Assembly: GCF_947503795.1 (NCBI RefSeq)
Contig: NZ_CANNEZ010000001.1
Location: 983,001-1,047,000, forward strand
Length of the DNA: 64,000 nt
Source of the DNA: an uncultured Jannaschia sp.
Lineage (GTDB): Bacteria > Pseudomonadota > Alphaproteobacteria > Rhodobacterales > Rhodobacteraceae
Direction: 5' to 3'
This document shows positions 1-64,000 of the stretch, piece after piece; positions within the stretch are counted from its first letter, which is position 1, and the number at the start of each line of letters is the position of its first letter. Under the pieces are notes generated by a model, which saw nothing but the letters and a program-made list of their open reading frames with translations, had not been told where the DNA came from and searched no databases. The position numbers and the translations under genes are program-made.

Positions 1-1
1 T

Positions 2-955
2 CCGGTGCCCGATGCGGGCTCGGCCGAGGCGGGGGCGGCGCTTCTGGATGCGGCCGGGGCGCTCGGGGCGGGCGAGCGCTGCCTTGCGCTGATCTCGGGC
101 GGCGGATCGGCGCTGGCGGTGGCACCGGTGGCGGGTGTGACGCTGGAGGACAAGGCGGAGGTCTCGCGGCTGCTGCTCGCGGCCGGGCTGGATATCGCGG
201 CGATGAACCGGGTGCGCCAGGCCCTCAGCCGCCTGAAGGGGGGCGGGCTCGCGCGGGCGGCGGCCCCGGCGACGGTCGAGGCGCTGATCCTGTCAGACGT
301 TGTGGGCGACGACCTCGCGGCGATCGCGTCCGGTCCGACCGTGGCACCGTCGGGCGGCGCAGAGGAGGCGCGGGCGATCCTCGAAGCGGCGAGCCTCTGG
401 TCGCGCATCCCCGAGAGCTGTCGCGCCGCACTTGCGAGGAACACGGACGTGGCGACACCACCCGCGACGGCGCGGCTGATCGGGTCCAACGCCCTCTCGG
501 TCGCGGCGATGGCCGAGGCGGCGTCCGACGCGCGCGTCGATCCGGACCCGCTGGTCGGCGATGTGGCCACGGCGGCGGCGCGGGTCGCAGCGGTCGCGGC
601 GCGGGGCGCGGGCACGACGCTCTGGGGCGGCGAGACGACGGTGATCCTGCGGGGCAACGGGCAGGGCGGCCGCAACCAGGAGCTGGCGCTGCGCGTGGCG
701 CGCGCGCTGGAAGGGATCGACCGGCCCTGGGCGTTCCTCTCGGGCGGCACGGACGGGCGCGACGGGCCGACCGACGCGGCGGGCGCGCTGGTCGATAACG
801 GTACGCTCGGGCGCATCGCGGCGGCGGGTCTCGACGTGGATGCGATGCTGGCGCGCAACGACAGTTATCCCGCGCTGGCGGCGGCGGGCGATCTGCTGAT
901 CACGGGCGGGACGGGGACGAATGTCGCCGATCTCCAGATCCTGCGGGTGGGGTGA
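2..955 (+). CDS. Glycerate 2-kinase / hydroxypyruvate reductase-type protein (MOFRL family), 5' truncated by window edge
   Basis: The reading frame is open from the left edge, so the true start lies outside the window; about 317 residues are visible of a family usually 400-440 long. Family knowledge: DUF4147/MOFRL proteins phosphorylate glycerate to 2-phosphoglycerate and are often annotated TtuD or hydroxypyruvate reductase. Visible signs are the glycine-rich ISGGGSAL loop, the LSDVVGDDLAAIASGPT segment, GGETTVIL, the NQELALRVA segment and the C-terminal MOFRL core with GGTDGRDGPTDAAGA. It ends at TGA 953-955, 21 nt before the next gene. The family call is firm; kinase as the exact activity follows the family. 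Confidence 0.85.
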   Translation, partial: PVPDAGSAEAGAALLDAAGALGAGERCLALISGGGSALAVAPVAGVTLEDKAEVSRLLLAAGLDIAAMNRVRQALSRLKGGGLARAAAPATVEALILSDVVGDDLAAIASGPTVAPSGGAEEARAILEAASLWSRIPESCRAALARNTDVATPPATARLIGSNALSVAAMAEAASDARVDPDPLVGDVATAAARVAAVAARGAGTTLWGGETTVILRGNGQGGRNQELALRVARALEGIDRPWAFLSGGTDGRDGPTDAAGALVDNGTLGRIAAAGLDVDAMLARNDSYPALAAAGDLLITGGTGTNVADLQILRVG

Positions 956-985
956 CAGGGTGGGGGCGCGCCCTAGGTGAGCGGC

Positions 986-1441
986 ATGGTTGGACGCATT
1001 CTCATCCTCGCGGCGCTGGGCGCCGGGGCCGCCGCCGCGATCGGCATCCGCAGTGCCGACATGTCCGCCGAGGCGTGGCATGTCGACCCGGATAGCGGGG
1101 CGCGGACGGGCAAGCCGAACGACTACCTCGTGGCCGAGGGCGGCGACCGCGCGCCCTTCGTGTCGTCGCTGGCCCCCGCGGACCTGGGTGCGCGGCTGGA
1201 CGCGGTGGCGCTGGCCGAGGCGCGGACCGAGGTGCTGGCAGGCTCGGCAGCGGAGGGCTGGGTCACCTATCTGCAGCGCTCTGCCATGATGGGGTTTCCG
1301 GACGCCGTGTCGGTGCGGATCGCGCCGGAGGGCGATGGGTCGCGGCTCACGGCCTGGAGCCGCTCGCGCTACGGGCATTCCGATCTCGGGGTGAACAAGG
1401 CGCGGCTGGAGCGCTGGCTGGCGGCGCTGGAGGCGGGCTGA
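986..1441 (+). CDS. DUF1499 domain-containing protein
   Basis: About 151 residues, with an N-terminal hydrophobic segment (VGRILILAALGAGAAAAIG) that is a membrane anchor or signal peptide. The rest fits the DUF1499 family; the C-terminal SRYGHSDLGVNKARLERWL segment is its most recognisable part. No catalytic function is established for the family. A GTG at 977 is an in-frame alternative start; I prefer ATG 986 because the hydrophobic segment follows directly. It lies close behind the glycerate kinase gene on the same strand and could be co-transcribed with it. Confidence 0.75.
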   Translation: MVGRILILAALGAGAAAAIGIRSADMSAEAWHVDPDSGARTGKPNDYLVAEGGDRAPFVSSLAPADLGARLDAVALAEARTEVLAGSAAEGWVTYLQRSAMMGFPDAVSVRIAPEGDGSRLTAWSRSRYGHSDLGVNKARLERWLAALEAG

Positions 1442-1819
1442 GCGCCGGTCTCGGCGGTCAGGCGAGATGCGAGACGGGACGAACGGCGATGCCGGCGCGC
1501 GACTCGGCCGGCGCATGGGACGATGGCGCGGAGACCGCCGGGGCGCATCGTGGCAGGCCGGACGGGGCCGGCGGCGGATACGCCGGGGGCCGTGTGCCAG
1601 TATCTCGCGAGATCGGTCAGAGAGTGACGCGGCGCCGCGTGCGGGCGGACGTCCCTTCGGATGGATCACCCCCGTGCCACGAGGAGCGATGTCGGATCGG
1701 GCCCGATCCGCGTGGTCACGGCGTTTGAGCCGCGACCCCTCGGGATCGTCCTAGGTCGTGATGCTGCAGCGGAGCCCTGTATTCGGACGAGCGGTGAATG
1801 GTTCGTTAACGCGCCACGC
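1442..1819. other. Intergenic gap, no supported gene
   Basis: This 378-base stretch lies between the DUF1499 gene and the convergent aldo/keto reductase. Short open frames here are arginine-rich and resemble nothing, as expected by chance at this GC content. The one clear structure is an 18-base perfect palindrome at 1693-1710 (cggatcgggcccgatccg). I see no tRNA-like cloverleaf. Confidence 0.6.
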
Positions 1820-2848
1820 TCAATAGGGCAGCGGATGCGCCTTATGGGTTTCGTCTATGGCGGCGACCAGCTCCTCCGAGAGCGTCACGTCGGCCCCTGC
1901 CAACTCATGCGCGAGCTGGTCGGTGGTCGAGGCACCGATGATCGCCACGCAGCGGAAGGGGCGCGTCCGGAGCCAGGCCAGCGCCATGTGGACGGGATCG
2001 ACGCCGTGATCGCGCGCGAGGTCAAGATAGGCGGCCACGGCGGGATGAAGCCGGTCGGTCCAGCGGCCGCCAAGGCTGTCGTTCACCGACCGGCGCGAGC
2101 CGTCGGGGACGGCGCCGTCCTGGTACTTGCCGGTCAGGATCCCTGCGGCCAGCGGCGAGAAGGCCAGCATCGTGATCCCCTCGTGCACCAGCGTTTCGGC
2201 AATGTCGGTATCGGCGAGGCGGGCCAGCAGCGAGTATTCGTTCTGCAGCCCGACGACCGGCGGGCCGCCCGTCGCCTCGGCGGCGGCGTTCCATTGCATC
2301 ATGCCCCAAGACGATTCGTTCGAGAGGCCGAAATGGCGGATCGTGCCGCGCTCGACCTCGCGGGCCAGCGCGCCTGCGCAATCGGCGAAGTTCTGGCGGA
2401 TCGCGGCGCGCTCGCCTTCGGGAACGTAGGTCCAGTTCTTGCGGAACTGGAAGCTGCCGCGATTGGGCCAGTGGAACTGGTAGAGGTCGATCGTATCGAC
2501 CCGCAGACGCTTGAGGTTGCCTTCGAGCGTGACGGGAATGCTCTCGGCGGTGATGGGCGCGCCGTCGCGGGGATGGGCGCCCTCACCGGAATGCTTGGTC
2601 GCGATCCGGAGGCCCGTGCCGCCCGCGGCGATCCAGTCGCCGATGATCTCCTCGGTGCGACCGATCGTTTCGGGGCGGATCGGATTGACCGGATACATCT
2701 CGGCTGTGTCGAGCCACGTGATCCCCGCATCGACCGCCATGTCGAGTTGGGTGTGGGCGTCGGCGGGCGAGGTCTGGGTGCCGAAGGTCATCGTGCCGAG
2801 GATGAACTCGGAGACGGTGTCATCGGACCCGAGGGGGACGGTGCGCAT
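1820..2848 (-). CDS. Aldo/keto reductase, Tas-like
   Basis: 342 residues, a TIM-barrel NADPH-dependent oxidoreductase of the aldo/keto reductase superfamily. Catalytic tetrad candidates are visible: Asp and Tyr in LDTAEMYPVNP, Lys in IATKHSG and His in YQFHWPN. The opening GTMTFGTQTSPADAH and the AEMYPVNPIRPET stretch resemble the E. coli Tas protein. The start is placed at MRTVPLGSDD (2848) because the upstream open frame is arginine-rich and overlaps the exonuclease III gene. It sits 46 nt downstream of xthA on the same strand. The substrate cannot be inferred. Confidence 0.88.
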   Translation of the reverse strand: MRTVPLGSDDTVSEFILGTMTFGTQTSPADAHTQLDMAVDAGITWLDTAEMYPVNPIRPETIGRTEEIIGDWIAAGGTGLRIATKHSGEGAHPRDGAPITAESIPVTLEGNLKRLRVDTIDLYQFHWPNRGSFQFRKNWTYVPEGERAAIRQNFADCAGALAREVERGTIRHFGLSNESSWGMMQWNAAAEATGGPPVVGLQNEYSLLARLADTDIAETLVHEGITMLAFSPLAAGILTGKYQDGAVPDGSRRSVNDSLGGRWTDRLHPAVAAYLDLARDHGVDPVHMALAWLRTRPFRCVAIIGASTTDQLAHELAGADVTLSEELVAAIDETHKAHPLPY

Positions 2849-2894
2849 GGAGATGTCTTTCGTGCAGCGGGCGGCCCGGCGGGCGGGCGGCCGG

Positions 2895-3677
2895 TCAAAT
2901 GTCGAGGTCGAGCCAGACGGGAACATGGTCCGACGGCTTGGTGCGTCCACGCATCTCGGCCTGGATGGTGCAGTCGGTCAGGCGGTCGGCGATGGCGGGC
3001 GACAGCAGGAAATGGTCGATGCGGATGCCGTCGTTCCGGTCCCATGCGCCTGCCTGGTAGTCCCAGAAGCTGTAATGCCCGGGCGTGGGGTTGCGGGTGC
3101 GAAACGCCTCGGTCAGCCCCAGATGGCAGAGGCGGCGCCACGCCGCACGGGTCTCGGGGCGGGCGAGGGCGTCGTCGCGCCATGCCTCGGGGCGGGCGGC
3201 GTCGCGGTCGTCGGGGATGACGTTGAAATCGCCGGTCATGAGGAACGGCTCCTCGGCGGCCAGAAGGTCGCGCGCCCGCGCTTCGAGCCGGGCCATCCAG
3301 CCCAGCTTGTAGTCGTATTTCGGCCCCGGCGCCGGGTTGCCGTTGGGCAGGTAGAGGCCGCAGATGCGGACCGCGCCCGTCTCGCCGATCGCCGTGCCCT
3401 CGATATAGCGGGCCTGTTCGTCCGAATCGTCGCCCGGCAGACCGCGCACGACATCCTCGAGCGGGGTCTTCGACAGGAGGGCGACGCCGTTGAAGCCTTT
3501 CTGCCCGTGCGTGTGCAACTCGTAGCCCGCATCTTCGACGACCTCGCGGGGGAAGGCCTCGTCTACGGATTTGATTTCCTGCAGGACGGCCACGTCGGGC
3601 GCATCCTCGGCCAGCCAGCGGGCGACGGTCTCGTGCCGGGCCTTGATGCCGTTGATGTTGTAGGTCGCGATTTTCAT
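2895..3677 (-). CDS. xthA: Exodeoxyribonuclease III
   Basis: 260 residues, matching the usual length of ExoIII, an AP endonuclease and 3'-5' exonuclease in base excision repair. Signature motifs appear in order: NINGI near the N-terminus, LQEIKS (metal-binding Glu), LYLPNG, MTGDFNV and the C-terminal SDHVPVWLDLDI with the catalytic Asp-His pair. The start is set at MKIATYN because that is the family's normal N-terminus; an upstream Met in the same frame would add twelve unrelated residues. A 237-base divergent gap separates it from the small lipoprotein gene. Confidence 0.93.
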   Translation of the reverse strand: MKIATYNINGIKARHETVARWLAEDAPDVAVLQEIKSVDEAFPREVVEDAGYELHTHGQKGFNGVALLSKTPLEDVVRGLPGDDSDEQARYIEGTAIGETGAVRICGLYLPNGNPAPGPKYDYKLGWMARLEARARDLLAAEEPFLMTGDFNVIPDDRDAARPEAWRDDALARPETRAAWRRLCHLGLTEAFRTRNPTPGHYSFWDYQAGAWDRNDGIRIDHFLLSPAIADRLTDCTIQAEMRGRTKPSDHVPVWLDLDI

Positions 3678-3914
3678 GGGACCGGGCTTAGGGCAGTCGG
3701 CGGGGCAAGTCACGGGGCCGGGTGCGGTCGGGCGCGGCTTACCTGTTATCGCATAGCGGCGCGGCGGCCTGCGGCGGTGATCGCATGTCGCGGCGGACGG
3801 GACCTATCTGCGCCCATGCCGACAGGCGGCGCACCCGGACGAAGCGGGGCGGCGAGGGTCGGACGACTTCCAACCCCGAACGGCCCCGAGACGGCCGCAC
3901 CAGGAGACCCGACC

Positions 3915-4133
3915 ATGAAACTGCATCTTGCGCTTGCCGCCCTTCTGACCTCGCTTGCCGCCTGCGGTCCCGGCGGCCCCATCGACAGCGACGTGGAGCG
4001 CGGCCTCGTCGGCGCGGCCATCGGCTATGGTGCTGCAAAGGCCGTGGACGGCAACGGCGACCGCGGCGCGATCGTCGGAGGCCTCGCGGGGATCTTCTGC
4101 GACGATCTCGGCGGCTGCGCCCGCTCGCGCTGA
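3915..4133 (+). CDS. Small lipoprotein of unknown function
   Basis: 72 residues. A signal peptide ending in a lipobox (LTSLAAC, Cys at about residue 18) predicts lipid modification. The mature part is glycine-rich: a segment with VGAAIGYGAAKA and GAIVGGLAGIF resembles the glycine-zipper membrane segments of small outer-membrane lipoproteins, and two further cysteines lie near the C-terminus. An AGGAG ribosome site lies 9 nt before ATG 3915. The same frame is open far upstream, but that extension overlaps xthA and is not protein-like. Function unknown. Confidence 0.75.
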   Translation: MKLHLALAALLTSLAACGPGGPIDSDVERGLVGAAIGYGAAKAVDGNGDRGAIVGGLAGIFCDDLGGCARSR

Positions 4134-4169
4134 CTCCCAGGCTGCGCGGCCCGGCGGGTCGCGCGGCCC

Positions 4170-4718
4170 TCAGTCCCGGATCAGCCCGGTGTCGAACCCG
4201 TCGATCGTTTCGGCGTTCTTGCGGCGCCAATAGGCGGCGATCTGGTCGTCGTCGAGGCCGTCCCAATAGGGCACCAATTCCTCCATCGCGCGGTCGGCGG
4301 TCAGCGTCATGCGCGGCACCCCGGTCCCGCAGGAGGTCTGCACGGCCTCGATCGCGACGTCGAAGATCTGCCGGCTGCCCGACAGGTCGGGAAAGGCCGC
4401 GAGCCGCGCCGTCCAGTCTGCATCGTGGGGATGGATGACGCGCGCCGTGCCATAGAGCCGCAGGATCAGCGCATCGCCCTCGAAGGCGCAGAACATCAGC
4501 GTGATGCGGTTGAGCTGTGCGACATGGCCCGCCGTCTCGTTGCCGCTGCCCGAGAGGTTCAGCCAGCTCAGATGCGTGTCGTCCACGATCCGCAGCGTGT
4601 CGGCCCCCTTGGGCGAGAGGTTGACCCGCCCCTCGGCGGCCGCGCTGGCCACGAAGAACATCGGCTGGCGTTCGATGAACGCGCGGAGCGTGGGGTTGAG
4701 CTTGGAGCCGAGCGCCAT
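4170..4718 (-). CDS. Pyridoxamine 5'-phosphate oxidase-family (PNPOx-like) FMN-binding protein
   Basis: 182 residues with a split-barrel PNPOx-like sequence: RQPMFFVASAAAEGRVNLSPKG, then LNLSGSGNETAGHV, as in the general-stress type of pyridoxamine phosphate oxidase-related proteins. Such proteins bind FMN or F420 and reduce small molecules; biosynthetic PNPOx activity is unlikely for this subgroup. The start at MALGSKLNP is supported by a GGAGG site just upstream on the minus strand. It is convergent with the small lipoprotein gene and 62 nt downstream of the next minus-strand gene, so it may be the tail of the aspartate aminotransferase unit. Confidence 0.82.
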   Translation of the reverse strand: MALGSKLNPTLRAFIERQPMFFVASAAAEGRVNLSPKGADTLRIVDDTHLSWLNLSGSGNETAGHVAQLNRITLMFCAFEGDALILRLYGTARVIHPHDADWTARLAAFPDLSGSRQIFDVAIEAVQTSCGTGVPRMTLTADRAMEELVPYWDGLDDDQIAAYWRRKNAETIDGFDTGLIRD

Positions 4719-4780
4719 GACGTCCTCCGTCCGGATCGAGAGAACGTTAGCGGAACATCTGCACGGCGGCAATGCCGGGG

Positions 4781-5179
4781 TCAGTCGCCCTGAAGCCGGT
4801 CCGCGCGCTTCTTGGCCAGCACGGTGCGCAGATCGTGCATCGCCATCAGCAACCGGTCCGTCACCGCGTCGAGCTGGTCGTCGGTGGCGCGCGCCTGCGC
4901 CCAATGCGCCGTGAGGTTCAGGTGGTCGACGGTGCGAAGGATGTCGTCGACGTCGCGCGCGGCCAGCGTCGCGCTCCGCTCGGCCATCCACGCGTCGATC
5001 GCGGCCTTGTCCGCGGGCGTGAGGATCGTGTCGCCCTGCGGCTTCACGGCACCGTTGTTGATATTCAACGTCGCGATCTGATCGAGTTCCAGCCGCCGCT
5101 GCCGGTTCTCGGCATCGACGCGGAACACGAGCGCGCCGTTCTCCTTCACGCGGAAGTAGTAGGGGGGCAGGCCGCTCAT
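4781..5179 (-). CDS. Conserved hypothetical protein downstream of aspartate aminotransferase
   Basis: 132 residues; I do not recognise a named family. It opens MSGLPPYYFRVKENGALVFRV, has a basic/aromatic N-terminal half followed by helical segments, and ends in a charged tail (VLAKKRADRLQGD). No signal peptide or membrane segment is seen, so it is probably cytosolic. Its start is 10 nt past the aspartate aminotransferase stop, so the two are almost certainly co-transcribed. That context gives no specific biochemical role. Confidence 0.65.
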   Translation of the reverse strand: MSGLPPYYFRVKENGALVFRVDAENRQRRLELDQIATLNINNGAVKPQGDTILTPADKAAIDAWMAERSATLAARDVDDILRTVDHLNLTAHWAQARATDDQLDAVTDRLLMAMHDLRTVLAKKRADRLQGD

Positions 5180-5189
5180 GCGAGGATGC

Positions 5190-6859
<1,670 letters not shown>

Positions 6860-6863
<4 letters not shown>

Positions 6864-7126
6864 CCACGCCGGCCGAGGCCCGCATCAAGCGGATGCGCAT
6901 CCGCGCCTGGCGTCGCGGGATCAAGGAAATGGACATGATCTTGGGCGGTTACGCCGATGCGGAGCTGGGCAATTTGGACGCCGAGGGGCTCGATCTCTTC
7001 GAAGCGGTGCTGGGCGAGAACGACCACGACCTGTTCGCCTGGGTCACGGGGCAGGACGAGGCGCCCGCCCGCTTCGCGCCGTTGATGACCGAACTGGCCG
7101 CGCGGGTGCCCGGCGGCGCGCGGTGA
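6860..7126 (+). CDS. sdhE: Succinate dehydrogenase assembly factor SdhE (FAD assembly factor 2 family)
   Basis: 88 residues starting at GTG 6860. The conserved RGxxE-type motif that promotes covalent FAD attachment to SdhA is seen as RRGIKEMD, followed by helical segments with GYADAELGNLDAEGLD and DLFAWVTGQ, typical of the DUF339/SdhE five-helix fold. Length matches the family. Translational coupling to the upstream XRE gene (4-nt overlap) is unusual; no succinate dehydrogenase structural gene is in the window. Confidence 0.88.
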
Positions 7127-7206
7127 GAAATCGAATGGCAGTTTAACGGAATATTCGGAAATTTCGGCCAGAGAGGGGGCGAACGACCAAGCCGGGATGA
7201 CCTGCC

Positions 7207-7704
7207 ATGAGCCGACTCGAGAAGTTCCAGCCGCGCCACACGCCGGATTTCATGTCCGGCTATCTCGATGCCCTGACCCTGGTGGAGCGGCTGCATCGCC
7301 TGCTTCTCGATGTCATCAAGGACGAGTTCGAACGCCTCAACATTCTCGAGATCAATGCGGTGCAGGGGCTTTTGCTGTTCAACATCGGCGACAATGAGGT
7401 CACGGCGGGCGAGCTGAAGACGCGCGGCTACTATCAGGGCTCGAATGTCAGCTACAATCTCAAGAAGCTGGTCGAGATGGGCTACATGCACCACCAGCGC
7501 TGCGAGATCGACCGGCGCGCCGTCCGCGTCCGGCTGACCGCCCGCGGCCGAGAGGTGCGGGACGCGGTGGCCGCGCTCTTCTCGCGCCATGCCGACGGCA
7601 TTCGCCACACCGGTGTCCTGTCGGATGCGGGCCTGATCGAGATCGTGGGGACGCTGAGGCGCGTCGAGCGCTACTGGGGGGAACAAATCCGCTATATCTA
7701 CTAG
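7207..7704 (+). CDS. MarR-family winged-helix regulator, LdtR-like
   Basis: 165 residues. The winged-helix region covers about residues 50-115: ILEINAVQGLLLFNIGDNEVTAGELK, then GSNVSYNLKKLVEMGYMHHQR and the wing DRRAVRVRLTARG. The opening DFMSGYLDALTLVERLHRLLLDVIKDEFER resembles the LdtR regulators of Rhizobiales and Rhodobacterales, which control L,D-transpeptidase and envelope genes; I infer that relationship from recall. ATG 7207 lies 80 bases after sdhE, and that spacer contains a degenerate copy of a dispersed motif (about 7157-7179). Confidence 0.82.
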   Translation: MSRLEKFQPRHTPDFMSGYLDALTLVERLHRLLLDVIKDEFERLNILEINAVQGLLLFNIGDNEVTAGELKTRGYYQGSNVSYNLKKLVEMGYMHHQRCEIDRRAVRVRLTARGREVRDAVAALFSRHADGIRHTGVLSDAGLIEIVGTLRRVERYWGEQIRYIY

Positions 7705-8100
7705 CGCGCCGTTTGCGGCGCGGCGCGGCGCAGTTGGCGGGCACCGGAGCGGGGGCGTGCGAGGGCGGTTGGCCGTGCTCGGTGCGATCCCGACCTTGGG
7801 CGTATCCATCCAAACGCACCATGGGTTGATCCGCCTCGCCACCGCGTCATTCGCATCGCGGGACGCCACCCGGTAGCGAGCCGAGGCGACCGCGCGCACC
7901 TCGCGCCTGGCCCCGCCGCATCGGGCCGACCGTCGCCGTGCCGGTGCCGTCGCCGCACCCCGTCGGGCCTCGGGAATCCGCTTGCTTCCCCCCACCCGCC
8001 TCCATAGACAGGCGCCGATTTGCACCCGCCGCTTCCCGGCGGGGTTTTCGCTTATGGGGGGCCGCGAGCGGCCCGGTATCAAACGACAAGGACGAGACAC
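7705..8100. other. Intergenic gap with leader hairpin of trigger factor
   Basis: 396 bases without a supported gene. Open frames on both strands are low-complexity and arginine-rich, so I treat them as chance. The only clear signal is the terminator-like hairpin at 8025-8048 shortly upstream of tig. I looked for a tRNA-like T-arm and found none. Confidence 0.6.
8025..8048 (+). terminator. Terminator-like hairpin in tig leader
   Basis: A 7-bp stem (8025-8031 with 8037-8043) closes a 5-nt loop and is followed by G and four T residues. It lies about 50 nt before the tig start codon, so it may terminate the upstream unit or act as a leader attenuator for tig. Confidence 0.5.
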
Positions 8101-9426
8101 ATGCAGGTGACCGAGACCCTGAACGACGGCCTCAAGCGCGGCTACACCATCACGGTCCCCGCCGCCGATCTCGACGCCAAGGTCAACGAGAAACTGACCG
8201 AGGCGCAGCCCACGATCGAGATGAAGGGCTTCCGCAAGGGCAAGGTCCCGATGGCCCTCCTGCGCAAACAGTTCGGCGAGCGCCTGATGGGCGAGGCCAT
8301 GCAGGAGACCGTCGACGGCGCGATGGCCGGTCATTTCGAGACGTCGGGCGACCGCCCCGCCATGCAGCCCAGCGTTGTGATGACCAACGAAGACTGGAAG
8401 CCGGGCGACGATGTCGAGATCACCATGACCTACGAGGCGCTGCCCGAGGTGCCGGATGTCGACTTCTCGGGCGTGAAGATCGACCGCCTGGTGGTCGAGC
8501 CCGCCGATGCCGATATCGACGAGGCGCTGGAAAGCCTGGCCAAGACCGCCAAGACCTTCGTCACCAAGAAGGGCAAGGCCGCCAAGGGCGACCAGGTCGT
8601 GATGGATTTCGTCGGCAAGGTCGATGGCGAGGCCTTCGAGGGCGGCTCGGCCGAGGATTTCGCGCTAGAGCTCGGCTCGGGCCAGTTCATCCCCGGCTTC
8701 GAGGAGAAGCTGATCGGCGTGAAGGCCGGTGAGGAGGCCGCCGTCGAGGTGACCTTCCCCGAGGAATACCAGGCCGAGCATCTGGCCGGTAAGGCCGCCG
8801 TGTTCGACTGCACGATCAAGGAAGTGAAGAAGCCCGGCGAGGCGAAGATCGATGACGAGATGGCCAAGACCTTCGGCGCCGAAAGCCTCGACGCCCTGAA
8901 GGGTCAGATCTCCGAGCGTCTGGGTGCCGAGTACCAGGGTGCCGCGCGTCAGGTCGTGAAGCGCCAGCTTCTCGACCAGCTCGACGGTCTGGTGACCTTC
9001 GAGCTGCCGCCGAGCCTCGTCGAGGCAGAGGCGGGCCAGATCGCGCACCAGCTCTGGCACGAGGAAAACCCCGAAGTCGAAGGCCACGATCATGAGAAGG
9101 TCGAGCCGACCGACGAGCACGTCAAGCTGGCGGAACGCCGCGTCCGCCTTGGTCTTCTGCTGGCCGAGCTGGGTCAGAAGGAAGAGGTTCAGGTCTCCGA
9201 CGCCGAAATGACGCAGGCCATCATGAACCAGGCGCGCCAGTATCCCGGTCAGGAGCGCGAGTTCTTCCAGTATATTCAGCAGAACGCCCAGGCGCAGCAG
9301 CAGGTCCGCGCCCCGCTCTTCGAGGACAAGGTCATCGACCTGATCCTCGAGCGCGCGAAGGTCACCGACAAGACGGTGACCAAGGAAGAGCTGCAGGCCG
9401 AGGTCGAGAAGCTCGAAGACGCGTAA
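8101..9426 (+). CDS. tig: Trigger factor (ribosome-associated chaperone/peptidyl-prolyl isomerase)
   Basis: 441 residues with the three trigger factor regions. The N-terminal ribosome-binding domain carries the signature GFRKGKVP at about residues 44-51. The FKBP-type PPIase domain follows at about 150-240 ([20 protein letters not shown]). A long helical C-terminal chaperone region includes [11 protein letters not shown] and ends VEKLEDA. It binds near the L23 exit site and shields nascent chains. The start is ATG 8101 ([12 protein letters not shown]); an earlier in-frame ATG at 8020 falls in the leader and would overlap the hairpin. Confidence 0.95.
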
Positions 9427-9448
9427 GCGCCGCAGATCGCATGACCGG

Positions 9449-9476
9449 AACGGGGCGCCCATTGCGGCGCCCCGTT
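9449..9476 (+). terminator. Hairpin downstream of tig
   Basis: An 11-bp perfect stem (aacggggcgcc pairing 9466-9476) with a 6-nt loop lies 22 nt after the tig stop. No T-run follows, so it is a terminator candidate or 3'-end stabiliser rather than a classical intrinsic terminator. Confidence 0.55.
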
Positions 9477-9604
9477 CTGCTTCAGGGGGTTATCGGGCGA
9501 CGTTCATGTCGCGCGCGCGTCGGCGATCCGAGTTCCATCGTGGCGGGCCTCGTCGGTTCGGATCGCTTGTAACGGGAGCCCCGTCAGGTGGCCGGAGGCA
9601 TCGC

Positions 9605-9682
9605 GCCGCCCCTCGGGGGCGGCTGTGACGGTCCTTGCGGACCATCACCTTGCCGCCGCGGCTTCGCCTGGACGGCGAAGCC
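9605..9682. repeat. Three consecutive hairpins between convergent genes
   Basis: Three inverted repeats follow each other: 9605-9612/9616-9623 (8 bp, 3-nt loop), 9625-9634/9639-9648 (9 of 10 bp, 4-nt loop) and 9660-9668/9674-9682 (9 bp, 5-nt loop). They fill the end of the spacer between tig and the oppositely oriented dehydrogenase gene, whose stop is 2 nt further. Likely a bidirectional transcription end. Confidence 0.6.
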
Positions 9683-9683
9683 C

Positions 9684-10880
9684 TTATTCCGGCGTGACGT
9701 GGAAGACGCTGCCGTTCTCGAAATCGGTCAGGATGATGAAGCTGCCGTCGGGCTGGACCTCGATATCGCGGACGCGGCCGATGTCGCGCAGGAGGCGTTC
9801 CTCCTCGACCACCATCCCGTCGGCGTCGAGAGACAGGCGGACGACGCCGCCGGGCTTCAGCGAAGAGGCGAGGATGTCGCCGTTCCAGTCGGCGAAGGTC
9901 TCGCCCGCGTGGAAGGCCATGCCGCCGGGCGCGATGACCGGGTCCCAGAAATAGACCGGCTGCTCCATGCCGTCCTGCACGGCCTCGCCCGATCCGATCG
10001 GGCCGCCGCCTGTGAAGCCGTAGCGCTCGCCGTAGGAGATGACCGGCCAGCCGTAGTTCAAACCAGCCTCGGGGCGGTTCAGCTCGTCGCCGCCGGCGGG
10101 ACCGTGCTCGATGGTCCAGAGCGTACCGCTCGCGTCGACGGCCGCCCCCTGGATGTTGCGGTGGCCCAGCGACCAGATCGTGTCGATCGCGCCGTCCTGG
10201 CCGACGAAGGGATTGTCGTCCGGCGTGCTGCCGTCGGCATTGACGCGGATGACCTTGCCGTAGGTCTTGTCGAGATCCTGCGCGAAGGGCCGCTCCTCGT
10301 CGGAGAAATGCTCGCCCGTGGTGATGGCCACGGTGCCGTCTTCGAGGAAGACGGCGCGGCTGCCGAAATGCATCGGGTTCTGGCTGGCGGGGGTCTGGAC
10401 GAAGATATCCTCGACACCCGAGACCGATGCGAGGTCTTCGGCGAGCATCATGCGGGCGGCCGCGGTCGCCGAGCCGCCATCCACGGGCTTGGCGTAGGTG
10501 ACGTAGATCATCCGGCTGTCCGCGAAATCGGGGGCCAGCATGACGTCCAGAAGACCGCCCTGACGCGCGGCGACGACCTCGGGCGTACCGGAGATCGGAT
10601 CCGACAGCGTGCCGTTGGTCCCAAGGTGGCGCAGGCGGCCCGGTCGTTCGGTCACGAGCCAGCCACCACCCTCCGGCAGCGTCGCAATGCCCCAGGGATG
10701 CACCAGCCCGCCGGCGAGGAGCTCGGTCTTCAGCGAGACGTCGGAGGAGACGAGCTCGGCACGGAACTGCTCGGGGAAGGCGGGCGGGAAATCGGTGTTC
10801 CGCTCGCCATAGGTGAACCCCTGCGCAGTGGCAGCGAGGGGCAGGGCGACGAAAGCGATTGTAAGGGCGGTATGGCGCAT
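9684..10880 (-). CDS. PQQ-dependent sugar dehydrogenase (soluble aldose dehydrogenase, YliI-like)
   Basis: 398 residues with an N-terminal signal peptide (MRHTALTIAFVALPLAATAQ), so probably periplasmic. The mature part is the glucose/sorbosone dehydrogenase six-bladed propeller: LVHPWGIATLPEG, VTERPGRLRHL, GGLLDVMLAPDF, SLGHRNIQGAAVD, WTIEHGPAGGDELN and NYGWPVISYG match the PQQ- and calcium-site regions of the YliI/Asd family. It oxidises aldoses using PQQ; the exact sugar is unknown. The start at MRHTALT gives the signal peptide. No PQQ biosynthesis gene is in the window. Confidence 0.88.
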   Translation of the reverse strand: MRHTALTIAFVALPLAATAQGFTYGERNTDFPPAFPEQFRAELVSSDVSLKTELLAGGLVHPWGIATLPEGGGWLVTERPGRLRHLGTNGTLSDPISGTPEVVAARQGGLLDVMLAPDFADSRMIYVTYAKPVDGGSATAAARMMLAEDLASVSGVEDIFVQTPASQNPMHFGSRAVFLEDGTVAITTGEHFSDEERPFAQDLDKTYGKVIRVNADGSTPDDNPFVGQDGAIDTIWSLGHRNIQGAAVDASGTLWTIEHGPAGGDELNRPEAGLNYGWPVISYGERYGFTGGGPIGSGEAVQDGMEQPVYFWDPVIAPGGMAFHAGETFADWNGDILASSLKPGGVVRLSLDADGMVVEEERLLRDIGRVRDIEVQPDGSFIILTDFENGSVFHVTPE

Positions 10881-10944
10881 GGGATGGCTCCGGGTCGGCG
10901 TTTGCAGTGCCCGAAGATCTAGGGCGCGGATCCCGGTCGTCACC

Positions 10945-11613
10945 TCAGCGCGCGCGGCGCAGCGAATTGATCAGATAGCGGAATTTCTCGCCCTGCACGG
11001 CGACATGGGCGCGCATCAGGTCGGCGGCGGCCGCGGCGTCGCCGTCGGTCAGGGCGGCGAGGATCGCCTCGTGCTCGCGCATGGCCTGCGCCAGACGGCC
11101 CCGGACATGGAGCTGGATGCGACGGAACGGGCGCAGGCGGCGGTTCAGGCGCTCGGTCTCGGCGGCGAGGAAGGTGTTGCCCGATTGCTGCCGGATGAGG
11201 TCGTGGAAGGTGGCATTGTGGTCGTAGAACTCGTCGGCGTCGCGGCGGTCGACGGCAGCCCGGCAGGCGTCGTTCGCGGCCCCCAGGTCGGCGATGGCGG
11301 CATCGGTGGCGCGCGCGGCGGCAAGGCGGGCGCAGGTCGCCTCGAGCTCGGCCATGACCTCGAACATCTCCATCAACTCGACGGGGCCCGGCTCGCGCAC
11401 GAAGACGCCGCGGCGCGGCAGTTGCTCGACGAGACCGGATTGGGACAGGCGCTGGAACGCCTCGCGGACCGGGGTGCGCGAGACGCCGAACCGCGCCGCG
11501 ACCTGCACCTCGTCCAGCCGGTCGCCATCGACGTAGTCACCGTCGAAGATCGCCTGCTCGAGGTCGCGTGTCACGCGATCCGCGCGGGTATGGGTGGGGG
11601 TTGCGCCGTCCAT
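10945..11613 (-). CDS. GntR-family (FCD/FadR-type) regulator, probable malonate-operon regulator
   Basis: 222 residues. The N-terminal winged helix (about 10-75) reads RVTRDLEQAIFDGDYVDGDRL, RFGVSRTPVREAFQRL and LPRRGVFV, typical of GntR. The C-terminal FCD helical ligand domain contains DEFYDHNATFHDLI (metal-binding Asp/His) and MREHEAILAAL. The start is set at MDGATPTHTR because an upstream Met would push the protein into the divergent promoter. It is divergent from the TRAP/malonate operon across a 140-base spacer with matching operator-like repeats, so regulation of that operon by malonate or a derivative is a good inference. Confidence 0.88.
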   Translation of the reverse strand: MDGATPTHTRADRVTRDLEQAIFDGDYVDGDRLDEVQVAARFGVSRTPVREAFQRLSQSGLVEQLPRRGVFVREPGPVELMEMFEVMAELEATCARLAAARATDAAIADLGAANDACRAAVDRRDADEFYDHNATFHDLIRQQSGNTFLAAETERLNRRLRPFRRIQLHVRGRLAQAMREHEAILAALTDGDAAAAADLMRAHVAVQGEKFRYLINSLRRAR

Positions 11614-11640
11614 CGGGGTATGGTGCCCCGGAATATCCAC

Positions 11641-11669
11641 GTATGCAAGGCGGCGGTATTGTATGCAAG
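11641..11669. promoter_or_regulatory. Operator-like direct repeat in the GntR/malonate divergent promoter
   Basis: The 9-mer gtatgcaag occurs at 11641-11649 and 11661-11669, 20 bases apart, about two helical turns. The second copy sits in ttgtatgcaa, one mismatch from the TTGTATACAA palindrome common to FadR-type GntR sites. It lies next to a TTGACA box. Confidence 0.6.
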
Positions 11670-11673
11670 AACG

Positions 11674-11703
11674 TTGACAACGCATGCGGCCGCCGCCTAC
11701 CCC
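11674..11703 (+). promoter_or_regulatory. Candidate promoter of malonate operon
   Basis: A consensus -35 box TTGACA at 11674-11679 is followed after 18 nt by a poor -10 (tacccc, 11698-11703). It directly abuts the operator-like repeat, so repressor binding there would overlap polymerase. Confidence 0.4.
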
Positions 11704-11753
11704 TAGGGCAAGCGCGCCCCGGGGAGGGGGCGGCGCAGATCAGGGAGAACAGC

Positions 11754-12731
11754 ATGAAACTCGCACTCACGGCCACCGTGGCCGCCTTCGCGTTGACCGG
11801 TGCCGTCACGGCCGCCGAACTGCGCATGTCGCATCAATGGTCGACCGGCGATATCCGCCACCAGGTGGCCGAGATGGTGGCCGAAGGCGTCGCCGCCGCC
11901 GATGTCGACCTGGAGATCAAGATCTTCCCGTCCGCCTCGCTCTTCAAGGCGCGCGAGCAGTACCAGCCGCTGAGCCGGGGCCAGCTCGACATGACGGTGC
12001 TGCCGCTGAGCTATGCGGGCGGCGTCCAGCCGTCCTACAACCTCACGCTGATGCCCGGCCTCGTGAAGAACCACGACCACGCCGCGCGCCTCAACGAGAG
12101 CGCGTTCATGGCCGCGATCGAGGAGAAGATGGCCGAAGACGACGTGATGGCGCTGGTCCACGGCTATCTCGCGGGTGGCTTCGCGGGCAAGGATTCCTGC
12201 ATCACCTCGCCGGACGACATGGAAGGCAAGCAGACCCGCGCCGCCGGCAAGGCGTTCGAGCAGATGCTGGCAGGGGCGGGCGCTTCGATTGCCTCGATGG
12301 CCTCGTCCGAGATCTACAACGCCATGCAGACGGGCGTGCTGGACGCGGCGAATACTTCGTCCTCGTCCTTCGTCAGCTACCGCATCTACGAGCAGGTCGC
12401 CTGCTACACGCCTGCGGGCGACTACGCGCTGTGGTTCATGTATCAGCCGCTTCTGATCAACAAATCGACCTTCGAGGGGCTCACCCCCGAGCAGCAGGCG
12501 GCGTTGACCGAAGCCTCCGCCGCCGCCGAGGCCTTCTACCTGGAAGAGGCCAAGAAGGAGGACGCCGAATCCCGTCGCGTCTTCGAGGAGGCGGGTGTCG
12601 AGATCGCCGACATGACCGCCGAGGAGTTCGAGGCCTGGCGCGCGCTGGCGACCGAGACGTCCTACAAGGCCTTCGTCGAGGAGACGCCCGGCGGGCAGGA
12701 GCTGCTTGACCTGGCGCTCAGCGTCGACTGA
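11754..12731 (+). CDS. matP: TRAP transporter substrate-binding protein (DctP-type), probable malonate binder
   Basis: 325 residues with a Sec signal peptide (MKLALTATVAAFALTGAVTAAE). The mature protein is a DctP/TAXI-class extracytoplasmic receptor: LRMSHQWSTGD, then KIFPSASLFKAREQYQPLSRGQLDM, SSEIYNAMQTGVLDA and SFVSYRIYEQ, where TRAP receptors place their carboxylate-binding residues. It delivers substrate to the DctQM membrane pair. Malonate is inferred from co-location with the malonyl-CoA synthetase and decarboxylase genes, as in the matPQMAB loci described in Sinorhizobium. A strong hairpin follows the gene. GGGAG precedes the start. Confidence 0.88.
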   Translation: MKLALTATVAAFALTGAVTAAELRMSHQWSTGDIRHQVAEMVAEGVAAADVDLEIKIFPSASLFKAREQYQPLSRGQLDMTVLPLSYAGGVQPSYNLTLMPGLVKNHDHAARLNESAFMAAIEEKMAEDDVMALVHGYLAGGFAGKDSCITSPDDMEGKQTRAAGKAFEQMLAGAGASIASMASSEIYNAMQTGVLDAANTSSSSFVSYRIYEQVACYTPAGDYALWFMYQPLLINKSTFEGLTPEQQAALTEASAAAEAFYLEEAKKEDAESRRVFEEAGVEIADMTAEEFEAWRALATETSYKAFVEETPGGQELLDLALSVD

Positions 12732-12739
12732 TCCCGGCT

Positions 12740-12766
12740 CGGGCGGGGCGCCCCGCGCCCCGCCCG
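12740..12766 (+). other. Intercistronic hairpin after the TRAP receptor gene
   Basis: An 11-bp perfect GC stem (cgggcggggcg pairing 12756-12766) with a 5-nt loop starts 8 nt after the matP stop, with no T-run. Such structures after binding-protein genes can stabilise the upstream mRNA or lower read-through into the membrane subunits. Confidence 0.55.
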
Positions 12767-12817
12767 ACGGCACGCCCGCGCCGCGCGCCCCGTCCACCCG
12801 AACCGATCGGAGGCCCC

Positions 12818-13363
12818 ATGGCCGGCCAGACCACAGCACAGGCCGCCCGCGACGGCGGCAACCCGTTCCTGCGCATCGTCGCCTGGATCAGCACGCTCGC
12901 CGGTTGGGTTTCGGCGGCGATGATCGTCGCCGCGGTCGCCATCACCTGCCAGATGATCTTCGTGCGCTTCGTCCTGAACGGCTCCACCGTCTGGCAGACC
13001 GAGGCGGTCATCTACCTGATGATCGCGGCGACGCTGGTGGGGCTTCCCTACGTTCAACGCCTGCGGGGGCATGTGAATGTCGACCTGATCCCGCTGGCCC
13101 TGAAGCCGCCGATGCGGCGGGTGCTGGCCATCGTGACGCTCTCGGTCTCGGCGCTCGTGATCGGCGTGATGCTCTTTTACGCCTACGAATTCTGGCATCT
13201 GGCGTGGTCGCGGGGCTGGAAGTCGGACACGGTCTGGGGCGTCCGGCTCTGGATCCCGTACCTGTCGCTGGTCGTGGGCCTGGGGCTCCTTCTGCTCCAG
13301 CTTCTGGCCGACCTTCTGGCCGTGATCCTGCGGATCGACGCGCCCTTCGGACTGGAGGACTGA
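12818..13363 (+). CDS. matQ: TRAP transporter small permease (DctQ-type)
   Basis: 181 residues with four predicted transmembrane helices, the usual DctQ layout. Visible segments include IVAWISTLAGWVSAAMIVAAVAI, the FVRFVLNGSTVWQTEAVIYLMI region typical of DctQ, a central helix ending in FYAYEFWHL, and a last helix with YLSLVVGLGLLLLQLLADL. CGGAGG lies before ATG 12818. The four-helix subunit supports the large permease in sodium-coupled uptake. It stands between the receptor and DctM genes in normal TRAP order. Confidence 0.88.
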   Translation: MAGQTTAQAARDGGNPFLRIVAWISTLAGWVSAAMIVAAVAITCQMIFVRFVLNGSTVWQTEAVIYLMIAATLVGLPYVQRLRGHVNVDLIPLALKPPMRRVLAIVTLSVSALVIGVMLFYAYEFWHLAWSRGWKSDTVWGVRLWIPYLSLVVGLGLLLLQLLADLLAVILRIDAPFGLED

Positions 13364-13367
13364 CGCC

Positions 13368-14675
13368 ATGGATCCGCTCGTTCTCGGACTGCTCGTCGCC
13401 CTCGCCACGATCTTCGTCCTCTTCTCCGGCGTCTCGGTCGCCATCGGCCTGCTGATCGTCTCGGGGGGCTTCCTGATGCTGTTCGACGGCCTCCGCTCGC
13501 TGGAGCTGATGCCCGAGATCATGTTCGGCAAGCTCGACAATTTCGCCCTGCTGGCGATCCCGATGTTCATCATCATGGGGTCGTCCATCGCCTCGACCCG
13601 CGCGGGCGCCGATCTCTACGAGGCGCTGGAGCGCTGGATGACGCGGGTGCCCGGCGGCCTCGTGATCTCGAACCTCGGGGCCTGTGCGCTCTTCTCGGCG
13701 ATGTCCGGGTCCAGCCCCGCGACCTGCGCGGCCATCGGCAAGATGGGCATCCCCGAGATGCGCAAGCGGGGCTATCCCGACGGCGTGGCCGCAGGCTCGA
13801 TCGCGGCGGGCGGCACGCTGGGCATCCTGATCCCGCCCTCGGTGACGATGATTGTCTACGGCATCGCGACCGAGACCTCGATCGGGCGGCTGTTCCTCGC
13901 GGGCGTGATCCCCGGCCTTCTGCTCGTCGGTCTCTTCATGGCGTGGTCGCTCTACTCGACCTGGCGGTCGGGAGACGTGAACCTCTTGACCCCGCGCGTC
14001 TACACCTGGCGCCAGAAGGTCGAGATCCTGCCCCGCGTCCTGCCATTTCTCGCGATCATCGTGGGCGTGCTTTACGCGATGTATGGCGGCATCGCGACGC
14101 CATCCGAGACGGCGGCCGTGGGCGCGCTGCTCTGTCTTCTGATCGCGATGGTGATCTACCGGCTGTGGTCGCCCGCGAAGCTCTGGGACGTGCTGCGCGA
14201 CTCGACGCGGGAATCGGTGATGATCCTCTTCATCATCGCGGCGGCGGGCGTCTTTTCATACATGCTGTCCTCGCTCTTCATCACGCAGAGCATTGCGGAG
14301 TGGATCGGTACGCTCGAGGTGAACCGCTGGGTCCTGATGGGCGCGGTGAACGTGTTCCTGCTGATCGCGGGGTTCTTCCTGCCGCCGGTCGCGGTGATCC
14401 TGATGGCGGCGCCGATCCTGCTGCCGATCATCCTGACGGCCGGGTTCGACCCGATCTGGTTCGCGGTGATCCTGACGATCAACATGGAGATCGGCCTGAT
14501 CTCGCCCCCCGTCGGCCTGAACCTCTACGTCATCAACGGCATCGCGCCCGACATTCCGCTCAAGACGATCCTGATGGGCTCGCTGCCCTTCGTGGCCTGC
14601 ATGGTGGTCGCCATCATCCTTCTGTGCATCTTTCCCGGCCTCGCGACATGGCTGCCGACGGCGGTGATGGGGTGA
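13368..14675 (+). CDS. matM: TRAP transporter large permease (DctM-type)
   Basis: 435 residues, about twelve hydrophobic segments, normal for DctM. Conserved stretches include LLAIPMFIIMGSSIAS, SAMSGSSPATCAAIGKMGIPEM, AAGGTLGILIPPS and a late ISPPVGLNLYVINGIAP. It forms the sodium-driven transport channel in the inner membrane. It begins 4 nt after matQ and its stop overlaps the start of the decarboxylase gene (TGATG), so transport and catabolic genes are translationally linked. Confidence 0.92.
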   Translation: MDPLVLGLLVALATIFVLFSGVSVAIGLLIVSGGFLMLFDGLRSLELMPEIMFGKLDNFALLAIPMFIIMGSSIASTRAGADLYEALERWMTRVPGGLVISNLGACALFSAMSGSSPATCAAIGKMGIPEMRKRGYPDGVAAGSIAAGGTLGILIPPSVTMIVYGIATETSIGRLFLAGVIPGLLLVGLFMAWSLYSTWRSGDVNLLTPRVYTWRQKVEILPRVLPFLAIIVGVLYAMYGGIATPSETAAVGALLCLLIAMVIYRLWSPAKLWDVLRDSTRESVMILFIIAAAGVFSYMLSSLFITQSIAEWIGTLEVNRWVLMGAVNVFLLIAGFFLPPVAVILMAAPILLPIILTAGFDPIWFAVILTINMEIGLISPPVGLNLYVINGIAPDIPLKTILMGSLPFVACMVVAIILLCIFPGLATWLPTAVMG

Positions 14676-15910
14676 TGCGGCTGGGCGGCCTTCTGGGACG
14701 GGTCCTCGACCGGCCGCTATCGCTGGGACGGACCGCGCCCGACAGCCGTCCGCTGGACGCGCTCTGCCGCGCGCTGCTGGATGAGGCGGGCGAGGCGACG
14801 GGCCTGTCGCTCACGCGCACGATCCTCGACCGCTACGACGCGCTGGACGATGCCGGGCGGTTGGAGTTCTTCGGGATGCTGGCGCGGGACATGGATGTCG
14901 ACGCGGGCGAGGTGCGCGGCACGCTCGACGCCTATGCGGACGCGCCCGGCCGGGCCAGCTACCGCGCCTTCGCCCGCGCCGCCGAGCCCGCCCGGCAGGA
15001 GTTCATCCGCCGCCTGAACCGGGCGCCCGGTGCGACGGCGCGGCTGGTGCGGATGCGGGCCGACCTCTTGCGGCTAGGCGATCTGGACGGGGTGCTCGGC
15101 GCGCTCGACCTCGATTTCCGGCACCTCTTCGCGTCGTGGTTCAACCGGGGATTCCTGCTGCTGTTGCCCGTCGATTGGCGAAGCCCTGCGCTGATCCTCG
15201 AGAAGATCATCGCCTACGAGGCCGTTCACGACATCGACGGTTGGGACGATCTGCGCCGACGCCTTCAGCCGCCCGACCGGCGCTGTTTCGCGTTCTTCCA
15301 TCCGGCCATGCCCGACGAGCCGCTGATCTTCGTCGAGGTCGCGCTGACGCGGGGCGTGCCCGGCTCGATCCAGACGCTGCTGGCCGATGACCGCGCGCCG
15401 ATCGAGGCCGAGGACGCGGATACCGCGGTCTTCTACTCGATCTCGAACTGCCAGGCGGGGCTGGCGGGGATCTCGTTCGGCAACTCGCTGATCAAGCAGG
15501 TGGTGGCGGACCTCTCGGCCGATCTGGCGGGACTGTCGACCTTCGTGACACTGTCGCCGATCCCCGGCCTGATGAATTGGCTGACCGAGGGCACCCGGAG
15601 CGCCGACACCACCGATCCCGAGACGGTGCGGCGGCTGGCGGCGCTCTATCTGCTGGACGCCAAGCGGGGGCAGGGGCCGCGCGACCCGGTGGCGCGCTTC
15701 CATCTGGGCAACGGCGCGCAGGTCCACGCGATCCATGCCGGGGCCGACACCTCTCAGAAGGGGATGCGGCAATCCGCGGGCGCGATGGTCAACTACCTTT
15801 ACGACCCCGCCCGGCTGGCCCAGAACCACGAGGGGCTGGCCAATCGCGGCGCGATCGCCGCCAGCGGGCCCGTGAAGGCGCTGGCCGCCGCCGCCCGCCG
15901 CCAGAGCTGA
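14675..15910 (+). CDS. matA: Malonyl-CoA decarboxylase
   Basis: 411 residues. The C-terminal catalytic region has the family landmarks ISNCQAGLAGISFGNSLIKQV, TFVTLSPIPGLMNWL (with the Ser/His catalytic environment) and FHLGNGAQVHAIHAGADTS, and the N-terminal helical domain (about 1-120) has normal MCD layout. It converts malonyl-CoA to acetyl-CoA and CO2. ATG 14675 overlaps the matM stop; a GTG at 14672 is an alternative. Placed between the TRAP genes and malonyl-CoA synthetase, it completes a route from external malonate to acetyl-CoA. Confidence 0.92.
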   Translation: MRLGGLLGRVLDRPLSLGRTAPDSRPLDALCRALLDEAGEATGLSLTRTILDRYDALDDAGRLEFFGMLARDMDVDAGEVRGTLDAYADAPGRASYRAFARAAEPARQEFIRRLNRAPGATARLVRMRADLLRLGDLDGVLGALDLDFRHLFASWFNRGFLLLLPVDWRSPALILEKIIAYEAVHDIDGWDDLRRRLQPPDRRCFAFFHPAMPDEPLIFVEVALTRGVPGSIQTLLADDRAPIEAEDADTAVFYSISNCQAGLAGISFGNSLIKQVVADLSADLAGLSTFVTLSPIPGLMNWLTEGTRSADTTDPETVRRLAALYLLDAKRGQGPRDPVARFHLGNGAQVHAIHAGADTSQKGMRQSAGAMVNYLYDPARLAQNHEGLANRGAIAASGPVKALAAAARRQS

Positions 15911-15922
15911 CGGAGGCCCGCG

Positions 15923-17425
15923 ATGAACCCGCTCTACGACAGGCTGTTCGGTCGCCACGCGTCCCGAGACGCACCGTTCCTCCACCTGTCCGACGGGCGC
16001 GCGATCAGCCATCGCGACTTCGGTCACATGGCGGGACGGATGGCCAACGCCCTGGCGGCGCGCGGGCTGGTGCCCGGCGACCGGGTGGCGGCCCAGATCG
16101 ACAAGTCGCCCGAGGCGCTGGCGCTCTATGCCGCCTGCGCGCGGGCGGGGCTGGTCTTCCTGCCGCTCAACACGGCCTACACCGCGGACGAGGTGGGATA
16201 TTTCGTCACCGATTCCGGGGCGCGGCTGTTCGTCTGCGATCCGGGCCGGGCGGGCGAGATGGCCGAAGTGGCCAAGGCCGCGGGCGCAACGTTGGCGACC
16301 CTGTCGGGCGACGGGCGCGGCAGCCTGGCCGAGGACGCCGCCTCGGCCCCGTCGGAGTTCGCGACCGTGGCGCGAGGGGGCTCGGACCTGGCGGCGTTTC
16401 TCTACACCTCGGGGACGACGGGGCGCTCGAAGGGCGCGATGCTGAGCCAGGACAACCTTCTGTCCAACGCCGAGACGCTGGCCGAGGCGTGGCGATTCAC
16501 CGAAGGCGATGTTCTTCTGCACGCCCTGCCGATCTTTCACACCCACGGGCTGTTCGTCGCGACCAACGTGACGCTGGTGGCGGGGGGCGCGATGATCTTC
16601 CTGCCGAAGTTCGATGCGGGCGAGATGATCGCGCAACTGCCGCGCGCGACGGCGATGATGGGGGTGCCGACGTTCTACACCCGCCTCTTGGCGGAGCCGC
16701 GCTTCGACCGCGATCTCGTGGCGCATATGCGGCTCTTCGTGTCCGGCTCGGCCCCCCTCCTGTCCGAGACGCACCGCGCCTTTACCGAACGCACCGGGCA
16801 TCGCATCCTCGAGCGCTACGGCATGACCGAGACGAACATGAACACCTCGAACCCCTACGAGGGCGAGCGACGCGCGGGGACCGTGGGCCAGCCCCTGCCG
16901 GGCGTGGAGCTGCGCATCATGGACGGCGGAGTCGAGGTCGCGCCCGGCGAGACCGGGACCATCGAGGTGCGCGGGCCGAACGTCTTCCAGGGCTACTGGA
17001 ACATGCCCGAGAAGACCGCCGAGGAGCTGCGCCCCGACGGCTGGTTCATCACCGGCGATCTCGGGACGCGGTCCGAGGACGGCTACGTCACGATCGTCGG
17101 GCGCGGGAAGGACCTCATCATCTCGGGCGGGTTCAATATCTATCCCAAGGAGGTCGAACTGTTGCTCGACGACCAGCCGGGCGTTCTCGAAAGCGCGGTC
17201 GTGGGCGTGCCGCATCCCGATTTCGGCGAGAGCCCCGTGGCCGTCCTGGTGCCCGCGCCGGGGGCCGCGCCGGATGTCGACGCGATCCGCGCGGCGGTGA
17301 AGGACGGGTTGGCGCGGTTCAAGCATCCCGCCCGCTACGAGGTCGTGGACGAGCTGCCGCGCAACACCATGGGCAAGGTGCAAAAGAACGTGCTGCGCGA
17401 CCGCTATGCCGGTGCGTTCGGCTGA
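15923..17425 (+). CDS. matB: Malonyl-CoA synthetase (AMP-forming)
   Basis: 500 residues, an ANL-superfamily ligase of the MatB type. Motifs: the P-loop YTSGTTGRSKGAMLSQ at about 160-175, ALPIFHTHGLF, YGMTETNMNT, GWFITGDLG and the C-terminal NTMGKVQKNVL with the adenylation-half Lys. It activates malonate with ATP and CoA. Two ORF positions upstream, the decarboxylase uses its product. The gene ends the operon; a GC hairpin (17435-17451) follows. Confidence 0.92.
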   Translation: MNPLYDRLFGRHASRDAPFLHLSDGRAISHRDFGHMAGRMANALAARGLVPGDRVAAQIDKSPEALALYAACARAGLVFLPLNTAYTADEVGYFVTDSGARLFVCDPGRAGEMAEVAKAAGATLATLSGDGRGSLAEDAASAPSEFATVARGGSDLAAFLYTSGTTGRSKGAMLSQDNLLSNAETLAEAWRFTEGDVLLHALPIFHTHGLFVATNVTLVAGGAMIFLPKFDAGEMIAQLPRATAMMGVPTFYTRLLAEPRFDRDLVAHMRLFVSGSAPLLSETHRAFTERTGHRILERYGMTETNMNTSNPYEGERRAGTVGQPLPGVELRIMDGGVEVAPGETGTIEVRGPNVFQGYWNMPEKTAEELRPDGWFITGDLGTRSEDGYVTIVGRGKDLIISGGFNIYPKEVELLLDDQPGVLESAVVGVPHPDFGESPVAVLVPAPGAAPDVDAIRAAVKDGLARFKHPARYEVVDELPRNTMGKVQKNVLRDRYAGAFG

Positions 17426-17434
17426 GGCCGGTTT

Positions 17435-17451
17435 GGGGGGCGCCGCCCCCC
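17435..17451 (+). terminator. Hairpin at end of malonate operon
   Basis: A 7-bp G:C stem (17435-17441 with 17445-17451) with a 3-nt loop lies 10 nt after the matB stop. There is no clear T-run, so termination efficiency is uncertain. Confidence 0.45.
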
Positions 17452-17463
17452 GTCCTGCGGACT

Positions 17464-17495
17464 CCCCCCGAGGTATTTCGGGCCAGAGGAGGGGG
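17464..17495 (+). repeat. Dispersed intergenic motif, copy 1
   Basis: The core cccgaggtatttcgggccag followed by an AGGAGGGGG tail lies between the convergent matB and phosphodiesterase genes. A closely related inverted copy is at 34372-34398, and a weak one near 7157-7179. Confidence 0.5.
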
Positions 17496-17529
17496 CGTTG
17501 CGCTGGCTAACGCGTCGTGAATGCCTCGG

Positions 17530-19491
17530 TCACATCGTCATGCGGAAGCGCAGGAAGCCCTCGTCCGAGGTGCCCGCTTCCTCCAGCGTGACGCCGGGCA
17601 CGCCGTCGGCATAGGACGCGCCGCCGGGACCGGTCTCGAATATGGCGGTCGTGCCCTCCATCGGGACGAAGCTCCAATTGGCATCCGCCGAGGGGCTGAT
17701 CGTGCCCTGTTCGACGATGTAGCGAACGATGACGTCGCGGTTGGTGTCCGGCGCCTCGAGCACGATGGTCGAGCCGTCCGCACCGGGGAAGCTGCCGCCG
17801 CCGGAGGCGCGGTAATTGTTCGTGGCGATGATGAATTCCTGTTCGGGATCAATGTCCTGCCCGTCGAACTTCAGGTCGGTGATGCGGTTGGCATCGGGCG
17901 CCACGACCGCGCCCTCGGGGTCGAAGCGGGCGGGTTGGCTGAGGTCGATGCGGTAGGTGACGCCGTCGATCACGTCGAAGTTGTAGCTGGGGAAGTCGGG
18001 GTTCAAGAGGATGGCGTCCTCGGCCCCCGGCTCGACCTGGTTGAACATGCCCGCCGAGCGCTCGAGCCAATCCTTGACCTGCGCGCCGGTGACTTTCACG
18101 GCGCGGACGGTGTTGGGGTAGAGATAGAGGTCGGCCACGTTCCGGATGGCCACGTCGCCCGCGGGCACGTCTGTATAGTACTCCGGTCCGCCGCGGCCGC
18201 CGGCCTTGAAGGGCGCGGCGGCGGAGAGGACGGGCAGGCCCTCGTTCTCGGTGCCCGCAAGAAGCTGTTCGACATACCATTTCTGCGCGATCGACACGAT
18301 CTGGACCGACGGATCGTCGGCCACGAGAGCGAAGTAGCTGTGAAGCGGGGCATCGGTCTTGCCGACCGCACGGCGCACGTATTCCAGCGTCGCCTCGTGA
18401 TCGGCCTCCGTCGCGGCGAGGACGGCGGCGACGCTTTCGACCTGCGGCTGCCAGGAGCGATCCTCCTGCCGGACGGCGATGGGCCGCAGCTCTGAGGTGG
18501 AGGAGGCGATCCGCCAGCCCGCGCCGTCCCGTTCGAGCATCAGGTCGATCAGGCCCATATGGCTGCCCCAGAAGCCGGGCATCACGGCGGGCTTGCCGTG
18601 GATCGTGCCCGCGGCGGCGTCGACATTCGGGATGTCGGAATAGGCGTCGCCCGGGAACTCGCGGTGGTGGTGGCCGGTCAGGACGACGTCGATGCCGGGC
18701 ACGGCGGCGAGGGGAACGGAGGCGTTCTCCATCATGTCCTCGCGCTCGGCGGGGCCGATGCCGGAGTGGCTGAGCGCGATGATGATGTCCGCGCCCTCCT
18801 CCTTCATCTGGGGGACGTAGGCTTCGGCGGTGGCGACGATGTCGCGGGCGGTGACGTTGCCTTCCATGTGACGGCGGTCCCAGAGCATGACCTGCGGCGG
18901 GGTGAACCCGATGATGCCGATGCGGATGGGCGCGGTCTCTCCGGCGCCGTCCGTGATCTCACGGTCGAGGATGACGTAAGGCGGCGCGAAGGTCGTGTCG
19001 GCGGTGATCTCGGCGGCTTCTTCCCGGACGATATTGGCGAGGACGACGGGGAAGCCTGCACCCGCCAGCGCCTTCTCGAGGAAATCGATGCCGTAGTTGA
19101 ACTCGTGGTTGCCGATGGTGGCGGCGTCGAAGCCGACGGCGTTCATCGCGGCGATCACGGGGTGGACGTCGCCGGCCTTGAGACCCCGCTCATAGGCCAT
19201 GAAGTCGCCCATCGGGTTGCCTTGCAGAAAGTCGCCATTGTCGAGGACGAGCGTGTTGCCCGCCTCGGCGCGCACATCCTCGATCAGGGCGGCGGTCCGG
19301 GCGAGGCCGACGGTGTCGATCTCGCGGTCGCCGTAATAGTCGTAGGGCCAGACATGGACATGGAGGTCGGTCGTCTCGGCGATGCGCAGATGGGCCTGTC
19401 CCGCCTGGGCGCGGGCGGCAAAGGGGTGAACCATCACGAGGGTCGCGGCCCCGGCGGTGGTGGTCAGGAAATTGCGGCGGCTGAGGGACAT
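17530..19491 (-). CDS. cpdB: 2',3'-cyclic-nucleotide 2'-phosphodiesterase / 3'-nucleotidase, Tat-exported
   Basis: 653 residues. A twin-arginine signal (SRRNFLTTTAG, then a hydrophobic stretch ending AARAQA) predicts folded export to the periplasm. The N-terminal metallophosphatase domain has ETTDLHVHVWPYDYYGD, LVLDNGDFLQGNP, TIGNHEFNYG and VLTGHHHREFPG metal motifs. The C-terminal 5'-nucleotidase domain ends with NNYRASGGGSFPG. CpdB-type enzymes salvage phosphate and nucleosides from cyclic nucleotides. The start is set at MSLSRRN because the Tat motif sits right there; the upstream extension is arginine-rich noise. Confidence 0.9.
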   Translation of the reverse strand: MSLSRRNFLTTTAGAATLVMVHPFAARAQAGQAHLRIAETTDLHVHVWPYDYYGDREIDTVGLARTAALIEDVRAEAGNTLVLDNGDFLQGNPMGDFMAYERGLKAGDVHPVIAAMNAVGFDAATIGNHEFNYGIDFLEKALAGAGFPVVLANIVREEAAEITADTTFAPPYVILDREITDGAGETAPIRIGIIGFTPPQVMLWDRRHMEGNVTARDIVATAEAYVPQMKEEGADIIIALSHSGIGPAEREDMMENASVPLAAVPGIDVVLTGHHHREFPGDAYSDIPNVDAAAGTIHGKPAVMPGFWGSHMGLIDLMLERDGAGWRIASSTSELRPIAVRQEDRSWQPQVESVAAVLAATEADHEATLEYVRRAVGKTDAPLHSYFALVADDPSVQIVSIAQKWYVEQLLAGTENEGLPVLSAAAPFKAGGRGGPEYYTDVPAGDVAIRNVADLYLYPNTVRAVKVTGAQVKDWLERSAGMFNQVEPGAEDAILLNPDFPSYNFDVIDGVTYRIDLSQPARFDPEGAVVAPDANRITDLKFDGQDIDPEQEFIIATNNYRASGGGSFPGADGSTIVLEAPDTNRDVIVRYIVEQGTISPSADANWSFVPMEGTTAIFETGPGGASYADGVPGVTLEEAGTSDEGFLRFRMTM

Positions 19492-19928
19492 GGGACAGGC
19501 TCCGATCCGGGGTTGGGTCGCGAGCATGATACGCGCCCTTGTGACGATTGCACGTCGTCCGTCGAGAGCGTGCGGGGCGCGCAGCGGATTGCCGCGAACG
19601 GGCGCGGCGACGGATGTCGGGGCGTGGCTATCCGGGGACCGGAGGCGCGCGCGCAGCCTGTGCGATTCGGCATAATTCTCCACTCGATGGGCTGCGGGTT
19701 TGCCGGGTAGAGGGTCGGGACGTGGTTCGCCATCTGCCCGATAAACCGGCGATGATTGTTTCCCTGTGGCGACCAATGCTGACGTTTGTGCCGATGTTCC
19801 GCTCAAGCCCCCGATCCATCGGTTGAATTCGGCTCAAAATTGCCTAGATTTAGCCATGTCCTCGACACCCTGCCAAACGGGGACGCTTCCTCGTTTCGAC
19901 AGCTTCTCATCCGGATGAGAGACGACGC
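19492..19928. other. Divergent intergenic region with promoter candidate
   Basis: 437 bases between the phosphodiesterase and Hint-domain genes. Base composition drops in GC near 19740-19920. Small frames inside lack recognisable protein features. The region probably contains promoters of both flanking genes; the best candidate is given separately. Confidence 0.55.
19823..19850 (+). promoter_or_regulatory. Candidate promoter of Hint-domain gene
   Basis: A TTGAAT box (19823-19828) and TAGATT box (19845-19850) are separated by 16 nt, about 80 bases before the start codon, in the most AT-rich part of the spacer. Confidence 0.45.
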
Positions 19929-20945
19929 ATGCCGATTTTCTCAGTTGGATTCATTCCATTTTCGGACATGAACGCGCTGCGGGGCAATCCGCTCAGCACG
20001 AGCGCGACGGCCGGTGCGTCGGGCCGGTTCTCGGTCGATGCCGATGCGGAACCGGTTCTCATCCAGATCGACGATGACGACAACGAGTTCGACGATGGCT
20101 TCATCGATCCGGGTACGCCGCAGACGCTCGCGGTCCCGGTCACGGTGAACGGGACGACCTTTCCGGCCGGGTCGGTCGTGGAGTTGGAGTTCGCGATCAT
20201 CGCCGATCCGCGCGGTGGCGGGACGGGGCCGGATCAGGTCTTCTACTACGTCCGCATCGATGGCGTGAACGTCGGGATGACCGGTACGAACCTGCCGCAG
20301 CCGGGCATAAGCTACGACATCGATGCGTCGTCGGACGGGCAGGAGGTGGCATATGCCTCGATCCCCTGTTTCGCGAACGGCACGCTGATCGAGACGAAGG
20401 CCGGTGCGCGGCCCGTCGAGACGCTGGCGGTCGGGGACATGATCCGGACGATGGACCACGGGTGGCAGCCGATCCGCTGGATCGGATGCCGCCGTCTCGC
20501 AGATCGCGACCTGGCGGCGCGGCCGGATCTGAAGCCCGTGCGGATCGCGCCCGGCGTGCTCGGCAACGATCGCGCGCTTCGGGTCTCGCCACAGCACCGA
20601 ATCTGCGTAAGCGGGTGGCGGTCCGAGCTGTGGTTCGGCGAGCCGACGGTGTTCGTCCCGGCCAAGGCGCTGATGGCGTGCGACGGGGTGCATCGCGACG
20701 AGGCGCCCGGTGGCGTGACCTATTATCACCTGCTCTTCGACCGCCACGAGGTGATCTATTCCGAAGGCTGCGCCACCGAGAGCTTCCATCCCGGCGACAT
20801 CGCCCTCGACGCCGTGGGGCAGGGGCAACGGGCCGAGCTGGAGGCGATCTTCGGGGCCGCGACGCTCGATGCCTTTGCGTCCCGGCGGACGGCCTACCCC
20901 ACGGTCAGCGTGCGCGAGGCGCGGGCGGTCTATACCGCGCACTGA
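19929..20945 (+). CDS. Hint-domain (Hint_2) protein
   Basis: 338 residues in two parts. Residues 1-145 are an acidic, probably beta-rich region (IQIDDDDNEFDDGFID, VTVNGTTFPAGSVVELEF). From about Cys147 a Hint_2 module begins: CFANGTLIETKAGARPVETL, VGDMIRTMDHGWQPIRWIG, VSPQHRICVSGWRSELWFGE, VPAKAL, YYHLLFDRHEVI and AEGCATESFHPG-type residues. In this large Rhodobacterales family the Hint fold resembles hedgehog/intein autoprocessing domains, usually without demonstrated splicing. No signal peptide is visible; many relatives are secreted by type I systems, which I cannot confirm here. Confidence 0.82.
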   Translation: MPIFSVGFIPFSDMNALRGNPLSTSATAGASGRFSVDADAEPVLIQIDDDDNEFDDGFIDPGTPQTLAVPVTVNGTTFPAGSVVELEFAIIADPRGGGTGPDQVFYYVRIDGVNVGMTGTNLPQPGISYDIDASSDGQEVAYASIPCFANGTLIETKAGARPVETLAVGDMIRTMDHGWQPIRWIGCRRLADRDLAARPDLKPVRIAPGVLGNDRALRVSPQHRICVSGWRSELWFGEPTVFVPAKALMACDGVHRDEAPGGVTYYHLLFDRHEVIYSEGCATESFHPGDIALDAVGQGQRAELEAIFGAATLDAFASRRTAYPTVSVREARAVYTAH

Positions 20946-20976
20946 GCGCCGACCGACGGTGCCGGACAACGAAAAA

Positions 20977-21002
20977 AGGGCCGCCCCGAGGGGCGGCCCT
21001 TT
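20977..21002. terminator. Bidirectional terminator between Hint gene and rplI
   Basis: A 10-bp stem (20977-20986 with 20991-21000) and 4-nt loop is flanked by six A residues on the left, giving a T-run for minus-strand transcripts, and TT on the right. It is best as the end of the rpsF-rpsR-rplI operon. Confidence 0.8.
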
Positions 21003-21023
21003 CGACTCAAATGGTGAGGGCGA

Positions 21024-21662
21024 TCAGCCCTGAAGCGGCTCCTCGTCGTCGCCTTCGGACATGTCCGCGGAGGGCGCGGGGGCGTCGCCCTCGCCGAACT
21101 CGTCCGCGGCCGCACCGATATCGTCGAAGAGCTGGCTGACCTCGAATTCGGCCGCGGCCTCTTCCTCGGCGGCGAGTTCCTGGATCGACTTGCCGGCGGC
21201 CTGAAGCTCGGCCTCTTCGGGCGAGCGGGCCACGTTCAGCTCGATCTCGACCTCGACTTCGGGATGCAGCTTCACGGTCACCATGTGGAGGCCGAGATAC
21301 TTGATCGGCTCTTTCAGTGCGACCTGACCGCGGGCGACGTCGAAGCCACCGTCGGTCGCGGCCTCGGCGGCGTCACGAGTGGTGACGGAGCCGTAGAGCG
21401 CGCCGGCGTCGGAGGCCTGGCGGATGATGACGAACTGCTCGCCGTCGAGCTTGTCGCCCAACTTCTGCGCTTCGTCGCGCGAGGCGTCGTTGTCGGCCTC
21501 GAGCTGGGCCTTGCGGCCCTCGAACGCGGCGACATTGGCGTCGGAGGCCGAGAGCGCCTTGCCCTGCGGCAGCAGGTAGTTGCGGGCGTAGCCGGGCTTG
21601 ACGTCCACGACCTCGCCCATCTGGCCGAGTTTGGCCACACGTTCCAGAAGGATCACTTGCAT
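21024..21662 (-). CDS. rplI: 50S ribosomal protein L9 with acidic C-terminal extension
   Basis: 212 residues. The first 148 are standard L9: [19 protein letters not shown] and [16 protein letters not shown] form the rRNA-binding N domain, joined by a long helix to the C domain ([13 protein letters not shown]). About 60 further residues are acidic and low-complexity ([12 protein letters not shown], then [19 protein letters not shown]), longer than the E. coli protein; such tails are seen in alphaproteobacterial L9. Last gene of the S6-S18-L9 operon, 10 nt after rpsR. Confidence 0.95.
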
Positions 21663-21672
21663 GTCGCGCTCC

Positions 21673-21900
21673 TCACTTCACGGCGTAGGGCAGCAGCGCG
21701 AGGAAGCGCGCACGCTTGATCGCGCGGGCCAGACGCCGCTGGTTCTTGGCCGAAACGGCCGTGATGCGGGACGGCACGATCTTGCCGCGCTCGGAAATGT
21801 AGCGCTGCAGGAGACGCGTGTCCTTGTAGTCGATCTTGGGCGCGTTGGGGCCCTCGAACGGATCGGTCTTGCGACGGCGGAAGAAGGGTTTGGCTGCCAT
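21673..21900 (-). CDS. rpsR: 30S ribosomal protein S18
   Basis: 75 residues, the normal S18 length. The conserved core [19 protein letters not shown] is followed by [19 protein letters not shown] and the basic end [19 protein letters not shown]. It binds 16S rRNA with S6 in the platform of the small subunit. It lies 12 nt after rpsF and 10 nt before rplI on the minus strand. Confidence 0.97.
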
Positions 21901-21912
21901 TGTTCCGGTCTC

Positions 21913-22266
21913 CTATCGACGTTCGCGGCGGTCGGGCCGCTCGTCGCGCTTCTGCATCTGGATGGACGGGCCATCCTCGTGGGCGTCGACCTTAACGGTC
22001 AGCACGCGCATGACATCGTCATGCAGGCGAGCCAGGCGCTCCATTTCCTGTACGGCATCCGACGGCGCGTCGGTGCGCAGGAAGGCGTAATGGCCCTTGC
22101 GGTTCTTGTTGATCTTGTAGGCCATCGTCTTGACGCCCCAGTACTCGCTTTCGACGACGGTGCCGCCGTTATCCGCGAGGACGGTGCTGAAATGTTCGAC
22201 GAGGCCCTCGGCCTGCGCGTTGGACAGATCCTGACGCGCGATCATGACATGCTCATAGAGCGGCAT
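21913..22266 (-). CDS. rpsF: 30S ribosomal protein S6
   Basis: 117 residues. MPLYEHVMIARQDLSNAQAE opens the ferredoxin-like S6 fold; GGTVVESEYWGVKTMAYKI and KGHYAFLRTDAPSDAVQEMERL are conserved family stretches. It ends in a basic/acidic tail (QMQKRDERPDRRERR). First gene of the operon with S18 and L9; its promoter should lie in the 208-base spacer to the PRC-barrel gene. Confidence 0.96.
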   Translation of the reverse strand: MPLYEHVMIARQDLSNAQAEGLVEHFSTVLADNGGTVVESEYWGVKTMAYKINKNRKGHYAFLRTDAPSDAVQEMERLARLHDDVMRVLTVKVDAHEDGPSIQMQKRDERPDRRERR

Positions 22267-22422
22267 GCGATCTCCTGACGTATCGGTGCGTGTTTCATAG
22301 ACCGGGCCATTCCCGCCGCCGGGTCACGAGAGCCACGCAGATGAAAGATGTGGCGGGATGGGCGGGGTATAGCGATGTCGGGGCAGGGCGCAAGGGGCAG
22401 CGGGCCGGGTCCGGGCACGAAA

Positions 22423-22445
22423 AAGGGGGCCGCGCGGGCCCCCTT
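22423..22445 (-). terminator. Terminator of PRC-barrel gene
   Basis: A 9-bp stem (22423-22431 with 22437-22445) is preceded on the plus strand by an A-run, which reads as a T-run after the stem for minus-strand transcripts. It lies 30 nt beyond the stop of the PRC-barrel gene. Confidence 0.75.
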
Positions 22446-22474
22446 CCTGTCGTGTCGCCGATCGGGCGGTCGGG

Positions 22475-22939
22475 TCAGTCCCAGAAGCCTTCGTCGACGC
22501 CCGGCAGCTGCTCGAGCTGCTCTTCGGAGAAGCGGGTGACGTAGGCATAGCTGCGATCGTCGATGGCCTGCAGGCGCAAGTCGTCCACCGGAAGCACCAC
22601 GTGCTTGTCGCCGATGTCGAGGAAGCCACCGATTTCGGCAATCAGGCCGATCATCTGGCCCGAGCGGTCGAGGACGATATCCTCGATCTCGCCGATCTGG
22701 TTCACGCCGTCGGAATTGACATCCCAGGCATCCATTGAGCCGGCCGTGTCACCCCAGGTCGCCTCGTCGTACTGAGCGGCAATGGAATAGATCGGGCCAC
22801 CGGTGATGTCGCGGGTGCGGATCATCTGGGCCATGTCCTCCTCGCTCATCACATGGCCGTCGGCCAGTGCGGGCGTGGCGAGGGTGAGAGGGGCGGCGAG
22901 GGCCGCGGCGATGGCGGTCGAGGTCAGAGTGCGAAGCAT
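22475..22939 (-). CDS. Exported PRC-barrel domain protein
   Basis: 154 residues. A signal peptide (MLRTLTSTAIAAALAAPLTLATPALADG) is followed by a mature domain with a PRC-barrel pattern: VNQIGEIEDIVLDRSGQMIGLI, then GGFLDIGDKHVVLPVDDLRL. PRC barrels occur in the photosynthetic reaction centre H subunit, RimM and many small envelope proteins; the latter group fits best. Aromatic-acidic ends (LPGVDEGFWD) are typical of alphaproteobacterial homologues. It is divergent from the YceI gene. Function not known. Confidence 0.8.
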   Translation of the reverse strand: MLRTLTSTAIAAALAAPLTLATPALADGHVMSEEDMAQMIRTRDITGGPIYSIAAQYDEATWGDTAGSMDAWDVNSDGVNQIGEIEDIVLDRSGQMIGLIAEIGGFLDIGDKHVVLPVDDLRLQAIDDRSYAYVTRFSEEQLEQLPGVDEGFWD

Positions 22940-23134
22940 GTTGCAGGTCTCCTTTGCACGTGGATGCGGTATTGCGTCCTATCAACGCCTTGGCCCCCCA
23001 CCGCGGTTCCGGCGGATGCCGGCTCACCCTGCGTCACCGCACAGGGTCTGTTGATGTCCCGGCCTTGTCTTCCGCGCGTCCGAAGCTCTCATTTGAGCAC
23101 GACGCAACCGCCCGTTTCCCAAGGAGATATTCCG

Positions 23135-23710
23135 ATGATCCGCACGACCCTTGCCGCCGCCGCCCTGCTCGCCGCCGCCCCCGCCTTCGCCGATCCCGAG
23201 GCCTATGTGCTCGACGCCAGCCACAGCCAGATCGTCTTCAACTACAACCATCTGGGCTTCTCGACGACCTGGGGGATGTTCTCGGGCTTCGAGGGCGAGA
23301 TCATGTTCGACGCCGATGACCCGGCCAATTCCTCGGTCAACGTCTCGATGCCCGCGTCGATGATGTTCACCGGGTGGGAGCAGCGCGACCAGCATCTCCA
23401 GTCGCCCGACTTCCTTGACGTCGCCGCCAACGACACCGTGAGCTTCAGCTCGACCGGGATCGAGGTCACGGGCGAGGATACCGCGCTGATCACCGGCGAC
23501 CTGACCGTCGGCGGCGTCACGCAGGAGGTCGTGCTCGACGCCAAGCTGAACCAGCAGGCGGATCACCCGATGGAGAACAAGCCGTGGCTCGGCTTCGACG
23601 CCACGACGACGCTCCTGCGGTCCGAGTTCGACGCGGGCCAGTTCGCGCCCTTCGTGTCGGACGAGGTCAACGTGATCATCTCGATCGAAGCGCAGAAGGC
23701 CGGCGCCTGA
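23135..23710 (+). CDS. YceI-family periplasmic lipid-binding protein
   Basis: 191 residues with a signal peptide (MIRTTLAAAALLAAAPAFADP). The mature region is the YceI eight-strand barrel: YVLDASHSQIVFNYNHLGFS at the start, FDADDPANSSVNVSMPASMM, LQSPDFLDVAANDTVSFSS, GDLTVGGVTQEVVLDAKLN and FDATTTLLRSEFDAGQFAPF. Family members bind polyprenyl-like lipids. AAGGAGATAT just before ATG 23135 sets the start. A 55-base gap leads to the MoxR gene, with no clear terminator, so transcription may continue. Confidence 0.92.
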   Translation: MIRTTLAAAALLAAAPAFADPEAYVLDASHSQIVFNYNHLGFSTTWGMFSGFEGEIMFDADDPANSSVNVSMPASMMFTGWEQRDQHLQSPDFLDVAANDTVSFSSTGIEVTGEDTALITGDLTVGGVTQEVVLDAKLNQQADHPMENKPWLGFDATTTLLRSEFDAGQFAPFVSDEVNVIISIEAQKAGA

Positions 23711-23765
23711 CGCCACGCGGCCGGGCGGGTTGACCCCGCCCGGCCCCCCATGCCCCATGGGGCGC

Positions 23766-24659
23766 ATGACGACACTTTCCTCCATCGACGACGTACAGGC
23801 GGCCCTCGCGGCCCAGGATTACGTCTGCGGCCGCCCGCTCGCGACGGTCGTGTTCCTGTCGCTCAGGCTCGGGCGGCCCCTGTTTCTCGAAGGCGAGGCG
23901 GGAACCGGCAAGACCGAGATCGCCAAGGCCATCGCGGCCGCGCTGGGCCGTCGCCTGATCCGGCTGCAATGCTACGAGGGGCTGGATGCGGCGAGTGCCG
24001 TCTACGAATGGAACTTCGCCGCGCAGATGGTCGCGATCCGCCGGGCCGAGGCCACAGGCGAGACGCCGCCGGACCTCTTTTCCGACGACTTCCTGATCGC
24101 GCGCCCGCTGCTCGAGGCGATGCGGCCCCATCCCGATGGCGCGCCCGTCCTCCTGATCGACGAGATCGACCGCACGGATGCGCCCTTCGAGGCGTTCCTT
24201 CTGGAAGCGCTCAGCGATTTCCAGGTCACCATCCCCGAGACCGGCACCGTGGCGGCCCCCGAACCGCCGATCGTCATCCTGACCTCGAACCGGACGCGCG
24301 AGGTGCATGATGCGCTCAAGCGGCGGTGTCTCTATCATTGGGTCGACTATCCGACCCATGCCCGCGAGATGGAGATCCTCGCCGCCCGCGCGCCCGAGGC
24401 GTCCGAGGCGCTGAGCCGTGAAGTCGTGGCCTTCGTGCAGGCGCTGCGGACAGAGGATCTCTTCAAGAAGCCCGGGGTGGCCGAGACGCTGGACTGGGCC
24501 AAGTGCCTTCTGGCGCTGGACATGATCGAGCTCAGCCCCGAGGTGATCGCCGACACGCTGGGCGCGCTGCTCAAGTATCAGGACGACATCCAGAAGCTTC
24601 AGGGCTCCGAGGCCAAGCGCATCCTCGACGAGGTGCGCGCCGAGGTGGCGGCCGAATAG
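23766..24659 (+). CDS. MoxR-family AAA+ ATPase (CoxD-like)
   Basis: 297 residues. Walker A GEAGTGKTE lies at about 43-51, Walker B VLLIDEIDR at about 129-137, and sensor 1 in VILTSNRTREV. The CYEGLDAASAVYEWNF motif is characteristic of the MoxR subgroup that partners VWA proteins in CO-dehydrogenase maturation (CoxD). Such ATPases assemble the metal centre of molybdenum hydroxylases. Its VWA partner follows after the reverse-strand DUF4329 gene, and form II CoxSLM lie 7 kb downstream, so a maturation role for that enzyme is a fair inference. Confidence 0.88.
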   Translation: MTTLSSIDDVQAALAAQDYVCGRPLATVVFLSLRLGRPLFLEGEAGTGKTEIAKAIAAALGRRLIRLQCYEGLDAASAVYEWNFAAQMVAIRRAEATGETPPDLFSDDFLIARPLLEAMRPHPDGAPVLLIDEIDRTDAPFEAFLLEALSDFQVTIPETGTVAAPEPPIVILTSNRTREVHDALKRRCLYHWVDYPTHAREMEILAARAPEASEALSREVVAFVQALRTEDLFKKPGVAETLDWAKCLLALDMIELSPEVIADTLGALLKYQDDIQKLQGSEAKRILDEVRAEVAAE

Positions 24660-24669
24660 CCCGCGCCGC

Positions 24670-25197
24670 TCAGCCCTCCTCCTCGCGGCGGATGAGCTGC
24701 CCTTCGGAGTAGCGGTTCGAGATCTGGCCGAAGGCGCCCGGCTGGAAGCGCGGATCGGAGGGCAGGCAGCCGAGGCCGCAGATCTGTCGCACTTCGCCCC
24801 GGTCGATATCCACGAACCAGAACCGCCCGCCGGGCGTGGCGACGTAGCCGTCGATCCCCTCGTCGGTATCGGCATATAGGTCGTCGAGCGATGGCACTTC
24901 GGCATCGGCATCCAGGTCGAAGCGGCCATGCGTGTGGTAGGAGGCCAGAAGTTCGACCAGCCCCGAGCTGTCGCGCGGCCGACAACCGTCGCGACCGCCC
25001 CGGCGGGGCGGTGTCGCCACGATGCGCCCGGCGGCGTCGGTCCCGATATAGCCGCAATATTCGCGATTGCTCTGGAAGCTGGGTCCTTGCGCCTGCGTCA
25101 GCAGCGAGCGGGCGGCACTGGTCGTGGCGCGGTCCTGGGCCGCCGCGACGGCGGGCAGAAGGCAGAGGATTGTGGCAGTGGCGGCGGCGATACGCAT
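24670..25197 (-). CDS. Exported DUF4329 domain protein
   Basis: 175 residues. An N-terminal signal peptide (MRIAAATATILCLLPAVAAAQ) is followed by a DUF4329-type region: REYCGYIGTDAAGRIVAT, the conserved LLASYHTHGRFD and GIDGYVATPGGRFWFVDIDRG, plus cysteine-containing RQICGLGCLPSDP. The HTH triad suggests a hydrolase-like metal site, but the family has no demonstrated activity. It is encoded opposite to the two Cox maturation genes that flank it and converges on the MoxR gene, so it is probably a separate unit. Confidence 0.75.
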   Translation of the reverse strand: MRIAAATATILCLLPAVAAAQDRATTSAARSLLTQAQGPSFQSNREYCGYIGTDAAGRIVATPPRRGGRDGCRPRDSSGLVELLASYHTHGRFDLDADAEVPSLDDLYADTDEGIDGYVATPGGRFWFVDIDRGEVRQICGLGCLPSDPRFQPGAFGQISNRYSEGQLIRREEEG

Positions 25198-25285
25198 GGA
25201 GCTTCCTTTCGAACCGGAACGCCGCGCAGACTACGGCGTCATGCGGGTCTGTCCAGCGGCGCGGGCGCGCCCTATCGTGCGGGCG

Positions 25286-26515
25286 ATGGAACACGCACCC
25301 CTCGATCTGCCCGATGACCCGAAGCTCGGCGGCAACATCGCCCATTTCGCCGCCGCGCTGCGCCGGGCCGGGCTCCCCGCCGGTCCGGACCGCGTGATCC
25401 TCGCGACCGAGGCGGTGGTGGCGGCGGGATTCACCGACCGGACCGACTTCTTTTACGCGCTGCAGGCGGTCTTCGTGCGGCGTCCCGAGCATCGCGCGAC
25501 CTTCGCACAGCTTTTCCGGCTCTATTGGCGCGATCCGCGCTATCTTGAACACATGATGGGGCTTCTGACGCCAACGGTGCGCGGCGTGCAGGAAGAGCGG
25601 CGCGCCAAGCCGGCCGAGAAGCGGGCGGCCGAGGCGCTGCTGGATCAGGCCGAGCCGCCCCCGCGGGAGGAGGAGCCTGCGGCGGAGGAGCTGACGCTCG
25701 ACGCGGCCGCGACGGCAAGCGGACGCGAGCGGCTGCGGACCCTCGACTTCGAGCAGATGTCGACCGCCGAGATGGCGGCGGCGCAGCGGATGCTCGCCAC
25801 GCTGTCCCTGCCGGTCCGACCGCTCCCGAGCCGCCGCAGGCAGGCCGCGCCGACGGGCCGGATCGACGCCCGCGCAACCCTGCGCGCCGCCCTCCGGCAA
25901 GGCGACCTGGGCGTGCTGCGCCACGCAAGGCCGCGCGTGCGCTGGCCGAACCTCGTCGCGCTCTGCGACATCTCGGGGTCGATGTCGTCCTATAGCCGGG
26001 CGCTCCTGCATTTCCTGCATGCCGTCGCCAACCGGCAGGGTCAGGGCTGGGCCGAGGTGCATGGCTTCACCTTCGGCACGCGGCTGACCAACATCACCCG
26101 GCACCTGCGGACGCGGGACGTGGACGCGGCGCTGGCGGCGGCGGGGGCCGAGGCCCAGGATTGGGAAGGCGGCACCCGGATCGGCGACGCCCTGCACGCC
26201 TTCAATCGCGATTGGTCGCGGCGCGTTCTGGGGCAGGGGGCGATCGTGCTTCTGGTGACCGACGGGCTCGACCGGGGCGATGCGGACCGGCTGGCCTTCG
26301 AGGCGCGGCGCCTGCACCTGACGGCCCGGCGGGTGATCTGGCTGAACCCGCTTCTGCGTTTCGACGGCTTCGCGCCGAAGGCCGCGGGCATCCGCGCGCT
26401 CCTGCCCCATGTCGACAGCCTGCGCGCGGGCCATTCGATCGCGGCCCTGGAAGGTCTGGCCGAGGCCCTGTCGCGCCCCTATGACGGGGGCGAACTGGCG
26501 CGCCTCAGGTCTTAG
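25286..26515 (+). CDS. VWA-domain protein (CoxE-like)
   Basis: 409 residues. The N-terminal helical region (LGGNIAHFAAALRRAGLPAG) is typical of CoxE/DUF58-linked VWA proteins. A charged middle (AEPPPREEEPAAEELT) leads to the VWA domain with a complete MIDAS: DISGSMS at about 228-234, GGTRIGDAL and LVTDGLDRGD. The end has RVIWLNPLLRFDGFAPKAAGI, as in CoxE. CoxE acts with the CoxD ATPase to install the copper or sulfur ligands in CO dehydrogenase. The start at 25286 avoids overlap with the reverse gene. Confidence 0.87.
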   Translation: MEHAPLDLPDDPKLGGNIAHFAAALRRAGLPAGPDRVILATEAVVAAGFTDRTDFFYALQAVFVRRPEHRATFAQLFRLYWRDPRYLEHMMGLLTPTVRGVQEERRAKPAEKRAAEALLDQAEPPPREEEPAAEELTLDAAATASGRERLRTLDFEQMSTAEMAAAQRMLATLSLPVRPLPSRRRQAAPTGRIDARATLRAALRQGDLGVLRHARPRVRWPNLVALCDISGSMSSYSRALLHFLHAVANRQGQGWAEVHGFTFGTRLTNITRHLRTRDVDAALAAAGAEAQDWEGGTRIGDALHAFNRDWSRRVLGQGAIVLLVTDGLDRGDADRLAFEARRLHLTARRVIWLNPLLRFDGFAPKAAGIRALLPHVDSLRAGHSIAALEGLAEALSRPYDGGELARLRS

Positions 26516-26581
26516 CGCAGCTTCCGGGTCGGAGGGCGCGCCGGATCGCACCATCCTTGCGTCACAGCAAGGAGAGCCCGC

Positions 26582-27055
26582 ATGCGATTCGATCCCTACG
26601 ACCAGAATTTCGTCGACGCCGTGCGCGCCGGCGGCCCCGATGCCAATGGCCAGCCCGCCGAGCACGCCGTCTCGGACGGGGCGGGCAATCCATGCCGCTC
26701 CTGCCTGCGCGACATCGCGCGCGGCGAGGCGATGCTGGTCCTTGCGGCGCGGCCGTTCCCCGTGCCGCAGCCCTATGCCGAGACCGGACCGATCTTCCTG
26801 CATGCCGAGACCTGCACGCCGTGGCGGGGCGACGGCCTCCCTCCGGTTCTCGAAACATCTCCGGATTGTCTGGTGAAGGGCTACGGCGTGGACGATCGCA
26901 TCCGCTACGGCACCGGAGCGATCGTTCCGCGCGACCGGGTCGCGACCGAGGTGGCGGCGCGGCTGGCGCGCGACGACGTGGCCTATGTCGATTTGCGGTC
27001 GGCGCGAAACAACTGCTTCCTGACGCGCGTGCGGGATGCGGCCGATATCGGATAA
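26582..27055 (+). CDS. DUF1203 domain-containing protein
   Basis: 157 residues fitting DUF1203: CRSCLRDIARGEAMLVLAARPFP, GPIFLHAETCTPW, CLVKGYGVDDRIRYGTGAIV and the final DVAYVDLRSARNNCFLTRV. Several cysteines and histidine recur in the family, whose activity is unknown. It is cytosolic by appearance, with no signal peptide. ATG 26582 follows an AGGAG site and lies 66 nt after the CoxE-like gene on the same strand, so the two may share a transcript. Confidence 0.82.
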   Translation: MRFDPYDQNFVDAVRAGGPDANGQPAEHAVSDGAGNPCRSCLRDIARGEAMLVLAARPFPVPQPYAETGPIFLHAETCTPWRGDGLPPVLETSPDCLVKGYGVDDRIRYGTGAIVPRDRVATEVAARLARDDVAYVDLRSARNNCFLTRVRDAADIG

Positions 27056-27134
27056 CCGCCCGGCGCTTTGGAACATCGCCCCGGACCCGGCGTTTATTTC
27101 GGCATACCAAACTCACCGTCAGCCGGAGGCCGCC

Positions 27135-29210
27135 ATGCGCCGTTCGATCCGTTCCACCACAGCCCTCGTCGCCAGTCTTGCGCTGACCCTGCCGGGTCTG
27201 ACCCCGGCCTTCGCGCAGGAGGAGGACCCGATCCGAGCGGAGATCGACCGTCTCTGCATCGAGGAGTTCGGCAATGCGACGGCCGAGACGCTGCGCGATT
27301 GCCGGATCGAGAACCTGCCGGCGTTCGGGCTTGAGCAGACGGAGGCCGATCTGGACCTCGCGACCTATGCCGAGCTGACCGCCGACGGTGCGGTCGATGC
27401 GACCGTCGAGGCGGACGCGACCGTCGAGGCCGAGGCCCCGGCGTCCGAGGAGGTCGTCGTCGAGGAGGCGGCCCCCGTTGCGGAGGAGCCGGTGGTCGAA
27501 GTCGCCGAACCCGAAGCCGAGGTGGAGGTCGCCGAGCCGGAACCGGTCGTGGAAGAAGTGACCGAAGAGGCGGTCGTCGAGGCGGCGCCTGTCGTCGAGG
27601 AAACGGCAGAGGAAGTCGTGACCGAAGAGGCGACCGCCGCCGAGGAGGCCGTCGAAGAGGCCGTGGTCGAAGAGGCCCCGGTCGTCGAAGAGGTGGTCGA
27701 GGAGGCCGCGGTCGAGGACGCGCCCGCCGTCGAGGCGCTGACGGAAGAGACCATCGAAGCCCCGGCCGCCGTCGAGGCCGAAGAAGCGCCCGCCGCCGCC
27801 GCACCTACCGAGACCGTCGAAGCGCCGGCACCGCTGGCCCCCGAGACGGGCGAGGTCGCGGCCGATGCCGCTGCCCCCGCCGCGCCGATGCCGCTCACCC
27901 GGCAGGTGGCCCGCGAACAGTGCCGCGCCGAGGTGTCGGGCCGCGAGAACGTGCGCGCCTGCATGATCGACGCGCTGACCGCCGACGGCCAGACCGATCT
28001 GGCGCAGCGCCTGCAGGATCGCTGGGCCTCCGAAGATGCCAGCGGCGCCGAGACCGAGAGCGCCATCGCCGCCGAGATCGCGGCCCAGCCCGAGCCAGAG
28101 CTGACCGCCGAGCAGGAAGAGGCGCGCACCCAGACCGAGGCCGCGCTGGCCACGCTGGGCGCCGAGGCCGGGGGCGACGAGGCTCCCGCCGCGGCGGCCG
28201 CCGCTTCGGCGGAGACCTCAGATGCTGCGGGCACGACCGAGGAGGAGACCGTGACGGCCGAGGACGTTCGCAGCTCGGCCGAGGACTTCGCCACCTCCGC
28301 CGTAGTCACCGAAAGCGACGATGGCGGCCTGACGCGCAACCAGAAGTTCGCGCTGGGCGCGTTGGGCGCACTGGCCGTCGGTACGATCCTGAACAATCGC
28401 ACCCGCGTCGTGTCGAATTCTGGGGACAGGGTCGTGGTCCAGCGCGACGACGGCGACCTGCAGGTTCTCAAGGATGACGACGCGCTCCTGCGGCAGGAAG
28501 GCTCGAACGTCAGGACGACGACCTTCGACGACGGCTCGACCCGGACGATCGTGACTCGCGCCGATGGCAGCCAGGTCATTACTGTGCGCGATGCGTCCCT
28601 GCGCGTCCTGCGCCGGGTGCTCGTCCAGACGGACGGGACGGAGTACACGCTTATCGACGACACCGCGCCGGTCGAGCGGGTCGACGTGTCGACCCTGCCG
28701 CAGATCAATCCGGCCAGCGTCTCGACCCGGACGGGTGACGACGCGCTCCGGGCGGCACTCCAGCGCGAGATGGGCCTAGATCGCCGCTTCACGCTGAGCC
28801 AGGTCCGCTCGATCCCGCAGGTCCGCGCGCTGGCCCCGGCCTTCGAGGTGAATACCGTCACCTTCCCGTCCGGGTCGGCCGCGATCACTGCCGAGCAGGC
28901 GGGCAATCTCACGGGCCTCGCCCAGCAGGTGCTCGACCTGATCCGCGCCAATCCGCGCGAGGTCTTCCTCGTCGAGGGGCACACCGATGCGGTCGGGGAT
29001 GCGGCCTACAACCTCGCGCTTTCGGATCGCCGGGCCGAGACGCTGGCGCTGGCGCTGAACGAGTATTTCGGTGTTCCCGTCGAGAACATGGTCGTCCAGG
29101 GCTATGGCGAGCGCTTCCTGAAGGTGCCGACCCAGAGCGATGAACAGGCGAACCGGCGTGCGACTGTCCGTCAGATCACGGGGCTGCTCCAGACCGCAGC
29201 CGCCAACTGA
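27135..29210 (+). CDS. OmpA-family outer-membrane protein with long acidic repeat region
   Basis: 691 residues. A signal peptide (ALVASLALTLPGLTPAFAQ) leads to an Ala/Glu/Val/Pro-rich tract of about 200 residues (about 75-270; units such as VVEEAP and EVVEEA). A middle portion contains a hydrophobic segment KFALGALGALAVGTILNN and beta-rich repeats (RTIVTRADGSQVITVRD). The C-terminus (about 575-690) is an OmpA peptidoglycan-binding domain: VEGHTDAVGDAAYNLALSDRRA and GYGERFLKVPT. It probably tethers envelope to peptidoglycan. The start is set at MRRSIRSTTA behind GGAGG (27124-27128). Confidence 0.88.
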   Translation: MRRSIRSTTALVASLALTLPGLTPAFAQEEDPIRAEIDRLCIEEFGNATAETLRDCRIENLPAFGLEQTEADLDLATYAELTADGAVDATVEADATVEAEAPASEEVVVEEAAPVAEEPVVEVAEPEAEVEVAEPEPVVEEVTEEAVVEAAPVVEETAEEVVTEEATAAEEAVEEAVVEEAPVVEEVVEEAAVEDAPAVEALTEETIEAPAAVEAEEAPAAAAPTETVEAPAPLAPETGEVAADAAAPAAPMPLTRQVAREQCRAEVSGRENVRACMIDALTADGQTDLAQRLQDRWASEDASGAETESAIAAEIAAQPEPELTAEQEEARTQTEAALATLGAEAGGDEAPAAAAAASAETSDAAGTTEEETVTAEDVRSSAEDFATSAVVTESDDGGLTRNQKFALGALGALAVGTILNNRTRVVSNSGDRVVVQRDDGDLQVLKDDDALLRQEGSNVRTTTFDDGSTRTIVTRADGSQVITVRDASLRVLRRVLVQTDGTEYTLIDDTAPVERVDVSTLPQINPASVSTRTGDDALRAALQREMGLDRRFTLSQVRSIPQVRALAPAFEVNTVTFPSGSAAITAEQAGNLTGLAQQVLDLIRANPREVFLVEGHTDAVGDAAYNLALSDRRAETLALALNEYFGVPVENMVVQGYGERFLKVPTQSDEQANRRATVRQITGLLQTAAAN

Positions 29211-29228
29211 CGCGCGAACACGCGCCGA

Positions 29229-29264
29229 AGAACGGCCCGTCCCTTTCCGGGGGCGGGCCGTTCT
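29229..29264 (+). terminator. Hairpin downstream of OmpA-family gene
   Basis: An 11-bp stem (29229-29239 with 29254-29264) with additional internal GC pairs lies 18 nt after the OmpA stop and is followed by ggtttgg. It separates the OmpA gene from the XdhC-led operon. Confidence 0.6.
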
Positions 29265-29301
29265 GGTTTGGTAGGCCGGTGCCGACGAACCCGAGGACAA
29301 T

Positions 29302-30266
<965 letters not shown>

Positions 30267-30270
<4 letters not shown>

Positions 30271-31235
30271 AGTTCGGGCCGGTCCCCCTCGACGATGCGC
30301 TGGGCGCGGTGCTTGCGCATTCCGTGGCCACGCCGCTCGGGCGGCTGCGGAAGGGCCGCGTGCTGGATCAGCGCGACATCGACAGCCTGCGGAACGGCGG
30401 CACGGCCGAGGTGACGGTCGCGCGACTCGAAACGGGCGATATCGACGAGAACGCCGCCGCCGCCCGCCTCGCCGCCGCGCTGAGTGGTGGGGGGCTGACG
30501 GTGCGCGATCCGTTCACCGGCCGGGCGAACCTCCATGCGGCGCGCGCGGGCGTGCTGACGATCGACGCCGAGCGGCTGGCCACGGTCAACGCGGTGGACG
30601 GCGCGATCACGGTGGCGACGCTGCCCGCGCTGCGGCGGGTCGAGACGGGCGTGATGGCGGCGACGGTCAAGATCATCGCCTATGCCGTGTCGGGCATGAT
30701 GCTGGAGCGGGCCTGCGAGATCGGGCGCGGGGCGCTGGCAGTGGCGGCGCCGGTGATCGACCGGGCGGACCTGATCGTGACCGAGCTCGACGGGGCCGCG
30801 ACCGGCATCGCCGCGGTGACCGAACGGCTGCACCGTCTGGGGGCGCAGTGCTCGGTCATCCGCGTCCCCCACGCGCCCGAGCCTCTGGCCGCGGCACTGC
30901 GGGACGGGACGGCGCCGCTGCGCCTGATCCTGACCGCCTCGGCGACCTCGGACGAGGCCGATGTCGGGCCGGACGCGCTCGTGCGGGCGGGCGGGCGCCT
31001 GATCCGCTTCGGGATGCCCGTCGATCCGGGGAACCTGCTGTTTCTGGGCGACATGCCCGGCGCGCGCGTGGTCGGACTGCCGGGTTGCGCGCGGTCGCCC
31101 GCGCTCAACGGCGCCGACTGGGTGATCGAGCGCGAAATCTGCGGCCTGCCGGTCACCAGCGCCGAGATCGCGGCGATGGGGGTGGGCGGTCTGCTGAAGG
31201 AAATCCCGACCCGTCCGCAACCCCGCGAGACGTGA
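30267..31235 (+). CDS. Molybdopterin-binding protein, stand-alone MoeA/MogA-like domain
   Basis: 322 residues. KFGPVPLDDALGAVLAHSV opens a domain related to MoeA, and the later part (LILTASATSDEADVGPDAL, GMPVDPGNLLFLGDMPGARVVG, PGCARSPALNGADWVIERE) is the molybdopterin-binding fold. The whole resembles the N-terminal half of a fused family in which a MobA-like nucleotidyltransferase follows; here the protein stops at RPQPRET, so that transferase domain is missing or separate. It probably helps make or carry cofactor for the adjacent CO-dehydrogenase-like enzyme. Overlaps xdhC by 4 nt. Confidence 0.8.
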
Positions 31236-31328
31236 TCGGCGCGGTCGATCCGCCGCTGCGACGAATTGGTGGTTCTCACCCCGCGACCCTTGTGCTTTCC
31301 TGACGGCAAGAAACAGGGAGGGATGACC

Positions 31329-31814
31329 ATGACCAAGGTCACGATGACGGTGAACGGCAAGAGCCGGTCCGCCGAGGCCGAGGGCCGCACGCTGCTGGTG
31401 GACTGGCTGCGCGAGGGGTTGCGCCTGACGGGCACCCATGTCGGCTGCGACACGTCGCAATGCGGCGCCTGCGTGGTGCATGTGAACGGCAAGCCGATGA
31501 AGGCCTGCTCGGTCCTCGCGCAGGAGATCGACGGCGCCGAGGTGACCACGATCGAGGGTATGGCGGGTGCGGACGGGACGCTGGGCCGCGTCCAGCAGGC
31601 GTTTCAGGACTATCACGGGCTCCAGTGCGGGTTCTGCACGCCGGGCATGGTGATGTCCGCGGCCGCGCTGCTGGAGGAGAACCCCAAGCCCTCCGAGGCC
31701 GAGGTGCGCCACTATCTCGAGGGCAATATCTGTCGCTGCACGGGCTACCACAACATCGTCAAGGCGGTGATGGCCGCCAGCGGTCAGACGGTCGAGCCGG
31801 TCGCGGCTGAGTGA
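31329..31814 (+). CDS. coxS: CO dehydrogenase-like small subunit, two [2Fe-2S] clusters
   Basis: 161 residues. The N-terminal plant-type cluster uses Cys40, 45, 48 and 60 ([21 protein letters not shown]). The C-terminal cluster uses Cys100, 103, 135 and 137 ([26 protein letters not shown]), exactly the xanthine oxidase-family pattern. It passes electrons from the molybdenum subunit to the FAD subunit. The start is set at ATG 31329, with AGGGAGG 7 nt ahead; ATG 31323 is also possible but too close to the ribosome site. Confidence 0.93.
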
Positions 31815-31824
31815 GTTTCGCCCG

Positions 31825-31849
31825 CGCGCGGGCCGGAAGGGCCCGCGCG
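31825..31849 (+). other. Intercistronic hairpin between coxS and coxL
   Basis: A 10-bp perfect stem (cgcgcgggcc pairing 31840-31849) closing a 5-nt loop lies 11 nt after the coxS stop. No T-run follows, so it looks like an mRNA-processing or stability element. Confidence 0.5.
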
Positions 31850-31907
31850 TGGAGACACGACGGAGGCGAGGCATCGGCCCCTCCGACACCAGACAGGGAG
31901 AGATGAC

Positions 31908-34352
31908 ATGCCGAAGGACACCGGAATCGGAGCCAGCCCCAAGCGCCGGGAAGATGTGCGCTTCCTGACGGGCAAGGGGCGTTATACCGACGACATCAAC
32001 GTGGCGGGGCAGGCGCATGTCGTTTTCCTGCGCTCGGACGTGGCCCACGGGACGATCAACGGGATCGACACCTCGGCCGCCGAAGCGATGGACGGCGTGA
32101 TCCGCGTCTTCACCGCCGCCGATTTCGACGGCGTGGGCGGCATTCCCTGCGGCTGGCAGATCACCGACCGACAGGGCAACCCGATGCAGGAGCCCAAGCA
32201 CCCGATCCTGGCCGAGGGCAAGGTTCGGCATGTGGGCGATCCCATCGCGGCCGTCGTGGCCGAGACCGCGAGCCAGGCGCGCGACGCCGCCGAGGCGATC
32301 GTGCCCGACATCTCCGAGCTGCCGGCCGTCATCGACATGAAGAAGGCCGTGGCTGAGGGCGCGCCCAAGGTCCACGACGACCTGACCTCGAACCTCTGCT
32401 ACGACTGGGGTTTCGTCGAGGAAAACCGCGAGGCGGTCGATCAGGCCATCGAGGATGCGGCCCATGTCACGACGCTCGAGCTGGTGAACAATCGCCTCGT
32501 CGCCAACCCGATGGAGCCGCGCGTGGCCGTCGGCGACTACGCGGCCCATGACGACCATTCGACGCTCTACACGACGTCGCAGAACCCGCATGTCATCCGC
32601 CTGCTGATGGGGGCGTTCGTCCTCGGCATCCCCGAGCACAAGCTGCGGGTCGTGGCGCCCGATGTGGGCGGCGGCTTCGGCACCAAGATCTTCCATTACG
32701 CTGAGGAAGCGTTCTGCACCTTCGCGGCCAAGCAACTGGAGCGTCCCGTCAAGTGGACCTCCAGCCGCTCGGAGGCCTTCATGTCCGACGCCCACGGGCG
32801 CGACCATGTCACCAAGATCGAGCTGGCGCTGGATGCGGATCACAACTTCACCGCGATCCGCACCGAGACCTACGCCAACATGGGCGCGTATCTGTCGACC
32901 TTCGCACCCTCGGTGCCGACTTGGCTCCACGGCACGCTGATGGCGGGCAACTACAAGACGCCGTTGGTCTATGTGAACGTGAAGGCCGTGTTCACCAACA
33001 CGGTGCCCGTCGACGCCTATCGCGGCGCGGGCCGCCCCGAGGCGACGTTCCAGCTCGAGCGCGTCGTCGACAAGGCCGCGCGCGAGCTGGGCGTCGACCC
33101 GGTCGAGCTGCGGCGCAAGAACTTCGTCACCGAGTTTCCGTACCAGACGCCGGTGGCGGTCGAGTACGACACCGGCGACTACAACGCGACGATGGACAAG
33201 CTGGTCGAGATGATCGACCGCGACGGCTTCGAAGCCCGCCGCAAGGAGAGCGAGAGCCGCGGCAAGCTGCGCGGCCTCGGCATCAACAGCTATATCGAGG
33301 CCTGCGGCATCGCGCCGTCGAACCTCGTGGGTCAATTGGGCGCCCGCGCGGGCCTCTATGAAAGCGCCACGGTGCGCGTGAATGCCACCGGTGGTCTGGT
33401 CGTCATGACCGGTTCGCATTCCCACGGGCAGGGTCACGAGACCGCTTTTCCGCAGGTCATCGCCGACATGATCGGCATCCCCGAGGATCAGATCGAGATC
33501 GTCCATGGCGACACCGATCGGACCCCGATGGGGATGGGCACCTACGGCTCGCGCAGCCTCGCCGTCGGCGGGTCGGCGATGTATCGTGCCACCGAGAAGA
33601 TCATCGCCAAGGCCAAGAAGATCGCGGGTCACATCCTCGAGGCCGGGGACGAGGATATCGAGCTGAAGGACGGCACCTTCACCGTCGCGGGGACCGACAA
33701 GTCGCTGGCCTGGGGCGACGTGACGCTCGCGGCCTACGTGCCGCACAACTACCCGCTCGAGGATCTGGAGCCGGGGCTGGAGGAGACGGCGTTCTACGAT
33801 CCGAACAACTTCACCTATCCCGCGGGTGCCTATGCCTGCGAGGTGGAGGTCGATCCCGAGACGGGCAAGGTCGACGTGCTGGCCTTCGCCGCCGCCGACG
33901 ATTTCGGCAACGTCGTCAACCCGATGATCGTCGAGGGGCAGGTCCATGGCGGGCTGGCCCAGGGCATAGGTCAGGCGCTTCTCGAGAACTGCGCCTATGA
34001 CGAGAACGGTCAGCTCCTCTCGGCCAGCTACATGGATTACGCCATGCCGCGCGCCCATGACCTGCCGATGTTCCAGGTGGACCATTCCTGCCAAACGCCC
34101 TGCACCCACAATCCTCTGGGCGTGAAAGGCTGCGGCGAGGCGGGGGCCATCGGTTCGCCGCCCTCGATCGTGAACGGCGTGATCGACGCGCTGGCCTCGG
34201 GCGGGTTCGACGTGGGCCATATCGACATGCCGCTGACCCCCGCGCGGGTCTGGCACGCCATGCAGGGCGGTGCGCCGAACCAGGGCGCCGCGCAGCCGGC
34301 GGCGGGATCGGACAACACGGCCTACGACCGCTCGGTCGGCGGCCCGGCCTGA
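31908..34352 (+). CDS. coxL: Form II CO dehydrogenase-like large (molybdenum) subunit
   Basis: 814 residues, the xanthine oxidase-family Mo subunit. It opens [19 protein letters not shown], has [36 protein letters not shown] and [14 protein letters not shown], whose Glu744 is the expected catalytic base. The active-site loop reads AYRGAGR at residues 370-376, the form II signature, rather than the AYxCSFR of proven (form I) CO dehydrogenases. Gene order S-L-M also fits form II. CO oxidation is therefore unproven; aldehydes or other small substrates are alternatives. AGGGAG precedes ATG 31908. Confidence 0.92.
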
Positions 34353-34371
34353 CATCTTCGGCCAGGGGGGC

Positions 34372-34398
34372 TTCCTCTGGCCGTAAATACCTCGGGGA
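34372..34398 (-). repeat. Dispersed intergenic motif, copy 2 (inverted)
   Basis: Read on the minus strand it gives ccccgaggtatttacggcca followed by GAGGAAG, matching the motif at 17464-17495 at nearly every base. It lies in the coxL-coxM spacer. Confidence 0.5.
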
Positions 34399-34400
34399 GC

Positions 34401-34420
34401 GCGAGGGGCTGGCCCCTCGC
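34401..34420 (+). other. Intercistronic hairpin between coxL and coxM
   Basis: An 8-bp GC stem (34401-34408 with 34413-34420) closes a 4-nt loop, with one further possible pair. It lies 35 nt before the coxM start, again without a T-run. Confidence 0.5.
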
Positions 34421-34455
34421 TCCGCCCTCACCGCAAGAGATTACCGGAGACGGAC

Positions 34456-35250
34456 ATGTACAACTTCGAACTCACCAAGCCCGCGACGCTTCAGGACGCG
34501 GTGAATGCCCTGAAGGACGAGGAGGCGCAGGCGCTCGGCGGGGGCCAGACGCTCCTGCCGACGATGAAGGCGCGGCTGGCGCAGATGGACACGCTGGTCG
34601 CGCTGTCGCAGATCGACGAGTTGCGCGGCATCTGCACCGATGATGACGGACGCGTCTGCATCGGTGCGGCCACCACCCATGCCGAGGTCCAGACGGGCTG
34701 CGCCGACAGCTACCCGGCGCTGGCCTCGCTGGCGGGCCGGATCGGCGACCCGGCGGTCCGCGCGCGGGGCACGATCGGCGGCAGCCTCGCCAACAACGAC
34801 CCCTCCGCCTGCTACCCGGCCGGCGCGCTGGCCTCGAACGCGACGATCCGCACGGACCGGCGCGAAATCGACGCCGACGACTTCTTCCTGGGCATGTTCG
34901 AGACCGCGCTGGAAGACGGCGAGATCGTCACCGAGGTGAAGTTCCCGGTCCCCGAGCGCGCCGCCTACGAGAAGTTCATCCAGCCCGCCTCCCGTTTCCC
35001 GCTGGTCGCGGTCTACGTCGCCAAGTTCTCGGACGGGGTGCGCGTCGCGGTGACGGGTGCGTCGTCGGACGGCGTCTTCCGCTGGACCGAGGCCGAACAG
35101 GCGCTGTCGTCGGACTTCTCGGCCGACGCGATCAAGGGCCTCGCCGCACCCGACGCGGGCGGCATGATCTCCGACCTGCACGGCTCGGGCGAGTATCGTG
35201 CGCATCTCGTGACGGTGATGACCGCGCGCGCGGTGAAGGCCGCGGGCTGA
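34456..35250 (+). CDS. coxM: CO dehydrogenase-like medium (FAD) subunit
   Basis: 264 residues of the FAD-binding domain of molybdenum hydroxylases. The FAD-pyrophosphate motifs are QALGGGQTLLPTMK at about 28-41 and ARGTIGGSLANNDPSACYP at about 107-125. The C-terminal CO_deh_flav_C part has YEKFIQPASRFPLVAVYVAK. It accepts electrons from CoxS. It starts with MYNFELTKPATLQDAV, and CCGGAGA lies upstream. The acyltransferase gene follows within 15 nt. Confidence 0.92.
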   Translation: MYNFELTKPATLQDAVNALKDEEAQALGGGQTLLPTMKARLAQMDTLVALSQIDELRGICTDDDGRVCIGAATTHAEVQTGCADSYPALASLAGRIGDPAVRARGTIGGSLANNDPSACYPAGALASNATIRTDRREIDADDFFLGMFETALEDGEIVTEVKFPVPERAAYEKFIQPASRFPLVAVYVAKFSDGVRVAVTGASSDGVFRWTEAEQALSSDFSADAIKGLAAPDAGGMISDLHGSGEYRAHLVTVMTARAVKAAG

Positions 35251-35264
35251 CCGACCGCGAGGCG

Positions 35265-35789
35265 ATGCGGGGCGGGGACTGGTATCCCGCCCTGACGCCC
35301 GAACTGGAGGCGATGCGGCGGACGGCCCGCATCGCCTGCCATGCCCACAGGACGTTGGCCCCGGACGCGCGCGGCGCTATGGCGCCTGAACTGGCCGCGC
35401 TCTTGGCCCGCGTGGGGCGCGACTGCTTCATCGAAGCGCCGTTCCACTGCTCCTATGGCTGCCATATGGAACTCGGCGACGGGGTCTACCTGAACGCAGG
35501 CTGCGTCATTCTCGACAGTGCACGCGTCACGATCGGCGATCGCACGATGCTGGGTCCGGGCGTGCAGATCTACTGCGCCGATCACCACCGCGACGCGACG
35601 GAACGGGCGAAGGGCATCGAGCGGGCGCGTCCTGTCGATATCGGCGCGGATGTCTGGATCGGCGGCGCGGCGATCCTTCTGCCGGGGGTGCGCATCGGTG
35701 CAGGCGCGATCATCGGCGCCGGTGCGGTGGTCACGCGCGACGTCGCGGCGGGCGCGCGGGTGGTGGGCAACCCGGCGCGCCCCGTCTGA
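35265..35789 (+). CDS. Sugar O-acetyltransferase (left-handed beta-helix, maltose acetyltransferase-like)
   Basis: 174 residues. The hexapeptide-repeat region (about 65-170) shows YLNAGCVILDSARVTIGDRTML, then IYCADHHRDATER with the catalytic-type His, and VWIGGAAILLPGVRIGAGAIIG. The N-terminal half (WYPALTPELEAMRRTARIACH) matches maltose/galactoside acetyltransferases, which usually begin a few residues earlier with a conserved acidic segment; here LTDREAM is encoded in frame from a CTG overlapping the coxM stop. The ATG at 35265 is chosen. Substrate unknown. Confidence 0.85.
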   Translation: MRGGDWYPALTPELEAMRRTARIACHAHRTLAPDARGAMAPELAALLARVGRDCFIEAPFHCSYGCHMELGDGVYLNAGCVILDSARVTIGDRTMLGPGVQIYCADHHRDATERAKGIERARPVDIGADVWIGGAAILLPGVRIGAGAIIGAGAVVTRDVAAGARVVGNPARPV

Positions 35790-35813
35790 CGGTCCGGACG
35801 GCCAAACGCGAAA

Positions 35814-35831
35814 GGGCGCCCGAAGGCGCCC
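35814..35831. terminator. Hairpin between convergent acetyltransferase and infC
   Basis: A 7-bp stem (gggcgcc with ggcgccc) around a CGAA tetraloop lies 24 nt after the acetyltransferase stop and a similar distance beyond the infC stop. It can serve either strand, though no strong T-run is present. Confidence 0.6.
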
Positions 35832-35854
35832 CGATTGCGAACCATTTGGCTTTT

Positions 35855-36400
35855 TCAGCGCGCGGACGGGCCGATCATCATCACCATCTGCCGGCCTTCC
35901 ATCTTGGGGAAGTTCTCGACCTTGCCGACGGTCTCGGTGTCCTTGGCGACCCGCTCGAGCAGCTCTCGACCGAGATTCTGGTGCGCCATCTCGCGGCCGC
36001 GGAATCGCAGGGTGACCTTCACCTTGTCGCCGCCCTCGAGGAACCGGAAGACGTTGCGCATCTTGACGTCGTAGTCATGCGTGTCGGTGTTGGGGCGGAA
36101 CTTCACCTCCTTCACCTCGATCGTCTTCTGCTTCTTTCGGGCCTCGGCCTCTTTCTTCTGGGTCTCGTACTTGAACTTGCCGAAATCCATGATCTTGCAG
36201 ACCGGCGGATTGGCGTTCGGACTGATCTCGACGAGGTCCAGACCGGCATTCTCGGCCATCTCTCGGGCGCGGGCGGGGCTGACGACCCCGACGTTTTCGC
36301 CTTCGGCGCCGATCAGGCGGATTTCGACGGCGCGGATCTTGTCGTTGACACGGGGGCCGGTGTCGCGCTGCGGAGGCGCGTTGTGGGGTCTGCGGGCGAT
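35855..36400 (-). CDS. infC: Translation initiation factor IF-3, with ATC start codon
   Basis: 181 residues. The N-domain begins [20 protein letters not shown] and continues [20 protein letters not shown]; the C-domain holds the linker [21 protein letters not shown], then [13 protein letters not shown] and the final [10 protein letters not shown]. Without a start at 36400 the protein would begin inside the N-domain at an internal Met (36259) and lose 47 conserved residues with no frame break. The only suitable codon is ATC, as known for infC, which uses rare AUU/AUC/AUA starts for autoregulation. AGAGGA lies upstream. Confidence 0.92.
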
Positions 36401-36569
36401 GGTCGTTGTCCTCTCAGATGTTACGACAGGGCGACAAGGTAGCTGTCCTCCGCCGCCGCTTCAAGGCGAGAGAATAGCGTGGAACCCGAAGGTGCGCTTT
36501 CGGATTGAGGGTGTAGGGGCGTTGCGCCATGCAACCCCAGGACGAGAATCGCACCGAGGAGTACCGCAC

Positions 36570-37271
36570 ATGTCCCGCAACCTGATCGTCGGCCTGGCCG
36601 TCGTGGTCGTCGCCATCCTGGCCTGGATCGTGATCGACCGCATGGATGACGGCGAAGTGGCCGCCGTCGAGAGCGACGTCGAAGGCGCCGTCGTCGAGGC
36701 CGAAGCCGAAGCGGTCGAGACGACCGAAGAGGTCGAAGCCGCCGCCGAAGAGGCCGCTGCCGAAACCGAAGCCGCCGCCGAAGAGGCCGCTGCCGAGACC
36801 GAAGCCGCCGCGGAAGAGGCTGCCGAAGGTGCAGCCGCGCTGGCCGAAGATGCCGGTGAGGCGGTCGAGAACGCCGCCGACGCGACCGCCGAAGCCGCAG
36901 GCGACGCTGTCACCGCCACCGGCGAAGCGGTCGAGAACGCTGCCGAGGCCGTGGAGAACGCCGCCGAGGGCGCCGCTGCCGAGGTCACCGAATCGACTGT
37001 CGCCATCACCGATGACGCCGCCGTCGAAGCCACCGATGGTGTCGAGGTCACGACGACGACCGTGCCGCTGGAAGGTGGTGACGCCGACCTGAACACGCTG
37101 CTGACCGCCGAAAACTTCGATGGCGAGCAGATCCTGGTCTATGTCGACGAATCCGATCTCGACCCGGTCGTGAAGACGACCCTGCGCACGGCCGTCGAGC
37201 AGGCCGAGAACAACCCCGACATGGTCGACGCCGTCGTCCTTCAGCTGCGCACCCGCCTTCTGGGCGAGTGA
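36570..37271 (+). CDS. Membrane-anchored Ala/Glu-rich repeat protein
   Basis: 233 residues. An N-terminal hydrophobic anchor (LIVGLAVVVVAILAWIVI) is followed by a long acidic helix-forming region (about 30-170) made mostly of Ala and Glu, including near-perfect 11-residue units (AAAETEAAAEE). The C-terminal 60 residues are more ordinary (DADLNTLLTAENFDGEQILV, then VQLRTRLLGE-type end). GAGGAG before ATG 36570 fixes the start. Rhodobacterales genomes have similar proteins, of unknown role. Probably a periplasm- or cytoplasm-facing coiled structure. Confidence 0.72.
   Translation: MSRNLIVGLAVVVVAILAWIVIDRMDDGEVAAVESDVEGAVVEAEAEAVETTEEVEAAAEEAAAETEAAAEEAAAETEAAAEEAAEGAAALAEDAGEAVENAADATAEAAGDAVTATGEAVENAAEAVENAAEGAAAEVTESTVAITDDAAVEATDGVEVTTTTVPLEGGDADLNTLLTAENFDGEQILVYVDESDLDPVVKTTLRTAVEQAENNPDMVDAVVLQLRTRLLGE
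36753..36818 (+). repeat. Tandem 33-nt repeat inside the Ala/Glu-rich gene
   Basis: Two adjacent 33-nt units (36753-36785, 36786-36818) differ at only a few positions, and a 21-nt partial unit precedes them at 36732-36752. Each encodes eleven residues. Confidence 0.75.
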
Positions 37272-37291
37272 TCGCACCCACCTGAAACGAG

Positions 37292-37327
37292 AAGGGGCCG
37301 CGTCCGGTTTGGACGCGGCCCCTTTTT
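37292..37327 (+). terminator. Strong intrinsic terminator after Ala/Glu-rich gene
   Basis: A 14-bp perfect stem (37292-37305 with 37311-37324) with a 5-nt loop ends in a run of five T residues. It lies 20 nt after the stop codon. Confidence 0.88.
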
Positions 37328-37359
37328 CATGTCCGGCGAGCCATACGGCGTGGCGGGCG

Positions 37360-38223
37360 TCAGCCCACGAACGCCTTTTCGACGACGTAGTGCTTCGGCT
37401 CGGAGTTCGCGCCTTCCTCTAGGCCGAAGCCTTCGAGGATCTCCTTCAGATCGGTATTCAGACCCATCGAGCCGCAGACCATCGCGCGGTCCGTCTCGGG
37501 CGTGATCGCGTCGATGCCGAGATCGCGGAGCACCTCGCCCGAGCGCAGAAGCTCGGTGATCCGGCCCATCTTGGGCGACGTCTCGCGGGTGGTCGTCGGG
37601 TAGTAGCGCAGCTTGGCGATGTTCTCGGGCCCGATCAGCTCGGCCAGCATCTCGTCGCTCCGCACCTCCTCGATCAGGCGGCGGCCGTATTCCAGCTCGG
37701 CCACGTCGCGCACGGTATGGGTGACGATGACCTCTTCGAAGCGCTCGTAGGTCTCGGGGTCGCGTAGAAGCGAGGCGAAGGGCGCAAAGCCCGTGCCCGT
37801 GGCGAAGAACCACAGCCGTTTGCCCGGCAGCAGGGCGTCATGGACCAGCGTGCCCACCGGCTTGGGCCGCAGGATGATCTGGTCGCCCGGCTGGATGTGC
37901 TGGAGCTTAGAGGTCAGCGGGCCGTCCTGCACCTTGATGGAATAGAATTCCAATTCGTCGTCCCAACTGGGCGAGGCGATGGAATAGGCGCGCAGCAGGG
38001 GCTTCTGTCGCCCCGTCTCGGGATGCGGATCGCCCATCAGGCCGATCATGACGAACTCGCCCGACCGGAACCGAAGCGAGGCGGGGCGCGTCACCCGAAA
38101 GCTGAACAGCCGGTCGGTCCAGTGGGTGACGGCGGTGACCGTCTGGGCGTCGGGCAGGACGGGCTGCGCGGTGGCATTCACCGGGGTGGCGGGCTGCTGG
38201 GTCACGGGGCTCTGCTCGGTCAT
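37360..38223 (-). CDS. fpr: Ferredoxin--NADP+ reductase
   Basis: 287 residues of the bacterial FPR type. FAD motif: LLRAYSIASPSWDDELEFYS; NADP-binding region: LWFFATGTGFAPFASLLRD and DRAMVCGSMGLNTDLKEIL; C-terminal VEKAFVG, the ending of Rhodobacter-type FPR. It transfers electrons between NADPH and ferredoxin or flavodoxin. It lies 64 nt beyond DUF934 on the same strand as the sulfite reductase operon, so it could supply reducing power to it, though FPR is also an oxidative stress enzyme. Confidence 0.92.
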   Translation of the reverse strand: MTEQSPVTQQPATPVNATAQPVLPDAQTVTAVTHWTDRLFSFRVTRPASLRFRSGEFVMIGLMGDPHPETGRQKPLLRAYSIASPSWDDELEFYSIKVQDGPLTSKLQHIQPGDQIILRPKPVGTLVHDALLPGKRLWFFATGTGFAPFASLLRDPETYERFEEVIVTHTVRDVAELEYGRRLIEEVRSDEMLAELIGPENIAKLRYYPTTTRETSPKMGRITELLRSGEVLRDLGIDAITPETDRAMVCGSMGLNTDLKEILEGFGLEEGANSEPKHYVVEKAFVG

Positions 38224-38287
38224 GGGCTGTCGGACGCCGGTGTGGCGCCCCTCCGGGGTCTAGTCGTTGATCTGGGTCAGGGGAAGG

Positions 38288-38710
38288 TCAGGCGGCGTCG
38301 CGCGTGCGCCCCAGCCGGGCCTGATAGTCATGCGCGCGCCAACCGGCGCGGGCGCGCCATTGGTCCGCAGGCTGGCGGGCGGCGAGGGCCTCGTCGATCT
38401 CGACCTCGTCGAACCCCGCGCGCCGGGCCATGGCGTATTGGTCGGCGAGAACGTGCCCCGCGGCCCTCAGACGCCCGGCGAAGCCCGCGCGCCGCAGCTG
38501 TCGTGCGATGGTGAAGCCCCGCCCGTCGGCGAAGCTGGGAAACGCCACGCGGATCGTCACGACCTCGGCCAACCGGTCGAGGACCGGCGCGAGGTCGGCA
38601 TCGGGGGCGATGTCCACGGCGAGCGGCCCATTGGCCGGCAGCGCGTCCGAGGGAACGAACTGCGCGTTCAGGTCGTCGGCGGCGAAGCCGGTATCGGTCA
38701 CGATGGGCAT
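38288..38710 (-). CDS. DUF934 domain-containing protein of sulfur assimilation operon
   Basis: 140 residues. VDIAPDADLAPVLDRLAEVV, then IRVAFPSFADGRGFTIARQLRR and LRAAGHVLADQYAMARRAGFDEVEI are characteristic of DUF934, found next to sulfite reductase and APS reductase genes throughout the Alpha- and Betaproteobacteria. Its role in the pathway is not defined. The start is at MPIVTDTGFA, 4 nt after the cysH stop, so translation is probably coupled to that gene. Confidence 0.85.
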   Translation of the reverse strand: MPIVTDTGFAADDLNAQFVPSDALPANGPLAVDIAPDADLAPVLDRLAEVVTIRVAFPSFADGRGFTIARQLRRAGFAGRLRAAGHVLADQYAMARRAGFDEVEIDEALAARQPADQWRARAGWRAHDYQARLGRTRDAA

Positions 38711-38714
38711 GGGG

Positions 38715-39446
38715 TCAGTCCTTGCACGGCCGCGCGGGCCAGATGCGCGCGCCGTCAAGATGGATGCCGCATTCGGTCTTCTCGGTCCGGCGCCAGCGTC
38801 CCGCCCGCATGTCCTCGCCCGGCAGCACGCTTTCGGTGCAGGGCGCGCAGCCGATGGACGCGAAGCCCTTGGCGACCAGCGGGTGACGGGGCAGGGCGTG
38901 GGCGTCCATATGGGCGGCGATATCCTCGCGCGACCACGCGGCCAGCGGGTTGAACTTGAGCGCGGCGCCGTCGGCCTCGACCACGGCGAGGTCCGCCCGG
39001 TCGCCGCCGTGATGACGCTTCCGCCCGGTGATCCAACCGTCGAAGGCCTGCAACGCAAGTTCCAGTGGCTTGACCTTGCGAATGGCGCAGCAGGTGTCGG
39101 TGTCCGACTGGTGCAGGAGGCCGTCGGGGTCATGTGCGAAGGTATCCGCGGGATCGGGTCGGATGATACGGATATCGGTGAGGCCGAGGATCTCGGCCAC
39201 CTCGGTCTGGTAGGCGAGCGTTTCTACGAAGAGCATTCCCGTTTCGAGAAACAGGACCGGACGTGCGGGATCGACGCGCGACAGCAGATGCAGGAGGACG
39301 ACCGATTCGGCGCCGAAGGACGAAACCATGGCGATCTCGCCCGTCCCGAGCGCGCGGACTAGGATGGCCTCGGCGGGGGCGTCGGCCAGCTCGGCGTTCA
39401 GCGCGGCCGCGCGGGCGGCGATCAGGACATGGGCATCAAGCGGCAC
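38715..39446 (-). CDS. cysH: Adenylylsulfate reductase, thioredoxin-dependent (assimilatory)
   Basis: 243 residues. Four cysteines bind the [4Fe-4S] cluster of bacterial APS reductases: Cys119 and Cys120 (TDTCCAIRKVKPLEL) and Cys200 and Cys203 (ASIGCAPCTESVL). The catalytic Cys226 lies in the C-terminal ECGIHLDG. PAPS reductases lack the cluster, so APS is the likely substrate. It reduces APS to sulfite for the neighbouring sulfite reductase. Its start overlaps the sulfite reductase stop by 11 nt. Confidence 0.92.
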   Translation of the reverse strand: MPLDAHVLIAARAAALNAELADAPAEAILVRALGTGEIAMVSSFGAESVVLLHLLSRVDPARPVLFLETGMLFVETLAYQTEVAEILGLTDIRIIRPDPADTFAHDPDGLLHQSDTDTCCAIRKVKPLELALQAFDGWITGRKRHHGGDRADLAVVEADGAALKFNPLAAWSREDIAAHMDAHALPRHPLVAKGFASIGCAPCTESVLPGEDMRAGRWRRTEKTECGIHLDGARIWPARPCKD

Positions 39447-41085
39447 CGCGGGCCTCCGTGGGATAGAGCGCGGCCTTGAACGGGGCGGCGCCGAGCCGTT
39501 TGTAGGTCTCGAGGAAGATCTCGTCGGGTCCGTCCCTCAGGTCGAGATAGGCGAGGATCAGGCGCTCGATCGCCGGCACGATCTGGTCGTAGGCGAAGCC
39601 GGGACCGGTGCGCGCGCCGATCGCCGCGTCCGGGCCCTGATCGCCGCCCAGCGTGATCTGGTAGTTCTCGACGCCCGCGCGATCCAGCCCGATGATGCCG
39701 ATATGGCCCACATGGTGGTGCCCGCAGGCATTGATGCAGCCCGAGATCTTGATCTTCAGGTGGCCGACATCGTGCTCGATCTTGAGGTCGTCGATGCGGG
39801 TCGCGATGGCTTGTGCGACGGGGATCGAGCGGGCGGTGGCCAGCGCGCAGTAGTCCATGCCGGGGCAGGCGATGATGTCGGAGGCCAGCCCGATATTCGC
39901 AGTTCCGAGCCCTGCGCCGCGCAGTGCGGCATGGATCGCGGGCAGCGCGTCGCGCGGCACATGCGGCAGGATGACGTTCTGCTCGTGGCTGATGCGGAGC
40001 TCGCCATAGGCATGGGTCTCGGCCAGGTCCGCGATCAGGCGCATCTGGTCGGCCGTGGCGTCGCCGGGCGTCGCGCCATGGGCCTTTAGCGAGATGGTGA
40101 CGACGGCGTGGTCGCCCCGGCGGTGGGCCTCGGTATTGGTGTCGATCCAGGACCGCAGGACGGGGTCGAGGGTGGGGGTCGCCTCGTTGTCGCGGAAGGC
40201 CGGCGGGGCGAACTGCGCCTCGATCCGCGCCAGCGCGGCCATGGCGCTTTGGTCGAAGAGCGGGCGGATCTCGGCGAAGCGGGCGTCGATCATGGCCCGG
40301 ATCTCGTCCAGGCCGGTCTCGTGGACGGTGATCTTGATGCGCGCCTTGTACTTGTTGTCGCGCCGCCCGAGCCGGTTGTAGACCGACACGATCGCCTCGC
40401 AATAGGGCAGCAGATCCGCCAGCGGCAGCCAGTCGGTCAGCACCTTGCCCACCATCGGCGTGCGACCGAGGCCGCCACCGATCAGGACGCGGATGCCGAT
40501 CTCGTTCCCGCGCGCGACCAGTTGCAGGCCGATATCGTGGGCGCGGGTGACGGCGCGGTCCATGGGCGAACCCGTGACCGCGATCTTGAACTTGCGCGGC
40601 AGGAACTGGAATTCCGGGTGATCGGTGGACCATTGGCGCAGAAGCTCGGCCACGGGGCGGGGATCGGCCACCTCGTCGGCATGGGCGCCTGCGAAATGGT
40701 CGGCGGTCACGTTGCGGATCGTGTTTCCGGAGGTCTGGATCGCGTGCATCCCGACCTCGCCCAGCCGGTCGAGCATGTCGGGGATGTCGCGCAGTTCGGG
40801 CCAGTTGTACTGGATGTTCTGGCGCGTGGTGAAATGGCCGTAGCCCTTGTCATAGGTCTCGGCCAGGTCGGCCAGCACCCGCATCTGCGCGCTGGACAGC
40901 GTGCCGTAGGGGATCGCCACCCGCAGCATGTAGGCATGCAGCTGCAAATAGACGCCGTTCATGAGGCGCAGCGGCTTGAACTCGTCTTCGGTCAGGCTGC
41001 CGTCGATGCGGCGCTCGACTTGGGCGCGGAACTGGGCGTTCCGCTCGGCGAGGAAGGCGCGGTCGAAATCGTCGTACTGGTACAT
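39436..41085 (-). CDS. cysI: Nitrite/sulfite reductase, sirohaem- and [4Fe-4S]-binding
   Basis: 549 residues with the normal duplicated ferredoxin-like/sirohaem organisation. The cluster-haem ligands are the C-x5-C segment ACPGMDYCALATARS and the C-x3-C segment GCINACGHHHVGHIG. The N-terminus holds RNAQFRAQVERRIDG and FTTRQNIQYNWPEL. Assimilatory sulfite reduction is favoured because the gene is between siroheme synthase and APS reductase, though the nitrite enzyme has the same fold. It starts next to DUF2849 (41085). Confidence 0.92.
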   Translation of the reverse strand: MYQYDDFDRAFLAERNAQFRAQVERRIDGSLTEDEFKPLRLMNGVYLQLHAYMLRVAIPYGTLSSAQMRVLADLAETYDKGYGHFTTRQNIQYNWPELRDIPDMLDRLGEVGMHAIQTSGNTIRNVTADHFAGAHADEVADPRPVAELLRQWSTDHPEFQFLPRKFKIAVTGSPMDRAVTRAHDIGLQLVARGNEIGIRVLIGGGLGRTPMVGKVLTDWLPLADLLPYCEAIVSVYNRLGRRDNKYKARIKITVHETGLDEIRAMIDARFAEIRPLFDQSAMAALARIEAQFAPPAFRDNEATPTLDPVLRSWIDTNTEAHRRGDHAVVTISLKAHGATPGDATADQMRLIADLAETHAYGELRISHEQNVILPHVPRDALPAIHAALRGAGLGTANIGLASDIIACPGMDYCALATARSIPVAQAIATRIDDLKIEHDVGHLKIKISGCINACGHHHVGHIGIIGLDRAGVENYQITLGGDQGPDAAIGARTGPGFAYDQIVPAIERLILAYLDLRDGPDEIFLETYKRLGAAPFKAALYPTEARGAA

Positions 41086-41387
41086 CAGGATGCCTCGTGG
41101 GCTTTGCCGTGGGCGTAATTCGTGGGGCCGCTGGCGCGGAAGGCCTCGCGGAAATGGACGGGGGCCGGGCCATTCTCGGTCCGCGTCACCTCGGCGAGGT
41201 AGGCGCCGACGATATGCGGCTGGGCCAGCGCATCGAGGAGGCGGGCCTCGGCCACGGCCTCGTCGGTCAGCATCTCGGCGTCGGAGAGGGCGGTGACCCA
41301 GGTGTCGGCAGCGGACAGATAGACCACGTCGCCTTCGAGCAGGCGATTGGCGGTGACGACCTTGGGGGCGAAGGGGCGGCGGCTCAT
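41085..41387 (-). CDS. DUF2849 domain-containing protein
   Basis: 100 residues. VVTANRLLEGDVVYLSAADT, ALSDAEMLTDEAVAEARLL and RTENGPAPVHFREAFRASGP are typical of DUF2849, found between siroheme synthase and sulfite reductase genes in Alphaproteobacteria. Function unknown; small, cytosolic. It overlaps cysG by ATGA and its last base shares the start of the reductase gene, which suggests a tightly coupled product. Confidence 0.82.
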   Translation of the reverse strand: MSRRPFAPKVVTANRLLEGDVVYLSAADTWVTALSDAEMLTDEAVAEARLLDALAQPHIVGAYLAEVTRTENGPAPVHFREAFRASGPTNYAHGKAHEAS

Positions 41388-42760
41388 AGCGCGATCTCCC
41401 GAAGGGTTGCGGCGGCCGCGCGGGGGGCGAGGCCGTGGAGAAGGAGGGCGGGGCCGGTCACGTCGGCCAGCACGTCGGGCAGGGTGGCAAGGGTCGCGGG
41501 GATCGTCCGCTGATCGGTGCGGGAGGCGTTCTCGACGATGGTGACGGGGGTGCCGGGCGCCGCGCCGTGCATCATCAGCCGGCCCTGCATCCAGCGCGCG
41601 GCGCGCTTGCCCATGTAGATGCCCGCGACCGCGCCGGGGCGGGCCAGCGCCGCCCAGTCCTGGTCCGCGAAGCCCTGCATATCGTGGCCCGTCAGCATCC
41701 GGACCGATCCGTTCCGCCCGCGCTTCGTCAGGCTCTGCCCGATCGAGGCGACGGCGGCGGATGCGGCGGTGATGCCCGGCACGATGGTCCACGCGACGCC
41801 GGCGGCGTCGAGCGCCTCGATCTCCTCGTCGAGCCGGCCGAAGATGGTCGGATCGCCGGATTTCAGCCGCACGACATGCGCGCCGCCGCTGGCATGAGCC
41901 ACCATCAGGTCGTTGATCGCGTCCTGCCCGGTCGAGGGGCCGAACCCCTCCTTGCCGACGTCGAGGATGACCGCCTCGCGCCGCGCCAGCTCGAGGATCT
42001 CGGGTGCCACGAGCCGGTCGTGGATCACCACGTCGGCGCGGTCGAGGGCCCGGCGGGCCTTGACCGTCAGAAGCTCGGGGTCGCCGGGGCCCGCGCCCAC
42101 GAGGTCGACATGGCCGGGACGCGCGTCCCCGGACAGGTGCCGATCGAGGAGCGTGTCGAGCGTGTCGCGGATCGCGGACTCGCCCCGGTCGGCGGCGCGG
42201 GGACCGGCCTCGTTATAGTACTCGGCCCAGAAGCGGCGGCGCACGGCCCCCATCGGCAGCGCGTCGGCGGTCGCGCGGAAGGTCTTGGCGATCCGCGCGA
42301 GCAGGCCCGTGGCGGCGGGCAGGCGGGCTTCGATATCGGCCTTGATCTTGCGGGCGAGGACGGGGGCCGCCCCTTCGGTCCCGATGGCGACGACGACCGG
42401 GTCGCGGTCGACGATGGCGGGCGTGATGAATTGCGAGTTCTGGAGGTCGTCGACGACGTTGACCAGCGCGCCGTCGGCGGTGGCGAGACGCAGGGCCTCG
42501 GCGTCGCGGGTTGCATCCTCATGCGCGGCATAGGCCACGACGCAGCAGAGCGCGTCACCGGGCTCCTGGGCGCGGGGGATCAGGGTCAGGCGGCCGTCGG
42601 CAGCCCAGTCCGTGATCTCGGGGGCGGGATCCTCGGCCAGCACGGTGATATGCGCTTCGGTCTTCAGAAGCAGGCGCAGCTTGGCGATGGCGGCATCCCC
42701 GCCGCCCGCAACAAGGACGCGGCGACCGGCGAGGGCGAGGAAGACGGGGAAGTGCTGCAT
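41384..42760 (-). CDS. cysG: Siroheme synthase (CysG, trifunctional)
   Basis: 458 residues in two parts. The N-terminal dehydrogenase/ferrochelatase (about 1-205) has RRVLVAGGGDAAIAKLRLLL with the nucleotide-binding glycines. The C-terminal uroporphyrinogen-III methyltransferase has VDLVGAGPGDPELLTVKARR, then VRLKSGDPTIFGRLDEEIEAL. It makes the sirohaem for sulfite reductase. The start at MQHFPVFLAL lies 140 bases before the divergent Lrp gene; this is the first gene of the operon. Confidence 0.93.
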   Translation of the reverse strand: MQHFPVFLALAGRRVLVAGGGDAAIAKLRLLLKTEAHITVLAEDPAPEITDWAADGRLTLIPRAQEPGDALCCVVAYAAHEDATRDAEALRLATADGALVNVVDDLQNSQFITPAIVDRDPVVVAIGTEGAAPVLARKIKADIEARLPAATGLLARIAKTFRATADALPMGAVRRRFWAEYYNEAGPRAADRGESAIRDTLDTLLDRHLSGDARPGHVDLVGAGPGDPELLTVKARRALDRADVVIHDRLVAPEILELARREAVILDVGKEGFGPSTGQDAINDLMVAHASGGAHVVRLKSGDPTIFGRLDEEIEALDAAGVAWTIVPGITAASAAVASIGQSLTKRGRNGSVRMLTGHDMQGFADQDWAALARPGAVAGIYMGKRAARWMQGRLMMHGAAPGTPVTIVENASRTDQRTIPATLATLPDVLADVTGPALLLHGLAPRAAAATLREIAL

Positions 42761-42854
42761 GGGGCCGGAACCTGTGTTTCGTCTTTCCCGAATGTAGAAC
42801 ATCGTCCTCGGAATGGGCAGGTGGGCGGCGATGACAAGAACGTTGTCATCGTGG

Positions 42855-42884
42855 ATATCTATCGGATATGCGTTCGTTCCGAAC
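42855..42884. promoter_or_regulatory. Inverted repeats in the cysG/Lrp divergent promoter
   Basis: Two short palindromes lie in tandem: atatc-N5-gatat (42855-42869) and gttcg-N3-cgaac (42872-42884), just upstream of the Lrp-family start at 42901. They are plausible operators for autoregulation and control of the sulfur genes. Confidence 0.4.
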
Positions 42885-42900
42885 AGCGAAGGATTTGCGA

Positions 42901-43362
42901 ATGGCGGCCCGATTGGATGAGCTGGATCGGAAGATCCTCCGGCGGTTGCAGGCGGATGCGGGCGAGTCGCTCGACGCGATCGCCCGCGAGGTGGGGTCGT
43001 CGAAGACCCCGGTGTGGAACCGGATTCGCAAGATGCGAGAGGCGGGCGTGATCGGCCCGAGCACGGTGATCGTCGATCCCGACGCGCTGGGGCTGGAGGC
43101 GTGTTTCTTCGTGCTGATCCGCACCTCGGAACACGAGGCGGAGTGGCAGGCGCGCTTCCTCGCCGCGCTCCGCGCTCGCCCCGAAGTGCAGGAGGCGCAC
43201 CGGCTGGCGGGCGAGATCGACTACATCCTGAAGGTCCGGGTCGAGAACGCGCGCGCCTACGACACGTTCTACCAGGCGCTGATCTCGGAGGTGCGGGTGT
43301 TCAACGTCACCGCGCTCCTGTCGATGGAGGAGCTCAAGGCCGAGACCGCGCTCCCTGTCTGA
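42901..43362 (+). CDS. Lrp/AsnC-family regulator, divergent from sulfur assimilation operon
   Basis: 153 residues. The N-terminal winged helix has LDELDRKILRRLQADAGES, then LDAIAREVGSSKTPVWNRIRKM; the C-terminal RAM-type domain has EVQEAHRLAGEIDYILKVRV. ATG 42901 is chosen, though the frame opens at 42868. Its position opposite cysG suggests that it controls the cys operon in response to a sulfur amino acid, a common arrangement in Alphaproteobacteria; this is inference from position. Confidence 0.85.
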   Translation: MAARLDELDRKILRRLQADAGESLDAIAREVGSSKTPVWNRIRKMREAGVIGPSTVIVDPDALGLEACFFVLIRTSEHEAEWQARFLAALRARPEVQEAHRLAGEIDYILKVRVENARAYDTFYQALISEVRVFNVTALLSMEELKAETALPV

Positions 43363-43371
43363 CTAGGGGCG

Positions 43372-43809
43372 TCAGCCGAGGTCCTTCGGGGTCACGAAGG
43401 CCAGCACGGCGCCATCGTCGCCAATCACGCAGCACGCGCCCGGCGGGTAGTGCCCGAACGCGGGATGGTCGGGGGGCGGTGCGGCCAATTCGGCGGCGGC
43501 TTCGGCGATGCCCGGATTGTGGGCGACGATCATAAGCGGTGCGGTGGCATCGCGCGCGTGGTCGAGCAGCACGCGCGTCGGCGCGTTGTAGAGGTCGTCG
43601 GGGAAGGCCGTCTCGGCGGCGAGGTCGAGGGCATCGAGCGTCTCGCGCGTACGGGTCGCTGGCGAGCAGAGGATGCGCGCGGGCAGGTGGCCGTCGGCTC
43701 GCAGCCAATCCCCGATCCGGCGGGCATCCGCGATGCCCTTCTCGGTCAGGTGCCGCGCGCGGTCGGGGCGGCCGCCGCCGGCCTGTGCGTGGCGCAACAG
43801 GATCAGCAT
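43372..43809 (-). CDS. SixA-like histidine phosphatase
   Basis: 145 residues. The phosphatase RHG-type motif is [11 protein letters not shown] at the N-terminus (catalytic His), followed by LTEKGIADARRIGDWLR, LCSPATRTRETLD and the second catalytic region VAHNPGIAEAAAELA. SixA dephosphorylates histidine-phosphotransfer domains; other small phosphatases share the fold. It overlaps the preceding Fe-S protein gene by 7 nt. Confidence 0.88.
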   Translation of the reverse strand: MLILLRHAQAGGGRPDRARHLTEKGIADARRIGDWLRADGHLPARILCSPATRTRETLDALDLAAETAFPDDLYNAPTRVLLDHARDATAPLMIVAHNPGIAEAAAELAAPPPDHPAFGHYPPGACCVIGDDGAVLAFVTPKDLG

Positions 43810-44423
43810 GGGTGAAACGCCGCCATGTGATGCGCGGCCTGCGCGTCCGGCCGGGGCGGCGAGGCGGGGCAGGCGCGGCGGACGGCACAGCCGCGCGCCA
43901 TGCAGTCGTTGCGCGGATCGTCGAGCCAGGCGTGACAGGCCGGGAGGTCATAGCCGTCGGATGTCAGAGCAAGGACGGGACAGGCCGTGGTACAGGGCGC
44001 AGGGCATCCCACGCAGGGCGACGGGCCGGGCGCGGGGAGGACGATCCGGCGCGGCACCCGGATCGCGCCGCGAAAGCTGACGTTGAGGCCTTGGGTCCGG
44101 TGCACGAGCAGGCCCACCGGCGAGACATGGCACGCCCCGGTGCCCGTGGCCCAGGTCATGAAGGGCTGGCGCGGCGTGCCGAAGGGAAAGAGCGCCGTGC
44201 CCCCAAGATCCCGCGCCAGCGCCGTGAGCACGCGAGCGGACCAGCGATCGATCGGGTCCGGCGCATGGGCTTCGGGTGAGGCTTGCAGAACTCTCCAGAA
44301 GCGCGCGGGGTCAGGTCCGTAGAGAAGGAGTGTGCCCTCGCCCTTCTGCATTCCGCCCAGCAGTTCCAATCCCAGCACGGTGGCCTCGGCGGCCAACGCG
44401 TCCCAGGTGGCGGCCTCAGCCAC
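43803..44423 (-). CDS. Iron-sulfur protein related to epoxyqueuosine reductase ferredoxin domain
   Basis: 206 residues. The N-terminal half ([37 protein letters not shown]) matches the helical part seen in QueG-like reductases without the cobalamin-binding motifs. The C-terminal ferredoxin region has [18 protein letters not shown] and [14 protein letters not shown], enough cysteines for one or two [4Fe-4S] clusters. Substrate and role are unknown. It overlaps moaA by 8 nt and SixA by 7 nt, implying one operon. Confidence 0.68.
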
Positions 44424-45429
44424 CGGTATGGCTCATGTGGCGCGACATCTGCCCCGCGACCCGCTGGCGCGAATAGTCGAAATCGTGGCCCTTGGGCTTG
44501 CGCGCGATGGCCGCCCGTATCGCGGCCTCGACGGGTGCGTCCTCGGGCGCGGCCCGAAGCGGCGCGCGCAAGTCCGCCATGTCTTCCTGTCCGAGGCACA
44601 TGAACAACTGGCCCGTACAGGTCAGCCGCACCCGGTTGCAGCTTTCGCAGAAATTATGGGTCAGCGGCGTGATGAAGCCCAACCGCTGACCCGTCTCGGC
44701 AAGCGTGAAATACCGGGCTGGCCCGCCGGTGCGATGCGCGGATTCCGTCAGCGTGAAGCGCTCGGCCAGCCGGGCGCGCAGATCGGCGAGCGGCCAATAT
44801 TGGTCGAGCCGAAGCGTGCCATCTGTGCCGTCGCCCATATCGCCCATCGGCATGACCTCGATGAAGGTCAGGTCGAGGTCCTCGGCGGCGGCCCAGGCCA
44901 CGAGGTCGAAGAGCTCGCCGTCGTTCACGCCCTTGAGCGCGACGGCGTTGATCTTGACGCGCAGCCCCGCGGCTTGAGCCGCGGCAATGCCGCGACGGAC
45001 CTTGGCGAGGTCGCCCCAACGGGTGATCGCGCGGAACCGGTCCGCATCGAGGGTATCGAGCGAAACGTTGACGCGGCGCACACCGACGGCGGCGAGATCG
45101 GCCGCGAAGCGCTCGAGCTGCGATCCGTTGGTCGTCAGCGTCAACTCGTCAAGCCCGTGGCCCAGATGCTGGGACATGCCTTCGAAGAAGGACATGATGT
45201 TGCGGCGCACCAAGGGCTCGCCGCCGGTGATGCGCAGCTTGCGCACGCCCATGCGGACGAAGGCCGTGCACAGGCGCTCCAGCTCCTCGAGGGTCAGAAG
45301 GTCCTTCTTGGGCAGGAAGGTCATGTGTTCCGACATGCAGTAGGTGCAGCGGAAATCGCAGCGGTCGGTAACCGACACCCGGAGGTAGTCGATGGTTCGG
45401 GCGAAGGGGTCGATCAGCGGTGCGGACAT
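44416..45429 (-). CDS. moaA: GTP 3',8-cyclase, molybdenum cofactor biosynthesis (MoaA)
   Basis: 337 residues, a radical SAM enzyme that cyclises GTP in the first step of molybdopterin synthesis. The SAM cluster uses Cys24, 28 and 31 ([15 protein letters not shown]). The second cluster region is [15 protein letters not shown], and the protein ends in the essential GG (SHTGG). Molybdenum cofactor is needed by the form II Cox enzyme in the window. The start at [12 protein letters not shown] is the usual N-terminus; the upstream extension is low-complexity and lacks homology. Confidence 0.94.
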
Positions 45430-45541
45430 GGCGTGACGGTAAGCCCCGCCGACGGGGCGCACAAGGCGAGACGAGGGGCTGACAGCCGTCCCGCATTGGC
45501 TAGGATGGCCGCCAGGCAACCCAGACGCGAAGGCGCACCCG

Positions 45542-46039
45542 ATGATCCGCACGATTCCCCTTCTTGCCCTGATACTTGCGGGCTGTGCGCAGATCCCGTT
45601 CCTGAACCGCGGCGCCTCGACGTCGACGGGAAGCGCGCCGACCGAGGTGCCCGCGCCCTTGCCCGCGGGCAGCGCGACCGCGCCCGACACGGTGGTGGCC
45701 CCGCCCCGTGCGGTGACGGCGTCGGCGGCGGCACTCGACACCGTCTCCGAGGAACAGAAGGCCGCCGCCCGCGCCGAGGCCGCTGCCGCGCCGGCCGGGG
45801 GTGAGCTGGGGACAGTGACCGTGGCGCTCGGCGATCCGGCCGATCCGGGGCTCTGGGTCAAATCCGACCTCGTGAGTGCCGACACCCCCGGAACCGTGCG
45901 CACCGGCGACGGCGATGCGATCGCCGTGACGCTGCGCCCGCTCGGGTCGGACGGCGGCGCGCAGATATCGCTTCCGGCGCTCCGCGCGCTGGGCCTGCCG
46001 TTGACCGGGCTGCACCCGGTGACGCTAGCCTCCACATGA
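45542..46039 (+). CDS. Lipoprotein of unknown function
   Basis: 165 residues. A lipobox LILAGC (Cys at about 15) predicts lipid attachment. The mature N-terminal half is Ala/Pro/Thr-rich, followed by a domain with [19 protein letters not shown] and the conserved-looking [21 protein letters not shown]. It resembles small Rhodobacterales lipoproteins, but I know no function. It is divergent from moaA, with a 112-base gap, and precedes the acyl-CoA synthetase. Confidence 0.7.
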
Positions 46040-46061
46040 CCGGGGCCGAGCGGGCGATCCC

Positions 46062-47627
46062 GTGACACCCGGCCGCCGCACCATCCCCGAGCTTGCGGAC
46101 TGGGACGCCATGCGCGCGGCCTTTCGTTGGGACATTCCCGACCGCTTCAACATCGCCGAGGGCATCTGCGACGCCTGGGCCGAGACCGAGCCGGACCGTG
46201 TGGCGATCATTGATCTCTCGGACGGACGGGACGTCTGGACCTATGGCCGCCTCCGCGACGTCTCCGACCGGCTCGCGGGCGGGCTCTCGGCAGCGGGCGT
46301 CGGGCCGGGCGACCGCGTTGCGATCCTGATGCCGCAGCGGGCCGAGGTGATCGTGGCGCATCTGGCGGCGATGAAGCTCGGGGCGGTGTCGCTGCCGCTC
46401 TTCGCGCTTTTCGGGGCCGAGGCGCTGGACTACCGGCTGCGCGATTCCGGGGCGGTCGCGGTCATCGGCGACGCGGCGGGGCTCGCGCGGCTGGACGCGC
46501 TCGATCTGCCGGACCTCGCGCATCGCGTCGATGTCGACGACTGGGACGCGATGCTGGGGACGCCCGTGCCGTGTGCGGACACCGCCGCCGACGACCCGGC
46601 GATGATGATCTACACCTCGGGCACGACCGGGACGCCGAAGGGCGTGCTCCATGCGCATCGCTTCCTTTACGGCCATCTGCCCTGCGTTGAGACCGCGTTC
46701 GAAGGCTTCCCGCAACCGGGCGACGTGGCGTGGACGCCCGCAGACTGGGCGTGGATCGGCGGGCTGATGGACCTCGCGATGCCCGCGCTCTGGTTCGGCG
46801 TACCGCTGGTCGCCAAGCGCTTCGCCAAGTTCGAGCCGGGTGACGCGTGGGATCTGATTGTCGCCGAGGGCGTGACCTGCGCCTTCCTGCCGCCGACGGC
46901 GCTCAAGATGCTGCGCCGGAGTCCGGCTCCGAAGGGGCTGGCGCTCCGCGCGGTGATGTCGGGCGGCGAGGCGCTGGGCGCGGATCTCCTCGGGTGGGGA
47001 CGCGCCGCACTCGGGGTGCCGATCAACGAGATCTACGGCCAGACCGAGTGCAACCTCGTGATGGCGGCCTGCGCGGGCACCCAGACGGTCGAGCCGGGCA
47101 CGCTGGGCCGCGCCGTGCCCGGCGTCGAAGTGGAGATACGCGATGGCGACGGGCCGGTCGCCGAAGGCGCGGTGGGCGAGATCTGCACCCGCGGCTCGCC
47201 CGCGACCTTCCTGCGCTACTGGAACAAGCCCGAACAGACCGAGGAGAAATGGCGCGATGGCTGGCTGCGGACCGGCGATCTGGGTCGGGCAGGGGCGGAT
47301 GGCGTGATCACCTACATGTCGCGCGACGACGACGTCATCACGTCATCGGGTTACCGCATCGGCCCGACCGAGATCGAAACCTGTCTCACTGGCCATCCGC
47401 AAGTCGTGATGTGCGCCGTCGTCGGTCTGCCCGACCCCGATCGCGGCGAGGCGGTGACGGCATTCGTCGTGGCCGAGGGTGAGACAGAGGGGCTGGCGGC
47501 TGCCCTCGTCGATCGCGTCCGCGCCCGCCTCTCGCCGCACATGGCGCCGCGCGCCGTCCGCTTCGTCGACGCGTTGCCGATGACGACGACCGGAAAGATC
47601 ATGCGCCGCGCCCTTCGGGATGCCTGA
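46062..47627 (+). CDS. AMP-binding acyl-CoA synthetase
   Basis: 521 residues, ANL superfamily. Motifs: [20 protein letters not shown] at about 183-202, the AMP-binding [26 protein letters not shown] and the C-terminal [13 protein letters not shown] with the catalytic Lys. It most resembles medium-chain or benzoate-type ligases that give an acyl-CoA; the acid is unknown. The start is GTG 46062; an ATG at 46110 would remove a conserved N-terminal stretch. It follows the lipoprotein by 22 nt. Confidence 0.87.
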
Positions 47628-47754
47628 CGGATGCCGTGGATTAAGATTCCGTTATCAAAACGGGCGACATAGGCGCGCCCATACCGTAGCCTGTCGGCGA
47701 GCAGGTAAGATCGAGGCGTGCGGTCCGGCACGCGTCGAACAGGAGGTTCGCGAC

Positions 47755-48204
47755 GTGGCAATCGACGCACCCGGCGGCAGGCCGCAGCCCGGAAACGCGA
47801 GCATGATGAAGGTCCCGCCGCGAGTGGCCTATTGGACCGATCGACCGGATGTCGCGACCGAGATTTCGGCGGCCGCGGCGCGGCTCGACGTGCCGCTGCA
47901 GCCTCTGGGGCGTGGGGTTCGGCGGCCTCAGGCGGACATCTGGATCATCGATACGGACTGGGTCGAGAGGGGCGTTCAATGGGGCGAGGCGCTGCTCGCG
48001 GATGAGGCCGTGACCGTCATCCTCTACGGCGAAGGCGAGGGGGCCCATGTGCGCTTGCCCGTCTATCGCAAATTCGTCGCCCGGTCGGAGCAGAGCGCCG
48101 CGCTCGACGACGCGCTGTCCCGCGCCATCGGCGCGCTGGGTCACCGCTCCGGCGGGGCCCTACGGGGCGCCGTCAAGCCGATTTCCGCCGACGCCGCGGA
48201 CTGA
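47755..48204 (+). CDS. Unrecognised small protein with a strong ribosome site
   Basis: 149 residues from GTG 47755, with AGGAGG at 47741-47746 (8-nt spacing). Features: VAYWTDRPDVATEISAAAARLD, DIWIIDTDWVERGVQWGEAL and TVILYGEGEGAHVRLPVYRKF, suggesting alternating beta-strands and helices as in Rossmann or receiver-like folds; no phosphorylation motif is clear. An alternative start is ATG 47803. It ends 8 nt before the convergent M20 gene. I do not recognise a family. Confidence 0.55.
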   Translation: MAIDAPGGRPQPGNASMMKVPPRVAYWTDRPDVATEISAAAARLDVPLQPLGRGVRRPQADIWIIDTDWVERGVQWGEALLADEAVTVILYGEGEGAHVRLPVYRKFVARSEQSAALDDALSRAIGALGHRSGGALRGAVKPISADAAD

Positions 48205-48212
48205 CCGATCCG

Positions 48213-49373
48213 TCAGGCCGCTGGCATCCGGCGCTCGACGATCTCGGCCCACCACGAACATCCCGCCGGAATGGCCTCATCGGTGAAGTCGTATTCGGGA
48301 TGGTGGACGGGGGCCGTGTCGCCATTCCCGACGAGGATGTAGGCGCCCGGCCGCTCCTCGAGCATGAAGGCGAAATCCTCGCCCCCCATGACCAGCGGCG
48401 CGTCCTCGCAATCCCCGGAGACCGCACGCGCCACTTCGGCAGCGAACTCCGTCTGTTCGTCGTGGTTGGCCATCACCGGGTAGTTGCGCTGATATTCCAC
48501 CCGCACGGTGCCGCCGAAGGTCGCGGCGATGCCCTCGGAGATTTCGGTCATCCGCCGCTCGGCCAGGTCGCGCATGTCGTCGTCCATCGTGCGCACGGTG
48601 CCCTTGATATGCACCCGCTGGGGGATGACGTTGAAGGCCTTCGACGAGGTCTCGAAGGAGGTGACCGAGACGACGATGTTCTTCGTCGGATCGGCGTTGC
48701 GGCTGACGATCGACTGGAGCGCGGTGACGAGTTGCGCGGCCATCAGCGTCGTATCCACGACCTCCTGCGGCTTGGCCGCGTGGCCGCCGCGCCCTTCGAG
48801 GTGGATGTCGAACACGTCCGTGGCCGCGAAGAACGCGCCGGGCCGGATCGAGAAGCTGCCCACGGGTTTGCCGGGCCAGTTATGCATCCCGTAGACCTCC
48901 TGGATGTTCCAGCGATCCATCATGCCGTCCTCGCACATCTCGCGACCGCCGCCGCCGCCCTCTTCGGCGGGTTGGAAGATCACGACGACCGAGCCGTCAA
49001 AATTGCGCGTCTCGGAGAGGTATTTCGCCGCGCCCAGCAGCATAGCGGTATGACCGTCATGGCCGCAGGCATGCATCGCGCCGTCGGTCTTGGAGGCATA
49101 GGCCACGCCGGTCTGCTCGTGGATCGGCAGGGCGTCCATGTCGGCGCGCAGGCCGATCACCTTGCCGCCATCGGTCTTGCCCCGGATGACGCCGACCACG
49201 CCCGTCCGGCCGATGCCCTCGACCACCTCGTCGCAGCCGAATTCGCGCAGCTTGTCGGCGACCACCTTCGACGTGCGATGCGTGTCGAACAGGATCTCCG
49301 GGTTCTCGTGCAGGTCGCGCCGCCATTCGGTGATCTCGGGCAGCAGTTCGGCGAAGCGGTTCTTGACGGGCAT
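48213..49373 (-). CDS. M20-family amidohydrolase (hippurate hydrolase-like)
   Basis: 386 residues. Metal-site landmarks appear: LRADMDALPIHEQTG, MHACGHDGHTAMLLGAAKYL, FQPAEEGGGGG and VMGGEDFAFMLEERPG. The lid domain follows in the middle. The family cleaves N-acyl amino acids, hippurate or indole conjugates; substrate is not evident. The start at MPVKNRFAEL is preferred. It is 63 nt downstream of the MscS gene and close to an ArgE-like gene, two amide-cleaving enzymes near a peptide transporter. Confidence 0.9.
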   Translation of the reverse strand: MPVKNRFAELLPEITEWRRDLHENPEILFDTHRTSKVVADKLREFGCDEVVEGIGRTGVVGVIRGKTDGGKVIGLRADMDALPIHEQTGVAYASKTDGAMHACGHDGHTAMLLGAAKYLSETRNFDGSVVVIFQPAEEGGGGGREMCEDGMMDRWNIQEVYGMHNWPGKPVGSFSIRPGAFFAATDVFDIHLEGRGGHAAKPQEVVDTTLMAAQLVTALQSIVSRNADPTKNIVVSVTSFETSSKAFNVIPQRVHIKGTVRTMDDDMRDLAERRMTEISEGIAATFGGTVRVEYQRNYPVMANHDEQTEFAAEVARAVSGDCEDAPLVMGGEDFAFMLEERPGAYILVGNGDTAPVHHPEYDFTDEAIPAGCSWWAEIVERRMPAA

Positions 49374-49436
49374 GTCGGCTCTCCGGTGTGAGGGGTCGGG
49401 CGCAGGACACACCCGATCCGCGGGGGCCGCAAGGGG

Positions 49437-50360
49437 TCACTCCGCCGCTTCGCGCGCCTTCGGCGTCTCAAGCGCGCCGTCCATGTGCAGCGTCTGCGTG
49501 GGAAAGGGGATGTCGATGCCGTTCGCGGCGAAGATGTCCTCGACGGCGAGCATCACCGCCGAGCGGACATGCACCGTGTCGGACTGGGTCGACTTGGTCC
49601 ACCAGCGCAAACGGACGACCTTGGCGAAATCGCCGAGATTGACCGACAACGCCTCGGGGGCGGGATCGGATTCGACGCCGTCGACACCGTTCGCGGCCTC
49701 GACCGCGACCCGCATAGCAAGCTTGGTGTCGGCGTCGTAGTGGATGCCGAAATCGTATTCCGACCGCCGGGTGGGGAAGGCCGTGTTGACGGTGACGGCG
49801 TTGGTGTAGACGTCCGAATTCGGGATCACGACGCGCTTGCCGTCGAAGGTGCGGATCAGGGTCGCGCGGGTCTCGATATGCTCGACCGTTCCTTCGTAAT
49901 CGCCGGCGACGATCTGGTCGCCGACCTCGAAGGGCTGGCGGATCAGGATCAGGAGGCCCGCCAGCATGTTCTGGAGGATGTCCTTGAACGCAAAGCCGAT
50001 CGCGACCGACCCGATGCCAAGCCCCGCGATCAGGTCGCCCGGCTTCAGGGACGGCGTGACGATGGTCAGCGCCAGCATCGCGCCTGCGATCCAGATCGCC
50101 CATTTCGCGAGGCTGCCGGTGACGGCGCCCAGATCGGCACGATCGCGCGACTTGCCGCTGCGGCGGATGCCCCATGCGACGGCGAGGCCCAGACCGACGA
50201 AGAGCGCGAGGACGAACGCGGCGACGGCGAGGTTTGGGATAAGGCGGAAGAACCCGTCGAGCCAGCCATCCAGCTTTTCGAGGATCAGTTGCGGGTCCGC
50301 GTCGATCGGATCGGCCCCGGTGAGCGTCTCGCCCCCGGTCTCGGTGTCGTCCTGTTCCAT
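49437..50360 (-). CDS. Small-conductance mechanosensitive channel (MscS family)
   Basis: 307 residues. Three transmembrane segments appear: LAVAAFVLALFVGLGLAVAW, WAIWIAGAMLALTIV and the pore-lining TM3 with LIAGLGIGSVAIGFAFKDI (glycine/alanine ridge). The following GLLILIRQPFEVGDQIVAGD and VVIPNSDVYTNAVTV are the beta domain. MscS relieves turgor after osmotic downshock. It is typical in length. Ends in a charged tail (TPKAREAAE). Confidence 0.92.
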   Translation of the reverse strand: MEQDDTETGGETLTGADPIDADPQLILEKLDGWLDGFFRLIPNLAVAAFVLALFVGLGLAVAWGIRRSGKSRDRADLGAVTGSLAKWAIWIAGAMLALTIVTPSLKPGDLIAGLGIGSVAIGFAFKDILQNMLAGLLILIRQPFEVGDQIVAGDYEGTVEHIETRATLIRTFDGKRVVIPNSDVYTNAVTVNTAFPTRRSEYDFGIHYDADTKLAMRVAVEAANGVDGVESDPAPEALSVNLGDFAKVVRLRWWTKSTQSDTVHVRSAVMLAVEDIFAANGIDIPFPTQTLHMDGALETPKAREAAE

Positions 50361-50422
50361 GGGGTCTCCGGCGTTGTGCTATGGGCAAACCACCCGGCGT
50401 GGTTGCGGTTCCCCGCGCCGGG

Positions 50423-51580
50423 CTACTCGGTCAGGGTGGCCACGACGCGGCGCAGGAGCGCCTCGCCCGCCTCGAACTGCTCGACCGCGATCCATTCGTC
50501 GGGCTGATGCGCTTGCGCGATGTCGCCGGGGCCGCAGACCACGGCGGAATAGCCGCGCTCCTGGAACTGGCCGGCCTCTGTGCCGTAGGTGACGACATGG
50601 GTGCCGTTGTCGCCGGTCAAGCGGCGGATGAGGGTCTCGGCCCGGCCGCCGTCCTCGGGGCGGAGCGCCGGCACGCCGAAATTGCGATCGAAGGTCACGC
50701 CCGCGTTCGGATGGCGCGCCCGAAGGCTCGCGTCGAGTTCGGTCAGAAACGCGTCGAGCGCCTGCGCGTGGCGCTCGGGATCGTCACCCGCCGGACAGCG
50801 GAAGCCGACGCTCAGATGGCAGTCCTTCGCGGTGATGTTGTGGGCGGTCCCGCCCTCGATCGTGCCGACATGCACCGTGGTGAAGGGCGGGTCGAAGGCC
50901 GCCGAGACGGCGTTCGGCGCCTCGGCCCGGATGGCGTCGTTGCGGTCATTGACCCAGCCGAGGATGCGCCCGGCCTCGTGCACGGCCGAAACCCCTTCGG
51001 GCAGCTTCGAGGAATGGACCTCGTAGCCGTGGACGTGGATCGCGAAGAGGACGCTGGCATTGTGGCCGGTGACCGCGCGCAGCATCGTCGGCTCGCCGAT
51101 GATGGCGGCGGCGGCGCGGGGCAGGTGGCCCAGCATGTCGTCGATCATGGGCGGGGCGCCGACGCATCCGACCTCCTCGTCGTAGCTGAGCGCGATCTGA
51201 AGCGGGCGCTTGAGATCGAGCGACAGCGCGTGCGGCACCATGGCCAGCGCCAGCGCGTCGAAGCCCTTCATGTCGCAGGTGCCGCGCCCGTAAAGCTTGC
51301 CGCCCGCCTCGACCACGGTGAAGGGATCGGTGGACCAGTCCTGCCCGTCGACGGGTACGACGTCCGTGTGACCCGACAGGACCAGCCCGCCCTCCACCTC
51401 GGGCCCGACATTGGCATAGAGCGCGGCCTTGGTGCCGGTGGCGTCATAGACCCGCCGCGCGGAGACGCCGTGGCCGGCCAGGTAGTCCTCGACCCAGTCG
51501 ATCAGGTCGAGATTCGAGTCGCGGCTGACCGTCGGGAACGCCACGAGGCGGTCGAGGATCTGTCGGGCGGTCAGGTCCAT
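50423..51580 (-). CDS. argE: Acetylornithine deacetylase-like M20 peptidase
   Basis: 385 residues. VLSGHTDVVPVDGQDWSTDPF and RGTCDMKGFDALALAMVPH carry the M20 zinc ligands, and SYDEEVGCVGAPPMID the catalytic Glu. The dimerisation region contains HHSSKLP-like EVHSSKLPEGVSA. It probably hydrolyses N-acetylornithine in arginine synthesis, though other N-acyl amino acids are possible. MDLTARQILDRL is the start; the 192-base gap to the divergent peptide transporter operon carries the promoters. Confidence 0.88.
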   Translation of the reverse strand: MDLTARQILDRLVAFPTVSRDSNLDLIDWVEDYLAGHGVSARRVYDATGTKAALYANVGPEVEGGLVLSGHTDVVPVDGQDWSTDPFTVVEAGGKLYGRGTCDMKGFDALALAMVPHALSLDLKRPLQIALSYDEEVGCVGAPPMIDDMLGHLPRAAAAIIGEPTMLRAVTGHNASVLFAIHVHGYEVHSSKLPEGVSAVHEAGRILGWVNDRNDAIRAEAPNAVSAAFDPPFTTVHVGTIEGGTAHNITAKDCHLSVGFRCPAGDDPERHAQALDAFLTELDASLRARHPNAGVTFDRNFGVPALRPEDGGRAETLIRRLTGDNGTHVVTYGTEAGQFQERGYSAVVCGPGDIAQAHQPDEWIAVEQFEAGEALLRRVVATLTE

Positions 51581-51772
51581 GAATTTCTCCTTCGGATGCA
51601 ACGGGTGCGCCCTCGACGTGCAGCGGTCAAGCGGGACGGCGCGAAACCGGGCAGCGGCGAAGTGGACGCCCGGTAATTGGGCGAAGGCCTTGCACGGCAG
51701 GCGCGCCGTGGTAGCGTTGCCCCCGACGACGCCGCGCGCCCATGACGCGGTGCGACAGCACGGGGAGCGGGG

Positions 51773-52783
51773 ATGCCGAACGGCGAGACCCGGAACGTCT
51801 TGGAGGTCCGAAACCTTCAGACGGTGTTTCATACCCGCGGCGGGGAGGTCCACGCCGTCAATTCCGTGAGCTTCGACGTGAAGCCCGGCGAGCTGCTGGG
51901 TGTCGTGGGCGAAAGCGGATCGGGCAAATCCGTCACGATGATGTCGCTGATCGGCCTGCTGCCGTCGCCGCCCGCCGAGGTGCGCGCGGGCGAAGTCCTG
52001 CTCGACGGCGAGGATCTTCTCCAGGCCTCGAACGCCCGGCTGCGGCAGGTGCGCGGCGGCGAGGTCGGCTTCATCTTTCAAGACCCGATGACCTCGCTGA
52101 ACCCGGTCTTCAACGTCGGCTTCCAGATCATGGAGCCGCTGCGGCGGCACATGGGACTGAACAAGAAACAGGCGGCCGAGCGGGCCGTCGAATTGCTCGA
52201 ACTGGTCGGCATTCCTGGCGCACGGGGGCGGCTGGGGGATTATCCGCACCAGTTCTCGGGAGGGATGCGGCAGCGGGTGATGATCGCCATCGCGCTGGCC
52301 TGCGACCCGAAGGTCCTGATCGCCGACGAGCCGACGACCGCGCTCGACGTCACGATCCAGGCGCAGATCCTCGAGATCGTCGAGGATCTGCGCGCCAAGC
52401 TCGGGATGGCGATCGTCTGGATCACCCATGACCTCGGCGTGGTCGCAGGCATCGCCGACCGGGTGCTGGTGATGTATGGCGGCCAAGTCGTCGAGCAGGC
52501 GCCGGTGCATCCGCTGTTCAACGATCCGCGACATCCCTACACACGCGCGCTTCTGAAGACGATCCCGAGCGTATCGGGCGCACGGGCCGACATGCTGCAG
52601 GTGATCGAGGGGCAGCCGCCGATCCTCGGGGCGGCGCCCACGTCCTGCCCGTTCCTCGACCGCTGTCCGCTGGCCCATGCGCGCTGCCATGTCGAGAACC
52701 CGCGCCGCGAGGATGTCGGCGGCGGCCATGACGTGGCCTGTTTCCACCCGCTCGCGCATACCGCGAAGGAGGCGGTGGCATGA
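51773..52783 (+). CDS. Peptide ABC transporter ATPase (DppD/OppD-like)
   Basis: 336 residues. Walker A GESGSGKS lies at about 45-52; the Q-loop, [16 protein letters not shown] signature and Walker [13 protein letters not shown] follow. The C-terminal oligopeptide extension includes [14 protein letters not shown], as in Opp/Dpp ATPases. ATG 51773 overlaps no gene upstream. It overlaps the next ATPase by 4 nt. Two ATPases precede the binding protein and permeases, an order opposite to the E. coli dpp operon. Confidence 0.92.
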
Positions 52784-53856
52784 CCCGCCCCCTCGTCGAG
52801 GTGCGCGACCTCAAAATGCATTTTCCGATCCATGCCGGGCTTCTGCGACGGCAGGTCGGGGCGGTGAAGGCGGTCGACGGCGTGTCCTTCGACATCATCG
52901 AGGGCGAGACCCTCGGGCTCGTGGGCGAGTCGGGCTGCGGCAAGTCCACCTGCGGCCGCGCGGTGCTGCGGCTCTACGACATCACGGAGGGCGAGATCGT
53001 CATCGACGGGCGCGCCATCGGCGGTGATAGCCAACGTTCGCTGCGGACGATGCGCCCGACGATGCAGATGGTCTTCCAAGACCCGCAGGCGTCGCTGAAT
53101 CCGCGCATGACCGTCGGCAACATCATCGGCGAGCCGTTGCAGGAACATACCGACATGGACGCCACCGCGCGGCAGGCGCGCGTGGCCGAGCTGATGGACC
53201 AGGTCGGCCTCAACCGGACCTTCCTCAACCGCTACCCCCACGAGTTCTCGGGCGGGCAGCGGCAGCGGATCGGGATCGCCCGCGCACTTGCGCTGAAGCC
53301 GAAATTCATCGTCTGCGACGAGCCGATCGCGGCGCTCGACGTGTCGATCCAGGCGCAGGTCGTGAACCTTCTCGAGGAGCTGCAGAACGAGCTGGGGCTG
53401 ACCTATCTCTTCATCTCCCACGACCTCAGCATGGTGCGGCACATCGCCGATCGCGTGGCGGTGATGTATCTCGGCAAGGTGGTCGAGCTTGCGCCGCGCG
53501 ACGCGCTCTACGACCACCCGCTCCACCCGTATACCGAGGCGCTGCTTTCGGCCGTGCCCGAGCCTGATCCCGCCAAGGCCGGCCAGAAGAAGAACCGGAT
53601 CGTGCTGCAGGGCGACGTGCCCAGCCCCGCAAACCCGCCCGAAGGCTGCAACTTCTCCACCCGCTGTCCCAGGGCGATGGACCTGTGCCGCCGGGTCGAT
53701 CCGGCCTTTCGCGAGGTCGAGCCGGGTCATTGGGCCGCGTGCCACCTGCACGATCCCGAGCATCAGGCCGACATGGTGCCACCGCCCGTCGCCGGGCCTG
53801 ACACGGATGCCGGGCCGGACCCCGACGCCGCACCTGCACCCGAGGGGGATGGATGA
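52780..53856 (+). CDS. Peptide ABC transporter ATPase (DppF/OppF-like)
   Basis: 358 residues. Walker [15 protein letters not shown], the [18 protein letters not shown] signature, [14 protein letters not shown] Walker B and a C-terminal cysteine cluster ([14 protein letters not shown]). It forms the heterodimeric motor with the gene before it. The last 40 residues are Pro/Asp-rich ([17 protein letters not shown]), longer than usual. Start overlaps DppD by ATGA. Confidence 0.92.
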
Positions 53857-53971
53857 AATTCCAATTTTCACTGAAGATTGGGGGGCCGACGCGACGCAGA
53901 TCGCGCGGAACGAGGACGATGAGCATCAACGCTTCGCGCGATACGCGAACGATCAACACGGAGATCAACAC

Positions 53972-55687
53972 ATGACAACCAGATCCGCATTGCTGTGCGC
54001 CGCCGCCAGCTTCGCCCTGGCCCCGATGGCATATGCCGACGGCCACGAGGGCAAGCGCGGCCGCGACGGCCAGGTCAATATCATTTACTGGCAGGCGCCC
54101 TCGACGCTGAACCCGTTCCTGTCGGGTGGCACCAAGGACGTCGAATCCGCCTCGCTGATCGTCGAGCCGCTCGCGCGCTTCGACGAGACGGGCACCATCC
54201 AGCCGTGGCTCGTCACCGAGATCCCCACCGTCGACAATGGCGGCGTCACCGAAGATCTGACGCAGATCACCTGGAAGCTGCGTGACGACATCCTCTGGTC
54301 GGACGGCACGCCCTTCACCAGCGCCGACGTCGCCTTCACCCACGAGTATTGCACCCACCCCGAGGGCGGCTGCGCGCAGATCACGAAGTTCGAGTCGGTC
54401 GAGAGTGTCGAGACGCCCGATGACTTCACCGTGGTCGTGAACTTCAAGGAGCCGACGCCCTATCCCTACACCGCGTTCGTCGGCGGCGAGAGCCCGATCC
54501 TGCAGAAAGCGCAATTCGAGGGCTGCCTCGGCGCCGCCGCCTCGGCCTGCACCGAGCAGAACTTCAACCCGATCGGCACCGGTCCGTTCGTCGTGGACGA
54601 GTTCCGCACCAACGACGTGATCTCGCTCTCGGCCAACCCGAATTACCGCGAGGCGGGCAAGCCGGCCTTCGCCAGCGTAAACTTCAAGGGCGGCGGCGAC
54701 GCCGACGCGGCGGGCCGTGCCGTGATGCAGACCGGCGAGTTCGACTACGCCTGGAACCTGCAGCTGGCCCCCGAGGTCATCGCGCAGATGGAAGCGGGCG
54801 GCTTGGGCACGCCGGTCGCGGGCTTCGGTCCGCTGGTCGAGCGCATCATGCTCAACAACACGAACCCCGATCCGGCGCTCGGCCCGGACGAGCGCTCGGT
54901 CGTGCGGCCGCATCCGTTCCTGTCGGACCCGGCGGTCTACCAGGCGCTGTCGATGGCGATCGACCGGCCGCTTCTGGTCGAGATCGGCTACGGCCAGGCG
55001 GGTCGCGTGACCTGCAACTGGATCCCGGCCCCCGAGGCGTTCTCGTCCACCTCTATGACCTGCGACACGCAGGATCTCGAAGGCGCGAAGGCCATGCTCG
55101 AGGAAGCCGGCTGGGTCGACAGCAACGGTGACGGCGTCCGCGAGAAGGACGGCGTCGAGCTGCGCGTGCTCTACCAGACCTCGACCAACGCCGTCCGTCA
55201 GGACTTCCAGGCGCTGATCAAGGAGTGGTGGGAAGAGCTGGGCGTCGCGACCGAGCTGCGCAACGTCAATTCGTCGGTGTTCTTCGGCGGCGATGCGGGT
55301 TCGCCCGACACGTTCCAGAAGTTCTATGCCGACGTCGAGATGTACGCCAACACGTTCAACGGCACCGACCCGCAGGCCTATCTGGCCAACGGCCTGTGCG
55401 ACAAGGCGCCGTCGCCCGACACCCAGTGGCAGGGCGAGAACATCTCGCGCTTCTGCATGGAGGAGTACGACACGCTCTGGAACGAGCTGGCCCAGACGGC
55501 GGATATCTCCGAGCGTCAGCGCATCGCCAAGGAGCTTAACGACATGATCGTGCAGAACGGCGGGATGATCCCCCTCGTGCACCGCGGTCGCCTGTCGGCC
55601 CACGCCAACTCGCTCGGCGGCATCAAGCTGAACGTGTGGGACAGCGAGCTGTGGAACATCGCCGACTGGTACCGCATCGGCGAATGA
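53972..55687 (+). CDS. Peptide ABC transporter substrate-binding protein (family 5)
   Basis: 571 residues, periplasmic. Signal peptide MTTRSALLCAAASFALAPMAYA is followed by the SBP_bac_5 fold: NIIYWQAPSTLNPFLSGGTKD, WKLRDDILWSDGTPFTSADV, NPIGTGPFVVDEF and the C-terminal RQRIAKELNDMIVQNGGMIP. Cysteine pairs in the mature protein could form disulfides. Ligands are peptides or similar; nothing more specific is evident. A long hairpin between this gene and the permease gene suggests differential expression. Confidence 0.92.
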   Translation: MTTRSALLCAAASFALAPMAYADGHEGKRGRDGQVNIIYWQAPSTLNPFLSGGTKDVESASLIVEPLARFDETGTIQPWLVTEIPTVDNGGVTEDLTQITWKLRDDILWSDGTPFTSADVAFTHEYCTHPEGGCAQITKFESVESVETPDDFTVVVNFKEPTPYPYTAFVGGESPILQKAQFEGCLGAAASACTEQNFNPIGTGPFVVDEFRTNDVISLSANPNYREAGKPAFASVNFKGGGDADAAGRAVMQTGEFDYAWNLQLAPEVIAQMEAGGLGTPVAGFGPLVERIMLNNTNPDPALGPDERSVVRPHPFLSDPAVYQALSMAIDRPLLVEIGYGQAGRVTCNWIPAPEAFSSTSMTCDTQDLEGAKAMLEEAGWVDSNGDGVREKDGVELRVLYQTSTNAVRQDFQALIKEWWEELGVATELRNVNSSVFFGGDAGSPDTFQKFYADVEMYANTFNGTDPQAYLANGLCDKAPSPDTQWQGENISRFCMEEYDTLWNELAQTADISERQRIAKELNDMIVQNGGMIPLVHRGRLSAHANSLGGIKLNVWDSELWNIADWYRIGE

Positions 55688-55741
55688 CCTGACCCCGGGG
55701 GCGGCGTTCGCGCCGTCCCCGCCCCCGCCGCGCCCGTGGCG

Positions 55742-55796
55742 CGGTGGGTTTCTCCCGGTCCCCGGCTGCGCGCGGGGGGCTCGGCGAGACCCACCG
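55742..55796 (+). other. Intercistronic inverted repeat after peptide-binding protein gene
   Basis: Outer arms cggtgggt (55742-55749) and acccaccg (55789-55796) enclose a GC-rich inner region that can also fold (ccccg with cgggg). It lies between the binding-protein stop and the permease start and lacks a T-run. Confidence 0.55.
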
Positions 55797-55821
55797 GAAC
55801 CCTTCGACCCGAGGACGGCCC

Positions 55822-56829
55822 ATGCTGACCTTCACCATCCGACGACTGGTCTTCGCGATCCCGACGCTGCTCTTCATCGCGCTGGTGATCTTCATGCTGC
55901 TGGAGCTGGCGCCCGGCGACCCGATGGCCAACGTCCCGCTGACCGTGCCGTCGGAGGTCAAGGAGCAGATGCGCCAGGCGCTGGGCCTGGGCGAGCCGGC
56001 GCCGATCCGGTTCTGGAAATGGATCGTCCAGTTCTTCTGGATCGAGCCCCTGAACGTGGTCGACGGCCTCTTCGGGACGACCTTCGCGGAAGGCAAGCTG
56101 CGCATCATCTCGTGGCAGAACCGCGCGCCGGTCTTCATGACCATCGCCGAGCGCATTCCCCAGACGCTCTGGGTCGTCGGCACCGCCTATATCGTGGCCA
56201 TCGCCATCGCGATCCCCGTGGGTATCTACTCGGCCTACAAGCAGTACTCGGTCTTCGACCAGGCGGGCACGTTCGTCACGATGGTCGGCTTCTCGGTCCC
56301 GCCGTTCTTCTCGGGCGTGCTCGTCATCATCATCTTCGCGGTGCAGCTTCGGTGGTTCCCGTCGATCTACGACACGACACTGGTCGTCGATTCATGGGAC
56401 GCGCTGAAACAGCAGATCTGGCAGATGTTCCTGCCGGTGATGATCCTCGCCCTCCAGATTACCTCCCAGCTCAGCCGGTTCATGCGCGCCTCGATGCTCG
56501 ATAATCTCGGGCAGGACTACGTGCGAACCGCCCGCGCCAAGGGCCTGCGCGAGCGGACGGTCGTGCTGGTCCACGTGCTGCGCAACTCGATGATCCCGGT
56601 CGTGACCGTCATCGCGCTGGGCGTGCCGCAGGTCTTCGGCGGCGCCATCATCACCGAGCAGGTTTTCAAGGTAAACGGCATCGGCCAGCTTCTGATTACG
56701 GCGCTGCAGGCCAACGACCTGCCGATGGTGCAGACGCTGACCTTCATCTTCGCGGTGCTGATCGTGCTCTTCAACCTGATCGCGGATGTGCTCTACGGCA
56801 TCCTCGACCCGAGGATCCGCTATGACTGA
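55822..56829 (+). CDS. Peptide ABC transporter permease (DppB-like)
   Basis: 335 residues. Six transmembrane helices are predicted: the first is LVFAIPTLLFIALVIFMLLEL. The cytoplasmic EAA loop reads DYVRTARAKGLRERTVVLVHVLRN, and GGAIITEQVFKVNGIGQLL is typical of DppB. A large periplasmic segment lies after helix 1. It overlaps the next gene by 8 nt (ATG 56822). Probably works with DppC as a heterodimeric channel. Confidence 0.92.
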   Translation: MLTFTIRRLVFAIPTLLFIALVIFMLLELAPGDPMANVPLTVPSEVKEQMRQALGLGEPAPIRFWKWIVQFFWIEPLNVVDGLFGTTFAEGKLRIISWQNRAPVFMTIAERIPQTLWVVGTAYIVAIAIAIPVGIYSAYKQYSVFDQAGTFVTMVGFSVPPFFSGVLVIIIFAVQLRWFPSIYDTTLVVDSWDALKQQIWQMFLPVMILALQITSQLSRFMRASMLDNLGQDYVRTARAKGLRERTVVLVHVLRNSMIPVVTVIALGVPQVFGGAIITEQVFKVNGIGQLLITALQANDLPMVQTLTFIFAVLIVLFNLIADVLYGILDPRIRYD

Positions 56830-57802
56830 CGCCCGCGAACCCGTGACCGCATCCGGCGTCGAGCCCGCCGTCACCGCCGCCCCCGGCGCCGTTGGCGGCA
56901 CCGAGCCCGTTCTGTCCAAGCCCGAGCGCAGCCAGTGGTGGGACGTCTGGGACCAGTTCCGCACGCACAAGGGCGCGATGTTCGGCGCCATCGTCTTTCT
57001 GGCCATCGTGGCGCTGGTCGTATTGGGACCCTTCGTCTGGGACATGGAATCGGGGGTGAAGACCGACATGCGGTCGCGCAACCTCGGGATGAGCTGGGAG
57101 CACCCGCTGGGCACCGACCGGCTGGGCCGCGACATGTTCGCCCGGATGATCGCCGGCGGGCAGATCAGCCTCGCCGTGGGGCTCACGGCCATGGCGCTCA
57201 GCCTTGTGCTGGGCACACTGATCGGCGTTCTTGCGGGCTATTTCCGCGCGCTCGACGGGGCTTTGATGCGGTTGACGGACCTGTTCCTCGCGCTGCCGCT
57301 CCTGCCGCTGCTCCTCGTGATGGTCCTCCTCTTCCGCGAGCCGCTTTCGGCGGCCTTCGGGGTCGAGACCGGCATCTTCATCCTGATCGTCTCGGCCATC
57401 GGGATCACGTCCTGGATGCAGACCGCGCGGATCGTGCGCGGCGACGTGCTCGCCCTGAAGGAGCGGGAGTTCGTGCTGGCGGCCCGTTCGGTCGGGACGC
57501 CGTCGCGGCGCATCATCTCGCGGCATGTGCTGCCCAACGTGCTGTCGCCGATCATGGTGTCGGCGACGCTGGGGATCGCGACTGCGATCATCACCGAAAG
57601 CGCGCTCTCCTTCCTGGGCCTGGGCTTCCCGCCCGACTTCCCAACCTGGGGCCGCCTGCTGAACGATGGGGTGCCCTTCCTCGAGCTGAACCCCGGCCTT
57701 GCCTTCTGGCCGGGCGTCGCGATCAGCCTCGTGGTGCTCTCGATCAACTATGTCGGCGACGGCCTGCGGGACGCCCTCGACCCGCGCATCCGGGGCCGCT
57801 GA
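56822..57802 (+). CDS. Peptide ABC transporter permease (DppC-like)
   Basis: 326 residues. DppC signature PLGTDRLGRDMFARMIAGGQISLAVG is present near residue 95, with the EAA loop LAARSVGTPSRRIISRHVLPN and the ending LNPGLAFWPGVAISLVVLSINYVGDGLRDALDPR. An unusually long hydrophilic N-terminus (about 45 residues) precedes the first membrane helix. It ends the operon and converges on the VOC gene with only 7 bases between the stops. Confidence 0.92.
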   Translation: MTDAREPVTASGVEPAVTAAPGAVGGTEPVLSKPERSQWWDVWDQFRTHKGAMFGAIVFLAIVALVVLGPFVWDMESGVKTDMRSRNLGMSWEHPLGTDRLGRDMFARMIAGGQISLAVGLTAMALSLVLGTLIGVLAGYFRALDGALMRLTDLFLALPLLPLLLVMVLLFREPLSAAFGVETGIFILIVSAIGITSWMQTARIVRGDVLALKEREFVLAARSVGTPSRRIISRHVLPNVLSPIMVSATLGIATAIITESALSFLGLGFPPDFPTWGRLLNDGVPFLELNPGLAFWPGVAISLVVLSINYVGDGLRDALDPRIRGR

Positions 57803-57809
57803 GCCGGCG

Positions 57810-58226
57810 TCAGGCCTGCCGAAACGGCTGCAGCGCGTCACGGTGGACGAGGTGCAGCTTGTTGCCGTCGGGATCGCGCAGGTAGGCGCCGTAGTAGTCC
57901 GGTTCATAATGGGGCCGGGGGCCGGGCGGCCCGGCGTCGGTTCCGCCTGCATCCAGCCCCGACGCGTAGGCCGCATCGACCGCCGCTCGCGACGGCGCGA
58001 TCAGGGCGATCATGGTGCCGTTTCCTGCCGTCGCCGCCCGCTCGTCGAAGGGCGTCGCGATATAGAGGCGCGGCGCGTCGAGGCCCGCGACGTGAAAGCA
58101 GAGCATTTCGGGGCCGCCATCGTCCTCGAACGCCCGCTCCACCAGGTTCATCTCGGCGGCGATCGCACGGTAGAACGGGGCCGCGCGCGCGAGGTCGCGC
58201 ACACCCAGCGTCACGTGGCTGATCAC
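57810..58226 (-). CDS. VOC (glyoxalase/bleomycin-resistance fold) protein, last gene of nitrile hydratase-like operon
   Basis: 138 residues. ISHVTLGVRDLARAAPFYRA at the N-terminus and YYGAYLRDPDGNKLHLVHRD at the C-terminus form the metal-binding halves of the VOC fold; His4 and Glu/His-type residues are retained. The exact reaction is unknown. Its start overlaps the alpha-subunit stop (ATGA), tying it to the nitrile hydratase-like genes. Convergent with the transporter operon. Confidence 0.78.
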   Translation of the reverse strand: MISHVTLGVRDLARAAPFYRAIAAEMNLVERAFEDDGGPEMLCFHVAGLDAPRLYIATPFDERAATAGNGTMIALIAPSRAAVDAAYASGLDAGGTDAGPPGPRPHYEPDYYGAYLRDPDGNKLHLVHRDALQPFRQA

Positions 58227-58858
58227 GGTGCGGTGGCCACGCCCACGCCGATCATGCTGTCGCGGGTCACCAGGGCGGCCAACGCGGCCTCGTCCAGACC
58301 GTCGGTCCCGGTGGGCCGCGCGGGGATCACGACGTAGCGCATGTCGGCAGTGCTGTCATGGACGCGGACGGTGGTGTCGTCGGACAGCTCGAGCCCGAAT
58401 TCCGACAGGACGGCGCGCGGCTCGCGCACCGTGCGCGAGCGGTATTCGCGGGACTTGTACCAGTCGGGCGGCAGGCCCAGCAGGTTGCGCGGATAGCACG
58501 AGCACAGGGTGCAGACGACGACGTTGTGGGTGTCGTCCGTGTTCTCGACCGCGATCAGGCGCATGGGGCCCACGTCGAACCCCATTTCCGCACAGGCGGC
58601 GGACCCGTCGGCCAGCAGGCGATCCCGAAAGGCCGGGTCGGTCCAGGCGCGCGCGACGAGGGCGGCGCCCTGCGCGGGCGAGCGGGCGTCCATCGCGTCG
58701 ATCTGGGCCGTGACCTCGGCGGGGGTGACGACGCCCTTCTCGACCATCAGCTCGCGCACGGCGATCTCGAGCGTCTGCCAATAGGTCAGCGGTCCGTCCT
58801 GATCGGGCCGGTAGGGGTGACCCGAGGGGCTCAGGTGGTCGTGATGGTCATGGGGCAT
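58223..58858 (-). CDS. Cobalt-type nitrile hydratase alpha subunit / thiocyanate hydrolase gamma subunit-like
   Basis: 211 residues. The metal-claw motif VVCTLCSCYPR has Cys116, 119 and 121; Thr after the first Cys marks the cobalt type (Ser in iron types), and the equivalent motif exists in thiocyanate hydrolase gamma. It normally binds low-spin Co(III) with two oxidised cysteines. The N-terminal helices contain ELMVEKGVVTPAEVTAQID. Length is close to nitrile hydratase alpha. It follows betaC with a 1-nt overlap (TGATG). Nitrile or thiocyanate as substrate cannot be told from the sequence. Confidence 0.88.
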   Translation of the reverse strand: MPHDHHDHLSPSGHPYRPDQDGPLTYWQTLEIAVRELMVEKGVVTPAEVTAQIDAMDARSPAQGAALVARAWTDPAFRDRLLADGSAACAEMGFDVGPMRLIAVENTDDTHNVVVCTLCSCYPRNLLGLPPDWYKSREYRSRTVREPRAVLSEFGLELSDDTTVRVHDSTADMRYVVIPARPTGTDGLDEAALAALVTRDSMIGVGVATAP

Positions 58859-59142
58859 CAGACGGGCTCCAGCCAATGGGCGTAGATCTCGGCGTCGAGC
58901 GTGTCGCCGGGGCGTTCGGGTGCCTCCCAGATGTCGTCCATCCGGAAGCGTACGCGATAGAGCGGCAGGCGCGCGGCGTCGTGGGAATAGGCGAGCTGTT
59001 CGGGATTGCCGAACGGCCCGAGCACCCGCTCGACGGTGCCGGTCCGGCCACGCAGGTAATGCGGCGTGCGGACATGGCCCGGCGGCGTCATGGTGCGAAC
59101 GCGGACCCGCGCGCCGGGGGTAAGGGGCTCAGCGTCCGGCAT
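58858..59142 (-). CDS. Nitrile hydratase beta C-terminal domain as a separate gene (SH3-like)
   Basis: 94 residues, corresponding only to the C-terminal half of nitrile hydratase beta: HVRTPHYLRGRTGTVERVLG, then LYRVRFRMDDIWEAPERPGDTL and AHWLEPV. Arg31 and Arg33 lie where beta subunits place an Arg contacting oxidised metal-claw cysteines. It begins inside the betaN gene (14-nt overlap) with GAGG before ATG 59142; other Met codons further up overlap more. The domain equals thiocyanate hydrolase alpha in arrangement. Confidence 0.82.
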   Translation of the reverse strand: MPDAEPLTPGARVRVRTMTPPGHVRTPHYLRGRTGTVERVLGPFGNPEQLAYSHDAARLPLYRVRFRMDDIWEAPERPGDTLDAEIYAHWLEPV

Positions 59143-59473
59143 CTGCGGCCTCGCCATAGGTGGTGCCGCGGGCGGCGACCTCCTCCATCTTGGCGCCGAG
59201 TTCGGCCACGGAATAGACGCCACGTTCCAAGAGGTTCTGGTTGAGCGATGCCACCCAGCGCTCGTAATAGCTCATGGTCTCGAACGCGTCCTCGCCCATG
59301 TCCTCGAGCACCCGCCGCAAGCCGTCCACCGAGAAGACGCCCGCCAGCCCCGCGAGGATCACCAGCGCATCGACCCGCTTTTCCCACAGCGCGAAATCGT
59401 GATCGGCATCGGGAACCGGACCGGCGAGGTCGCCGCCCATGTCGTGCCAGCGCCGTGCGGGACCGTCGGTCAT
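59129..59473 (-). CDS. Nitrile hydratase beta N-terminal domain as a separate gene
   Basis: 114 residues equivalent to the N-terminal half of nitrile hydratase beta. The ALWEKRVDALVILAG segment holds Arg33, matching the conserved beta Arg that contacts the metal-centre cysteines; FETMSYYERWVASLNQNLLERG is typical of the domain. Homologous stand-alone proteins also serve as activators (P14K/P15K type), so a dual or alternative chaperone role is possible. It overlaps the DUF442 gene by ATGA. Confidence 0.82.
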   Translation of the reverse strand: MTDGPARRWHDMGGDLAGPVPDADHDFALWEKRVDALVILAGLAGVFSVDGLRRVLEDMGEDAFETMSYYERWVASLNQNLLERGVYSVAELGAKMEEVAARGTTYGEAADAGR

Positions 59474-59898
59474 GCCTGCGCCTCCAGCTGTTCGATCTGC
59501 GGGCGGAGTCCCTCCAACGCGTAGCCCGCGCGCGCCGTGGCGGCGAGGATGTCGTTCGCAGGCATCCGGCCCGCCATGGCCAGCGCCCAGAGCACCGCGC
59601 TGCGCGTGCCCGATGCGCAATAGGCCACGACGGAGCCCTCGGCGGCGTCGATGGCGTCGGCCTGCTCCTCGACGGCGGACAGCGTCAGGTTGGGCATCGC
59701 GACGGGGTTGAAGGTGAAGGCGAGGCCCGCGGCCTCGGCGGCGGCCTGCATCGCGGCGGCCTGATGCGAAGGCGGCACCTCGCCGTCGGGACGGTTGCAG
59801 ATGATCGCGGTCACGCCATCCGCGGCCAGCTCGGCCATGTCCTCGGGGTCGAGCTGGGGCGCGACGGAGGTCGTGTCGTCGAGGGGGCGCAGATCCAT
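59470..59898 (-). CDS. DUF442 / TIGR01244-type sulfurtransferase-phosphatase protein
   Basis: 142 residues. DUF442 proteins have a rhodanese- or phosphatase-like active-site loop: here YCASGTRSAV with Cys94 and Arg99. The rest (VAPQLDPEDMAELAADGVT, IICNRPDGEVPPSH) is typical. In other bacteria the domain is fused to an MBL persulfide dioxygenase (Blh), here separately encoded 82 nt upstream. It probably relays sulfane sulfur or processes a sulfur intermediate. Confidence 0.85.
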   Translation of the reverse strand: MDLRPLDDTTSVAPQLDPEDMAELAADGVTAIICNRPDGEVPPSHQAAAMQAAAEAAGLAFTFNPVAMPNLTLSAVEEQADAIDAAEGSVVAYCASGTRSAVLWALAMAGRMPANDILAATARAGYALEGLRPQIEQLEAQA

Positions 59899-59980
59899 GG
59901 GCGGCGGTCCGGTTTGGTCGGTTACGTCCGCGAAGATGCCCGCAGGGTGCGCGGAAGGAAAGACGCGGATCGCGCGCGCG

Positions 59981-60841
59981 TCACAGCCGGTTGACGGGCA
60001 GCTTCAGCGCGACGTTCCCGTCGGCATCCGGCTCGGGCATCCGGCCGCCCCGCATGTTCACCTGCAGCGACGGCAGGATCAGCTTCGGGGCACCCAGCGT
60101 CGCGTCGCGCTCGGTCCTGAGCTTGAGGAAGGCCTCGCGCCCATCGGTGACGTGGCGGTTGCGCTTCTCTGCGGCGACGCTGGTTTCCCACGCGAACTCG
60201 TCGCGGCCCGGCGCCTTGTAGTCGTGGCCGACGAAGATGCGGGTGGCATCGGGCAGGGCGAGGATCTTCTGCATCGAATCCCACAGCGTCTCAGCCGAGC
60301 CGCCGGGGAAATCGCAGCGCGCGGTGCCGAAATCGGGCATGAACATCGTGTCGCCGACGAAGGCCGACGCGGCATCCTCGGGCCCGACCACATAGGTAAG
60401 GCAGGCGGGCGTGTGGCCCGGCGTGTGCAGCACGCGGACGGGCAGGGTGCCGATCTCGAAGCGGTCGCCCTCGCGGAAGAGCGCGTCGAACTGGCTGCCG
60501 TCGCGTTGGAACCGCGTGCCCTCATTGAAGATCTTGCCGAAGGTGTCCTGAACGGTAACGATCTCGGCGCCGATGCCGATCTTCCCGCCCAGTTTCTCCT
60601 GGATGTAGGGCGCGGCCGAAAGGTGGTCGGCATGGACATGGGTTTCCAGCAGCCACTCCAGCGTCAAGCCCCGGTCGCGGATCGCGGCGATCAGGCGGTC
60701 GGCGCTGGTGGTGGAGGTCCGGCCCGCAGCCATGTCGAAATCGAGCACCGGGTCGATGACGGCGCAGGTCGTGCCGTCATCCACCAGATAGCTGACGGTG
60801 TTGGTTCCGGGGTCGAAGAACCCCTCGACATTGGCGGTCAT
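59981..60841 (-). CDS. MBL-fold hydrolase, persulfide dioxygenase-like (Blh/ETHE1 type)
   Basis: 286 residues. The metal motif THVHADHLS places His68, His70, Asp72 and His73; HTPGHTPACLTYV, GDTMFMPDFGTARCDFPGG and IFVGHDYKAPGRDEFAWE follow. These match the Blh/ETHE1 subgroup that oxidises glutathione persulfide to sulfite, rather than beta-lactamases. The first gene of the likely operon with DUF442 and the nitrile hydratase-like genes, from which it is separated by 82 nt. Confidence 0.87.
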   Translation of the reverse strand: MTANVEGFFDPGTNTVSYLVDDGTTCAVIDPVLDFDMAAGRTSTTSADRLIAAIRDRGLTLEWLLETHVHADHLSAAPYIQEKLGGKIGIGAEIVTVQDTFGKIFNEGTRFQRDGSQFDALFREGDRFEIGTLPVRVLHTPGHTPACLTYVVGPEDAASAFVGDTMFMPDFGTARCDFPGGSAETLWDSMQKILALPDATRIFVGHDYKAPGRDEFAWETSVAAEKRNRHVTDGREAFLKLRTERDATLGAPKLILPSLQVNMRGGRMPEPDADGNVALKLPVNRL

Positions 60842-60890
60842 GGCGTGTCCTCCCGCACGTACTGTCAGGGTGAGGGGGCGGGGGGTCAAG

Positions 60891-62246
60891 TCAGACGACC
60901 AGCTCGTTGTCGGCTTCCTCGTCGCGGCTTTCATCGTGGCTGGCCAGCGCCATGCCGAAGGTCAGGATGCCGACGCGCCCTGCGGTCATCAGGATGATGA
61001 TGATGAGCTTGCCCAGCCCCGTCAGATCGCCCGTGATCCCCATCGAGAGGCCGACCGTCCCCATGGCCGAGATCGCCTCGAACATCACCGCGTCGAAGGG
61101 CAGGCCGGGATCGGCGAGTAGCAGGCAGAAGGTCGCGGCGAAGAGCAGGCCCGCGTAGTAGGTCAGCGACGCGGTGGCCGTCTGAAGCCGTTCGAGCGGG
61201 ATCTCGCGCTTGGCGTAGCGGATGCGGTCGCGGCCCTTCAGGGTCGAGCGGACGAGGCCCACCAAGGCCGCGAAGGACGTCGTCTTGAGCCCGCCACCCG
61301 TGCCCGCCGGCGAGGCTCCGACGATCATCAAAAAGAACATCACCACGATGATCGCGGGCGCCAGCGCGCCGATGGGCGTAGTGTTGAAGCCGACCGTGGT
61401 CGATGCGGTCATGACCTGGAAGAAGCTCGCCAGCAGGCGATCTTCGGGCGCCATGGCCTGATAGGTCGGCTCGGCCACGAAGAGGATCGCGGTCCCGACC
61501 ACCAGGAAGCCTAGCGTCATGCGCCAAATGACCTTGGAGGTGAACCCGAGGTAGCGCGCGCGCCCCGTCAGCGTCCGGAAGAAGTCGACGAAGATCAAAA
61601 AGCCCATGGCGCCCAAGAGCGACAGTGCCGAGATGGTCAGAACGACGCCGGAATGGTCGTAGAACCCCTCGAACGAGTTCGAGTTGAGCGAGAAGCCGGC
61701 GGTCGCGAAGGCCGAGACCGAGTGGAAGATCGCCGACCAGACCGCGTCCTCGACCCCGGAGGCGTCGAACACCACCCAGAGGGCCACCGCGCCGATCGCC
61801 TCGCAGGCCAGCGCGAAGAAGACCACGGCCTTGACGAAGCCGCGCGGATCCACATCCTCGGGGAGGTTGAAGGCTGTCCGCGTGGCATGCGCGCGCAGCC
61901 GGTCGAAGCGGTCGGCCAGGTGCAGGGCCACGAACGATCCGATGGTCATGTAGCCGAGGCCGCCCATCTGGATCAGCGCGAGGATCACGATTTCGCCGAA
62001 GAAGGTGAAGGTCGAGCCCGGATCGACGGTGACGAGCCCTGTCGTCGAGACCGCCGAGGTCGCGATGAAGAGCGTATCGAGCGCGCCGGTCGGCACCTCC
62101 TGCGCCACGGGGAGCGACAGGAGCGCCCATCCGAGCACCATATAGCTCAGATAGCCCATAAGCAGAAGTTTGGGGGGCGAGGTATGAGCGAGGATGGAGC
62201 GCCAGCGGGCCCATCCCTTGAGAAGCGTCATTTGCACGCTGGACAT
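60891..62246 (-). CDS. TrkH/KtrB-family potassium uptake protein
   Basis: 451 residues with about ten membrane helices. The four pore-loop motifs are visible in order: SAVSTTGLVTVD, SAFATAGFSLNS, TASTTVGFNTTPIG and SAMGTVGLSMGITG, each with the selectivity-filter Gly. It mediates sodium- or proton-coupled potassium uptake, normally with a TrkA/KtrA regulator that is not in the window. The start at MSSVQMTLLKG removes a short unrelated extension. It is divergent from prpE. Confidence 0.92.
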   Translation of the reverse strand: MSSVQMTLLKGWARWRSILAHTSPPKLLLMGYLSYMVLGWALLSLPVAQEVPTGALDTLFIATSAVSTTGLVTVDPGSTFTFFGEIVILALIQMGGLGYMTIGSFVALHLADRFDRLRAHATRTAFNLPEDVDPRGFVKAVVFFALACEAIGAVALWVVFDASGVEDAVWSAIFHSVSAFATAGFSLNSNSFEGFYDHSGVVLTISALSLLGAMGFLIFVDFFRTLTGRARYLGFTSKVIWRMTLGFLVVGTAILFVAEPTYQAMAPEDRLLASFFQVMTASTTVGFNTTPIGALAPAIIVVMFFLMIVGASPAGTGGGLKTTSFAALVGLVRSTLKGRDRIRYAKREIPLERLQTATASLTYYAGLLFAATFCLLLADPGLPFDAVMFEAISAMGTVGLSMGITGDLTGLGKLIIIILMTAGRVGILTFGMALASHDESRDEEADNELVV

Positions 62247-62362
62247 GAATGTCGTCCGCCGGTTGTACGGTCGCAAACGCCGGGTCGGGCCCGTTGTTCC
62301 GGTGATCCTTGCATCGGGCGGGTCGAAATCTCTAGATGCGTTCGACGGATCGGGAGGGATGT

Positions 62363-64000
62363 ATGGGCTGGAAGGCGGAGTGGGAGCGGGCCAGGACCGA
62401 CCCCGAAGGGTTCTGGATGGAGCAGGCCCGCGCGATCGACTGGGAGCGGATGCCCTCTCGGGCGCTGCACGACCAGGGCGGCCCGGTGCCCGAATGGTTC
62501 GCGGACGGGATGGTCAACACCTGCCACAACGCCGTCGACCGGCATGTCGCGGCCGGGCATGGCGACCGCCTGGCGCTGATCCATGACAGCCCCGTCACCG
62601 GACGCGTCACCCGCATCACCTATACCGAGCTTCAGGACCGTTGCGCGCGCCTCGCCGGGGCGCTGGGCGAACGGGGCGTGGGCGCGGGCGACCGGGTCGT
62701 GATCTACATGCCGATGGTGCCCGAGGCGATCGTCGCGATGCTCGCCTGTACGCGCATCGGGGCGATCCATTCGGTCGTGTTCGGCGGCTTCGCGGCCTCC
62801 GAGCTGGCGGTGCGGATCGACGACGCCAAGCCCCGTGCGATCATCGCGGGCTCCTGCGGGATCGAGCCCGGACGGATCGTCGCCTACAAGCCGCTTCTGG
62901 ACGAGGCGCTGCGCCTTGCCGACCATGCGCCCAACTTCACCATCCTGCTGCAACGCCCCGAGGGGCCGGGCGAGATGGGGGCGTCGGATGTCGACTGGGC
63001 CGACGCGATGGAGGCCGAGCCGGTGCCCTGCGTGCCCGTGCGCGGCGACCACCCGGCCTATATCCTCTATACCTCGGGCACGACCGGCGCGCCGAAAGGC
63101 GTCGTGCGCGCGACCGGCGGGCATCTCGTGGCGCTCGACTGGACGATGGAGAACATCTACGACACCCGGCCGGGCGAAGTCTTCTGGGCCGCGTCCGACG
63201 TGGGCTGGGTCGTGGGACACAGCTACATCTGCTACGCGCCGCTGATCCACGGCTGCACCAGCGTCGTCTTCGAGGGCAAGCCCGTGGGAACGCCTGACGC
63301 CTCGACCTTCTGGCGGGTGATGGCGGATCACGGCGTGGTCAACTTCTTCACGGCGCCCACGGCCTTCCGCGCCGTCAAACGCGACGATCCGACCGGGGCG
63401 CTGATGGCGGGGCACGACCTCTCGAAGCTGCGGCACATCTACCTTGCGGGCGAGCGGGCAGATCCCGACACGATCGACTGGATCGCGGCGCGCACCGGCC
63501 TGCCGGTGATCGACCATTGGTGGCAGACCGAAACGGGCTGGGCCATCGCGGCGAACCCCGTGGGTCTCGAGGCGCTGCCGGTCAAGATCGGCTCGCCTTC
63601 GGTGCCCATGCCCGGCTACGACGTGACCGTGCTGGACGATGCGGGGCAGGCGGTCGAACCCGGCACGCTGGGCGCCATTGCCGTGCGCCTGCCGCTGCCG
63701 CCGGGGACGCTGCCGACGCTTTGGCACGCGGAGGACAGGTTCCGGTCGAGCTATCTCTCGACCTTCCCGGGCTTCTACGAGACCGGTGACGCGGGAATGA
63801 TCGACGAGGACGGATACCTCTGGATCATGGCGCGCACCGACGACGTCATCAACGTGGCCGGCCATCGCCTGTCGACGGGGGCGATGGAGGAGGTGCTGGC
63901 CGCCCATCCCGACGTCGCAGAATGCGCCGTGATCGGCGTGGCCGACCCGCTCAAGGGCCAGCTGCCGCTGGGTTTCCTCTGCCTGACCTCGGGCGTCACG
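62363..64000 (+). CDS. prpE: Propionyl-CoA synthetase-like AMP-forming ligase, 3' end outside the window
   Basis: 546 codons are visible to the right edge; the family is about 630 residues long. It opens MGWKAEWERARTDPEGFW, typical of PrpE rather than AcsA. ATP/AMP motifs: ILYTSGTTGAPKGVVRATGG, VFWAASDVGWVVGHSY, WWQTETGWAI, YETGDAGMIDEDGYLW and ARTDDVINVAGHRLSTG. The product would be propionyl-CoA, though acetate is also often accepted. GGGAGGG precedes ATG 62363; transcribed away from trkH. Confidence 0.92.
   Translation, partial: MGWKAEWERARTDPEGFWMEQARAIDWERMPSRALHDQGGPVPEWFADGMVNTCHNAVDRHVAAGHGDRLALIHDSPVTGRVTRITYTELQDRCARLAGALGERGVGAGDRVVIYMPMVPEAIVAMLACTRIGAIHSVVFGGFAASELAVRIDDAKPRAIIAGSCGIEPGRIVAYKPLLDEALRLADHAPNFTILLQRPEGPGEMGASDVDWADAMEAEPVPCVPVRGDHPAYILYTSGTTGAPKGVVRATGGHLVALDWTMENIYDTRPGEVFWAASDVGWVVGHSYICYAPLIHGCTSVVFEGKPVGTPDASTFWRVMADHGVVNFFTAPTAFRAVKRDDPTGALMAGHDLSKLRHIYLAGERADPDTIDWIAARTGLPVIDHWWQTETGWAIAANPVGLEALPVKIGSPSVPMPGYDVTVLDDAGQAVEPGTLGAIAVRLPLPPGTLPTLWHAEDRFRSSYLSTFPGFYETGDAGMIDEDGYLWIMARTDDVINVAGHRLSTGAMEEVLAAHPDVAECAVIGVADPLKGQLPLGFLCLTSGVT

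Follow-up and report, generated by a model that had tools for sequence, protein, structure and literature searches.

Known enzymes with a divided beta subunit

The genes of thiocyanate hydrolase (SCNase) are arranged in the order scnB-scnA-scnC. Another enzyme of divided architecture is ScNHase of Streptomyces canus, encoded in the order anhD-anhE-anhA, corresponding to betaN-betaC-alpha; according to the accessible portion of the report, ScNHase is active without an activator, its AnhD subunit serves as chaperone, and the enzyme hydrates three nitriles, ACE, THI and BN (PMC7329996). A three-polypeptide nitrile hydratase (NHase) with this gene order has therefore already been published. The same portion describes toyocamycin nitrile hydratase, ToyJKL, as a three-subunit enzyme, of which ToyJ alone is reported to be active (PMC7329996). 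As for sulfur-handling proteins, excerpts of the work on the Blh/bigR operon state that the DUF442 domain of Blh converts thiosulfate and cyanide to thiocyanate and sulfite in vitro and can use GSH as another acceptor (PMC5823870), and those of a further study state that the arginine at the loop end is required in another DUF442 protein and in RDL2 (PMC8533005).

Gene layout in the window

The window, a 64,000-nucleotide stretch from the marine bacterium Jannaschia, contains the following genes:

59981..60841, minus strand: MBL-fold protein resembling the persulfide dioxygenase half of Blh (PF00753 above cut-off; partial NF040641 match)
59470..59898, minus strand: stand-alone sulfurtransferase of the DUF442 family; its rhodanese loop reads CASGTR (PF04273 above cut-off; TIGR01244)
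59129..59473, minus strand: betaN, the N-terminal half of nitrile hydratase beta (PF21006 above cut-off; PDB 2dd4_B)
58858..59142, minus strand: betaC, the C-terminal half of nitrile hydratase beta (PF02211 above cut-off; PDB matches)
58223..58858, minus strand: alpha subunit, claw CTLCSC followed by YPR (PF02979, 270 bits; TIGR01323 passed)
57810..58226, minus strand: VOC/glyoxalase-fold protein with a GTG start (PF00903 above cut-off)

The coordinates and Pfam matches bear out the order MBL, DUF442, betaN, betaC, alpha, VOC given in an earlier note on this DNA. MBL and DUF442 are separated by a gap of 82 nt; the DUF442/betaN ATGA overlap, the 14-nt betaN/betaC overlap and the 1-nt betaC/alpha overlap are as that note described them, but the alpha/VOC overlap is GTGA rather than ATGA, the VOC gene starting with GTG. 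Among the 80 closest named loci, 78 have the trio as separate genes that follow each other as betaN-betaC-alpha on a single strand, and in the remaining two betaN lies past the contig end; the arrangement in the window is not due to chance. A VOC match near the trio was found in 4 of 80 named loci, all from Jannaschia.

By description, the window resembles ScNHase in its beta split into two proteins plus alpha, in the betaN-betaC-alpha order and in having no separate activator, and ToyJKL in having three subunits; unlike the window, ScNHase has no sulfurtransferase neighbour mentioned in the accessible portion of its report (PMC7329996). The two domains of Blh are matched by DUF442 and MBL, and sulfur transporter-like genes, as in the partly available account of the Blh/bigR operon, accompany the trio in fuller relatives; the window differs in that its two proteins are separate, adjoin a nitrile hydratase trio and have no transporter genes next to them (PMC5823870).

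A probable cobalt-type three-polypeptide enzyme of the nitrile hydratase family

The window chains show strong homology to solved PDB chains: the best match of betaN is ScnB (2dd4_B, E 9.8e-6), and betaC matches NHase beta chains in their C-terminal portion. Alpha exceeds the cut-off of the nitrile hydratase alpha model TIGR01323 (263.1 bits; cut-off 249.85), and its translated sequence contains the CTLCSC claw reported in the earlier note, which we take to be of the cobalt type. Two beta arginines, presumably the catalytic ones, are present in the window and are kept in 158/160 and 160/160 split loci. Together, claw, arginines and TIGR01323 score match the cobalt-type NHase family, and the separate betaN, betaC and alpha genes with their family models substantiate the three-polypeptide enzyme proposed earlier.

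In the two-subunit NHase form, beta is a single polypeptide and a distinct betaN-like protein serves as activator. Here beta is split, and the genome contains a single PF02979 match and a single PF21006 match, and thus no extra betaN-like activator; judged by these genes, the window enzyme is not an ordinary two-subunit nitrile hydratase, and its gene order without an activator is of the ScNHase type. Because a second betaN-like gene is missing from the genome, betaN probably doubles as a cobalt and self-subunit-swapping chaperone, like AnhD in ScNHase. By family resemblance, the three polypeptides would form a complex in which Co(III), held in a claw with two oxidised cysteines, makes a C-N triple bond susceptible to water, whose attack the two beta arginines would assist.

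Relation to thiocyanate hydrolase

The window enzyme shares with ScnABC (PDB 2dd4) a beta in two chains (A and B), the CTLCSC claw, an Arg after CSCYP and membership of the same larger alpha clade; the likeness to that enzyme drawn in the earlier note holds for gene order and for a single arginine of the pocket. The wild-type SCNase pocket arginine was read from two true SCNases (L267/L268), located on plasmids via the ScnB stretch, and a W-to-R change of nitrile hydratase was read in 3vyh. The window and L267/L268 alike read CTLCSCYPR from the claw onwards, and the same Arg at claw+3 is present in 143 of 150 split loci (CYPR; the others are 3 CYPK, 3 CYPW, namely L031, L175 and L227, and 1 without the motif), whereas 75 fused loci comprise 71 CYPW, 2 CYPL and 2 CYPH, with zero R.

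In an alpha tree of 88 hand-picked rows, made by a "quick" method and leaving 34 open forks, one group (SH-aLRT 97) contains 56 split rows, 1 partial row and the 2 true SCNases, the latter on a long branch (1.09); outside it, 24 fused rows fall with 2 split and 2 partial rows at a weak fork (60). The window alpha is placed within a Rhodobacteraceae subclade, apart from the true SCNases but inside the same larger clade. As read from these alignments and this tree, a betaN-betaC-alpha clade spans Alphaproteobacteria, carries Arg where fused-beta enzymes mostly have Trp, and includes the true SCNases. An alpha firmly among ordinary nitrile hydratases, the outcome named earlier as counting against the thiocyanate proposal, is not shown by the tree, although the curated model names the alpha a nitrile hydratase.

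The window enzyme is, by the curated model, not a thiocyanate hydrolase: its alpha scores 195.1 bits on TIGR03887 (cut-off 291.45), compared with 356.8 and 359.2 bits for the plasmid SCNases, and no genome exceeded this cut-off among 289 of the class, 398 of the phylum and 390 of one order. At ScnB position 90, counted on the PDB alignment, betaN has Leu where ScnB has Arg, which we take to be the second arginine of the SCNase pocket; residues at this site are listed for 158 of 160 split loci, of which 138 have Leu and none Arg, the latter being seen in one fused locus and in ScnB, L267 and L268. The SCNase alpha insert and the GHSPYWYR stretch are absent from the window alpha, and the beta halves form one protein in the two plasmid SCNases but two in the window. 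We therefore consider it very unlikely that the locus encodes a thiocyanate hydrolase proper whose product-derived sulfide is oxidised by MBL/DUF442, as first proposed: the scnB-scnA-scnC-like order, the ScnB match of betaN, the pocket arginine and the shared clade point that way, but the model score, the missing second pocket arginine and alpha stretches, the separate subclade and the presence of MBL in just 7 of 70 named loci (3.5 kb upstream DNA, same strand only) do not.

Linkage of the trio to sulfur genes

DUF442 exceeds the TIGR01244 cut-off (131.2 bits; cut-off 85.85), and MBL and DUF442 match the Blh model NF040641 with 367.7 bits (positions 142-423) and 82.2 bits, respectively, in agreement with their earlier reading as the two halves of Blh; the full-length Blh cut-off of 625 is missed because the DUF442 half is a separate protein. 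The rhodanese loop Cys and the loop-end Arg (CASGTR) are both kept in the window DUF442, the loop having been compared in 53 DUF442 proteins. A DUF442-SQR-like fusion is present elsewhere in the genome.

DUF442 is linked to the trio in 21 of the 77 closest named loci and in 3/34 loci of a per-genus family sample; it was not found beside the trio in the other 31 of these 34, in 4/4 further family loci or in any of 37 loci outside the family. The linkage is real but local; it is seen in other genera, and its absence from relatives, which that note had set as a counter-outcome, did not occur. Some relatives have a fuller operon, MBL-YeeE-DUF6691-DUF442-betaN-betaC-alpha, the transporter genes of which are absent next to the window's trio. 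The constant partner of linked trios is DUF442, not MBL: of the 23 linked loci that offer 3.5 kb of DNA upstream, MBL was found in 7, and 13 (one species counted twice) have DUF442 next to betaN and neither an MBL nor a transporter match on that strand. Given the few linked genera and this MBL count, oxidation by the MBL/DUF442 pair of sulfide derived from thiocyanate is not favoured by the comparison.

On a concatenated tree of 113 rows, the 24 linked rows comprise an 11-row Jannaschia/Thalassobacter group, a 12-row Litoreibacter-type group and L057, implying 3 changes. All 11 Jannaschia/Thalassobacter loci, window included, have an in-frame ATG or GTG that has a 4-nt overlap with the DUF442 stop; no DUF442/betaN overlap exists in the other 13 linked rows, where the gaps measure 3-61 nt. 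In a DUF442 tree containing 30 unlinked proteins, the best-scoring of the per-genus sample rather than a random set, 22 of 23 linked DUF442s group together. When the linked rows were held as one clade, p-AU was 0.0785 for the NHase tree and 0.746 for the DUF442 tree; accordingly, the linkage may have had a single origin followed by losses. As DUF442 is missing beside most relatives, the linkage says little about the original role of the clade.

Candidate substrates

We favour, with reasonable confidence, a cobalt-type three-polypeptide nitrile-hydratase-family enzyme of the split-beta Arg clade that is probably made together with a DUF442 rhodanese-type sulfurtransferase. Among its Jannaschia and Litoreibacter relatives, DUF442 lies immediately ahead of the trio and in some of them is part of a persulfide/thiosulfate operon (MBL, YeeE, DUF6691); this position suggests that the enzyme is probably made with a sulfane-sulfur enzyme. 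From the arginine in the pocket, the putative substrate would be a nitrile-like compound that is small and polar or anionic.

That the three polypeptides make up a nitrile hydratase for an ordinary organic nitrile, with the sulfur genes as chance neighbours or mere promoter sharers, is a real possibility, though we lean against it. The three nitriles hydrated by ScNHase with the same gene order, the TIGR01323 score and the many relatives without an adjoining DUF442 are all consistent with it; the linkage in 24/113 rows from at least three named genera, the overlapping start in every Jannaschia/Thalassobacter locus and the clustering of linked DUF442s argue against mere adjacency.

Cyanide disposal is an unlikely role, in which DUF442 would move sulfane sulfur from thiosulfate or persulfide to cyanide, the trio would convert the resulting thiocyanate to ammonia and carbonyl sulfide, and MBL, with sulfide:quinone enzymes elsewhere, would recycle the sulfur. 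Consistent with this are the in vitro thiocyanate formation by Blh DUF442, the retained loop Cys and Arg, the loci with DUF442 but no MBL or transporter match beside betaN, the SCNase-like alpha arginine and the genomic DUF442-SQR-like fusion. However, cyanide is a stock acceptor in rhodanese assays and Blh DUF442 also accepts GSH; alpha falls under the SCNase model and betaN has Leu at the second pocket position; and the pocket Arg occurs throughout the split clade, loci without DUF442 included. Quite unlikely, too, is the form of this idea specific to marine Rhodobacterales, a one-operon cyanide route in which DUF442 makes thiocyanate, an Arg-pocket trio distinct from known SCNases hydrolyses it, and the sulfur returns via persulfide chemistry.

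For the favoured enzyme, a trio joined to a sulfur-transfer gene suggests a link between sulfur and cyanide chemistry, and the conserved coupling to a sulfurtransferase with thiocyanate-making relatives offers a concrete testable substrate. Three-polypeptide nitrile-hydratase-type enzymes are spread across Alphaproteobacteria; the literature, in the portions accessible to us, describes isolated members only. Since split beta and pocket Arg co-occur and the SCNases are nested among them, the clade is suited to asking how nitrile hydration became thiocyanate hydrolysis.

Neighbours in the wider clade

Neither DUF442 nor the YeeE/DUF6691 pair was found near wider-clade trios in 20 loci with up to 6 kb on each side, and a weak MBL match (59 bits) was found in one of the 20, the trio of which is encoded on the other strand. 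The Pfam survey covered 17 of these 20 loci (3 without a called alpha were left out) and 59 of 102 neighbours; the commonest neighbour family, among 25 of 133 families listed, was Epimerase (4/59).

Organization of the gene cluster

The six genes follow one another on the minus strand in the order that the earlier note had read, and each has a Pfam match; the junctions are likewise as it described, except that alpha and VOC meet at GTGA, VOC having a GTG start.

Genes of the cluster, in order, with strand and Pfam match
MBL, minus strand, MBL
DUF442, minus strand, BLH_phosphatase
betaN (one half of nitrile hydratase beta), minus strand, NHase_beta_N
betaC (the other half), minus strand, NHase_beta_C
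alpha, minus strand, NHase_alpha
VOC, minus strand, glyoxalase/VOC

The cluster lies in a 3.46 Mb genome, and the four named alphas nearest to its own are all from Jannaschia (84–87%), so the host is probably a Jannaschia or a close relative. Flanking peptide-transporter genes and an acetyl-CoA-synthetase-like gene (window 53489–57802 and 62336–63999) recur beside the betaN-betaC-alpha trio in several Jannaschia loci.

Separate betaN, betaC and alpha frames occur in that order in 78 of the 80 closest named loci, the other two being cut by contig ends. PF02979 matched 106 of 198 same-family genomes (presumably Rhodobacteraceae; one genome per genus). Leaving out six short fragment matches, the 109 same-family loci comprise 56 fused alpha-beta, 34 split betaN-betaC-alpha and 16 with partner not found, plus one split alpha-first, one fused with beta before alpha and one without alpha. 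The 59 class and phylum loci, chosen as best matches to the thiocyanate hydrolase (SCNase) model and thus favouring split forms, comprise 36 split betaN-betaC-alpha, 18 fused, 1 split alpha-first and 4 partial. A few entries of these sets are duplicates: L230 is a second copy of the window, and one species is present as both L040 and L171. Marron et al. noted that the beta subunit of Roseobacter CCS2 seemed truncated (PMC3323583); in our set this strain is L063, and its beta is split. Extra DNA separates betaN from betaC in L070, where a 258-aa frame was called, as well as in L154 and L169; in L159 it lies at both gaps of the trio. On a Planktothrix agardhii plasmid (L260) an asparagine synthase gene directly precedes betaN-betaC-alpha, possibly within a natural-product cluster.

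Enzyme family and active-site residues

On the curated models, alpha falls short of SCNase (195.1 vs. a cut-off of 291.45) and exceeds the cut-off for the nitrile hydratase alpha subunit (263.1 vs. 249.85). The SCNase model does recognize alphaproteobacterial SCNases, since two plasmid-borne proteins with an scnC annotation reach 356.8 and 359.2. SCNase chains rank last among the 35 PDB sequences matched by the window alpha; for betaN, ScnB is the best PDB match, but a weak one (E = 9.8e-6).

The alpha tree comprised 88 rows: 83 loci hand-picked from 266, two SCNases and three PDB stretches. It grouped 56 split rows, one partial row and both SCNases (SH-aLRT 97), with the fused rows outside together with two split rows (L227, L264). 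The window alpha falls within a set of 22 same-family and named Rhodobacterales rows (96); both SCNases lie outside this set on a long branch, and with 34 forks left open in this quick tree their exact position is unsure.

The two architectures can be told apart by the residue that follows CSCYP: it is R in 143 of 150 split loci (K 3, W 3, no motif 1) and W in 71 of 75 fused loci (L 2, H 2), while partial loci have F in 13 of 22 (R 4, W 4, no motif 1). F marks a same-family and plasmid nitrile hydratase subgroup (L130, L141, L146, L266 and others). The same site also tells SCNase from nitrile hydratase. In our alignment PDB 3vyh, the P. thermophila enzyme, has R replacing W there; PDB 3vyg, which we take to be the reverse mutant of SCNase, scores below 2dd4, as fits such a mutant.

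Four features mark the true SCNases L267 and L268, which come from Azospirillum and Roseomonas plasmids: R after CSCYP, R at the ScnB-90 position in beta, an insert in alpha, and the stretch GHSPYWYR. Of these the window shares just the R after CSCYP. At ScnB-90, split loci (158 of 160 listed) have L in 138, N 6, K 4, S 3, T 3, F 2, V 1 and H 1; fused loci (81 of 83 listed) have S in 64 and R in 1. In both plasmids the two SCNase beta halves form one 283-aa protein and TauE/SafE genes lie near the SCNase, with CbtA/CbtB also near in Roseomonas.

We take ACE, THI and BN to be acetamiprid, thiacloprid and benzonitrile. ScNHase, the three-polypeptide nitrile hydratase of S. canus, has the order anhD-anhE-anhA, in which AnhD and AnhE correspond to the N- and C-terminal parts of beta; the enzyme hydrates ACE, THI and BN, not indole-3-acetonitrile, and is active without an activator, AnhD being a chaperone (PMC7329996). 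The window's genome holds one betaN homologue only, and therefore no second betaN-like activator. As a Streptomyces plasmid trio of ScNHase order (betaN-betaC-alpha) also has CYPR, arginine after CSCYP may well not by itself imply thiocyanate, AnhA's own residue lying outside the comparison.

Both the lack of the second arginine and a score closer to nitrile hydratases speak against thiocyanate being hydrolysed efficiently. A route from cyanide through thiocyanate to ammonia would nevertheless be chemically coherent: in vitro, the DUF442 domain of Blh reacts thiosulfate with cyanide, yielding thiocyanate and sulfite, and it also uses GSH (PMC5823870); another DUF442 requires its loop-end arginine for this activity (PMC8533005). 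The window DUF442 keeps this arginine (loop CASGTR), and the same genome encodes a 557-aa DUF442 fusion (L290, C1:1595135) with a sulfide:quinone-reductase-like part (185 bits, below the model cut-off). We adopt only a family-level reading of the enzyme.

Distribution and history of the DUF442 link

Scored as a same-strand match at most 700 bp upstream of betaN, the DUF442 link was found in 21 of the 77 named loci that could be assessed and, window included, in 3 of 34 loci of the per-genus family sample. It was absent from 41 of 41 wider loci (27 class, 4 phylum, 6 plasmid, 4 family), the sole match among 42 being the window's second copy; fused loci gave no DUF442 match in the DNA examined (over 9 kb for 30 of 83). 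DUF442 itself is common in the family (PF04273 in 177 of 198 genomes). Exact CASGTR occurs in 21 of 23 linked DUF442s vs. 4 of 30 unlinked.

Where 3.5 kb of upstream DNA was available, 7 of 70 named loci carry MBL and 9 of 70 a member of a transporter pair, Sulf_transp (YeeE-like, 26.5 vs. cut-off 27) and DUF6691. Linked loci with this much upstream (n = 23; same strand only, one species entered twice) divide into 7 with MBL and the pair, 3 with the pair without MBL and 13 with DUF442 alone. The fullest order, MBL-YeeE-DUF6691-DUF442-betaN-betaC-alpha, occurs in L036, L051, L057, L073, L097, L101 and L106; the window lacks the pair, as its MBL and DUF442 are just 82 nt apart. Among titles and abstract starts of the open-access matches listed, with subscription papers mostly outside this scope, none joined a nitrile hydratase to DUF442.

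Elsewhere the trio is surrounded by housekeeping genes: across 81 loci (80 named plus the window), clusters from our own gene caller, with gene names taken from L063, include aconitase (60), lipid A acyltransferase-like (55), DUF1223 (51), FliG-like (45) and purB (39).

The link takes three changes on a 113-row concatenated tree, where the linked rows are a Jannaschia/Thalassobacter group of 11 rows (99), a Litoreibacter-type group of 12 rows (99) and L057. A careful 50-row tree again gave three changes, with one change in 0% of 200 bootstrap trees and p = 0.0785 for linked rows as one clade. On the DUF442 tree (23 linked, 30 unlinked proteins) 22 linked proteins group together (88) with L057 apart, and a single linked clade is not rejected (p = 0.746). 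The nitrile hydratase and DUF442 trees thus point to one to three linkage events. Each of the 11 Jannaschia/Thalassobacter loci has a betaN start that shares 4 nt with the end of DUF442; the remaining 13 linked loci have 3 to 61 nt between the two genes.
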